Source of the DNA: Beijerinckiaceae bacterium
GTDB lineage: Bacteria > Pseudomonadota > Alphaproteobacteria > Rhizobiales > Beijerinckiaceae
Direction of reading: 5' to 3'
DNA length: 46,371 bases
Assembly: GCA_947498445.1 (NCBI GenBank)
Contig: CANMLK010000006.1
Span: 1-46,371, forward strand
Below are positions 1 to 46,371 of the stretch, one piece after another. The translations under genes and the position numbers were made by a program. The notes beneath the pieces are model-generated. The model made no database searches, was not told where the DNA came from, and saw only the letters and a program-made list of their open reading frames with translations. Every line of letters begins with the position of its first letter. Position 1 is the stretch's first letter.

Positions 1-704
1 AGCGGCATCGAGGAAGACACCGCCAGCGCGCGCAGCTTGCCGTCCTTGATCAGGGGCAGACCCGCGCCCGCTTCCACGAAGCCCAGTTGTACATGGCCCG
101 ATGCGATGTCGAGGATCGACTGCGGCGTATTGCGATACGGCACATGCGTGATCTGCAGGCCAAACTTCGCCTTCATGTATTCAACCGAGAGGTGCTGCGC
201 GACGCCTGCGCCGGGCGAGGAGTAATTCAGGTCCTTGCGGTCGCGTGCATAGGCGATCAATTCCTTCACGCTCTTTACCGGGAGATCGGGATTGACCGTG
301 AGGATGAACGGCGACTTCACGTAGAGCGCCACCGGGATGAAGCTCTTTTCGGGATCGTAGCTGATCTGCTTGTAGAGAACCGGATTGATGGCGAGCGAGG
401 ACGTGGTGCCAAGGCCCAGCGTGTGCCCGTCAGGCGCAGCGGCGGCGAGCGCCTGCGCGCCCAGCATGAGGGCGGCGCCGGGCCGATTGTCGATAATCAC
501 TGGCTTGCCGAGGGATTGTTGCAGCTTGTCGGCATAAAGACGCGCAATCGTATCCATGCCGGCGCCTGCGGCCAGCGGGACGATGATCGTGATTGGCTTG
601 GACGGAAACTCCTGCGCGCTGCCAGGTCCCGGCGCGATCAAAGCCGCCGAAATGACGGTCGCAACCGAAACTGCGCGCATGGACGCCTTGATGATGGGCC
701 TCAT
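1..704 (-). CDS. Tripartite tricarboxylate transporter substrate-binding protein (Bug/TctC family), truncated by the window edge at its C-terminus
   Basis: Reverse-strand open frame from ATG at 704 to the window edge, missing from the ORF track because it has no stop inside the window. Translation MRPIIKASMRAVSVATVISAALIAPGPGSAQEFPSKPITIIVPLAAGAGMDTIARLYADKLQQSLGKPVIIDNRPGAALMLGA... has a signal peptide and the Bug-type 'PxKPITIIVP...' and 'VIIDNRPGA' motifs. Confidence 0.88.
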   Translation of the reverse strand, partial: MRPIIKASMRAVSVATVISAALIAPGPGSAQEFPSKPITIIVPLAAGAGMDTIARLYADKLQQSLGKPVIIDNRPGAALMLGAQALAAAAPDGHTLGLGTTSSLAINPVLYKQISYDPEKSFIPVALYVKSPFILTVNPDLPVKSVKELIAYARDRKDLNYSSPGAGVAQHLSVEYMKAKFGLQITHVPYRNTPQSILDIASGHVQLGFVEAGAGLPLIKDGKLRALAVSSSMP

Positions 705-805
705 GGTCCCCTCCCCTCTATTGGCTGGGCCCTGCGGCCCGCCCGAATAACATAGACGAGAAAGGGCCCGCGCCAAGCGCAAGCGGATGTGTGAACGAGG
801 CGGAA

Positions 806-833
806 AGCTCCGGAGCTCGCCTTAGCGCTAAGG
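806..833. promoter_or_regulatory. Two adjacent perfect palindromes in a divergent intergenic region, candidate operator
   Basis: AGCTCCGGAGCT (806-817) and CCTTAGCGCTAAGG (820-833) are both perfect dyads, lying between the divergent receptor (start 704) and purM (start 1006). Confidence 0.4.
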
Positions 834-966
834 AAATTGCCGCCCCTACGGCATGGTACGGCGCCCACAACCCTGATCGCGCCTTGCATCGCTCCCCCGC
901 CCGGGCTAACCCCGCTGGCGACAATCTTCTGACCGCTCCGCTGGAGCGCCCGCGCCATTTTCCGGA

Positions 967-996
967 ACGCCCCTTAGCGAAACGCCCCTTGGCGAA
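967..996 (+). repeat. 15-bp direct tandem duplication immediately upstream of purM
   Basis: acgccccttagcgaa / acgccccttggcgaa: two copies with one mismatch, ending about 10 bp before the purM ATG. Confidence 0.75.
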
Positions 997-1005
997 AGGA
1001 CCGCC

Positions 1006-2073
1006 ATGCAGACCCCTGAAAAGCCCGGCCTCACCTATGCCGACGCAGGCGTGGACATCGACGCCGGCAATTCGATGGTCGAAAAGATCAAGCCGCTCGT
1101 GCGCTCGACCCGTCGGCGTGGCGCCGATGCCGAAATCGGTGGTTTTGGCGGCTTGTTCGATCTCAAAGCCGCCGGCTTTACCGACCCCATTCTAGTTGCG
1201 GCCAATGACGGCGTCGGCACCAAGGTGAAGATCGCCATCGAGAGCGGCATTCACGACACGGTCGGCATCGATCTTGTCGCCATGTGCGTCAACGATCTGG
1301 TGGTGCAGGGCGCCGAGCCGCTGTTCTTCCTCGATTATTACGCCACCGGAAAGCTGGACCCCGAGGCGGGCGTCGCCATCGTGAAAGGCATCGCCGCAGG
1401 CTGCGTTGACGCGGGCTGCGCGCTCATCGGCGGCGAAACAGCGGAAATGCCGGGTCTGTACGCGCACAACGATTATGATCTGGCGGGCTTTGCCGTCGGC
1501 GCCGCCGAGCGTGGGCGCCTGTTGCCCAAGGGTGAACTGAAGCCCGGCGACGTGGTTTTCGGCTTGCCGTCGTCAGGCGTTCACTCAAACGGCTTCTCGC
1601 TGGTGCGCCGCATTGTCGAGCGCACCGGCCTTGCGTGGGATGCGCCCGCCCCCTTCGCGCCGGGCAAGACGCTCGCGCAGGCGCTTCTCACGCCCACGCG
1701 CATCTACGTGAAAGGCCTGCTGGCGGCCCTGAAAGCCACCGATGGCGTGCTGGCGCTGGCGCACATCACCGGCGGCGGGTTTCCCGACAACATTCCGCGC
1801 GTCTTGCCGGACAGCGTTGCCGTGCGCCTCGATCTCGACGCCATCGACCCGCCGCCCGTCTTCGGCTGGCTGGCGAGGGAAGGCGGCGTTGTTGAAAAGG
1901 AAATGCTGCGCACGTTCAACTGCGGCATCGGCATGATCGTCGTTGCGCAGGCGAGCAAAGCGGGCGAAGTTGAAACCGCCCTGCGCAACGCTGGCGAAAA
2001 GCCCGTGCGCGTTGGCCAAATTATCACGCGCGATGGCGAAGCCGTGGTGACGACTGGAAAGCTGAAGCTGTGA
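1006..2073 (+). CDS. purM: Phosphoribosylformylglycinamidine cyclo-ligase
   Basis: 355 aa; [29 protein letters not shown]...GGFGGLFDL...[12 protein letters not shown]...[28 protein letters not shown] is typical of PurM. purN follows with a 4-bp overlap. Confidence 0.97.
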
Positions 2074-2717
2074 GCAAACGGCGCACCGCAATTCTCATCT
2101 CCGGGCGCGGCTCCAACATGGCCTCGCTCATCGAGGCGGCCAAGGAGCCCTCCTTCCCGGCTGAAATCGTGCTCGTGCTTTCCAACAAGCCCGAAGCGCC
2201 GGGACTTTTCGCTGCGAAAGCGCAAGGCATCAATGTCGCAGCTGTCGATCACAAGATCTACGCCGGCCGCGCCGCGTTTGAAGCTTCGTTGCAGAAGATG
2301 CTGCTGGCCCATCGCATCGATTTCATCTGTCTTGCAGGCTTCATGCGGCTGCTCACGCCGTCCTTCGTGTCGCATTGGGAAGGTCGCCTGATCAACATCC
2401 ACCCCTCGCTCCTGCCCTCCTACAAGGGGCTGGATACGCACGAGCGCGCAATCGCTGACGGCGTGAAAATTCATGGCTGCACGGTGCACTACGTCGTTGC
2501 GGAGATGGACGCGGGCCCCATCATCGCGCAGGCTGCCGTGAGCGTGCTCGACGACGACACTCCCGCCACGCTTGGCGCGCGTGTGCTGGAGCAGGAACAT
2601 ATCATCTACCCGCTAGCCCTGAACCTAGCGGCGGGCAGATCGTTGAAGATCAATAACCTTCGCGTCACCGGCGCAAAAGGCGTCGCGTGCGCGATGGTTT
2701 CACCGCACATCACCTGA
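2070..2717 (+). CDS. purN: Phosphoribosylglycinamide formyltransferase
   Basis: 215 aa; [19 protein letters not shown]...[13 protein letters not shown]...[21 protein letters not shown]...[21 protein letters not shown] start overlaps the purM stop. Confidence 0.97.
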
Positions 2718-2726
2718 GGACAGGCC

Positions 2727-3443
2727 ATGATCGTTCTGCACACCTTCGGCAAGCAGCACGACATGATTGATCCCAGTCCGTTTGTTGCGAAGACGCACAC
2801 GCTCCTGCGCTTTGCGGGCTTGCCTTACGAGACTGCCCAGTCAGACATCCGCAAAGCGCCACGCGGCAAACTTCCCGTAATTGTTGACGACGGCGAAACG
2901 ATTGCCGATTCGACATTCATCCGCTTTCACATCGAGAAAAAATACGGACATGATTTCGATGCAGGCCTTGATGCGCGCGAACGCGCAATCGCCTGGTCCG
3001 CCGAAAAACTGATCGAGGACCATCTGTTCTGGATCTGGGCGATGGAACGCTGGACGTTCAAGCCCGACTACGCAAAAGACCCAGCGCAATATTTTAATGA
3101 AGTGCCAAAATTAGTGCGACCGCTCGTTGAGCGCTATTTCGCGAGAAGACTGGCTGCGACTCGGCACGCGCAGGGTGTGGGCCATTACACCGACGCCGAA
3201 CGCGAGTTGTTGTCGAAGTGCGGACTCGACGCGATCGCCACGTTGTTAGACAACAAACCGTTCCTCATGGGTGCTTCGCCCTGCGGAGCAGACGCCACAC
3301 TATTCGCCTTCGTGAACGTACTTCTGTCGCCAGCCTTCAGGTCGCCTTCGGTGATGATGGCGCGCGGGCACAGCAACATCGTTGCCTACAGCGCGCGCCT
3401 TGCAGCGCAATACTTCCCCGACTACAAACAAAAACGCGCCTGA
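2727..3443 (+). CDS. Glutathione S-transferase family protein (metaxin/Fax-like)
   Basis: 238 aa; N-terminal thioredoxin-like region with KLPVIVDDGETIADSTFIRFHIEKKYG and a GST C-terminal helical region with DNKPFLMGASPCGADATLFAF. Confidence 0.82.
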   Translation: MIVLHTFGKQHDMIDPSPFVAKTHTLLRFAGLPYETAQSDIRKAPRGKLPVIVDDGETIADSTFIRFHIEKKYGHDFDAGLDARERAIAWSAEKLIEDHLFWIWAMERWTFKPDYAKDPAQYFNEVPKLVRPLVERYFARRLAATRHAQGVGHYTDAERELLSKCGLDAIATLLDNKPFLMGASPCGADATLFAFVNVLLSPAFRSPSVMMARGHSNIVAYSARLAAQYFPDYKQKRA

Positions 3444-3457
3444 TACACGGCGCGCTG

Positions 3458-5329
3458 TCAGACCATTGCGCTTTCGTATTCGCTGCTCAGCGTAAGCCAC
3501 TCGTCCTCGGCTCCCGCAATCGCTCTCTCCAGCTCGGCTCGCTGCTGCGCAAGTTGCGCCGCTTTCGCAGGGTCCTTCGCAAACGCTTCCGGGTGGGAGA
3601 GCGCATCGTCAACGCGCGCCAGAAGCTGCTCGAACTTTTTCATGCGCTCCTCGGCCTGCTCGATTTTCTTCTTGAGCGGCGCTAATTCCTTGCGGGTTTT
3701 GGCGGCCTCGCGGCGCTGCTCGCCCTGCGCGCCGCCGTTGCCCTTGCGCGATGAATCGCCCTCATTTGCGTTGTCGAGCACGAAGCGGCGATAGTCCGCC
3801 ATGTCGCCATCAAAAGCCTTCACGCTACCGTCTGCAACAAGCCAGAGGCGATCCGCGCACGCTTCCAGCAAATGCCGGTCATGGGACACAAGTATGATCG
3901 CGCCCTCATACCGGTTGATCGCATCAATCAACGCAGCGCGGCTGTCGATATCAAGATGGTTGGTCGGCTCATCCATGATGATAAGGTGCGGCCCATCGAA
4001 GGTCGCAAGCCCCATCAGCAAGCGGGCCTTTTCGCCGCCCGACAGCAACTCGATGCGCGTGTCGGCTTTCACATTGGGAAAACCAATCTGCGCGCACCGC
4101 GCCCTCACGCGCGCCTCAGGCGCATCTTTCATCCGCACAGCGACATGAGAATAAGGCGTGCCGCGCGCGTCGAGATCGTCAATCTGGTGCTGCGCAAAGA
4201 AGCCCACATCGAGCTTGGATGCGCGCGTCACCTTGCCGGCCATGGCGTCAAGCCGACCCGCAACCAGTTTTGCGAACGTCGATTTGCCGTTGCCGTTCGA
4301 GCCAAGCAGACCGATGCGGTCGTCGTTGGAAATCGACAACGACAGTCGCCCCAGCACGGGCTTTTCATCGTAACCAACGCTCGCGCCTTCCATGGCGACA
4401 ATGGGCGGCGACAATTGCTTTGCCGGGGACGGAAAGTTGAACGGCAGCACGTCCTGATCGACGATGGCGTCAAGCGGCTCCATCTTTTCCAGCATCTTCA
4501 GGCGCGATTGCGCCTGCCGCGCCTTGGTCGCCTTGGCGCGGAAACGGTCGACAAATTCCTGCAGATGCGCGCGCTTGTCTTCGTCCTTGCGAATTTGCTT
4601 AAGCCGTATGGCCTGCTGCTCGCGCCGCTGCTTTTCAAAGCTCGTGTAATTGCCCTTCCAGAGCGTCAGTTTTGACTGATCGAGATGGAGGATGTGGTCG
4701 GCCACATCATCGAGCAAATCGCGATCATGGCTGATGACGATAATAGTTGCAGGATAGCGGCCGAGATAATCAATCAGCCACAAAGTGCCTTCAAGATCGA
4801 GATAGTTCGTGGGCTCATCGAGCAGCAGAAGATCAGGCCGCGAGAAGAGAACAGCTGCGAGCGCAACGCGCATGCGCCAGCCGCCGGAAAATTCCGCCAG
4901 CGAACGGTTCTGCGCCTCGTGATCGAACCCAAGGCCAGACAGGATCGCGGCGGCGCGCGCAGGCGCCGAATGAGCGTCGATATCGGCAAGCCGCATCTGG
5001 ATATCGGAAATCCGCAAGGCGTCGCTCGCGATCTCGGCCTCCGCCATCAGCTCCGCGCGCTCAATGTCGGCTGCGAGCACGAAATCAACCAGCTTGCCCG
5101 GCCCCCCGGGCGCCTCCTGCTCCACGCGGCCAATGCGCGCCCGGCGCGGCAGGCTGGTTGAGCCGCCCTCAGGCGCAATTTCCCCGCAGACGAGCCGGAA
5201 CAGCGTCGTCTTGCCCGCCCCGTTGCGGCCCACGAACCCGATGCGCGCGCCCGGCGGGATCATCGCGCTGGCGTGATCGAACAAAAGCCGCGGCCCGAGC
5301 CGGTATGAAAGGTCGTCGATAGCGAGCAT
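3458..5329 (-). CDS. ABC-F family ATP-binding cassette protein (Uup/YheS-like)
   Basis: Two Walker A motifs (GRNGAGKTT, GSNGNGKST), two signature motifs (FSGGWRMR, LSGGEKARL), LLLLDEPTNYLD and IIMDEPTNHLD, C-terminal coiled coil. Start moved from 5380 to ATG 5329 (MLAIDDLSYRLGPRLLF) by family resemblance. Confidence 0.92.
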   Translation of the reverse strand: MLAIDDLSYRLGPRLLFDHASAMIPPGARIGFVGRNGAGKTTLFRLVCGEIAPEGGSTSLPRRARIGRVEQEAPGGPGKLVDFVLAADIERAELMAEAEIASDALRISDIQMRLADIDAHSAPARAAAILSGLGFDHEAQNRSLAEFSGGWRMRVALAAVLFSRPDLLLLDEPTNYLDLEGTLWLIDYLGRYPATIIVISHDRDLLDDVADHILHLDQSKLTLWKGNYTSFEKQRREQQAIRLKQIRKDEDKRAHLQEFVDRFRAKATKARQAQSRLKMLEKMEPLDAIVDQDVLPFNFPSPAKQLSPPIVAMEGASVGYDEKPVLGRLSLSISNDDRIGLLGSNGNGKSTFAKLVAGRLDAMAGKVTRASKLDVGFFAQHQIDDLDARGTPYSHVAVRMKDAPEARVRARCAQIGFPNVKADTRIELLSGGEKARLLMGLATFDGPHLIIMDEPTNHLDIDSRAALIDAINRYEGAIILVSHDRHLLEACADRLWLVADGSVKAFDGDMADYRRFVLDNANEGDSSRKGNGGAQGEQRREAAKTRKELAPLKKKIEQAEERMKKFEQLLARVDDALSHPEAFAKDPAKAAQLAQQRAELERAIAGAEDEWLTLSSEYESAMV

Positions 5330-5418
5330 GCCGCCCTTGTGGCTGCAGACGGCAGCGAACGCAAGAGGCGCCGACGCCATCGGTTTCGGGTGGCGCGCCC
5401 CCGCCGGGCCCTTTAGCC

Positions 5419-6372
5419 ATGAACGCGGGAGGACGCATGACTCATCTCGGGCCCATTCTGATCGGCGCGTTCGTATTGTCGCAGGCTTTGCGCGACGTTT
5501 ACCTCTCGCAGGTCTTTCGCAGCGTGGATGTGTTCGCCGTTATTCTGGCGACTTTTCCGATGATGGCGCTGATCTTCAGCGGCATCGCCCTGTGGCGCGA
5601 TCGGGCGGGCCTGCGCAAGCTGCGCAACTTCGGCGCCCTTGTGCTGGCGATGAACGTGACGACGGCGCTGGCGTGGACCTCCTACTTCTTCGGCCTGAAG
5701 TTTGTGCAACCCTCGGTGCTGAACGCGCTTCATAGCGGCTTTGGCCCGCTCACCGTTGTCGCGCTGGCGATGATGGGCGCTACGCTGGCTGGCGCCGAGT
5801 GCCGGGGCAGGCTCGAAAACCTCTGTTACGCAGGCCTTGCGCTTGCGATGGCGTTTCTTGCCGGGGTCGTCCTCTGGGGCGAATCCGGTCGCCTCGACTA
5901 TTCCCTCGCCAACGCAGCGACCGGATTGGCGGCGCTCACGGTGAGCGGCGTCTCCATCACACTGAGCCACTTACTGGCCAAGCGACTCAACGAGCACGGT
6001 ATCGGCGCCAAAGCAGTGACAGGCGCGCGCTATCTGCTGATCTCCGCCATTGCGTTCGCAATCGTCCTGTCCGGCGCCCGGTCAACAGGCGTAGCTGATG
6101 CGCAAGGCTGGCTGTGGCTCGCAGCCCTTGCGACGCCCTTGATTGCGCTGCCGCTCTATGCGCTGCAGGTTGGCATCTCGATGACAAAACCACTGACAGC
6201 GCAGGTGCTGCGCGCGTTGGGGCCGGTCGTCATCTTCGCGCTGGAATTGACGGATCCGCGCATTGTCTGGTCGGGCGCAGCTCTTGCCGGCATCCTCGCC
6301 TATTCGTTCTTCGCCTTTGCGGCGGGACTTGCGCATGTCGCAAACAGTCGAGGCCCGTCACCAAAACGATAA
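5419..6372 (+). CDS. EamA/DMT superfamily transporter
   Basis: 317 aa, hydrophobic with about 10 predicted TM segments; the GLKFVQPSVLNALHSGFGPLTVVAL region is DMT-like. Confidence 0.75.
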   Translation: MNAGGRMTHLGPILIGAFVLSQALRDVYLSQVFRSVDVFAVILATFPMMALIFSGIALWRDRAGLRKLRNFGALVLAMNVTTALAWTSYFFGLKFVQPSVLNALHSGFGPLTVVALAMMGATLAGAECRGRLENLCYAGLALAMAFLAGVVLWGESGRLDYSLANAATGLAALTVSGVSITLSHLLAKRLNEHGIGAKAVTGARYLLISAIAFAIVLSGARSTGVADAQGWLWLAALATPLIALPLYALQVGISMTKPLTAQVLRALGPVVIFALELTDPRIVWSGAALAGILAYSFFAFAAGLAHVANSRGPSPKR

Positions 6373-6409
6373 CGGGCCCCAAAAACAAGACGCAAGAAAG
6401 CTCTCGTAA

Positions 6410-7003
6410 TTAGTCGAAGTCTGCGGCGAGCGCGGCGCGCACGTTCTCCGGCAGCACCGACATGTGCGAATAATTGGGATGCGAAAAACCAACAACCGCC
6501 TGCGCTCCAGTCTTTTTGAAAACCTCGATCTGCGCCGGCGTGAACTTGAAGTGCACGAACTGCACGGAGGAAGCCTTGCCTTCCGCCGTTGTGCGGTCCT
6601 GATCTTCTTCGGCGGTCCCCATGACCTTCTCGCCGTTCACTGTCATGAACGCTGTCGCCTCAATGCCGCCAAGACGACCAAGAATACGCTTGCGGCGCTC
6701 TGGATCGTCGATCTCGATCATGAACGTCGCGCACAGCTCCTGACCCTGCGGCACAAGCGGATTGTACGCCTTCAATTCTTCGACAACCTGCTCGTCGCCG
6801 CCCTTCTCGATGTAGAGCATTTCCTGAACCTGCATCCACATCGTATCGTAGTTCTCGAAGTAAAACGTCACGTGCGAGCCGACGTCCACGCGGCGGTCGC
6901 GCTTGATCGCCGCCATTTTCTTGCGCGTTTCCCCACGCACCTTGACGTATTCGGGGAGCGGCAGGATGTCGCCTGTGGTGATCTGGTGTTTGTGGGCCAT
7001 CAT
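6410..7003 (-). CDS. DUF3501 family protein
   Basis: 197 aa; ITTGDILPLPEYVKVRGETRKKMAAIKRDRRVDVGSHVTFYFENYDTMWMQVQEMLYIEKG... matches my recollection of DUF3501 proteins. Directly downstream of the Fe-S protein gene. Confidence 0.85.
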   Translation of the reverse strand: MMAHKHQITTGDILPLPEYVKVRGETRKKMAAIKRDRRVDVGSHVTFYFENYDTMWMQVQEMLYIEKGGDEQVVEELKAYNPLVPQGQELCATFMIEIDDPERRKRILGRLGGIEATAFMTVNGEKVMGTAEEDQDRTTAEGKASSVQFVHFKFTPAQIEVFKKTGAQAVVGFSHPNYSHMSVLPENVRAALAADFD

Positions 7004-7049
7004 CGTGGTTTCCCGGGCTTGAATGACGCGAAGGCGCTGACGCCGTCGC

Positions 7050-8393
7050 TCAGGATTCGATGCCGTAACTTCGCGCGAAGATCTGAATCGGATGCTTCAC
7101 GACGGCAGGTTTTGGCTGGTCACCCCCCAGCGCATCAACGCCCTGCCCGATATGAACGCCAGCCAGCGGACATTCGGATGTGACGTAAGCCTTGCCGCCC
7201 TGCGCGGTCGTGCGCGCAACAGGTTTGCCGACCTTCAGCGCGATGTCAAAATTGCCCTTCTTGAAGCCCCACGCGCCGCCGTGGCCAGAGCAACGCTCGA
7301 TTACCTGCACGTCCGCTTCAGGCAGCAGCTTCAGCATTTCCGTCGCCTTCTGGCCCATGTTCTGCGCGCGCGAGTGACACGCGATATGCAGCGTCACGCC
7401 GCCGGGCACTGGGGCCAGTCCGGGCGCAAGGCCGTTCTTCTTGGCGATGTCGACAATGTACTCGCTGATGTCGAACGTATTCTGCGCCAGCTTTTTTACG
7501 TTGGCGTTGTCGGTGACAATCAGCGGCCACTCGAACTTCATCATTAACGAGCAGGACGGCACCAGCGCGATGACGTCGTAGCCTTTTTCGATCCACGGCA
7601 CGAGCGCGTCGGCGACAATCTGTGCAGACTTGGCGACTTCCGCAATCTTGCCCTGCTCAAGCATCGGCATGCCGCAGCAATGGGGATGCACGACCTCGGT
7701 CTCGACGCCGTTTTTGGCTAGCACCGCGCGCGCGGCAAGGCCCACGTCAGGATCGTTGTAATTGTTGAAACACGTGGCGTAGATCACAGCCTTGCGACCA
7801 AAGCCCGGCGCTTCGCGATTGATTTCCGGCGTGCTCGCCTTGGCCTGACTTGTCAGCGGCGAACTTGCATATGTCGGCAATTCGGCGCGCGCGTCGATGC
7901 CAGCCACCTTTTCAAGCAGTCCGCGCGTAAACTTGTTGGACTTGCGCGTCGCCCAATTGGCGACAGGCGCAACAGGCCCCGCCAACTTTGCGTTGCGGTC
8001 AGTCTGCGCGAGCTGCGTATCGAAGAAAGATGTCTCGTTTTTCTTGGCCTCGACGGCGCGATAGCGCAGCATCAGGTGCGGAAAATCGAGATTGAATTCA
8101 TGCGGCGGCACGTAGGGGCACTTCGTCATGAAGCACATGTCGCACAGCGTGCAGGCGTCAACGATGGGCTTGAAACCATCGCTCGACACCGAGTCAAGTT
8201 CGCCGGTTTTTGACTCATCGATCAGGTCAAATAATTGCGGGAATGAGTCGCACAGATTGAAGCAGCGCCTGCACCCGTGGCAGATGTCGAACACGCGGCC
8301 CAATTCCGCGTCGAGCTTCGCATCGTCGTAAAATTCGGGGCTCTGCCAATCCAGCGGATGCCGGGTTGGCGCTTCAAGACTGCCCTCTCTCAT
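7050..8393 (-). CDS. Heterodisulfide reductase/GlpC-related iron-sulfur protein (4Fe-4S clusters plus CCG domains)
   Basis: CHGCRRCFNLCDSFP and CTLCDMCFMTKCPYVPPH cluster motifs; HPHCCGMP and ERCSGHGGAWG CCG-type motifs. Start set to ATG 8393 (MREGSLEAPTRHPLDW) because the longer ORF start at 8459 lies inside a hairpin. Confidence 0.88.
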   Translation of the reverse strand: MREGSLEAPTRHPLDWQSPEFYDDAKLDAELGRVFDICHGCRRCFNLCDSFPQLFDLIDESKTGELDSVSSDGFKPIVDACTLCDMCFMTKCPYVPPHEFNLDFPHLMLRYRAVEAKKNETSFFDTQLAQTDRNAKLAGPVAPVANWATRKSNKFTRGLLEKVAGIDARAELPTYASSPLTSQAKASTPEINREAPGFGRKAVIYATCFNNYNDPDVGLAARAVLAKNGVETEVVHPHCCGMPMLEQGKIAEVAKSAQIVADALVPWIEKGYDVIALVPSCSLMMKFEWPLIVTDNANVKKLAQNTFDISEYIVDIAKKNGLAPGLAPVPGGVTLHIACHSRAQNMGQKATEMLKLLPEADVQVIERCSGHGGAWGFKKGNFDIALKVGKPVARTTAQGGKAYVTSECPLAGVHIGQGVDALGGDQPKPAVVKHPIQIFARSYGIES

Positions 8394-8430
8394 TGCCGCC
8401 CTCACTGTCTGAAGCTTTACGTGCAGGATA

Positions 8431-8466
8431 GAAAAGGCCGGCGCGGGAGACCTCCACACGCCGGCC
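8431..8466 (-). terminator. Stem-loop plus U-run between rubrerythrin and the Fe-S gene, terminator or attenuator
   Basis: Minus strand: GGCCGGCG-(15 nt)-CGCCGGCC followed by TTTTC; 8-bp perfect GC-rich stem. Confidence 0.6.
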
Positions 8467-8483
8467 GATAAGCGTGGGAAGTC

Positions 8484-8900
8484 TTACTTCATTTCGTCCA
8501 GAGCGCGCTGGAAGCGACCAGCGTGCGAGCGCTCGGCCTTGGCGAGTGTCTCGAACCAGTCGGCGATTTCCTCAAAACCTTCTTCGCGAGCCGAGCGAGC
8601 CATGCCCGGGTACATGTCGGTGTACTCGTGGGTCTCGCCAGCGATGGACGCCTTGAGGTTGAGGTCGGTCTTGCCCATCGGCAGGCCGGTGGCGGGATCG
8701 CCGCATTCCTCGAGGTACTCAAGATGGCCGTGCGCATGGCCGGTCTCGCCTTCGGCGGTGGAGCGGAACACGGAGGCGACGTCGTTGTAGCCTTCAACGT
8801 CTGCCTTCTGTGCGAAATAGAGATAGCGGCGGTTCGCCTGGGACTCGCCCGCGAACGCGGCCTTGAGGTTGTCTTCGGTCTTGCTGCCCTTGAGAGCCAT
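8484..8900 (-). CDS. Rubrerythrin (diiron ferritin-like domain only, no rubredoxin domain)
   Basis: 138 aa; [56 protein letters not shown]...[46 protein letters not shown] with ExxxxH/E-type diiron ligands. SD (AGGAGG) upstream of the ATG. Confidence 0.95.
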
Positions 8901-9029
8901 GGCTCACCTCCTGAACGTTTTCTTGAGATCGATCCGCGACTGCGAAACATGCATCAGGCACGTGCCGCGTCGACCCTCACCGATGAAGGTTCGCACGCGC
9001 GTTTTGTCAACGCATTGACCGGCGACAAA

Positions 9030-9046
9030 CTTAGATTTGTTCTAAA
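9030..9046 (-). promoter_or_regulatory. Irr-box/iron control element (ICE)-like palindrome upstream of rubrerythrin
   Basis: Minus strand TTTAGAACAAATCTAAG against the ICE form TTTAGAA-N3-TTCTAAA: 12 of 14 defined positions match. About 130 bp upstream of the rubrerythrin start. Confidence 0.6.
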
Positions 9047-9112
9047 TCCCGCCCGCCCTGCCCGCCTCGATAGGCTGGGCCAATGACGCCGATAGAGCGG
9101 ACCTATCGCCGC

Positions 9113-10039
9113 CTAACCCTTGAGGCTGCGCACGCCCGCCGGCAGCGACATGCGAATAATTCGCGCCAGCTCGATGAGAGCCTTGGTGCGCGGGCTGCGC
9201 CGACGATGCACAAGTCGCACGCGCCGAAATGCGTGATCACCCGCCAGGGGGCGCGTGGCGAGCCGGTCCGTATCGGCGCGCCCACATTCAATTGCGAGCT
9301 GAGGCAGCAGCGTCACGCCCTGCCCCGCAGCTGTCAGATGAAGCAGCGTTTCTAGACTGGTTGCGCGCATGTCCGCCATCACCCCGCCGCCCACTTGCGG
9401 ATGACTGCATAATTCCAGCGCCTGTTCGCGCAGGCAGTGTCCATCTGTCAGCAGCAGAAGCGTCTTGGGATCGATGTCTTCAACCCTGATCTCCTTGCGC
9501 GCCACCAGCGGATGGTTGGAGGGCATCGCAACGAAAAACGGCTCGTCGTAAAGATCAATCGACACAAGCTCCGGCGCATCTTCGTTGGTCGCCAGGATTG
9601 CGGCGTCGAGTTTGCCCTCGATGACCTGCGGCACGATGTGCCCGGTCGTATCCTCCACCAGAACGAGCGGCGCGTTCGGCAGCTTCTCCGCCGTCAACGG
9701 CAAAACATAGGGCATGAGATAAGGCGCGATCGTGGGGATGATCCCAAGCCGAAGACGCCCGCTCAGCGGATCGCGATTGGCGCGGGCGGCGTCCACGATA
9801 TCCTGCGCTGCGGCAATGGCCCGGCGGGCATGAGCGATGGTCTGCTCGCCCGCCTCGGTCGGGCGGATCGTGCGCCCCACGCGGCTGAAGATCTCGATCC
9901 CCAGCTCTTGCTCCAGCTTGGCGATCTGCCCCGAAAGCGTCGGCTGGCTGACGTTGCACGCCTGCGCCGCATGTCCAAAATGGGCATGGTCGGCGACGGC
10001 GACGACATATTGAAGATCACGGAGGTTCATACGGGGCAT
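9113..10039 (-). CDS. oxyR: LysR-family hydrogen peroxide-inducible regulator, OxyR-like
   Basis: MNLRDLQYVVAVADHAHFGHAAQACNVSQPTLSGQIAKLEQELGIEIFSR; contains GHCLREQALELC, matching the OxyR redox cysteine pair spacing (C-x8-C). The track ORF starts at a TTG (10057); ATGs at 10039 or 10030 are more plausible. Confidence 0.9.
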   Translation of the reverse strand: MPRMNLRDLQYVVAVADHAHFGHAAQACNVSQPTLSGQIAKLEQELGIEIFSRVGRTIRPTEAGEQTIAHARRAIAAAQDIVDAARANRDPLSGRLRLGIIPTIAPYLMPYVLPLTAEKLPNAPLVLVEDTTGHIVPQVIEGKLDAAILATNEDAPELVSIDLYDEPFFVAMPSNHPLVARKEIRVEDIDPKTLLLLTDGHCLREQALELCSHPQVGGGVMADMRATSLETLLHLTAAGQGVTLLPQLAIECGRADTDRLATRPLAGDHAFRRVRLVHRRRSPRTKALIELARIIRMSLPAGVRSLKG

Positions 10040-10175
10040 TCCAATCGCTGTAGACAATTAGAATAACACCTTCGATAGGCAAAAACAATGCGAATGACCC
10101 GCCGGGCGTCTCTTGTGCGGCACCGAAGGCCCCGCTATAAGCCGCGCTTCTCCATTCATACGCAGGTCCAACGCC

Positions 10176-10598
10176 ATGGCGCTCGAACGCACGTTTTCCA
10201 TTATCAAGCCCGACGCGACCCGCCGCAATCTGACCGGCGCCGTCAACGCCAAGATCGAGCAGGCAGGCCTGCGCATCATCGCGCAAAAGCGCGTGCAGAT
10301 GACCCGCGAACAGGCCGAGACTTTCTACGGCGTGCATCGCGAGCGTCCCTTCTTTGGCGAACTGGTCGGGACGATGACTGCCGGCCCCGTGGTCGTGCAG
10401 GTTCTGGAAGGCGAAGGCGCTATCAAAAAATATCGCGACATCATGGGCGCGACGAACCCCGCCAACGCTGACGCCGGCACGATCCGCAAGGATTTCGCGT
10501 TGTCGGTTGGCGAAAACACCGTCCACGGCTCGGACGCGCCGGAGACAGCGGCGGTGGAAATCGCCCAGTGGTTCGCCGGAAATGAGATTGTTGGATAA
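10176..10598 (+). CDS. ndk: Nucleoside diphosphate kinase
   Basis: [60 protein letters not shown]...[40 protein letters not shown]. Start at ATG 10176 instead of upstream 10113. Confidence 0.97.
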
Positions 10599-10624
10599 GG
10601 CGAAATCGGAAAACGTTACATTGG

Positions 10625-10677
10625 CGAAGCTCAAATTATATTGAGCTTTGCCTGACGCGTCTGTGAATACAGACGCG
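10625..10677 (+). other. Two tandem stem-loops downstream of ndk
   Basis: AAGCTCAA-ATTATA-TTGAGCTT (10627-10648) and CGCGTCTGT-GAAT-ACAGACGCG (10656-10677): 8- and 9-bp perfect stems. Confidence 0.6.
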
Positions 10678-10692
10678 CGTATACCATGCTAA

Positions 10693-10725
10693 CCCTCCGT
10701 GCGTCGTTGCCCGGAGGGTTTTTAT
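10693..10725 (+). terminator. Intrinsic-terminator-like hairpin that also contains the Shine-Dalgarno of the next gene
   Basis: CCCTCCG-(12 nt)-CGGAGGG followed by TTTTTATT; GGAGG lies about 8 nt before ATG 10727. Confidence 0.65.
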
Positions 10726-10726
10726 T

Positions 10727-11125
10727 ATGTCGATCAATCGCCGTTCCTTTTTTGCAGCCGCTGTTGCTCTTTCTGCCGCAGCGCTTTTTTCTCCCGCTTC
10801 CGCCCAGGAGGCCTGGCCCTTCGAAATGAAGGCGTTTGAAAAAGCCAAAGCTGAAGGCAAGTCGATTTTCATTGACGTTGCCGCACCGTGGTGTCCCGTC
10901 TGTAAAAAGCAGGAACCGATCATCAACGGGCTTTTGAAAAAGTCCGAGTTCAAGAATCTGGAAGTCTTCAAGGTCGACTTCGACAACCAGAAGAACGAAC
11001 TGAAGGCTCTGGGCGTCGCTCGTCAGTCGACGCTCATCACGTTCAAGGGCGCGAAAGAAACCGGGCGCGCGGTCGGCATCACCGACCCCAAAGCGATCGA
11101 AGATCTGTTGCGCAGCGCGCTCTGA
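10727..11125 (+). CDS. Exported thioredoxin-fold protein (DsbD gamma-domain-like)
   Basis: 132 aa; N-terminal signal MSINRRSFFAAAVALSAAALFSPASAQ (RR motif, possible Tat), then KSIFIDVAAPWCPVCKKQEPIINGLL with a WCxxC active site. Confidence 0.88.
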   Translation: MSINRRSFFAAAVALSAAALFSPASAQEAWPFEMKAFEKAKAEGKSIFIDVAAPWCPVCKKQEPIINGLLKKSEFKNLEVFKVDFDNQKNELKALGVARQSTLITFKGAKETGRAVGITDPKAIEDLLRSAL

Positions 11126-11139
11126 GCAGGGCTTAATCT

Positions 11140-11856
11140 ATGGCTACCATCGGTTTAGCGTTTCTTGCGGGCGTCCTGTCGCTGCTTTCGCCGTGCGTTC
11201 TTCCGCTGGTGCCGATGGTGCTGGCGGCGGCCACGGGAGAACACAGGATGGGCCCTGCGGCGCTCGCCGCTGGCCTTGCGCTTTCATTCACGGCGATCGG
11301 CATTTTCATCGCCCTGTTCGGCTTCGCGCTCGGACTCGACGCGGATGTGTTCCGCGTCGCAGCCGCCGTGCTGATGATTGTCATCGGCGCGGTGCTGCTG
11401 GTCCCCGCCATGCAGGTGCGGCTTGCGGCTGCCGCAGGGCCCGCCGCGAACTGGACCGAACAGCGGTTCGGCAATTTCTCGACCTCGGGTCTCAGCGGCC
11501 AATTCGGCGTCGGGCTGCTGCTCGGCGCGGTATGGGCGCCCTGCGTCGGCCCAACGCTGGGCGCCGCGTCGCTTCTGGCGGCGCGCGGCGAAAACCTTGG
11601 GCAAGTCTCGCTCACCATGCTCGCCTTTGGCGTCGGCGCCGCCCTGCCCTTGCTGCTTTTGGGCTTTGCGTCGCGCGAAACAATCATGAGCTGGCGCGGC
11701 GAGCTGATGACAGGCGGCAAGGCCGGCAAGGCGATCATGGGCGCGCTGCTTGTTCTGGTCGGCGTCGCGATTCTCACCGGCTTCGACAAAAAAGTCGAAA
11801 CGATCCTGACACAGGCCGCGCCCGCATGGCTGATCGATCTGACGACGCGCTTCTGA
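11140..11856 (+). CDS. Cytochrome c biogenesis/thiol-disulfide transporter, CcdA/DsbD transmembrane domain family
   Basis: 238 aa, polytopic; AFLAGVLSLLSPCVLPLVPMVLA and GAVWAPCVGPTLGAA carry the two conserved TM cysteines. Confidence 0.92.
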   Translation: MATIGLAFLAGVLSLLSPCVLPLVPMVLAAATGEHRMGPAALAAGLALSFTAIGIFIALFGFALGLDADVFRVAAAVLMIVIGAVLLVPAMQVRLAAAAGPAANWTEQRFGNFSTSGLSGQFGVGLLLGAVWAPCVGPTLGAASLLAARGENLGQVSLTMLAFGVGAALPLLLLGFASRETIMSWRGELMTGGKAGKAIMGALLVLVGVAILTGFDKKVETILTQAAPAWLIDLTTRF

Positions 11857-11887
11857 TATTACTGAGACGTCCGCACTGGAGACGTCG

Positions 11888-13972
11888 ATGAACGCGCCGC
11901 CCACAATCGAACGCAAGCCCTCCGTCTGCCCGCATGATTGCCCCTCCGCCTGCGCGCTCGATGTCGAAGTCATCGACGGCAAGACCATCGGACGCGTTCA
12001 CGGCGCCAAGGACCAGACGTACACGGCCGGCGTCGTCTGCGCGAAAGTCGCGCGCTACGCCGAGCGGCTCTATCATCCTGACCGCCTGCTTTATCCCCAG
12101 CGCCGCACGGGAGCCAAAGGCTCAAATGCGTTTGAACGCATCACGTGGAATGAAGCCTTTGACGAGATTGCGCGCCGCTTTTTGCAAGCCGAGCGCGATT
12201 TTGGCGCGCAAAGCGTCTGGCTGAATTATTACGCAGGCACCATGGGCAAGGTGATGCGCGATGGCGTCAACCGCCTTGCGCACGCCAAGAAATACTCCCG
12301 CCATAATGGCACGATTTGCATCAACCTCGCGTGGCCCGGTTTCCTTGCCGGCACGGGCCTGATGGCCGGGCCCGACCCACGCGAAATGGCGAAAGCCGAT
12401 TGCGTCGTCATATGGGGCACGAACGCAGTCTCCACGCAGGTCAACGTCATGACGCACGCCATGCGCGCCCGTAAAGAGCGCGGCGCGAAGATCGTCGTCA
12501 TCGACATCTACGACAACGACACGATGAAACAGGCCGACATGGCGCTCTGCCTGCGCCCCGGCACGGACGGCGCGCTCGCCTGCGCGGTGATGCACGTGCT
12601 GTTTCGAGATAACCTTGCCGATTGGGAGTATCTCGACCGCTACACCGATGATCCCCACGGCCTGCAAGCGCATTTGCAAACGCGCACGCCGCAATGGGCC
12701 TCAAAGATTACGGGCCTGTCCGTTGAACAGATCGAGGCCTTCGCCCACCTTGTCGGCAAGACAAAGCGCACGTTTTTCCGGTTGGGCTATGGCTTTTCGC
12801 GCCAGCGTAACGGCTCTGTAAACATGCACGCGGCGTCGTGCATCGCGGCCGTCACTGGCGCGTGGAAATATGAAGGCGGCGGCGCGTTTCATAATAACGG
12901 CGCTATTTACAAATGGCGCCAGCCCTTGATCGACGGTTCCGATGTAGTCGACACGTCAACCCGCGCGCTGGACCAATCCCAGGTCGGCGCAATCCTCACG
13001 GGCGATGCGGCTGCGTTGCAGAATGGCCCGCCCGTGAAGGCGATGCTGATTCAGAACACCAATCCCATGTCCGTGGCGCCGGATCAAACAAAGGTGCGCG
13101 AAGGCTTTGCGCGCGATGATCTCTTCGTGGTCGTGCATGAGCAATTCATGACCGAGACAGCGCGCATGGCCGACATTGTTCTGCCCGCCACGATGTTTCT
13201 GGAACACGACGACGTCTACACCGGCGGCGGCCATTCCTACGTCGAGCTTGGGCAAAAACTTGTCGACGCGCCGGGGGAATGCCGCAGCAATCACGATGTT
13301 ATCTGCGAACTGGCGCGCCGCGTCGGGGCGCAGCATCCCGGCTTTACGAAGACGCCGCGCGAACTGATCGACGCCACGTTGCGTGAGATCGGCTGGGGCT
13401 CCTTTGATGAGCTCGCCAACATTAACTGGCGCGACGTTCAGGTTGATTTTGACGAGGCCCATTACATCCACGGCTTTGCGTGGCCGGACAAAAAGTTCCG
13501 TTTCAAGCCGCGCTGGAATGAAATCACGTTTCGCGGCGCGCTGTCGTCAAACTGGCGCGACATGCCTGAATGGCCCGATCACTGGGCCGTTATCGAGGAA
13601 GCGGACAAGACGCATCCCTTTCGCCTCGCCACATCGCCAGCGCGCTCGTTCCTCAACTCCACGTTCAACGAAACAGCCTCCTCGCGCGCGCGTGAAAGCC
13701 GACCTTGCGTCCTCGTTCACCCGCACGACGCGGCCATGCTCAAGATAGCGGACGGGGACAAGGTGATCCTTGGCAACACGCGCGGGCAAGTGCGCTTGCA
13801 CGCAAAGATATTCGAGGGGCTAAGGCCAGGCGTGCTGATCTCGGAAGGTATATGGCCGAACCACGCTTTTGAGGATGGCAAGGGGATCAACACGCTCACC
13901 GGCGCAGATTCCCCCGCACCCTACGGCGGCGCGGCTTTCCACGACAACAAGGTATGGTTGCGCAAGGCGTGA
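11888..13972 (+). CDS. Molybdopterin-dependent (bis-MGD) oxidoreductase with N-terminal 4Fe-4S site
   Basis: 694 aa; SVCPHDCPSACALDV...VVCAKVARYAERLYHPDRLLYPQRRTG, NPMSVAPDQ, DIVLPATMFLEHDD, and a C-terminal molydopterin dinucleotide-binding domain. Confidence 0.93.
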   Translation: MNAPPTIERKPSVCPHDCPSACALDVEVIDGKTIGRVHGAKDQTYTAGVVCAKVARYAERLYHPDRLLYPQRRTGAKGSNAFERITWNEAFDEIARRFLQAERDFGAQSVWLNYYAGTMGKVMRDGVNRLAHAKKYSRHNGTICINLAWPGFLAGTGLMAGPDPREMAKADCVVIWGTNAVSTQVNVMTHAMRARKERGAKIVVIDIYDNDTMKQADMALCLRPGTDGALACAVMHVLFRDNLADWEYLDRYTDDPHGLQAHLQTRTPQWASKITGLSVEQIEAFAHLVGKTKRTFFRLGYGFSRQRNGSVNMHAASCIAAVTGAWKYEGGGAFHNNGAIYKWRQPLIDGSDVVDTSTRALDQSQVGAILTGDAAALQNGPPVKAMLIQNTNPMSVAPDQTKVREGFARDDLFVVVHEQFMTETARMADIVLPATMFLEHDDVYTGGGHSYVELGQKLVDAPGECRSNHDVICELARRVGAQHPGFTKTPRELIDATLREIGWGSFDELANINWRDVQVDFDEAHYIHGFAWPDKKFRFKPRWNEITFRGALSSNWRDMPEWPDHWAVIEEADKTHPFRLATSPARSFLNSTFNETASSRARESRPCVLVHPHDAAMLKIADGDKVILGNTRGQVRLHAKIFEGLRPGVLISEGIWPNHAFEDGKGINTLTGADSPAPYGGAAFHDNKVWLRKA

Positions 13973-14023
13973 ATCGCGCCGTCATACGCGGGCTCGATCC
14001 GGGTATCCAGCAGGCGTGCGCAG

Positions 14024-15211
14024 CTACTTACGCACGCTCACAAACAGCAACAGCGCCACGAGCGCCGCCAGCGCGGCGAAGATCATCTCGGTGGCATAGA
14101 AGCCCCACGCGCCAATCATGAATGTTTGCAAAAGCGGCGTCGCGTAGATGCCCATGTAGAAGGTGGCGGTGCCGATAGCCTGCGGTCCGGCGCGCTCATT
14201 GGGCGCAAGCCCTTCGCCTAGCCAAGCGGAGACAACGGGGAACATGATCGCGTTGCCGACGCCGAACGCCACGCCGGCGAGTCCCATCACAAAGGCGTCA
14301 CGGGCAACAGCGATCAACACAAAGGACAGCGCATAAACAGCAAGGCTCGTCATCACCAGCTTGGGCGGCCGCATCGCCGAAAGCCAGCGCATGGCGATAA
14401 ATCGCACAGCCACCATGCCAATTGATGACGGCACGAAGAACGCGGCCAGCGTAATTGCGCGGGCATGCAAGTCCGTGGCGAGATAGCTGATGGAAAAACC
14501 GTAAAGCGCGCCGCCCGTCGTCACCGCGATATAGGGCAGAATGAACGCGCCGCGAAAAGCGCCGCTCAGCGCAAGTCCGCTCGCCTTGGCGCCGGGGGGA
14601 ACCGCACGCAGCCCCAGCGTCAGCAAAACGCCAATAACGCCCGGCGCCGCAGCCTGCGCAAACATCGCGCCCTCGCCCCAGTGACGCAGCGTCCACTCTC
14701 CAAGTGGCGGCGCAACAGCGGCGGCAAGCGGAATGCCTGCCGAGAAAATGGTGACAAGATAGACAAAGCGCGCGCGCGTGATGCGGCTTTGCACATACAC
14801 CATGGCGGCGGGCAAAAACAGTCCAACGCCCAGCGCCTGCACGACGCGCGAGATTGTTGCGAGAACGAAACTCTCGCGCGTAAACGTAAGCGAACAGAGG
14901 CCCACGACAGTCAGCACAATCGCCCAGCGCGCGGCCGACAAGGCGCCAAGGCGCGCAATGATAGCGCTGGAGAAAAACGCGGCGGCGATGGCGGGCGGCG
15001 CAAACAACGACAGCAGCAGCCCGATGCTGGGAAGCGCATGGCCAGAACGCTCGAAGACGATGGCGAGCAACGCCGAATAATTATGCGTGACGGAGAACAG
15101 GAACCCAGCCGCGCACATGGCGAAGAATTCACGCCTGCCCAGCGCATCGATAAAGCCGGCCTCAACGGCGCCGGCGTTCTGGCGCAGCGTTGCGGAATCT
15201 TGCGATGTCAC
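14024..15211 (-). CDS. Major facilitator superfamily transporter
   Basis: 395 aa, about 12 hydrophobic segments. GTG start overlaps the holC stop by 4 bp. Confidence 0.82.
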   Translation of the reverse strand: MTSQDSATLRQNAGAVEAGFIDALGRREFFAMCAAGFLFSVTHNYSALLAIVFERSGHALPSIGLLLSLFAPPAIAAAFFSSAIIARLGALSAARWAIVLTVVGLCSLTFTRESFVLATISRVVQALGVGLFLPAAMVYVQSRITRARFVYLVTIFSAGIPLAAAVAPPLGEWTLRHWGEGAMFAQAAAPGVIGVLLTLGLRAVPPGAKASGLALSGAFRGAFILPYIAVTTGGALYGFSISYLATDLHARAITLAAFFVPSSIGMVAVRFIAMRWLSAMRPPKLVMTSLAVYALSFVLIAVARDAFVMGLAGVAFGVGNAIMFPVVSAWLGEGLAPNERAGPQAIGTATFYMGIYATPLLQTFMIGAWGFYATEMIFAALAALVALLLFVSVRK

Positions 15212-15732
15212 TCGGGCGAGACCTTGGATGAGTCCTTGGATGAGTCCTTGGCTTCGGGCTTGTGCTCCGCCTTCTTTTCCCAGCCGCCGTTTTCATTTTG
15301 CTGCCAGTAGGACAGCGTATAATCAGCGTCCTTGAAGAATTTCCACTGCGCGCGCGCATCCGACAGCGCCTCTTCATCGTTGCCGTCAAACATCAGGATC
15401 AGGCGCTCGTAATCGTCAGCAAAACCGCTGGCCACCGCGTCATCAGCGCGGGCGCCATCTGCGAAAATTCGCATCGTCGCGCCGTTGGGGTTCTCGTCGC
15501 CGGTAGTGAGATAGACGGGTTGCAACTCGGCGTCGCCGTCGCGCGCAGCGCCATGCGGCAGGAATGAGTCTTCGCGATAAGTCCACAACGCGGCGTCGAG
15601 CGCGTCCACACGTTCGGGCGCGTTACATTGCACAACGATGCGCAAGCCGCGCGCCGCCGCTTTTTCGAGGAGTGCGGGAAGCACTTTGTCGAGCGGTTGG
15701 CGAACGAGGTGGTAGAACCAGACCTCAGGCAT
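15208..15732 (-). CDS. holC: DNA polymerase III subunit chi
   Basis: MPEVWFYHLVRQPLDKVLPALLEKAAARGLRIVVQCNAPERVDALDAALWTYREDSFLPHGAARDGDAELQPVYLTTGDENPNGA is chi-like. Start at ATG 15732; adjacent to the pepA region. Confidence 0.92.
   Translation of the reverse strand: MPEVWFYHLVRQPLDKVLPALLEKAAARGLRIVVQCNAPERVDALDAALWTYREDSFLPHGAARDGDAELQPVYLTTGDENPNGATMRIFADGARADDAVASGFADDYERLILMFDGNDEEALSDARAQWKFFKDADYTLSYWQQNENGGWEKKAEHKPEAKDSSKDSSKVSPE
15222..15251 (-). repeat. 12-bp tandem repeat inside the holC 3' end
   Basis: ccttggatgagt ccttggatgagt ccttgg (2.5 copies) encodes the repeated KDSSKDSSK near the C-terminus. Confidence 0.85.
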
Positions 15733-15736
15733 TGAG

Positions 15737-16288
15737 CTAGTCCACCGCGACGATGATGAAGGAGCGGTCGGCCAGCGTCCACACGACGCCGATCTCGCCC
15801 GCGCGCCCTGCATGGCGATCAACCTTGCCGGACACGAACACGTCGCCGCGTTCCTGCGACGCCCGCAGATATTCGGCGGCGTCGCCGGCCATGGCGCTGA
15901 CGGTCTGCGCCGCGCGCGCACGGGGCCAGCGCAGGGCTGCCATCGTGGCGGCGACCTGCATCCGGTTGAAGCCATCAATGAGGAGCGGCTGTGCCTGCTG
16001 CGGAATTTGCGCTTCGAACCGCACAAACTTGTCGCTGACGCAAATCATCCGTGCGTCCACGCCAAAACCGGTCACGACGTCGCGCGCCTCGCTGCCACCA
16101 GCCGCACCGCCGCGCGAAATCACCACGGGACGCACGAATTGCGCCTGCAGATCAGGAGCGGCCTTGACGAAAGCATCCATGAACGCGGTGCACGCCATCG
16201 CCGCCTGTGCGGGCGCGCCCGACACGGCGGTCAGAAATGCAGCGGCGAGCGCGGCGCGGGCCAAACGCATGGAAGCCCCCTTCAACAC
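15737..16288 (-). CDS. Hypothetical exported protein
   Basis: 183 aa with a clear signal peptide (MRLARAALAAAFLTAVSGAPAQAA). No family recognised. Between pepA and holC. Confidence 0.7.
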   Translation of the reverse strand: MLKGASMRLARAALAAAFLTAVSGAPAQAAMACTAFMDAFVKAAPDLQAQFVRPVVISRGGAAGGSEARDVVTGFGVDARMICVSDKFVRFEAQIPQQAQPLLIDGFNRMQVAATMAALRWPRARAAQTVSAMAGDAAEYLRASQERGDVFVSGKVDRHAGRAGEIGVVWTLADRSFIIVAVD

Positions 16289-16295
16289 AAAAACA

Positions 16296-17837
16296 TCACT
16301 TCTCGTAATGGTCCGCGACGAGCCTGTCGAGCAGGCGCACGCCCCAGCCCGACCCCCAGCTCTGGTTTATGTCGGTCGACGGCGAAGACATGCCGACACC
16401 CGCGATATCCAGATGCGCCCAGGGCTTCTTGTTGACAAAGCGTTGCAGAAATTGCGCGGCGGTAATGGAGCCCGCATGGCGCCCGCCCACATGCTTCATG
16501 TCCGCGAAACGTGAGTCCAGAAGCTTGTCGTAGGCTGGACCCAGCGGCATGCGCCATATCTTTTCCCCGGTCTCCTTGCCTGCTGCTGTCAGCCGTTCGG
16601 CGAGCTCGTCGTTGTTGGAGAACAGGCCCGCGTGTTCCGTGCCCAACGCAACGAGGATGGCGCCGGTGAGCGTCGCAAGATTGACCATGAACTGGGGATC
16701 GTACTGATCTTGAATGCGCCAGAGCACGTCAGCCAGAACAAGGCGGCCTTCCGCGTCCGTGTTGATGATCTCGACCGTCTGGCCAGAGAGCGTCTTTACA
16801 ATGTCGCCGGGGCGCTGGGCGTTGCCATCCGGCATGTTCTCCACAATACCGATGGCACCGATGGCGTTCACCTTCGCTTTGCGGCGGGCGAGCGTATGCA
16901 TCAGCCCGACAACGCAGGCGGCGCCCGCCATATCGCCCTTCATGTCCTCCATCCCGCCTGCGGGCTTGATCGAGATGCCGCCGGTGTCGAAGGTGACGCC
17001 CTTGCCGATGAAGGCGACGGGTTTCGTCTTTGCGTTCTTCGCGCCGTTCCAGCGCATGACGACGAAGCGGCTGTCGCGCACGGACCCCTGGCCGACGCCC
17101 AGAAGCGCGTTCATGCCGAGTTTCTGCATCTGCTTCACATCAAGGATTTCGATCTGCACCCCGACTTTTGTCAGGGCCTTAGCGCGCTTGGCGAACTCTT
17201 CCGGGTAAAGGACATTCGGCGGTTCGTTGACGAGATCGCGAGCGATGTTGATGCCCTCAGCGACCGCGTCAGCGTGATTGGACAGCTTCTTGGCGCCCGC
17301 AGGATCGGCCAGCGCGATTTTGATGCTCAGGGCGCCCTCCGGTTCAGCGTCGTCGCCCTTCTTGGTCTTGTAGAGATCAAACTTGTAGGCGCGCATGCGC
17401 ATGCCGAGCATCAAATCGGCGGCGGCGGAATCCGCTTTTTCGAGCTCATGGGGCATGTCGAACAGGACCACGGCCTCGCCCTTGCGCCCCAGCTTGCCCA
17501 TGACGTAGCCGCCAAGGCTCAACGCGTCTGAGGGCGCGGGGCTGGCCGGCGGCTCCTTCGCCGCTGCGCCGACTACAAGCAAGCGATCGAACTTCAGACC
17601 GTCAGGGCCCCAAAGTTCGAGCACGGACGACGCCTTGCCTTTGAAGGAGGCGGACGCCGCCGCCCGGCGGATGGATTCGAGGCTGTCTCCCAGAAGTTTG
17701 GTCGTCTGCGCTCCAAACGACAGATCCTTGCCGGCGAAAACGACGAGGGTGCGAGGCGACGCGGAGCCTTTTTTTGCCCGGGCAGACGAAGTTGCATCCT
17801 TGAAGGACACGAATTCCACGGCAAGCTTCGAATTCAT
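16296..17837 (-). CDS. pepA: Leucyl aminopeptidase (M17)
   Basis: 513 aa; [37 protein letters not shown] and [14 protein letters not shown] metal-binding motifs. Confidence 0.97.
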
Positions 17838-18161
17838 TGCGTTCCTCTCGGCAGTCTTGTCGGCGTTCCTGTCGCGGCGCGACGCACACCTTCATCATGT
17901 CACGGCCCCGGTCCGTTGCAATGGCGCAGGGCGTGTTGTGAAAACTTGTACGCCATTTTCGCCGAACATGATCCTCACCCCGTGGGCGATTGTGATCGAC
18001 GAGCTGACGCGACCCCGCCGGGCGGTGCGCAGATGCATCACGCGCGCCCTTAATTTCGCCAGACGCGTGCATAAGGTAACAGAAGAGGCGGCGACGTTCG
18101 CGTCGGGGCCCGAGGCGCCGTATAATAAACGCGATTCCTGAGGAAGTGGAACCGGGACGGA

Positions 18162-19307
18162 ATGGGCATCGTCGAACGCTATATTTTCCGCGGCGGCTTC
18201 ATCGCCTTTGCGGCGAGCTTGACGGTGCTTACAGCAATCGTCTGGGTCTCGCAGGCGTTGCGCGAAGTCGATCTGATGACCGGCAAGGGTCAAACGATTC
18301 TCATATTCCTGAGCGTCACAGCCCTCACCATTCCCTCGCTTGTGTCAGTTATCGCGCCCATCGCCTTGTTCGCGGCGATTCTCTACACGCTGAACAAGCT
18401 GAATGGCGACAGCGAACTCGTCGTCATGACTGCGGCCGGCATGCCGCCCGCGCGGCTGGCGCGACCGTTCATCATTCTGGCCACCGGGGTCGCACTCGCG
18501 GCGGCCATCATGTCGACATGGGCGATGCCCGCAAGCTATCGCCAGATTCGCGACGTGCTCACCAAGGTTCGGGCGGATTTCCTCGCCTACGTCGTGCGCG
18601 AAGGGCAGTTCGTCACGCTCGATCAGGGATTTGTCTTTCACTATCGCGAACGGGGCGCACAGGGCGCCCTGCTGGGAATTTTCATTCAGGATCGCCGCGA
18701 CCCCGAAAAGGTCAGCACCTACATCGCCGAGGCAGGCGTGACGACCAGTTCCGGCGACAACAACTTCCTTGTGCTGGAAAAGGGCTACGTTCACCGACAG
18801 GAACGCGCCGAGCGCTCGTCGGCCATCGTCCAGTTCGAAAGCTATGCGCTGGATCTGGCGCAGTTCGCGGGCGGCGCCGAAGCTGGCGCCCTGCGTCCAC
18901 GCGAACGCGGCACGCTGGACCTGCTGACGCTGACGCCAGCCAACGCAGACGCATTTGCGAAGCAGTATTTCGGACGTTTCCGGGCGGAGCTGCACGAAAG
19001 ACTGTCCGGCCCCCTCTACGTGCTCACCTTCGCAATGATCGCCTTCGCGGCGCTTGGGCAGGCGCGCACCACCCGGCAAGGACGCGGAACGGCCATCATC
19101 GCCGCCATCATTATTGTGCTGGCTTTGCGGGTGGCGGGCATTGCGGCGTCCAACCTGTCAGCACGAACGGCCAGCGCGGTCGTCCTTGTTTACGCCTTGC
19201 CGCTTGGCGGTTTGCTGGGCGCGTTCTTTTACGTCTTCGGCCGCGTGCCGGCGTGGGCGCAGCGGCTGTTCACCCGGTCCCGTTCTGCGGGGGCGCAACC
19301 GGTATGA
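18162..19307 (+). CDS. lptF: LPS export ABC transporter permease LptF
   Basis: 381 aa; MGIVERYIFRGGFIAFAASLTVLTAIVWVSQALREVDLMTGKGQT...; followed by an overlapping lptG. Confidence 0.95.
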   Translation: MGIVERYIFRGGFIAFAASLTVLTAIVWVSQALREVDLMTGKGQTILIFLSVTALTIPSLVSVIAPIALFAAILYTLNKLNGDSELVVMTAAGMPPARLARPFIILATGVALAAAIMSTWAMPASYRQIRDVLTKVRADFLAYVVREGQFVTLDQGFVFHYRERGAQGALLGIFIQDRRDPEKVSTYIAEAGVTTSSGDNNFLVLEKGYVHRQERAERSSAIVQFESYALDLAQFAGGAEAGALRPRERGTLDLLTLTPANADAFAKQYFGRFRAELHERLSGPLYVLTFAMIAFAALGQARTTRQGRGTAIIAAIIIVLALRVAGIAASNLSARTASAVVLVYALPLGGLLGAFFYVFGRVPAWAQRLFTRSRSAGAQPV

Positions 19308-20392
19308 TCCTGTTCTCGACGCTCGGCCGATACCTTGCGATGCGCTTCCTGCGCAGCGTTGGCGCCGTCTTCGCCGTCCTCTTCCTGATCATTTATCTGG
19401 GCGACTTCGTCGAATTGCTGCGCAGGGCGAGCGACGCCCAACGCGCCAGCGCCACCCTGCTCGCTTACCTGGCGCTCCTGCGCACACCCACCATCGCCGA
19501 GCAGGCTTTGCCCTTCGCCGTGCTCGGCGGGGCCATGTTCTCGTTCATCGGCCTGTCGCGCCGTCTCGAACTTGTCATCGCCCGCTCATCCGGTGTGTCG
19601 GTCTGGCAGTTTCTGGCGCCGCCCGTGACCATTGTCCTGCTTATCGGCATTGCCGCGACGACGCTCTACAACCCGATTTCGTCTTCCCTGAAGCAGAAGG
19701 CCAGCCAGATCGAGACGCGCGTGTTTGGCCGCACAACACGTGCGGACGTCGACACGAGCATGTGGATCCGTCAGCGCAGCGTCGCCAACCAGTCGATCCT
19801 CCGCGCCGAGCGCTCCAGCGACGGCGGTACGCGGCTGTCCGGCGTGACCGCCTTTGTCTACGATCCACAGGGCCGGTTTATTGAACGCGTCGAAGCGGAA
19901 CGCTCGGTTCTGGAGCCTGGCCAATGGATCATGGCCGACGCCCGCGTCTTTGCGCCCGGCGAAGACCCCAAGGTTTCCGCCAGATACATCCTGGCGACCG
20001 GATTGAGCCCCGAGCAGGTCACGCAATCGTTCGTTCATCCGGCGTCGGTTTCGTTCTGGAGGCTGTCGGAAATCAGTCGGCGCACAGAAGCTGCGGGCCT
20101 TGATGCAGCGGGCTACAGGATGCAGTTTCAAACGCTTATGGCGCGACCTCTGCTTCTGATCGCCATGGTTCTCATTGCTGCAACCGTTTCCTTAAGATTC
20201 TTCCGGTTTGGTGGGATTGGTCAAATGGTTTCGGGTGGCGTGGGTGCGGGCTTCGTGCTTTATGTGGCTACGAAGCTCACGGGTGATCTGGGCGGCGCTG
20301 GCTTGCTCAGTGCGTCGGTCGCTGCTTGGTCCCCGGCCATAGTGGGCAGTATGTTGGGTACGCTTGTGTTGTTGCATCAGGAGGATGGCTGA
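19304..20392 (+). CDS. lptG: LPS export ABC transporter permease LptG
   Basis: MILFSTLGRYLAMRFLRSVGAVFAVLFLIIYLGDFVELLRRAS...; ATGA overlap with lptF. The track ORF beginning at 18146 is the same frame extended upstream. Confidence 0.95.
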   Translation: MILFSTLGRYLAMRFLRSVGAVFAVLFLIIYLGDFVELLRRASDAQRASATLLAYLALLRTPTIAEQALPFAVLGGAMFSFIGLSRRLELVIARSSGVSVWQFLAPPVTIVLLIGIAATTLYNPISSSLKQKASQIETRVFGRTTRADVDTSMWIRQRSVANQSILRAERSSDGGTRLSGVTAFVYDPQGRFIERVEAERSVLEPGQWIMADARVFAPGEDPKVSARYILATGLSPEQVTQSFVHPASVSFWRLSEISRRTEAAGLDAAGYRMQFQTLMARPLLLIAMVLIAATVSLRFFRFGGIGQMVSGGVGAGFVLYVATKLTGDLGGAGLLSASVAAWSPAIVGSMLGTLVLLHQEDG

Positions 20393-23022
20393 TGGGGCGC
20401 CGTAACGGCCCCAGAAGCGAGAAAGGTCGTCGCCTCTCATCCCCCGGCGACCGTGTAATGCCTGCGCGCAGCGTGCTGCTCGCAGCGCTTTTGCTCGCCG
20501 GGATGGCGGGCGCAACGCCAGCCCTGTCGCAGACCCTCGGCGACCGCATCGCGCGCAGCGCTCGCGGCGAGGCCGGCCAGCAGGACCGGATGCTGGTTGA
20601 CGCCAGCCAGATGGAATTCAACCGCAACTCGAACACGATCACCGCAGTCGGGAACGTCCAGATTTATTATCAGGGCCGCGTCCTGCTGGCCGACCGGGTG
20701 ATCTACAACCAGACCACCAAACGTGTATTCGCCCAAGGTAACGCGAAGCTGACCGAGCGCGATGGCTCCATCGCCTATGCGGAGCGGTTCGAGCTGTCCG
20801 ACGATTTCAGGGACGGTTTCGTCGACAGTTTGCGCGCGGTAAGCGAGGACGACACGCGCTTCAGCGCCGAACGGGCCGAGCGCATCGGCGGCGAAACAAC
20901 CGTGTTCGAGAACGGCGAATACACCGCCTGCGCAGAGTGCAAGACCGACCCTTCGAAGCCCCCGCTCTGGCGCGTGCGAGCCAAGAAAATCATCCATAAC
21001 AATTCAGAGCAGACGGTCTACTACGAGGACGCGACGTTCGAATTGTTCGGGATGCCCATCGCGTGGCTGCCCTATTTCTCGACGCCCGACCCTTCTGTGA
21101 AGCGCAAGAGCGGCATCCTCGCCCCGCGCTACATCGCCAGCAACAATTTGGGCGTCGGCGTCTCGGTTCCGCTCTATTGGGCGCTCGCGCCCAATTACGA
21201 TCTGACTGTGACGCCGACCTTTTTGTCTCGGCAAGGCGTCCTGGGCGTCGCCGAATGGCGTCACCGCTTGATGAACGGCTCCTATAGCGTCCGCGCGTCA
21301 GGAATTTTCCAGCAGGACCCAGACGCGTTCCAGCCTGCCCCCTATGGTCCTGGTAACCGCGATTTCCGCGGCGCAATCGAGACCAAGGGCCTGTTCCACA
21401 TCAATACGCAGTGGAAGCTGGGTTGGGACATCACCGTGATGTCGGACCGCTGGTTTACGAGTGACTACAAGCTTCCAAATGCGGTTCTCGCGCAGAATTA
21501 TTTCAAGGAAGCGATTTCCACCGTCTATCTCGCCGGCCAGGGCGAGCGCGGCTATTTCGATCTGCGTGGCTATTACTTCCGCGGCCTGGCGGCAGCTGAC
21601 ATCCAGGAACAATTGCCGATCGTCGGTCCGCTGATCGACTACAACAAGACCTTCGATCTACCGCAAAACCGCACATGGGGCATTGGCGGCCAGCTCGAAC
21701 TCGACTTCAATTTCACCAACGTCACGCGTGACCTCACCGCCTTCGAATCCATCGGCGCACGCCAGCTCGACAAGGCCTACGCCCTGAGCGACGTCTGCGC
21801 GCCCGGCGTGGGCGGGCTCTACAATCGCAACGATTGCCTCATCCGCGGCATGGGTGGCAATTACGCCCGCTTGAGCGCACAAGTGTCGTGGAAGCGCCAG
21901 TACATCGACCCGATCGGTCAGGTGTGGACGCCCTTTGCCTTCGCGAACTTCAACGGTTCCTGGCTCAAGCTGGACTCGACCAACAGCCAGACCATTGTCG
22001 GCGGCTGCGCGGATCCGCTGAATTGCACGTCGACGATCACCAACGCCAGCCAGGCCAATTTCTTTGGCGCCGACGACTCCGTGTTCCGCGGCCAACTCCT
22101 GCCCGGCGCCGGCGTTGAATACCGCTACCCGTTCATCGCAAGATCCGAAAATGCGTCGCACGTAGTTGAACCAATTGCGCAGATCATTGTGCGGCCGGCG
22201 GCAACGCGAAGCCGCACCTTGGTGAACGAAGACGCTCAGAGCCTTGTGTTCGATGACACGAACCTGTTCGCATGGTCGAAATACTCAGGCTATGACCGGA
22301 TTGAAGGGGGCACGCGCGCAAATTATGGCGCTCAGTACACCGCCACCTTCGACAGGGGCGGCTATGCAAGCTTCATGGTTGGCCAGTCCTACCAAATTTC
22401 TGGCGCCAATTCCTACGCAAGTCCTGACGTCGCCAACACCGGGCTTGGCAGCGGTCTGGACACCAAGCGGTCTGACTACATTGCTCGCGCATCGTTTTCA
22501 CCGAACTCGACCTACAGCTTTGTCGCCAAGGGCCGCTTCGACGTCGACACGTTCAACATGCGACGCTTCGATCTTGCAGCGCATGCGAACTGGGGCAAGG
22601 TCGAGGCGACGCTGCTCTATGCGAATTACGACGCGCAACCGCTCATCGGCTATTACAAGCCGCGTGAGGGCTTCGGCGCCTCCGCAAAAATCAAGTTCAC
22701 GGAGAACTGGTTCGTCAACGGCAGCATTATCGTCGACATGTCGCGCCAGAACTATTCGACGCTCATCCCTGCGGGGCCTGTCAGGCAGGCGCCATTGTTC
22801 TCGGTCGCTGGCCTCGGGATTGGCGCGGGCTACACGGATGAGTGCACGACGCTTGCGGTAACCTACACGTCGATCCTGCAGGAAAACACACTCGGCGTGC
22901 AGGAGCGAAACCAGACCGTCAGCTTGCAACTGCAACTGCGCACACTCGGCGATGCGCGCGTGCGCTCCGGCCTCGACGCAATTCGTATGCAGGACGGCCT
23001 GTCGTCCGGCAACGCGCGTTGA
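20392..23022 (+). CDS. lptD: LPS-assembly outer membrane protein LptD
   Basis: VDASQMEFNRNSNTITAVGNVQIYYQGRVLLADRVIYNQTTKRVFAQGNAKLTERDG...KTDPSKPPLWRVRAKKIIHNNSEQTVYYEDATFELFGMPIAWLPYFSTPDPSVKRKSG. TGATG coupling to lptG. Confidence 0.96.
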   Translation: MGRRNGPRSEKGRRLSSPGDRVMPARSVLLAALLLAGMAGATPALSQTLGDRIARSARGEAGQQDRMLVDASQMEFNRNSNTITAVGNVQIYYQGRVLLADRVIYNQTTKRVFAQGNAKLTERDGSIAYAERFELSDDFRDGFVDSLRAVSEDDTRFSAERAERIGGETTVFENGEYTACAECKTDPSKPPLWRVRAKKIIHNNSEQTVYYEDATFELFGMPIAWLPYFSTPDPSVKRKSGILAPRYIASNNLGVGVSVPLYWALAPNYDLTVTPTFLSRQGVLGVAEWRHRLMNGSYSVRASGIFQQDPDAFQPAPYGPGNRDFRGAIETKGLFHINTQWKLGWDITVMSDRWFTSDYKLPNAVLAQNYFKEAISTVYLAGQGERGYFDLRGYYFRGLAAADIQEQLPIVGPLIDYNKTFDLPQNRTWGIGGQLELDFNFTNVTRDLTAFESIGARQLDKAYALSDVCAPGVGGLYNRNDCLIRGMGGNYARLSAQVSWKRQYIDPIGQVWTPFAFANFNGSWLKLDSTNSQTIVGGCADPLNCTSTITNASQANFFGADDSVFRGQLLPGAGVEYRYPFIARSENASHVVEPIAQIIVRPAATRSRTLVNEDAQSLVFDDTNLFAWSKYSGYDRIEGGTRANYGAQYTATFDRGGYASFMVGQSYQISGANSYASPDVANTGLGSGLDTKRSDYIARASFSPNSTYSFVAKGRFDVDTFNMRRFDLAAHANWGKVEATLLYANYDAQPLIGYYKPREGFGASAKIKFTENWFVNGSIIVDMSRQNYSTLIPAGPVRQAPLFSVAGLGIGAGYTDECTTLAVTYTSILQENTLGVQERNQTVSLQLQLRTLGDARVRSGLDAIRMQDGLSSGNAR

Positions 23023-23051
23023 CGCTAAGGGAAGGCAAGGGAATAAAGCGA

Positions 23052-23957
23052 ATGACTACGACCACCCGCCATCTCAGCGCGCTTGCGCTCGCTCTCGCTT
23101 CAGGGCTCATGTTTGCGACAGCTGCCAGCGCGCAATCGCTGGTTGCGACCGTCAACGATTCTCCGATCACGAATTACGATCTTGAGCAGCGCGTTCGCCT
23201 CCTGCGTGTTCTTCGCGAACCCGCCTCGCCCGCAACCGCCCTCGAGAGCATCATTGAGGATCGCCTCAAGGCGACGGAAACGCGCAAGTATGGCATCAAC
23301 CCCAGCGTGCAGGATGCGGGGCAGGAGCTCGCTCGCCTCGCGGCAAGCAAGAAAATTTCCCCGCAGTCATTAGGGTCGGCCTTGCAGTCATCGCGTGTGG
23401 ACACGCAACACTGGCAAGATCACGGGCGTGCGCAAATTGGCTGGCGCGGCTATGTCTCGGCCCTCAACAAGGGCGTGAGCGTAAGCGAGACAGAGGTGCG
23501 CGCGGAACTGGCTCGTCGCGGCTCAAAGCGCTCTCAGGATTACAATCTGCGCCCCATCGTTTTCATTGTCCCCCGCAGCGCGGGCTCCGGCGAGGCCGAG
23601 GGCCGGTCGCGGGAGGCAGCAAACTTCCGCACGCGCTTCACCGATTGCGAAAGCGGAATGCAATTCGCCCGCGCGCTGCGCGATGTCGCCATCCGTCCTC
23701 AGATCACGCGATCGCTGTCCTCCCTGCCCGACGGTCTGGCCGATGTCATCGGGAAAACGCCCGTGGGACGGCTGACGCCGCCACAACGCACCGGGGACGG
23801 TTATGAAATGATCGCCGTGTGCAGCGCAGGCGGCGCCGGAACCGACAGCAGCGCCGCGCAGGAAGTGCGCCAGGAACTTCTCGCCAAAAAGCTGGAAGGC
23901 GTGGCGGAGAAGCTGTACGCGCCGCTTCGCAAGCGCGCGATCATCGTGAAGCGGTAG
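23052..23957 (+). CDS. surA: SurA-like periplasmic chaperone / peptidylprolyl isomerase
   Basis: Signal peptide then QSLVATVNDSPITNYDLEQRVRLLRVL, a SurA N-terminal domain; between lptD and pdxA. Start at ATG 23052. Confidence 0.88.
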   Translation: MTTTTRHLSALALALASGLMFATAASAQSLVATVNDSPITNYDLEQRVRLLRVLREPASPATALESIIEDRLKATETRKYGINPSVQDAGQELARLAASKKISPQSLGSALQSSRVDTQHWQDHGRAQIGWRGYVSALNKGVSVSETEVRAELARRGSKRSQDYNLRPIVFIVPRSAGSGEAEGRSREAANFRTRFTDCESGMQFARALRDVAIRPQITRSLSSLPDGLADVIGKTPVGRLTPPQRTGDGYEMIAVCSAGGAGTDSSAAQEVRQELLAKKLEGVAEKLYAPLRKRAIIVKR

Positions 23958-23961
23958 CGCC

Positions 23962-25008
23962 GTGAGTGCAACGGGCAGCGAAGCGGGCGATCACAAGGGC
24001 CCGCCGATCGCCGTCTCAATGGGCGATCCCTCCGGCATTGGACCTGAAATCGCGCTGATGGCGTGGATGCTCCGCGCGCCTGAAGACCGGCCGTTTTTCA
24101 TTCTCGCTGATCCCGATCATATGCGCGTCGTTGCGGGCCGAATTGGCGTCGATGCGCCGGTGGTTGAAACGACGCCGGAGGCGGCGAGCGAAGTCTTCGC
24201 CCGCGCATTGCCGGTGTGCAGGTTGTCCTCCCCCGTGCGTGGCGAGCCTTCTCGCCCTGATCCTGCGGACGCCCGGCCCACTATTGAGGCCATTGAAGCG
24301 GGCGTGCGCCTTGTGCGCGAAGGGCGCGCTCATGCACTCGTCACCAACCCTATTTCCAAGGACAATCTCTACAAGGCCGGATTCAATCATCCCGGCCACA
24401 CGGAGTTTCTGGGCGAACTGGCCATGCGCGAGTTTGGCGTGGCCGCGCAGCCCGTGATGATGCTGTGGTCGCCAGAACTGGCTGTCGTGCCCGCCACCAT
24501 CCACGTCTCGGTGCGACAGGCGATTGAAGATCTGACGACGGAACTCATCGTTACGACAGGCCGCATCGTGGCGCATGATCTGCGCGCGCGCTTTGGCGTC
24601 AGCGCGCCGCGCCTCGCAGTCTCGGGGCTCAATCCGCACGCGGGTGAAAACGGCGCCATGGGCCGCGAAGACATCGACATCATCGCGCCAGCAGTTGCGC
24701 AATTGCGCGCCGAAGGCGTTGACGCGCGCGGGCCGCTACCCGGCGACACGCTCTTTCACAAGGCCGCGCGCGAGACCTATGACGCCGCCATCTGCATGTA
24801 TCACGATCAGGCGCTCATCCCCATCAAGACCATCGCCTTCGACAGCGCTGTGAATGTCACGTTGGGGCTGCCCTTCGTCCGCACGTCGCCCGACCACGGA
24901 ACTGCCTACGACATCGCTGGTACAGGCAAGGCCAGCCCGGCGAGTCTGATCGCGGCGCTCCGCCTTGCCGCGCAGCTCGCCAACGCAGACGCTGGCGCCA
25001 CGAAGTGA
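23962..25008 (+). CDS. pdxA: 4-hydroxythreonine-4-phosphate dehydrogenase
   Basis: [18 protein letters not shown]...[26 protein letters not shown]...[18 protein letters not shown]...[41 protein letters not shown]. Confidence 0.97.
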
Positions 25009-25874
25009 CGGCTCTCGACGACCTGCCGCCGCTTCGCGATGTCGTGCAGCGTCACGACCTGGACCCCAAAAAATCACTGGGGCAGAACTTCCTCTTTGAT
25101 CTCAATCTCACCGGCCGCATCGCACGCGCCGCCGGGCCGCTGGGCGATACGACCGTGATTGAAGTTGGCCCTGGACCAGGCGGGCTTACCCGCGCGCTTT
25201 TGACCGAAGGCGCGCGCAAGGTGGTTGCGATCGAGCGTGACGAACGCTGCCTCGCCGCGCTCGCCGAGATCGAGGCTGCATGCCCCGGGCGCCTCGTCAT
25301 TGTGCCGGGCGATGCGCTGGAGATCGACTACGCCGCGCTTGCCGCCGAACATGCGCAAGGCGGGCCGGTGCGGATCGTCGCCAACCTGCCCTACAATATA
25401 GGCACGCCGCTTCTGACCCATTGGGTCGAAAGCGCGCAATGGCCGCCGCTGTGGGACAAGATGGTGCTGATGTTCCAGCGCGAAGTCGCCGAACGCATCG
25501 TCGCCACGCCCGCGCAGCGCGCCGACTATGGGCGCCTGAGCATATTGTGCGGCTGGCGCACGCGCGCCCGCATCCTGTTTGATGTGCCGGCGTCCGCATT
25601 CACGCCGCCGCCCAAGGTCACATCATCCGTTGTTGAATTCACGCCGCGCGAAAAGCCGCTGCCCTGCAATGGCGAAACGCTCGCGCGCGTCGCGCAGGCG
25701 GCGTTCGGCCAGCGGCGAAAAATGCTGCGGCAATCGCTAAAGAGCCTTGGCTGCGACGTGCAGGCTCTGCTCGCGCAAGCCAGCCTACGCGAGACTGCGC
25801 GCGCTGAAGAAATCGAGGTCGAAGGTTTCGTCGCGCTGGCGAACGCGTGGGACGCCGCGCGCGCAAAAGCGTGA
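25005..25874 (+). CDS. rsmA: 16S rRNA (adenine1518/1519-N6)-dimethyltransferase
   Basis: [45 protein letters not shown]...[16 protein letters not shown]; 4-bp overlap with pdxA. Confidence 0.97.
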
Positions 25875-25904
25875 CGTCTCGGGCTGATTATTCTTCCAGC
25901 AGGA

Positions 25905-26597
25905 CTATTCTTCGAGCAGCCCTTGCACGAAACGCGAGATGCTCGCTTCGCTGCGCGTACGCTTCAACCGTTCCGCGACAACAATGGCCGTCACCTCATG
26001 TAACGCGCGCTGAATGTCCTCGTTGACGATGACGTAATCGTACATCGGCCAGCGCGAGATTTCGTTGCGCGCATTGTCGAGACGCTTCGCAATGACGTCA
26101 GGCGCATCCTCGGCGCGACGCTCCAGCCGTGACTTCAGCTCTTTCATCGATGGCGGCAGGATGAAGATCGTCACGGCGTCGCCGCTCGCCTTTTGCAGCA
26201 CCTGCTGCGTGCCCTGATAATCAATGTCGAAAAGCATATCGCGCCCTGCGCTCAGCACTTTATCGACAGGCTCGCGCGGCGTGCCGTAAAAATTGCCATG
26301 CACCTCGGCCCATTCCAGCAAATCGTCGCGGTCGCGCAGCTTTAAAAAGTCATCCTTGGTGACGAAATTGTAGTGGATGCCGTGCACCTCGCTGCTGCGA
26401 CGCGCGCGAGTCGTGACCGAGATTGAAAGCGTCAGATCCAGCGCGCGGTCGCTGAGCAGATCGCGCGTCAATGTCGTCTTGCCCGCGCCCGAGGGCGAAG
26501 ACAAGATCAGCATGAGTCCGCGCCGGATGATGGGATCGCCGTCCATGGCGTCCGCTCTTGCCTCGTCTCTTACGGCCTTCTTCCCAGCGTTTGTCAT
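25905..26597 (-). CDS. gmk: Guanylate kinase
   Basis: RGLMLILSSPSGAGKTTLTRDLLSDR...SVTTRARRSSEVHGIHYNFVTKDDF...AEVHGNFYGTPREPVD...MYDYVIVNEDI. Confidence 0.97.
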   Translation of the reverse strand: MTNAGKKAVRDEARADAMDGDPIIRRGLMLILSSPSGAGKTTLTRDLLSDRALDLTLSISVTTRARRSSEVHGIHYNFVTKDDFLKLRDRDDLLEWAEVHGNFYGTPREPVDKVLSAGRDMLFDIDYQGTQQVLQKASGDAVTIFILPPSMKELKSRLERRAEDAPDVIAKRLDNARNEISRWPMYDYVIVNEDIQRALHEVTAIVVAERLKRTRSEASISRFVQGLLEE

Positions 26598-26604
26598 TGC
26601 GCTC

Positions 26605-27492
26605 TCACTCGACGTTCTGAACTTGCTCGCGAAACTGCTCGACCTCGACGCGCAGCTCCATGCCCAGCCTTGTTAACTCCGGGTCGTTTGATTTCGCGCA
26701 CAGCGTGTTCGATTCGCGTCCGAATTCCTGCGCTAGAAAATCGAGCCGACGCCCGACGGGCTTGCCGGAGGCCAGCAGATCGCGCGTCGCGGCCACATGA
26801 GCTTTCAGCCGGTCCAGCTCCTCACGCACATCCGCCTTTGCCGCGATCAGAATTGCTTCCTGATGCAACCGCACGGGATCCAGCCCTGCGGACGTCTGCG
26901 AAAGCGTTGCGACTGCAAGTTCAAGGCGCGCGCGCACTGCGTCGGTCTTGCGGCCGGGGCATGCGTCAGCCGCCTCGGTGTGCGCGGCGATCACATCAAG
27001 GCGCTGCGAGAGAACGTCGTGCAGCGCCTTGCCTTCAATGGCGCGCATGGCGACGATGCCGTCCACCGCTTCGTCGAGGGCGTCGAGCGCAGCGGCGTGC
27101 ACAAGAGCCATCGTTTCCTCGCTGTCGGCGCTTTCGACGATCTCGACGATGCCCTTGAGCGCCAGCAGTCCGTCGAGCGAAGCAGGCCGCACATTGCCGC
27201 CCATCGGCAGTTTTGCGATGGCGTTCTGCAAACCGGTGAGCGCGGCTTCGTTAATCCGGATTTCCGGCGCCGCGCTTTCGCGCTGGGCGGTGAGCGTCGC
27301 GTAGCAGGCGCCGCGCGTCAGACGTTTGCTGATGCGATTGCGCGCTTCCTGTTCCAGCGCGTCAAACCCGCTGGGCGTGCGCAAGCGTAGGTCAAGCCCC
27401 TTGGCGTTGACCGACTTGATCTCCCACGAGAGGCGCCAGGCGCCTTGGCTGCGCTGCGACCGGGAAAAACCGGTCATACTTTGAAGGCTCAT
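26605..27492 (-). CDS. yicC: YicC family endoribonuclease-type protein
   Basis: MSLQSMTGFSRSQRSQGAWRLSWEIKSVNAKGLDLRLRTPSGFDALE...GKPVGRRLDFLAQEFGRESNTLCAKSND. Start at ATG 27492. Confidence 0.93.
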   Translation of the reverse strand: MSLQSMTGFSRSQRSQGAWRLSWEIKSVNAKGLDLRLRTPSGFDALEQEARNRISKRLTRGACYATLTAQRESAAPEIRINEAALTGLQNAIAKLPMGGNVRPASLDGLLALKGIVEIVESADSEETMALVHAAALDALDEAVDGIVAMRAIEGKALHDVLSQRLDVIAAHTEAADACPGRKTDAVRARLELAVATLSQTSAGLDPVRLHQEAILIAAKADVREELDRLKAHVAATRDLLASGKPVGRRLDFLAQEFGRESNTLCAKSNDPELTRLGMELRVEVEQFREQVQNVE

Positions 27493-27614
27493 GCTGATCC
27501 GATTCGGCGCAATGTTCGGCGCGGCGCGCCGAGGCGCGAACCATACGGCGCGCACGCTCCCGGCTCAACACCAGCCAGCCTTAGTCTGCGAAAACCGGAG
27601 GAAAAAACGTCGCG

Positions 27615-29384
27615 TTATTCCGCGCTTACGCGGAAGCGAGCCGCACGAGCTTCCATGTCGCTCAGGCGCTTGCCCGAAACTGGAACAATCGCCATCGTGC
27701 CCGCGCCACCGTCGCCCACTTCGTCGGAGTCGCCCGTCATGATGACTCCGGACACCTCGGCTTCCGCCTGCGCTGCGGCAAGCGCAGTGGCGGCCCGCGT
27801 GCGGCGCGTACGGTCAAACCCTGAAAAATTGAGGCTTGGGGCGTCCGCCAGAGCGCTCATCGGCGCGAACGCAGTCGTAGCTGGCGGCGCCGACTCAGTG
27901 GGCGCGCTCACCGCAATAGCCCGCAGCGCTGCCCGGCTGCTGGCTTTGTTCATGTCAGCGACCGTGGTGGGCAACAGGGTCAAAGCGATTGAAGCCTGAG
28001 TGTAGGAGCTGGAAACGAGGGACTCTGGCGCTGGCGTTTGTGACCAATGCGCGAAAGCAAAACCCACCGGTCCACGGGCGGTCGCGGCGCCGAATGCCCC
28101 GACGCCAATCGAGCCGAAGCTGGACGCAGGCGCTTCGCTGCGCCGCTGCCGTGAATTGGCTGGCGCAGCCGTGGGCGCAGGCGCAGCGCCGCCATCGTCC
28201 GGGGCCGCACGGTCAGTCGCTGGAGCAGCGTCCTGACGCGCGCGCTGATCACGCTCAATCTCGCGCCAACGCGACACGTTGCGGTTGTGCTGATCAAGGG
28301 TTTCGGCGAACGCATGCCCCCCCGTGCCATCCGCCACAAAGAACAGGTCGCTGGTGCGTAAGGGGTTGACCACGGCTTCAAGCGCCGCGCGCCCGGGATT
28401 GGCGATGGGGCCAGGGGGCAGACCTTCAATGACGTACGTATTGTAAGCCGTCGCCCGCGTGATCTCGCTACGCTGGATAGGTCGCCCCAGCGTGCCCTTT
28501 CCGCCTACAAGGCCGTAAACGATCGTCGGATCGGACTGGAGGCGCATACGCTTGTTAAGCCGGTTGTGGAAAACCGACGCGACGCGTTTGCGCTCGTCAG
28601 AGCGGCCAGTCTCCTTCTCGACGATGGAGGCCAGCGTCACCAATTCATATTTCGAGCGCAGCGGAAGATTCGCCACGCGCTTCTCCCAGACCTGATCGAC
28701 CAAGCGGGTCTGGTCAAGCTGCATCTTGCGGATCAGATCGTTGCGAGACATGCCCCGCGTCACGCGGTAGGTTTCTGGCAGCAACGTGCCTTCCGGGGGG
28801 ATCTGGCGAATGTCGCCGGCCAGAACGTCCATGTCCCTCAGTCGCTGGACGATCTGCTCGCTGGTAAGCCCCTCCGGGATCGTAACGGAGTGCAGAAGCT
28901 GGCGGCCGGACACGATCGTATCCATGACATTGCGCAGACTCGCCTCTCGCTTGAAAGCGTATTCGCCGGCCTTGACCTGGCTCCAGCGGCCTTCGAGCCA
29001 CAAGGTGGCCTTCACAAGCGTAGGCTCGTCGATCACTCCGGCGGCAGCAAGCTGGTCAATGACTTCCTCGCCACCCGTGCGGGGCGGAATGAAAACGACC
29101 TTTTCCGTGGTCAGCGGGCCGGGCGCGGACAGTTTACGTTCCGCAATAGCCATCATCACGACGCCGCAAACGGCGGCAATCATCAGTAATGAGAGAAAAC
29201 CGCTGATGGCGGAAAGCGTCGGGCGCCGCTGACTTGGCCGCTTCCGGTCGTCGGGGGGAGGCGGCGGCGCGGCATCCGGCTGCAGGGCCTCTTGCGGCGT
29301 GCGCAGCGTCGTCCGGCCAAAAAAGCGCGAGGTGGGGCGCGCCTGACCGGGTGGAAGCTCGTTCTGGTGATTAGAGTCCGTCAT
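27615..29384 (-). CDS. mltG: Endolytic murein transglycosylase MltG with a long low-complexity C-terminal extension
   Basis: LPLRSKYELVTLASIVEKETGRSDERKRVASVFHNRLNKRMRLQSDPTIVYGL...TRATAYNTYVIEGLPPGPIANPGRAALEAVVNP...FVADGTGGHAFAETLDQHN. Confidence 0.95.
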   Translation of the reverse strand: MTDSNHQNELPPGQARPTSRFFGRTTLRTPQEALQPDAAPPPPPDDRKRPSQRRPTLSAISGFLSLLMIAAVCGVVMMAIAERKLSAPGPLTTEKVVFIPPRTGGEEVIDQLAAAGVIDEPTLVKATLWLEGRWSQVKAGEYAFKREASLRNVMDTIVSGRQLLHSVTIPEGLTSEQIVQRLRDMDVLAGDIRQIPPEGTLLPETYRVTRGMSRNDLIRKMQLDQTRLVDQVWEKRVANLPLRSKYELVTLASIVEKETGRSDERKRVASVFHNRLNKRMRLQSDPTIVYGLVGGKGTLGRPIQRSEITRATAYNTYVIEGLPPGPIANPGRAALEAVVNPLRTSDLFFVADGTGGHAFAETLDQHNRNVSRWREIERDQRARQDAAPATDRAAPDDGGAAPAPTAAPANSRQRRSEAPASSFGSIGVGAFGAATARGPVGFAFAHWSQTPAPESLVSSSYTQASIALTLLPTTVADMNKASSRAALRAIAVSAPTESAPPATTAFAPMSALADAPSLNFSGFDRTRRTRAATALAAAQAEAEVSGVIMTGDSDEVGDGGAGTMAIVPVSGKRLSDMEARAARFRVSAE

Positions 29385-29533
29385 TCCTTACTCTGACGCC
29401 CGAATACCGGCACTCGTTTGGCGGGCCAGGCCACCCCTGTGATCACGCCCGCAACGCATCATGCACCCTAGTCGACAATGTGGCGAAAAAAGGTGGGAAC
29501 GCCGAAGAGCCCCCTGTGGACAATCACGCCCCG

Positions 29534-30796
29534 TCACGAAGCGCGACGGAAAACGAGGGATGCGTTCGTGCCGCCGAAGCCAAAAGAGTTCGACAGCACG
29601 ATGTTGATCTCCCGCTTGCGCGCTTCCTTGGGCACCAGGTCAATGACCGTCTCGACTGACGGATTGTCGAGGTTCAGCGTTGGCGGCGCGATATTGTCGC
29701 GGATCGCCAACACGGAGAAGATCGCTTCGACGGCCCCGGCTGCGCCCAGCAGATGACCGATGGCGGACTTGGTCGACGACATGGAAATCGTCGCCGCGGC
29801 ATTGCCGACAAGACGGGTGACGGCGCCCAGTTCAATCTCGTCGCCCAGCGGCGTCGAGGTGCCGTGCGCGTTGATATAGTCGACATCGGATGGCGATATG
29901 CCCGCGCGCTTGAGCGCGGCGCTCATGCAGCGGAAGGCGCCGTCGCCATCCTCGGCCGGCGCGGTTATGTGGTAGGCGTCGCCGGACATGCCGTAGCCGA
30001 CCAGTTCACCGTAGATCTTGGCTCCGCGCGCCTTGGCGTGCTCGTATTCCTCAAGCACCACGCAGCCCGCGCCCTCGCCCATGACGAAGCCGTCGCGGTC
30101 CCTGTCATAAGGACGCGAGCCCAGTTCCGGGCGGTCGTTGAAACTTGTGGACAACGCGCGGCACGCAGCAAATCCGGCCATGCCGAGGCGGTTAACTGCC
30201 GATTCAGCGCCGCCCGCAACCATCACGTCCGCATCACCCAGCGCGACGAGTCGCCCGGCATCGCCAATCGCATGGGCGCCCGTGGAGCAAGCCGTGACGA
30301 CCGAATGATTGGGGCCCTTGAGGCCGTGCATAATCGAGACATGGCCCGAGGCCAAATTGATCAGTCGCCCCGGCACAAAAAACGGGGAAAGCCGGCGCGG
30401 GCCCTTTTCCTTCAGGATAATCGCAGCTTCCGCGATCCCACCGAGGCCGCCGATTCCCGAGCCGATGAGAACGCCTGTGGAATTCTGCTCCTCGGGCGTC
30501 TTGGGCGCCCAGCCCGCGTCGGCGAGAGCCTGCGTGGCCGCGCTGACCGCGAAAATGATGAAATCGTCGACCTTGCGCTGCTCCTTCGGCTCCATCCATG
30601 CGTCGGGATTGAATGTGCCGTTAGACCCGTCTCCCCGTTTCACCTGGCAGGCGATCTGGCAGGGCAGATCTGACACCTCAAAGGACTCGATACGGTTGGC
30701 GCCGCTGCGCCCGGCGAGCATTCTGGACCAGGTCTCCTCCGCGCTTGCCGCGAGGGGAGAAACCATGCCGATGCCCGTCATCACGACACGTCTCAA
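29534..30796 (-). CDS. fabF: Beta-ketoacyl-ACP synthase II
   Basis: RRVVMTGIGMVSPLA...ACSTGAHAIGDAGRLV...NAHGTSTPLGDEIELGAV...KSAIGHLLGAAGAVEAIFS...LSNSFGFGGTNASLVF. Confidence 0.97.
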   Translation of the reverse strand: MRRVVMTGIGMVSPLAASAEETWSRMLAGRSGANRIESFEVSDLPCQIACQVKRGDGSNGTFNPDAWMEPKEQRKVDDFIIFAVSAATQALADAGWAPKTPEEQNSTGVLIGSGIGGLGGIAEAAIILKEKGPRRLSPFFVPGRLINLASGHVSIMHGLKGPNHSVVTACSTGAHAIGDAGRLVALGDADVMVAGGAESAVNRLGMAGFAACRALSTSFNDRPELGSRPYDRDRDGFVMGEGAGCVVLEEYEHAKARGAKIYGELVGYGMSGDAYHITAPAEDGDGAFRCMSAALKRAGISPSDVDYINAHGTSTPLGDEIELGAVTRLVGNAAATISMSSTKSAIGHLLGAAGAVEAIFSVLAIRDNIAPPTLNLDNPSVETVIDLVPKEARKREINIVLSNSFGFGGTNASLVFRRAS

Positions 30797-30841
30797 GTGA
30801 ACCTCCAGTCGATATCGGGATTACGAAGCGCGACCGTCGCG

Positions 30842-30901
30842 ACAAGGTCTCGTCCCAACAAGGTCTCGACGCGACAAGGTCGCGACGCGACAAGGGCCGG
30901 G
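30842..30901. repeat. Degenerate 16-bp tandem repeat in the acpP-fabF spacer
   Basis: ACAAGG starts recur exactly at 30842, 30858, 30874 and 30890; unit about ACAAGGTCTCGACGCG. Confidence 0.75.
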
Positions 30902-30912
30902 AATCCCGGCCC
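30894..30912 (-). other. GC-rich hairpin in the acpP-fabF spacer
   Basis: GGGCCGGG-AAT-CCCGGCCC, 8-bp perfect stem with a 3-nt loop. No U-tract on the minus strand. Confidence 0.5.
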
Positions 30913-30965
30913 CTTAAAGGACAGGCATTCGCCCATCCTGCGCATTTTAAAAATGCCGATGCGCC

Positions 30966-31205
30966 TCAGGCGGCAGCGGCTTTTTCCAGGAACTTCACGG
31001 CGTCGCCGACGGTCGTGATCGTCTCGGCTGCGTCGTCGGGAATCTCAACGCTGAATTCTTCTTCAAACGCCATGACGAGTTCGACGGTGTCGAGCGAATC
31101 GGCTCCGAGATCGTCAATAAAATTGGCGTTGTCGACCACCTTGTCGGCGTCCACGCCGAGGTGCTCAATAACAATCTTCTTCACGCGCTCGGCGACATCG
31201 CTCAT
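30966..31205 (-). CDS. acpP: Acyl carrier protein
   Basis: 79 aa; [23 protein letters not shown]...[44 protein letters not shown] with the DSL phosphopantetheine site. Confidence 0.98.
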
Positions 31206-31440
31206 CTTTATTTTCCCTGTTTACTTTCCGATCACGAGTTATCGCGACATCGCCCCTGCGTTCCAAACGCTTTTGGGCCGAACGTCCACGACGACCCCCA
31301 AACCTTACGATCCCCATTAACCGAGGGATCCCCGGACTATTCCGGAAGTCGACGCCTGCGCACGCGCAGAGCCGAATTTTCCAGCAGATTTCGCCGCCTC
31401 ATAGCATGCTTCCCGGAGCAATGCGAGAGGTGGGAAGCCC

Positions 31441-32178
31441 TCATATCATGGCCATTCCACCGTTAACATGCAACGTCTGTCCGGTGACATAACCGGCCTC
31501 GCGGCTGGCGAGATAGACCACGGCGGCGGCGACATCCTGCCCCTCGCCAAGCCTGCCCGCCGGGATCGTGCCCATGATGGCGTCTTTCTGCTTTTCGTTC
31601 AGAACGTCCGTCATGGGGCTGGAAATGAAGCCCGGCGCCACGCAGTTGACCGTGATGTTGCGGCTCGCGACTTCCGCCGCAAGCGACTTGGACATGCCGA
31701 TCATACCTGCCTTGGACGCCGCGTAATTGCCCTGCCCCGCGTTACCGGTGACGCCCACAATCGATGTGATCGACACGATCCGCCCGAAGCGGCGTTTCAT
31801 CATGCCGCGCAGGCAGGCCCGTGACAGCCGGAAGGCGGATGTCAGGTTGACCGCAATCACCTGATCCCAATCCTCATCCTTCATGCGCATGAACAGACCA
31901 TCGCGCGTGATGCCAGCGTTGTTCACCAGAACATCAAGCTGGCCCATGGCCTTTTCGGCGCCCGGCACCAGCGCCTCAACCTGCGCTGCGTCGCCGAGAT
32001 TGCACGGCAGGACGTGGACGCGCTCGCCAAGTTCCTTGGCCAAAGCCTCCAGAGCGTCAGCCCGCGTGCCGGAAATGGCGACCGTCGCGCCCTGCGCATG
32101 GAGCGCCCGGGCGATGCCGCCACCGAGCCCGCCCGTTGCGCCCGTCACCAGCGCATTCATTCCTGTCAGATCGAACAT
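31441..32178 (-). CDS. fabG: 3-oxoacyl-ACP reductase
   Basis: MFDLTGMNALVTGATGGLGGGIARALHAQGA...NNAGITRDGLFMRMKDEDWDQVIAVNLTSAFRLSRA...GQGNYAASKAGMIGMSKSLA. Start at ATG 32178. Confidence 0.97.
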   Translation of the reverse strand: MFDLTGMNALVTGATGGLGGGIARALHAQGATVAISGTRADALEALAKELGERVHVLPCNLGDAAQVEALVPGAEKAMGQLDVLVNNAGITRDGLFMRMKDEDWDQVIAVNLTSAFRLSRACLRGMMKRRFGRIVSITSIVGVTGNAGQGNYAASKAGMIGMSKSLAAEVASRNITVNCVAPGFISSPMTDVLNEKQKDAIMGTIPAGRLGEGQDVAAAVVYLASREAGYVTGQTLHVNGGMAMI

Positions 32179-32211
32179 AGCCTGTTCCTTCAATGCCTTG
32201 GCGGCGCTTTC

Positions 32212-32265
32212 GAATTCAGTTTGGCAGAAACCTGAATCAGTTTCGCAAACCCTTGAATCGGTTCC
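32212..32265. repeat. Three degenerate ~21-bp repeats in the fabD-fabG spacer
   Basis: GAATTCAGTTT (32212), GAATCAGTTTC (32234), GAATCGGTTCC (32255); 21-22 bp spacing. Confidence 0.55.
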
Positions 32266-32273
32266 TGAAGCAA

Positions 32274-33227
32274 TTACCCCAGCGTGCGGGTCTTGAATGT
32301 ATCCACATCCGCAGGCGCGCCAACAGCTGCGCCTGACGCTTCCGGCGCGATGCGTTTTACGAGACCGGAAAGAACCTTCCCCGCGCCCAGCTCATAGAAT
32401 TGGGTAACGCCCTGCCCGGCCATGTAGGCGATCGATTCGGACCAGCGCACCGTGCCGGTGACCTGCTCGACAAGGCGCAGGCGAATCTCCTCGGGGTCGC
32501 TCAGCGGCGCCGCCAGCACATTGGCGACGAGGGGAACGCGCGGAGTCTTGATCGTAACCTCGGACAATGCCCGCGCCATAGCGTCGGCGGCGGGCTGCAT
32601 CAGCGCACAATGGAACGGCGCGGACACAGGCAAGGGAATGGCGCGCTTCACGCCGCGCGCCTTGGCGATTTCCATGGCCTTCTCAACCGCCGCCCGCGAG
32701 CCGGACGCGACCACCTGGCCGCCGCCGTTGTCGTTGGCGATCTGGCAGACAAGACCGGTCGCGGCGGCCGCCTCCGCGCAAATCTCGAGCCCGGCGGCAA
32801 GGTCGAGCCCCAGCAACGCGGCCATGGCCCCCTCGCCCACGGGCACAGCCTTCTGCATGGCGTCGCCGCGTAGGAGCAGCAGGCGCGCCGTATCGGCCAG
32901 CGTGAAGGCGCCCGCGGCGGCAAGCGCCGAATACTCGCCAAGAGAATGGCCCGCGACGAACTTCGCCTCGCGGGCAAGGTCCAGCCCGGCCTCGGCTTCC
33001 AGCACCCGCAACACCGCCATGCTGACAGCCATGAGCGCCGGCTGGGCGTTTGACGTAAGCGTCAGCTCCGTCTCGGGCCCCTCAAACATGAGCGTTGAGA
33101 GTTTTTGCGAGAGCGCCTCGTCAACCTCGGCGTACACCGCACGAGCTGCGGGAAACGCCTCGGCCAGCGCCTTGCCCATCCCGACAGCCTGGGAGCCCTG
33201 CCCCGGAAATACGAACGCCGTCGCCAT
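32274..33227 (-). CDS. fabD: Malonyl-CoA:ACP transacylase
   Basis: MATAFVFPGQGSQAVGMGKALAEAFPAAR...FVAGHSLGEYSALAAAGAF...VSAPFHCALMQPAADAM. Confidence 0.97.
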   Translation of the reverse strand: MATAFVFPGQGSQAVGMGKALAEAFPAARAVYAEVDEALSQKLSTLMFEGPETELTLTSNAQPALMAVSMAVLRVLEAEAGLDLAREAKFVAGHSLGEYSALAAAGAFTLADTARLLLLRGDAMQKAVPVGEGAMAALLGLDLAAGLEICAEAAAATGLVCQIANDNGGGQVVASGSRAAVEKAMEIAKARGVKRAIPLPVSAPFHCALMQPAADAMARALSEVTIKTPRVPLVANVLAAPLSDPEEIRLRLVEQVTGTVRWSESIAYMAGQGVTQFYELGAGKVLSGLVKRIAPEASGAAVGAPADVDTFKTRTLG

Positions 33228-33397
33228 GCTTGGTCCCTTTACAAGAAGCAGGCGTGCGAGTGGCGCCCGCGCAGCGCCAAGTCAAGAGCGCCGCACATGT
33301 TGGGTGTGCATAGGCGCGTTCCGTCGATGACAGCGCAAGGCGCCTCGGTTAACGCTTGGCGGTCGCATGTGCGCCGAATCGGGAGTTGTCCTGCAAA

Positions 33398-33814
33398 ATG
33401 TCTGTCGCTCCGGGAAAAAGCTGCGGCCCCTGCACCATGTGCTGCAAGGTGCTGGTCATTGAGGAGCTCGACAAGGACGCGGGCGTTCTGTGCGGCAATT
33501 GTGCGCTCGGCGGCGGCTGCAAGATTTACAACACGCGCCCGCAAATTTGCCGGGACTATTTGTGCGACTGGATCATGGACCGCTCCCTGCCACCGCAGCT
33601 ACGCCCCGACCGGACCGGCACGATCCTGCAGGAAGACCCCGAGTCCGAGGAATATCAGGCTGTGGTGGACCCCAAAACGCCCATGGCGTGGCGCCACCCG
33701 CTGGTCTTCAAACTCCTCGTCGCCAAGGCGAAAGAAGGCAAGGTCGTCGTCGCCAAATCTGGCGCGAAAACCTGGCGCATTTTTGAAAGCGGACAGGTCT
33801 CGCCCTGGACGTGA
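33398..33814 (+). CDS. YkgJ-family cysteine-cluster (zinc/iron chelating) protein
   Basis: MSVAPGKSCGPCTMCCKVL...VLCGNCALGGGCKIYNTRPQICRDYLCDW. Start at ATG 33398. Confidence 0.82.
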   Translation: MSVAPGKSCGPCTMCCKVLVIEELDKDAGVLCGNCALGGGCKIYNTRPQICRDYLCDWIMDRSLPPQLRPDRTGTILQEDPESEEYQAVVDPKTPMAWRHPLVFKLLVAKAKEGKVVVAKSGAKTWRIFESGQVSPWT

Positions 33815-33896
33815 CGGAACAGCCGCTTGTCCACGCTCCCCGTCCCGCGCATGATCGGGGCAATCAAAACCGGACAATCAGTACAGGGGAGCCAAC

Positions 33897-34763
33897 ATGA
33901 CAGCGCCGAGCGAATCGCCCGATCTCGAAAACATGCCCGGCCGGGGACGGCTGGCGGGCAAAACAGTGCTGGTCATCGGCGGCGGCTCCATCGGCCCCGG
34001 ATGGGGCAACGGCAAGGCCGCGGCTGTTGTCTTTGGCCGCGAGGGCGCCCGGGTCGCTGTCGTCGACCGGCGAGCGGAAGCCGCGCAGGAAACCGTGGAC
34101 ATCATCCGGGCGGCCGGCGGTGAGGCGATAGCGCTTTTTGGAGACGTCACCGATGAAGCGGACGTGGCGCGCATTGTTGAGCAGGCAATCGCAGCTTTTG
34201 GGCGGATCGACGTGCTGCACAACAATGTCGGCGGCTCCGGCACGGGCAAACGCCTCGACAACATGACGTTGAAGGACTGGAACGAGACATTCGCCCGCAA
34301 CGTGACCAGCGCCATGCTCACCAGCCAGGCAGTGGTGCCACACATGGAAAAGAGCGGCGGCGGCTCGATCATCAACGTGTCCTCGGTTTCGTCGATTCGG
34401 CACCTGGGCACGCCGACGGCAGTTTATTCGGCCGCCAAGGGCGCGCTCAACGAACTAACCAAGAACATCGCAGTTGAATACGCCCGCAAGCAGATCCGGG
34501 CGAATTGCGTTCTTCCAGGCTACATCGACACGCCCTTTATTCGCCGCGATATCGGCGGCGTGCCAAGCTACAAACGCAAAGGGTTCGACAGCGCCGAAGT
34601 CTACGCCGCCGCCCGCAACGGCCTTGTCCCCATGGGCCGCATGGGCACGGGCTGGGATGTCGCCTACGCTGCGCTCTACTTCGCCAGCGATGACAGCGCC
34701 TACGTCACCGGGCAAATGCTCGTAGTGGACGGCGGCGTCACCTCCACCTGTCCCGGAGTTTGA
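33897..34763 (+). CDS. SDR family oxidoreductase
   Basis: GKTVLVIGGGSIGPGWGNGKAAAVVFGREGARVAVVDR...LHNNVGGSG...YSAAKGALNELTKNIAVEYA (YxxxK). Confidence 0.92.
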   Translation: MTAPSESPDLENMPGRGRLAGKTVLVIGGGSIGPGWGNGKAAAVVFGREGARVAVVDRRAEAAQETVDIIRAAGGEAIALFGDVTDEADVARIVEQAIAAFGRIDVLHNNVGGSGTGKRLDNMTLKDWNETFARNVTSAMLTSQAVVPHMEKSGGGSIINVSSVSSIRHLGTPTAVYSAAKGALNELTKNIAVEYARKQIRANCVLPGYIDTPFIRRDIGGVPSYKRKGFDSAEVYAAARNGLVPMGRMGTGWDVAYAALYFASDDSAYVTGQMLVVDGGVTSTCPGV

Positions 34764-34810
34764 GGCGCCACGCTTGCATGTGGCGCTCATGCGCGCATGA
34801 TGGCGCCACA
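34764..34810 (+). other. Mutually exclusive stem-loops in the SDR/EamA spacer
   Basis: GGCGCCAC (34764-34771), GTGGCGC (34780-34786), palindrome TCATGCGCGCATGA (34787-34800), GGCGCCAC (34802-34809); the middle arm can pair with either flank. Confidence 0.6.
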
Positions 34811-34824
34811 TTGAGGAATTTCAT

Positions 34825-35760
34825 TTGAACACCAATGACCCGGCGCCCGCGCCTTCGCTTGCGGCGCGTTTGCGCGCGCCCGTAGACATCTGGTGGGACG
34901 CTATGCCGATGAGCGCGCGAGGCGCCTTTCTTGTCTCGACAGGAGCCATCGGCCTCGTGCTCATGGCCGTCATCGTCAAGTTTCTGGGCTATCGCCTGCC
35001 GCCCTTCGAAATCCTGTTTTTTCGGTCCGCAGTCGGCCTGCTTTGCGCGATCTGGGTGTTCCGCTCGGACCTGTTCGAGCCACTGCGCACGAAACGGCAA
35101 GGTGCGCATTTCTTGCGCGGTCTCGCTGGCGCCGGGGGCAACGCCTGCTTCTTCTGGACCATCACCAGCATGATGCTGGCGGACGCCACGGCGCTGCAAT
35201 TCTCGCGGCCGTTATGGATGATTCCACTGGCGCTTTGCTTTTTGTCCGAAGTCATCGGCTTTCGCCGCGTTGCGGTCGCGACCGTCGGCTTCGCGGGTGT
35301 ACTGCTTTACGCCAAGCCGTTTACGGAAGGTTTCGAACCCAACGCCATTATCGGGGCTCTGGGCGGCCTCTTCGGCGCAATGGTCGTTGTGGCGATCAAA
35401 AACTTGCAGACGACGGAATCCACTCGCGTCATCATGTTTTATTACGCATTCTGGAATGCGCTTTTCGCCCTGCTGCCCGCCATTTTCACCTGGGTGACGC
35501 CGACGGGGCCCGAACTCATTCTGCTAATCCTCATCGGGGTCATTGGCATGGGCGGACAGGCGCTCATCACCCACGGCCTCAGCATGGGTGACGCCACGGC
35601 GCTGATCCCGCTCGATTATTTACGCGTGGTGTATGCGGCGGTGCTGGGATTCCTGATCTTCGGCGAAATCCCCGGCCTGACAAGCTTTGCCGGCATGGCG
35701 CTCATCCTGGCGGCCTCGCTTTACCTCGTGCTGACCGAGCGACGGAGCAGAAAAGCCTGA
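34825..35760 (+). CDS. EamA/DMT superfamily transporter
   Basis: 311 aa, about 10 TM segments; FEILFFRSAVGLLCAIWVF and ALQFSRPLWMIPLALCFLSEVIGFRR are EamA-like. Apparent TTG start. Confidence 0.85.
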   Translation: MNTNDPAPAPSLAARLRAPVDIWWDAMPMSARGAFLVSTGAIGLVLMAVIVKFLGYRLPPFEILFFRSAVGLLCAIWVFRSDLFEPLRTKRQGAHFLRGLAGAGGNACFFWTITSMMLADATALQFSRPLWMIPLALCFLSEVIGFRRVAVATVGFAGVLLYAKPFTEGFEPNAIIGALGGLFGAMVVVAIKNLQTTESTRVIMFYYAFWNALFALLPAIFTWVTPTGPELILLILIGVIGMGGQALITHGLSMGDATALIPLDYLRVVYAAVLGFLIFGEIPGLTSFAGMALILAASLYLVLTERRSRKA

Positions 35761-35845
35761 CGGAAGCATCGCCCCGGCAGATTAGTCTGCGTTTGCTCGG
35801 GAGCGCCGCGCGCTCCCGTTCGCGCATGCGAGCTCCGCCCTTGCC

Positions 35846-35873
35846 TTGCCTCTCTCTCAAAACCTTGTATAAG
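35846..35873 (+). promoter_or_regulatory. Candidate sigma70-type promoter for the rpsF operon
   Basis: TTGCCT -16 nt- TATAAG; implies a 5' leader of roughly 175 nt before rpsF. Confidence 0.4.
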
Positions 35874-35987
35874 GCGCGCTTCGCAGCTTCCGGCCGGGGG
35901 CTGAACGGAAGGCCGTGTCCGGGTTCGCCCACATGGTAGGGAAATCCTTCCCGTCTTCCCGTGTCTCCGCCTTCGATTGCGCTTCCG

Positions 35988-36035
35988 TCGAGCCTTTCTC
36001 CGGGCTCGAAGGGCTCCGCGCCGGATGTTTCGAGC
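35988..36035 (+). promoter_or_regulatory. Candidate structured rpsF leader (possible bS6:bS18 autoregulatory element)
   Basis: TCGAGCC (35988-35994) pairs with GGCTCGA (36003-36009), which overlaps GCTCGAA (36004-36010) able to pair with TTCGAGC (36029-36035). Ends 20 nt before the rpsF ATG. Confidence 0.4.
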
Positions 36036-36054
36036 AACAGAGAAAGGCAGATCA

Positions 36055-36474
36055 ATGGCTCTTTACGAGCACATCTATCTTGCCCGTCAGGACGTGACCG
36101 CCCAGCAGGTGGAAACCATGACGGAGCAATTCAAGGGCATTATCGAGGCCGGCGGCGGCACGATCGCCAAGGTCGAATACTGGGGCGTCAAGACGCTCGC
36201 GTACCGCATCAACAAGAACCGCAAGGCGCACTTCACGCTCATCAACATTGATGGCCCGGCTTCCGCCGTCGCCGAGATGGAGCGTCAGATGGGCATCAAC
36301 GAAGACATCCTCCGCGTGCTGACGATTCGCGTCGAAGCGCACGAAGATGGTCCGTCGGCGATGATGCGCAAGCGTGAGGATTCTGATCGTGACGGTGATC
36401 GCGGCGAACGCCGTGGCCCGCGCGGCGATCGTCCGCCCCGCCGTCAGGAAGGTTATGAAGGAGCTGCTGTCTGA
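36055..36474 (+). CDS. rpsF: 30S ribosomal protein bS6
   Basis: [94 protein letters not shown]. Confidence 0.98.
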
Positions 36475-36710
36475 TGGCTACGTCACCCCGCCGCCCGTTC
36501 TTCCGCCGTCGGAAGACCTGCCCCTTCACCGGCGTCAACGCCCCGAAGATCGACTACAAGGACACGCGTCTGCTCTCGCGCTACATTTCCGAGCGCGGCA
36601 AGATCGTGCCCTCGCGCATTACGGCGGTCTCCGCCAAGAAGCAGCGTGAACTCGCCCAGGCGATCAAGCGCGCGCGCTTCCTGGGGCTGCTGCCCTACGT
36701 GATCCGCTAG
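36474..36710 (+). CDS. rpsR: 30S ribosomal protein bS18
   Basis: [70 protein letters not shown]. Confidence 0.98.
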
Positions 36711-36833
36711 TCGCGTCGCCTCTGCGCCTTTCGCGCTGAGGTTTCCAACAAACAAGCAGGCTGGCGAAACCAGCCTGCGTGGCTGGGCGGGATCATCCGC
36801 TCTAACCGCAAATTGCGGGACAACCGGACGCAC

Positions 36834-37847
36834 ATGAACCAGCAGTTTTTCATCGCCGTCGGATCAGGCTTCGCCGCCGCACTGCTCTTCTTCATTCCGG
36901 TGAAGGGCACAGTGTTCGCGATGACGCTCGCGATGTTCGCCGCCCTGCCTGTAATGATTGTCGGCCTCGCGTTTCGCCCGGCCGCAGCCTTCATCAGCGC
37001 CGTCACCGGCACGTTCGCCCTCCTCTTCGGCCTGATGCTTTTCGCTGACGTCGATCTCGCCCCCTCGCTGATTTTCTGCAGTTTCTTTGCGCTCACCGCC
37101 GCTTTTCCGGCGTGGTGGCTGACGCACCTCGCCTGGCTCGCGCGCCCGCCCGCAGAAAATGAAACACCCGCCTCCGACGGCCTCGTCTGGTATCCCCTTG
37201 GGCGCCTCGCCATGTGGACGGCCATTCTCTCGGTCGGCGCCGTGACGCTCGGCCTGTTCGCAGCGGTGCTCCGCTCCGGCTCTTTCGACGGCTTCGTGGC
37301 TGAATCCGTCGGCCGCATCCAGCCCATCATCGAGAAATTGTTCGGCGGCGCCAAAGGCATCCCGGGCGGATTGCAGGCCAGCGAACTGGCTCGCACCTTC
37401 GTGCTCGCAACCGGCCCCATCATGGCCGCGTGGACGGCGACCGGACTGGCCCTCAATCTCTGGATCGCCGGGCGTGTCGCTCTGGTTTCCGGGCAAATGA
37501 AACGCCCCTGGCTTGATCTGCCCGAGCACCTGGAGCTTCCGCGCGAAATCCTGCCCGCACTCGCCGCCTCGTTCGCGTTGATGCTGATCGAGGGACTGCC
37601 GCGCGCGCTGGGCACAATTGGCGTCGCAGCGATTACCGCGCTGCTCATCTTCAAGGGACTTGCAGGGCTTCACGCCAGCACGCGCGCGTCTGGCGCGCGC
37701 ACCGCCATCCTTGCGGCAGTCTACATCCTGCTGCTGGTTCTTTTCCCGCTGCCCTTGCCGCTGTTCGCGGCGCTCGGACTTGCGGCGATGTTTCCCAAAT
37801 CCGCACGGCGCCCCCCGGCGCCGCCTGCGCCCCGTAATGACAATTGA
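36834..37847 (+). CDS. DUF2232 family membrane protein
   Basis: Polytopic; MNQQFFIAVGSGFAAALLFFIPVKGTVFAMTLAMFAALPVMIVGLAFRPAAA; located between rpsR and rplI as in other alphaproteobacteria. Start at ATG 36834. Confidence 0.85.
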   Translation: MNQQFFIAVGSGFAAALLFFIPVKGTVFAMTLAMFAALPVMIVGLAFRPAAAFISAVTGTFALLFGLMLFADVDLAPSLIFCSFFALTAAFPAWWLTHLAWLARPPAENETPASDGLVWYPLGRLAMWTAILSVGAVTLGLFAAVLRSGSFDGFVAESVGRIQPIIEKLFGGAKGIPGGLQASELARTFVLATGPIMAAWTATGLALNLWIAGRVALVSGQMKRPWLDLPEHLELPREILPALAASFALMLIEGLPRALGTIGVAAITALLIFKGLAGLHASTRASGARTAILAAVYILLLVLFPLPLPLFAALGLAAMFPKSARRPPAPPAPRNDN

Positions 37848-37866
37848 AAACTGACAGGAGAGTATA

Positions 37867-38433
37867 ATGGAAGTCATTCTGCTACAGCGCGTTCCCAAGC
37901 TCGGCCAGATGGGCGAGTCTGTTCGCGTGAAAGACGGTTTCGCGCGCAACTTCCTTCTGCCGCAGGGCAAGGCCCTTCGCGCCACAGAAGGCAACATGAA
38001 GCGCTTCGCCGATCAGCGCGCGCAGCTTGAGGCCCGCAACCTCGAGCAGAAGAAGGAAGCCGAAGGCGTCCAGGGCAAGCTCGACGGACAGACCTACGTC
38101 ATCATCCGTCAGGCGGGCGAAACCGGCCAGCTCTACGGCTCAGTGTCGACGCGCGACATCGCCGACGCCATCACCGCGGGCGGCGTGAGCGTCAACCGCA
38201 ACCAGGTCGCCCTGTTGGCGCCGATCAAGTCAATCGGCCTGCATCAGGTCCCCGTGCTGCTGCATCCGGAAGTCGAGTCGAAAGTGACGATCAACGTCGC
38301 CCGCTCGCCCGAAGAAGCGGATCGCCAGACCCGCGGCGAAGCGCTCAACGAGCGCGAAGAGACCAGCATGGACGACCTCGGCCTCGAAATCGGCGCGGCC
38401 CTTGCGGAAGCTGGCGGCGGCGACGACCGCTGA
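37867..38433 (+). CDS. rplI: 50S ribosomal protein bL9
   Basis: [58 protein letters not shown]. Confidence 0.98.
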
Positions 38434-38453
38434 TCGAATCGCATCGGAAAAAG

Positions 38454-38481
38454 AAAGGCCCGCCATCGCGCGGGCCTTTTT
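38454..38481 (+). terminator. Rho-independent terminator after rplI
   Basis: AAAGGCCCGC-catcgc-GCGGGCCTTTTT: 10-bp stem with T-run. Confidence 0.85.
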
Positions 38482-38706
38482 GCATGAAAGCGCTGCCATT
38501 GCGCCCCTGCACGCGCTCGACGGCCTCGTCAAGCACAACGTTTGCAGCCTGTGAATCATGGGACATCCGCGCCTGCGTTAACGTTTGGGCAATTCTACCC
38601 CCTCGCGCGACGCGCTCAGTCATGCAATGAGAGTGACGCGCACCGCGTTGAGGCCATAACCTCGGTCGCAGTAGAGTCGCCTGTCACCCCCAAGCTTTGG
38701 ATAAAG

Positions 38707-40206
38707 ATGTCCGCCGTCGAACCATTCGTGGGACGTTTCGCCCTCATGGCGAACGCGCCTGAGCCCAGTTATCGCCTCGCGCCGCACAACATCGAGGCGG
38801 AACAAGCGCTGCTGGGCGCCATCCTCGTCAACAACGACGCGTTCGACCGCGTGTCCGATTTTCTGCGCGCCGAACATTTCTACGAAGAACTGCATCGCCG
38901 CGTCTTCGAGATCACGGCTCAGCTGGTGCGCGCCGGCAAGGTCGCCTCGCCTGTTACGCTGAAAACCTTTCTGGGAGAGCATGATCTTGGCGGTCTGACC
39001 GTGCCGCAATATCTCGCGCGCCTCGCGTCCGAAGCCACGACAGTCATCAACGCGCAAGACTACGGCCGCACGATTTACGACCTTGCCGTGCGGCGCAATC
39101 TCATCTCCATCGGCGAAGAAGTCGTGAACACGGCCTACGATTCGCCGGTCGATCTATCGCCGCGCGTACAGATCGAGGAGGCCGAGCGCCGCCTGTACGA
39201 AATCGCCGAGCAAGGCCGCTACGACGGCGGTTTCCAGAGCTTTTCGCAAGCGCTAACCACCGCCATCGACACCGCCGCGAAAGCCTATGAGCGCGATGGA
39301 AAACTGTCGGGCGTCTCGACCGGCATGACCGACCTCGACCAGAAAATGGGCGGCCTGCAATCGTCCGACCTTATCATCATCGCGGGCCGTCCCGGCATGG
39401 GCAAGACAGCGCTGGCCACCAACATCGCGTTCAACATCGCCAAGGCCTACGAATACGAAGTGCGCGCCGATGGGGCGCACGTGCCCAAGAACGGCGGCAT
39501 CGTCGGTTTCTTCTCGCTCGAAATGTCGGCCGAGCAATTGGCGACGCGTATCATCGCCGAGCAATCAGGCGTGCCATCGTACAAGATCCGGCGCGGCGAC
39601 ATTCAGGATCACGAGTTTCATCGCATCTCGGAAGCCGCGCGCGAGATGCAATCCATCCCGTTCTACATCGACCAGACCGGCGGCATCTCCATTGCGCAAC
39701 TCGTCGCGCGCGCCCGTCGCCTGAAGCGGCAGAAGGGCCTCGACGTTCTCGTCGTCGACTATTTGCAATTGCTCACCGGCTCAAAATCGCGCGAGGGAAA
39801 TCGCGTGCAGGAATTGACCGAGATCACCACCGGCCTCAAGGCGCTGGCGAAAGAATTGGCCGCGCCAGTCATAGCTTTGTCCCAATTATCGCGTCAGGTT
39901 GAATCGCGCGACGACAAGCGCCCGCAGCTCTCTGACCTGCGTGAATCAGGCTCGATCGAACAGGACGCTGACGTGGTGCTCTTCGTGTTCCGCGAGGAAT
40001 ATTACATCAAGAACAAACAGCCGCGCGAAGGCACGGAAGAATTCACCAATTGGCTCGCCGAAATGGAGCGCGCGCACGGCAAGGCCGAAGTCATCATCGG
40101 CAAGCAGCGTCACGGCCCCACCGGCACAGTCGAATTGCAGTTCGATGCGGAAGTGACGCGCTTTTCCAACCTCGCCCGCGAAGACGCGCTGCCGGAGCAG
40201 ATGTGA
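38707..40206 (+). CDS. dnaB: Replicative DNA helicase
   Basis: PSYRLAPHNIEAEQALLGAILVNNDAFDRV...LIIIAGRPGMGKTALATNIAFNIA...VVDYLQLL...SQLSRQVESRDDKRPQLSDLRESGSIEQDADVVLF. Start 38707 or 38746; the track start at 38542 looks too long. Confidence 0.97.
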   Translation: MSAVEPFVGRFALMANAPEPSYRLAPHNIEAEQALLGAILVNNDAFDRVSDFLRAEHFYEELHRRVFEITAQLVRAGKVASPVTLKTFLGEHDLGGLTVPQYLARLASEATTVINAQDYGRTIYDLAVRRNLISIGEEVVNTAYDSPVDLSPRVQIEEAERRLYEIAEQGRYDGGFQSFSQALTTAIDTAAKAYERDGKLSGVSTGMTDLDQKMGGLQSSDLIIIAGRPGMGKTALATNIAFNIAKAYEYEVRADGAHVPKNGGIVGFFSLEMSAEQLATRIIAEQSGVPSYKIRRGDIQDHEFHRISEAAREMQSIPFYIDQTGGISIAQLVARARRLKRQKGLDVLVVDYLQLLTGSKSREGNRVQELTEITTGLKALAKELAAPVIALSQLSRQVESRDDKRPQLSDLRESGSIEQDADVVLFVFREEYYIKNKQPREGTEEFTNWLAEMERAHGKAEVIIGKQRHGPTGTVELQFDAEVTRFSNLAREDALPEQM

Positions 40207-41330
40207 GCGCAACGCTGCCACCCGCCCCGCCGGCGCGCGAAGAAGCGCAGGCGATCCTCACGATCAACCTTGGCGCCCTGGTCGAAAACTGGCGCGCCCT
40301 TTCGCGCATCGCCTCCACAGCCGAGTCCGCGGCTGTCGTAAAAGCCGACGCTTACGGAATCGGATTGGAGCCTGCAGTGCAGGCGCTCTTAAAAGCAGGC
40401 TGCAAAACATTTTTTGTCGCACACGCCAGCGAGGCGCGTCGCACGCGCGCGGCGCTGGGCGCAGGCGACGCACGCATCTACGTGCTCAACGGACTGCTGG
40501 CGAACGCAGACGTTGCGCGCTCCCTCATAGCCTCGGACGCAACGCCGATCATCGGCTCACTGGAAGAATGGAACGCATGGCGCACATTAGCGCCACAACG
40601 CCCCTGCGCCCTGCACATCGACACCGGCATGAACCGGCTGGGCGCCAGCGCGGATGAAGCGCGCGTCATTGCTGCCGACGCAAACGCCAGCGCCATTGAC
40701 CTTGTGATGAGCCACTTCGTCGCCTCCGAAGAAAACGACAACCCCTTGAACGCCAGCCAGATCGCCGCTTTCGAGAGCGTACGCGGTTGGTTTGCAAACG
40801 CGCGCGCCAGCATGGCGAACTCGTCCGGCATTCTGCTGGCCAGCAAGCCGCACTACGATCTCGTGCGGCCCGGCTATGCGCTTTACGGCGGCAATCCCTC
40901 CCCCGGCTCATCAAATCGGATGCAGCCAGTTGTTACGCTGGAAGCGCCTGTCCTGCGCGTTCGCCCCGTCAAGGCCGGCGCCACAGTCGGCTACAACGCA
41001 ACATGGACCGCGCCGCGCGACAGCGTGCTGGCCGCCATCGGAATTGGCTATGCGGACGGCCTGCTGCGCAGCGCATCAGGCGCAAACGGCGCGCGCGGCG
41101 GCGACGCGATCATCGGCGGCGTTCGCTGCCCATTCGCAGGACGCGTGTCGATGGACATCATCGTCATCGACGCCACGGACGCGCCAAGCGAAGCGCTTGC
41201 GCCCGGCGCTATCGCGCAACTGCTGGGCGACCAGATCACGGTGGATGATCTGGCAGCCCGCGCCGGCACAATCGGCTACGAAATCCTGACGGGCCTCGGC
41301 CCAAGATATCATCGCGTGTACGTCGGATAG
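40203..41330 (+). CDS. alr: Alanine racemase
   Basis: ILTINLGALVENWRALSRIASTAESAAVVKADAYGIGLEPAVQALLKAGCKTFFVAHASEA...HIDTGMNRLG...SMDIIVIDAT. GTG start overlaps the dnaB stop. Confidence 0.96.
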   Translation: MSATLPPAPPAREEAQAILTINLGALVENWRALSRIASTAESAAVVKADAYGIGLEPAVQALLKAGCKTFFVAHASEARRTRAALGAGDARIYVLNGLLANADVARSLIASDATPIIGSLEEWNAWRTLAPQRPCALHIDTGMNRLGASADEARVIAADANASAIDLVMSHFVASEENDNPLNASQIAAFESVRGWFANARASMANSSGILLASKPHYDLVRPGYALYGGNPSPGSSNRMQPVVTLEAPVLRVRPVKAGATVGYNATWTAPRDSVLAAIGIGYADGLLRSASGANGARGGDAIIGGVRCPFAGRVSMDIIVIDATDAPSEALAPGAIAQLLGDQITVDDLAARAGTIGYEILTGLGPRYHRVYVG

Positions 41331-41450
41331 TCAGCTATCCGCGCCACGCCTCGGCGACGTTTCGGGGCCAGAGAACAAAAATGGAGCGTGGCTTGCGGGA
41401 AGCTGGCGTTCATGTATTGTTCTCTCCATGGATTCGCCCCGGAGGGACCC

Positions 41451-41666
41451 ATGACATTCGAAGAAGCCGGTTTTGATCAGCCCGTCGCCGCCTGCCTGCC
41501 GTTTCGCACGCAGCGCAGTTTTGCCGAGACTGCCGCCTCGATGCGGCGCGCGTTCGACGAGTTGCGCGCGGCCGAAGATGCGCTGGAGCGTCAGCTCGCC
41601 GACATCCGCGCCCACATGGACGCGTGCGGACTGAACCACACTGCGCCCAAATCGCGCGCAGCCTGA
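41451..41666 (+). CDS. Small hypothetical protein (71 aa), coiled-coil-like
   Basis: MTFEEAGFDQPVAACLPFRTQRSFAETAASMRRAFDELRAAEDALERQLADIRAHMDACGLNHTAPKSRAA; GGAGG SD; stop overlaps the radA start (TGATG). Confidence 0.65.
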   Translation: MTFEEAGFDQPVAACLPFRTQRSFAETAASMRRAFDELRAAEDALERQLADIRAHMDACGLNHTAPKSRAA

Positions 41667-43075
41667 TGGCGAAAAGCCACACCACCTTCGTCTGCCAGAA
41701 TTGCGGCGCTGTCGCCCAGCGCTGGCAGGGCAAATGCGAGGCGTGCAACGAGTGGAACACGATGACCGAGGAGGCGCCCTCCTCCGGAATCGGCGCGCGC
41801 GCTGTCGCTGGCATGGGCAAAGGCCGCGTGTTCGCTCTTGAAGCCTTGCAGGGCGGGGGCCGCGAGGCGCCGCGGATTCACTCAGGGATCGCCGAACTCG
41901 ACCGCGTGACCGGCGGCGGTTTTGTGCCCGGCTCCGTGATTCTCATCGGCGGCGAGCCAGGCATCGGAAAATCCACGCTTCTCATTCAAGCCTGCGCGCG
42001 TCTCGCGTTGCTGGGCCGCCGCGTTGTGTACATCTCAGGTGAAGAAGCGGTGGCGCAGGTGCGTCTGCGCGCGTCGCGGCTGGGCCTGGCGGATTCGCCC
42101 GTCGAGCTGGCGGCTGAAACCAGCGTCGACGACATCATCGCGACCTTGAAGCAAGGCGAGCGCCCAGCTCTCGTGGTTATCGATTCGATCCAGACCATGT
42201 GGACGAGCGCAGCCGAAGCCTCTCCCGGCACCGTGACGCAGGTGCGCATGTCTGCGCAGGCGTTGATCCGCTACGCTAAGACAACCGGCGCTTGTGTCAT
42301 CATGGTCGGCCACGTCACCAAGGATGGGCAGATCGCCGGCCCTCGCGTGGTCGAGCATATGGTGGACGCGGTTGTCTCATTTGAAGGCGAAGGCGGCAGA
42401 CAATTCCGCATCCTGCGCGCGGTGAAGAATCGCTTTGGTCCAACCGACGAAATCGGCGTCTTCGAAATGACGGGCGCGGGCTTGAGCGAAGTCACCAATC
42501 CATCAGCCCTCTTTCTGGCGGGGCGTGATGCATCGGCGCCAGGCGCCGCAGTCCTCGCCGGCATGGAAGGCACGCGCCCAGTTCTGGTGGAGATTCAAGC
42601 GCTGGTCGCGCCGACCTCGCTTGGCACGCCGCGTCGCGCCGTGGTCGGATGGGACCCCGCGCGACTATCGATGGTTCTGGCCGTGCTGGAGGCGCACGGC
42701 GGCCTGCGGCTTGGGCAGCATGATGTCTATCTCAACGTCGCTGGCGGTCTGCGCATTGACGAGCCCGCTGCCGATCTTGCCGCTGCGGCGGCGCTGATTT
42801 CATCGCTCACTGGCTCCGCCCTGCCCGGCGACGGCGTCTATTTTGGCGAGATCGCGCTGTCGGGCGCCGTGCGCCCTGTGTCTCATGGCGGGCATCGCCT
42901 CAAGGAAGCGGCGAAACTCGGCTTCCGTTCAGCCGTCGCGCCTCCCGGCGCGCTCGAAGGACAGGAAAAAAGCCCGCTCACGCTCTCTGCATGCGGCCAC
43001 ATCGCATCCCTCGTTGCGGACATTGCGGCGCGGGCGCCCAAGCGTAATCCCCAGCGGCCCACAGCTGTCAGCTGA
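41666..43075 (+). CDS. radA: DNA repair protein RadA
   Basis: FVCQNCGAVAQRWQGKCEACNEWNTM zinc finger; GGEPGIGKSTLLIQ; KNRFGPTDEIGVFEM (KNRFG motif). Start at ATG 41666. Confidence 0.97.
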   Translation: MAKSHTTFVCQNCGAVAQRWQGKCEACNEWNTMTEEAPSSGIGARAVAGMGKGRVFALEALQGGGREAPRIHSGIAELDRVTGGGFVPGSVILIGGEPGIGKSTLLIQACARLALLGRRVVYISGEEAVAQVRLRASRLGLADSPVELAAETSVDDIIATLKQGERPALVVIDSIQTMWTSAAEASPGTVTQVRMSAQALIRYAKTTGACVIMVGHVTKDGQIAGPRVVEHMVDAVVSFEGEGGRQFRILRAVKNRFGPTDEIGVFEMTGAGLSEVTNPSALFLAGRDASAPGAAVLAGMEGTRPVLVEIQALVAPTSLGTPRRAVVGWDPARLSMVLAVLEAHGGLRLGQHDVYLNVAGGLRIDEPAADLAAAAALISSLTGSALPGDGVYFGEIALSGAVRPVSHGGHRLKEAAKLGFRSAVAPPGALEGQEKSPLTLSACGHIASLVADIAARAPKRNPQRPTAVS

Positions 43076-43186
43076 TTGACTGCGCATCGGGGTGACGCTG
43101 GGCCTTCGCTTATGTATAACTTCGCCCGCGGAACCTAGAGAATCCGCCGGGTGTTTGCGCGCGCCGAGCTTACGGAAAGTCGATTG

Positions 43187-43771
43187 ATGCCGTCATATCT
43201 TGACCTTGGACTGCTCGGAGTCGTCTTCATCTCGGCGATTCTCTCGATGCTTCGCGGATTTACGCGAGAGGTTCTCGCCATCGCGTCTTGGGCGGCAGCG
43301 GCTGTCGCCGCCTATTATTTCCATCCAATCATGTTGCCATACCTCAAGCCATACATCGCCAAGGATACGATTGCGCTTGCCGCAGCCGTTGGCGCCGTCT
43401 TCCTTCTGACCTTGATCATCGTCTCGATCATCACCGTGCGCATCTCCGACGCGATCCTCGATTCGAAGGTCGGCGCGCTCGATCGAACGCTGGGTTTCTT
43501 CTTTGGCGCCGCTCGCGGCGTCTTGCTCTGCGTTGTGGCATTCCTGTTTTTCTCGTGGCTGGTGCCAGAAAAAGGCCAACCCTCGTGGGTTCTGGAAGCC
43601 AAAACGCGCCCCTTCCTGCAGTCAACCGGCGAGCAATTGATGGCCATGCTTCCGGAAGATCCGCTGAATACGCTCCAGGATAGGGTTAACCGCGGCCTGC
43701 GAAATGGCGATCAGCCCCCGCAACCGGGAACTGCGCCGTCGGGCGAGCAGCCCCCCGCGCGCAGGCTCTAA
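43187..43771 (+). CDS. cvpA: CvpA family membrane protein
   Basis: YLDLGLLGVVFISAILSMLRGFTREVLAIASWAAAAVAAYYFHPIML; upstream of purF. Start at ATG 43187. Confidence 0.93.
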   Translation: MPSYLDLGLLGVVFISAILSMLRGFTREVLAIASWAAAAVAAYYFHPIMLPYLKPYIAKDTIALAAAVGAVFLLTLIIVSIITVRISDAILDSKVGALDRTLGFFFGAARGVLLCVVAFLFFSWLVPEKGQPSWVLEAKTRPFLQSTGEQLMAMLPEDPLNTLQDRVNRGLRNGDQPPQPGTAPSGEQPPARRL

Positions 43772-43908
43772 TTGAGGAAAAATTCTTGTGGTCGCGACGC
43801 TGGTGTGACGTAACGCCCCTGACAAAAGCATTTGAAACGATTATGTAGGCACTTCAGGCTACAGCCTTGAGTCTGTGCGCCTGCTATCGCGCATCGTTGG
43901 GGATAGCC

Positions 43909-45423
43909 ATGTCGCAAGCGACAAACAATCACGCGTTCCCCTCGCCCGCGCGTGACGCGGAATTCGATATGGACGGCGACACGCTTCGAGAGGAATGCGG
44001 CGTCTTCGGGATTTTTGGGCATCCCGACGCAGCAGCTATCACCGCGCTTGGCCTGCACGCACTCCAGCATCGCGGCCAGGAAGCAGCCGGGATCGTGTCT
44101 TTCGATGGCAAGCGATTCTCGTCGGAGCGCCGCATGGGCCTCGTCGGCGAAAACTTCTCCAGCCAGTCGATCATCGACCGCTTGCCCGGCAACGCCGCCG
44201 TCGGTCACGTCCGCTATTCGACGACAGGCGAGACAATCCTGCGCAACGTCCAGCCCTTGTTTGCCGAGCTGGACACCGGCGGATTCGCCGTCGCGCATAA
44301 CGGCAATTTGACGAACGCCCTCTCGATTCGTCGCGAGCTGATCCGCGATGGCGCGATCTATCAGTCCACCTCCGACACCGAGGTCATTCTGCATCTGGTG
44401 GCGCGCAGCCGCCGCGCGCGAATCCTGGAGCGGTTCATCGAGGCTCTTCGCCAGATAGAAGGCGCTTATTCGCTGGTGGCTCTGAGCAACAAAAAGCTTA
44501 TTGGCGCCCGCGACCCGCTCGGCATCCGGCCCCTGGTAATCGGCGAGCTCAACGGAAATTACATCCTTGCGTCAGAGACTTGCGCGCTCGACATCATCGG
44601 CGCGCGTTTCATCCGCGACGTGGAAAACGGCGAGATCATCGTGATCTCGGAGGACGGGCTGGAAAGCCACAAGCCGTTCCCGCCGCAGGTCATGCGCCCC
44701 TGCATCTTTGAGTACATCTATTTCTCCCGGCCCGATTCCGTTGTGCATGGCCGCCCGGTTTACGACGTGCGCAAGCGCATGGGCGCGCAGCTCGCGATGG
44801 AGGCGGGCATTGACGCCGACGTCATCGTACCGGTGCCGGACTCAGGCGTTCCGGCCGCTATTGGCTATGCAGCGCAATCGGGCATCCCCTTTGAGCTCGG
44901 CATAATCCGGAATCATTACGTGGGCCGCACGTTCATCGAGCCGACGCAGTCCATTCGCGAACTGGGCGTGCGCCTGAAACACAGCGCAAACCGCTGCGTG
45001 GTGAAGGGCAAGCGAATCGTCCTCATCGACGATTCCATTGTGCGCGGCACGACGTCTGTGAAAATCGTGAAGATGATGCGTGACGCCGGCGCCAAGGAAG
45101 TCCACTTCCGCATCTCCTCGCCGCCCATCACGCACCCCGATTATTACGGCATTGATACGCCGCAGCAGGACACACTGCTCGCTGCGCAGATGACGAAGAA
45201 CGGCAAGATCGACATCGAAGGCATGTGCAAATACGTCGGCGCCGATTCGCTCGCATTCCTGTCGATCGACGGCATTTATCGCGCCATGGGCTACGAGGGC
45301 CGCGACGCCCAGCGCCCGCAGTTCACAGATCATTGCTTCACCGGCGACTACCCGACGTCGCTCACCGATATTGCGGGCGATCCCAACCGTCAGCAGTTGT
45401 CGCTTCTGGCGGAAGCAGGTTAA
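43909..45423 (+). CDS. purF: Amidophosphoribosyltransferase
   Basis: REECGVFGIFGHPDAAAITALGLHALQHRGQEAAGI...VGHVRYSTTGE...KRIVLIDDSIVRGTTSVKIVKMMRDAGAKEVHFRISSPPI. Start at ATG 43909. Confidence 0.97.
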   Translation: MSQATNNHAFPSPARDAEFDMDGDTLREECGVFGIFGHPDAAAITALGLHALQHRGQEAAGIVSFDGKRFSSERRMGLVGENFSSQSIIDRLPGNAAVGHVRYSTTGETILRNVQPLFAELDTGGFAVAHNGNLTNALSIRRELIRDGAIYQSTSDTEVILHLVARSRRARILERFIEALRQIEGAYSLVALSNKKLIGARDPLGIRPLVIGELNGNYILASETCALDIIGARFIRDVENGEIIVISEDGLESHKPFPPQVMRPCIFEYIYFSRPDSVVHGRPVYDVRKRMGAQLAMEAGIDADVIVPVPDSGVPAAIGYAAQSGIPFELGIIRNHYVGRTFIEPTQSIRELGVRLKHSANRCVVKGKRIVLIDDSIVRGTTSVKIVKMMRDAGAKEVHFRISSPPITHPDYYGIDTPQQDTLLAAQMTKNGKIDIEGMCKYVGADSLAFLSIDGIYRAMGYEGRDAQRPQFTDHCFTGDYPTSLTDIAGDPNRQQLSLLAEAG

Positions 45424-45473
45424 GCATCCGCCGCGGCCGGACTGGCGTCTGACGCCGCACGCCGGAGATCGAT

Positions 45474-46223
45474 ATGTCGCGCCCTCTCGAAAACAGAATC
45501 GCCCTGGTCACGGGCGCGTCGCGCGGCATTGGCCGCGCCCTCGCCATCGAACTTGCGCGACAGGGCGCCCATGTCATCGCGCTGGCCCGCACCCAGGGCG
45601 GCCTCGAAGCGCTGGACGACGAGATCACAAAACTCGGCGGAACAACGACACTTGTCCCCTGCGACATCACCGATTTCGAGGCGCTCGATCGTCTGGGCGC
45701 TGCGATTTTCGAACGTTGGAAAAAGCTCGATATTTTCATCGGCAACGCCGCGCTGCTGGGCTCCATTTCGCCAATTCCTCACCTCGACCCCAAGGAATGG
45801 GACAAGGTCTTCGCCGTCAACGTGACCGCTAATTATCGTCTCATTCGCTCACTGGACCTGTTGCTGCGCGCCTCTGATGCGGGCCGGGTTGTCCTGATGA
45901 CATCAAGCGCCGGACACAAGGCGGATATTGCGCCCTATCGTGGCCTCTACGCGACGACGAAGGCGGCGCTCGACGTCATCGGGCGCACCTACGCTGCGGA
46001 AACCAGAACAACCTCAAACGTCTGCGTTACGATGGTGACGCCCGGTTACGTGCGAACGCACATGCGCGCCCAGGTCATGCCGGGCGAGGACCCGATGACC
46101 ATTCCCGCGCCTGAGGAAATCGCGCCGCAGATCGTCAAGCTTTGCGCACCTGAATGGAAAGAAACGGGCGTCCTTTACGACCTGCCCGCCGACAAAGTGC
46201 GGCGATTTCAGGGGCCAATCTGA
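45474..46223 (+). CDS. SDR family NAD(P)-dependent oxidoreductase
   Basis: NRIALVTGASRGIGRALAIELARQGAHVIALART...GNAALLG...YRGLYATTKAALDVIGRTYAAE (YxxxK). Confidence 0.93.
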   Translation: MSRPLENRIALVTGASRGIGRALAIELARQGAHVIALARTQGGLEALDDEITKLGGTTTLVPCDITDFEALDRLGAAIFERWKKLDIFIGNAALLGSISPIPHLDPKEWDKVFAVNVTANYRLIRSLDLLLRASDAGRVVLMTSSAGHKADIAPYRGLYATTKAALDVIGRTYAAETRTTSNVCVTMVTPGYVRTHMRAQVMPGEDPMTIPAPEEIAPQIVKLCAPEWKETGVLYDLPADKVRRFQGPI

Positions 46224-46324
46224 AACGGGGATGTCCCGAGGAATGTTGAAATAGGAGGGTGGCGGCGTTGCCCGCCTTGAGCCGGTAGGCTCGGGGTGCT
46301 GATTCCACGAAGAAAGGCAACGCC

Positions 46325-46371
46325 ATGAAAAGGACTACCACAACGCCGGCCGCCGCTGCGACGGCCATGAT
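46325..46371 (+). CDS. Start of an open reading frame truncated by the window end; product unknown
   Basis: ATG at 46325 with purine-rich upstream sequence (gaagaaagg); MKRTTTTPAAAATAM... open to the window edge. Confidence 0.3.
   Translation, partial: MKRTTTTPAAAATAM

Follow-up and report, generated by a model that had tools for sequence, protein, structure and literature searches.

An Apparent Irr-to-OxyR Exchange at the Promoter of a Rubrerythrin Cluster in a Beijerinckiaceae Bacterium

The window, i.e., the whole stretch of 46,371 nucleotides from a Beijerinckiaceae bacterium that was analysed, carries on its minus strand oxyR followed by a cluster of three genes for rubrerythrin, a GlpC-like Fe-S protein and a DUF3501 protein, in this order. 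The rubrerythrin gene (8484..8900, minus strand) encodes a single-domain protein of 138 amino acids lacking a rubredoxin domain (PF02915, 104 bits), whose relatives in the PDB include the rubrerythrins 9onm and 4di0 as well as sulerythrin. It is followed by the gene of the GlpC-like Fe-S/CCG-domain protein (7050..8459, minus strand; PF02754), which likely starts at an ATG near 8393 and is present in 121 of 129 orthologous loci, and by the third cluster gene, encoding the DUF3501 protein (6410..7003, minus strand; PF12007, 211 bits). Ferriperoxin, a single-domain rubrerythrin, is a peroxidase required for aerobic growth (PMC3317640).

Directly upstream of rubrerythrin and on the same strand lies oxyR (9113..10030, minus strand), a gene of the LysR family. 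Its product is matched best by the OxyR model NF008361 (256 bits, below the cut-off of 329) and features Cys199 and Cys208 in the OxyR register. Next to it, at 9070..9106 on the minus strand, an OxyR box is predicted, reading ATAG-N7-CTAT-N7-ATTG-N7-CTAT and thus agreeing at 15 of 16 positions with the E. coli-type consensus ATAG-N7-CTAT-N7-ATAG-N7-CTAT. Sites with up to three mismatches are expected 0.01 times per window, while this one shows a single mismatch. The box is a new observation that was absent from the original prediction, which had assumed peroxide control of the cluster in addition to iron control; with the oxyR gene and the predicted box, the peroxide part is far better backed than could be known then. 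In the genus of the window, most rubrerythrin loci have oxyR upstream and the OxyR box is conserved, and it was found with up to three mismatches in 16 of 25 oxyR-linked loci (the window being counted twice).

Further downstream, a predicted -35 element TTGACA (9005..9010, minus strand) lies 19 nt past the palindrome described below. Almost every orthologous promoter in the genus retains the motif TTGAC, in most cases at a distance of 95-98 nt from where the OxyR box starts. A weak candidate -10 element, TTCATC (8982..8987, minus strand), follows after a spacer of 17 nt; it was assigned by position only and is kept in the sister species. A strict sigma-70 promoter scan of the intergenic region found no promoter and did not pick up TTGACA.

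The gap of 212 bp from the oxyR stop (9113) to rubrerythrin contains an ICE/Irr-box-like palindrome, TTTAGAACAAATCTAAG, at 9030..9046 of the minus strand (plus-strand letters CTTAGATTTGTTCTAAA). The original prediction had described it as agreeing at 12 of 14 positions with the Irr/ICE form TTTAGAA-N3-TTCTAAA at about -130 from the rubrerythrin ATG, and this is exact: the palindrome shows two mismatches and spans -146 to -130 relative to the ATG at 8900. It is the sole match to TTTAGAA-N3-TTCTAAA with up to three mismatches in the 46-kb window, compared with 0.27 such sites per shuffled window. The genome itself (3.9 Mb, 98% complete) holds three matches with one mismatch and seven with two, so that the palindrome is unremarkable by genome-wide count alone; it is exceptional by location, because orthologous promoters have the same motif. 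One of the two-mismatch ICE-like sites of this genome, TTTAGAGGAATTATAAA (L008, around 1501), lies about 90 nt before a gene resembling the binding protein of an iron-type ABC transporter.

Scored with a matrix pooled from 77 real ICE sites, the palindrome reaches 24.0 bits, a value below which 29% of the real sites fall. About 2.5e-6 sites of this score are expected in the 212-bp intergenic region and 0.05 in the genome, figures that are approximate since they assume an independent-base background of 62% GC. With a matrix from the mbfA sites of the genus, it scores 19.2 bits and beats only 1 of 29 real sites. It is two mismatches away from the Irr form vs. four from the TTGGAA form. A near-identical site, TTTAGAACTTATCTAAA, stands beside irr in the irr-linked locus L027, and a mismatch in the same column is tolerated in the irr-linked loci L027, L040, and L046. 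Judged as a sequence match, the palindrome is beyond chance, its function being a separate matter. Operators of Fur/Mur, RirA, and Zur were considered as its identity and set aside, as the motifs known for them look unlike the dyad.

The regulator which the original prediction presupposed is encoded in the same genome. The irr gene (C148:4855-5349) reaches 184 bits with the IrrA model NF045678 against a cut-off of 150, and its protein exceeds the cut-offs of both NCBIfam Irr models. It is one of three Fur-family genes of the genome, the others being Fur/Mur-like and Zur-like according to labels assigned from the protein sequences. Irr is stable and active at low iron or heme. Clear ICE sites precede mbfA (ATTAGAAAGATTCTAAA) and the cysteine-desulfurase/suf genes (TTTAGAATAATTCTAAG). 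These two were also the only sites returned by a genome-wide scan with a sequence-only profile built from 45 ICE sites; the rubrerythrin palindrome was absent from its matches at E<=10, and the scan that had been proposed as a check of the original prediction therefore gave the site no rank. Within the genus, 28 of 29 readable mbfA promoters have a flawless TTAGAA-N3-TTCTAA core, in contrast to the variable palindrome of rubrerythrin. The palindrome of the irr promoter, ATGAGAATGTTTCTCAA, was dropped as a second in-genome ICE calibration, as it represents a different conserved form of approximately ATGAGAATNGNTCGCAA. Elements resembling the latter are conserved about 40-50 nt upstream of irr in the clade of the window (L189-L196); they are unlike ICE and possibly constitute an operator controlling irr.

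ICE sites reportedly act in both directions, going by the title of Rudolph et al. 2006 as cited in PMC2864753. The ferritin-like mbfA is repressed by Irr and, in Rhodobacter, verified as its target by gel shift (PMC3413700). In Ca. Pelagibacter, iron limitation raised rubrerythrin 1.57-fold (PMC2864753). Given the two-way action of these sites and this rise under iron limitation, the direction of a putative Irr control of rubrerythrin is uncertain.

The wider occurrence of the motif was followed in 80 named loci, to which others of the family and the genus were added. ICE sites with up to two mismatches were found in 59 of 119 non-identical regions upstream of orthologous rubrerythrin genes, and in none of 1200 shuffled upstream regions. 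In 31 loci irr is linked to rubrerythrin, nearly always as its next upstream neighbour in the same orientation; the promoter features an ICE in 28 of these, in most cases separated by 3-6 nt from a TTGAC -35 element downstream. For the five linked regulators that were scanned, the best model was always Irr, in four cases above the cut-off. A recurrent irr-rubrerythrin-FeS cluster is seen in many Alphaproteobacteria (L027, L055, L063, L074, and about 27 other loci). In Methylocystaceae-type relatives lacking a linked regulator, the ICE apparently lies on the -10 element, which by inspection would be a repressor position. For the gene family, Irr control of rubrerythrin thus seems well founded on comparative grounds. 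Irr-type boxes occur in 59, OxyR-type boxes in 20 and both in only three of the 119 upstream regions; the two types are seldom together (Fisher p = 0.001, calculated over 119 rows which are not independent). Two other motifs were seen before rubrerythrin genes. A related dyad, TTTAGACTNAGTCTAAA, is present at L036, L026, L072, L081, L082, and L087, mostly labelled Gammaproteobacteria, and a linked Fur-family gene was not found at these six loci. Another dyad, TTGCGAATNATTCGCAA, is present at L033, L051, L052, L058, L085, and L091, mostly labelled Novosphingobium or Sphingomonadaceae.

At orthologous promoters an ICE is thus widespread in Alphaproteobacteria, but in the nearest species the site is degenerate, and the lack of conservation that the original prediction named as a ground for refutation applies in part. 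In the sister species, whose rubrerythrin is identical and whose OxyR is 97% identical, this place reads ATTAGAACAAATATAAG; TTTAGATCGAAAATAAA and TTTAGAAGAAAAACAAA are found in the next relatives, which retain the left arm and the A-runs but not the right arm. Between window and sister, none of the 16 defined positions of the OxyR box differs, compared with 2 of 17 positions in the palindrome and 15 of 40 in the adjacent spacers. The lower rate of change in the 17-bp stretch hints at some constraint, which may be mild; both changes hit dyad positions. A small and informal reconstruction, made by inspecting the four closest species, indicates that the right-arm C of the window palindrome is derived and that the first T, which the sister has lost, is ancestral. 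In a tree, dyad sites are located in six relatives belonging to one clade, while the closest relatives of the window keep a half site. The six clade species carry dyads of the form TT(A/G)GAA-N3-TTC(C/T)AA or close to it, at other positions of the rubrerythrin promoter, and no such dyad was present in the rubrerythrin promoter of the other sampled genus members. In the genus members L137, L138, and L141, the dyad directly follows the -35 element, within the spacer and thus in a repressor-like place, which shows that site position turns over.

These observations suggest, with confidence evenly divided between its being right and wrong, that OxyR is the main switch of the rubrerythrin cluster and that the palindrome is a remnant or low-affinity Irr operator. 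OxyR oxidised by peroxide would activate the cluster from the box at 9070-9106, approximately nine helical turns upstream of the -35 element (start to start). The palindrome would be a remnant or weak version of the Irr operator that is widespread for this gene family in Alphaproteobacteria. If bound by Irr when iron is scarce, it would place the protein between the OxyR box and the -35 element and could bring about a mild repression or gating of the OxyR-driven promoter, so that an iron input through the palindrome would be modest at most. The takeover by OxyR we infer from the 15/16 box which adjoins oxyR, is unchanged at its defined positions relative to the sister and mostly keeps its spacing in the genus, and from the rare co-occurrence of both box types, with ICE sites in nearly all irr-linked loci. 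That the Irr operator might be residual is indicated by the constancy of the mbfA core next to a variable rubrerythrin palindrome, by a profile that finds suf and mbfA only, and by a tree with dyads in six clade relatives and half sites in the closest ones; the presence of irr in the genome counts in the same direction. Against this stand the 24.0 bits, which fall within the range of real ICE sites and together with the near-identical site at L027 make full Irr binding possible, and the slower change of the 17-bp stretch than of the spacers.

The original prediction, that iron status controls the cluster, thus keeps its basis for the gene family through the presence of irr and the orthologous ICE sites, but is weakly founded for the site in the window. 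A fully functional Irr operator, through which one promoter would integrate iron and peroxide and iron limitation would lead Irr to repress (or activate) rubrerythrin, is rather unlikely here, even though the ICE is family-wide at this promoter, irr is at hand, a pooled-matrix score of this height is hardly expected anywhere in the genome and the mismatch is tolerated in three irr-linked loci; the repression of mbfA and the response in Ca. Pelagibacter would fit as well. What speaks against it is that the palindrome is unconserved in the sister and other close relatives, that it ranks above a single mbfA site with the genus matrix and is missing from the profile matches, and that it is situated 19 nt from the -35 element instead of 3-6 nt, as in irr-linked loci, or on the apparent -10, as in other family members. 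The degenerate reads of the close relatives could also mean that the palindrome is fortuitous, arising from a conserved AT-rich element (TTTAGA plus A-runs), e.g., a -10 or UP-like element of an OxyR-driven promoter, in which one A-to-C change completed the right arm. Indeed, the window species shares TTTAGA or TTAGA and the As with its closest relatives, but TCTAA is found only in the window; the distance between the element and the start of the OxyR box is 59-60 nt in four of these species, and by position the element is where the -10 of a promoter abutting that box could fall. We nevertheless regard this as improbable, as six clade species have TT(A/G)GAA-N3-TTC(C/T)AA-like dyads in the same promoter, each unlikely by chance, which implies a dyad-binding protein in the clade. 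Such a protein might be a different regulator preferring the form TTTGGAA-N3-TTCCAAA: in four relatives (G161, G166, G139, and G149) the rubrerythrin dyads are of the TTGGAA-N3-TTCCAA type while the Irr boxes of mbfA remain TTAGAA-N3-TTCTAA, and a covariation test found that mbfA does not switch to TTGGAA where rubrerythrin does. This is very improbable, however, considering that the genome has just three Fur-family genes, that no candidate regulator gene is linked and that the site in the window is closer to the Irr form.

Extending the proposed role of OxyR as main switch with a residual Irr operator to the evolution of the promoter leads to a further, more tentative suggestion, for which we see slightly less than an even chance. 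An adjacent Irr with an ICE abutting the -35 element, as is common across Alphaproteobacteria, would have been replaced in one genus of Beijerinckiaceae by OxyR with a box at fixed spacing, leaving an Irr site in the middle of decay or re-tuning. If true, the promoter of the window species could take both inputs simultaneously, and the locus would offer a natural test of how peroxide comes to replace iron as the signal. Fenton chemistry ties the sensing of iron to that of peroxide, for which Irr and OxyR, respectively, are the classic regulators in these bacteria. The apparent Irr-to-OxyR exchange at an orthologous promoter is the more solid and more interesting fact compared with the Irr reading of the single site: one promoter that follows the Irr type in many lineages but the OxyR type in a single genus, with living intermediates, allows one to ask how and why one signal supplants the other.

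Several known systems resemble the locus in part. The Irr/ICE regulons of Rhizobiales and Rhodobacterales (mbfA, suf, ccpA, bfr) share with it the 17-bp palindrome TTTAGAA-N3-TTCTAAA, the presence of irr and strong ICE sites at mbfA and suf of the same genome. However, the target in the window is a soluble single-domain rubrerythrin instead of mbfA, and its palindrome is degenerate, unconserved in the sister and away from the core promoter. The irr-rubrerythrin clusters of other Alphaproteobacteria (31 loci) are alike in the orthologous cluster and the ICE-type box, but nearly always have irr adjacent upstream and an ICE that mostly abuts the -35 element, whereas the window has oxyR in this place and irr elsewhere. 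With OxyR-activated peroxidase promoters of the E. coli type (ATAG-N7-CTAT), it has in common a LysR regulator featuring Cys199/Cys208 and a four-part box beside the target; in those promoters the box touches the -35 element, while the predicted box of the window leaves about 60 nt between its end and the conserved TTGAC downstream. Finally, like rubrerythrins of the ferriperoxin/sulerythrin type, the protein, known here from its sequence, is a ferritin-like diiron protein lacking a rubredoxin domain, but its gene differs in being clustered with Fe-S and DUF3501 genes.
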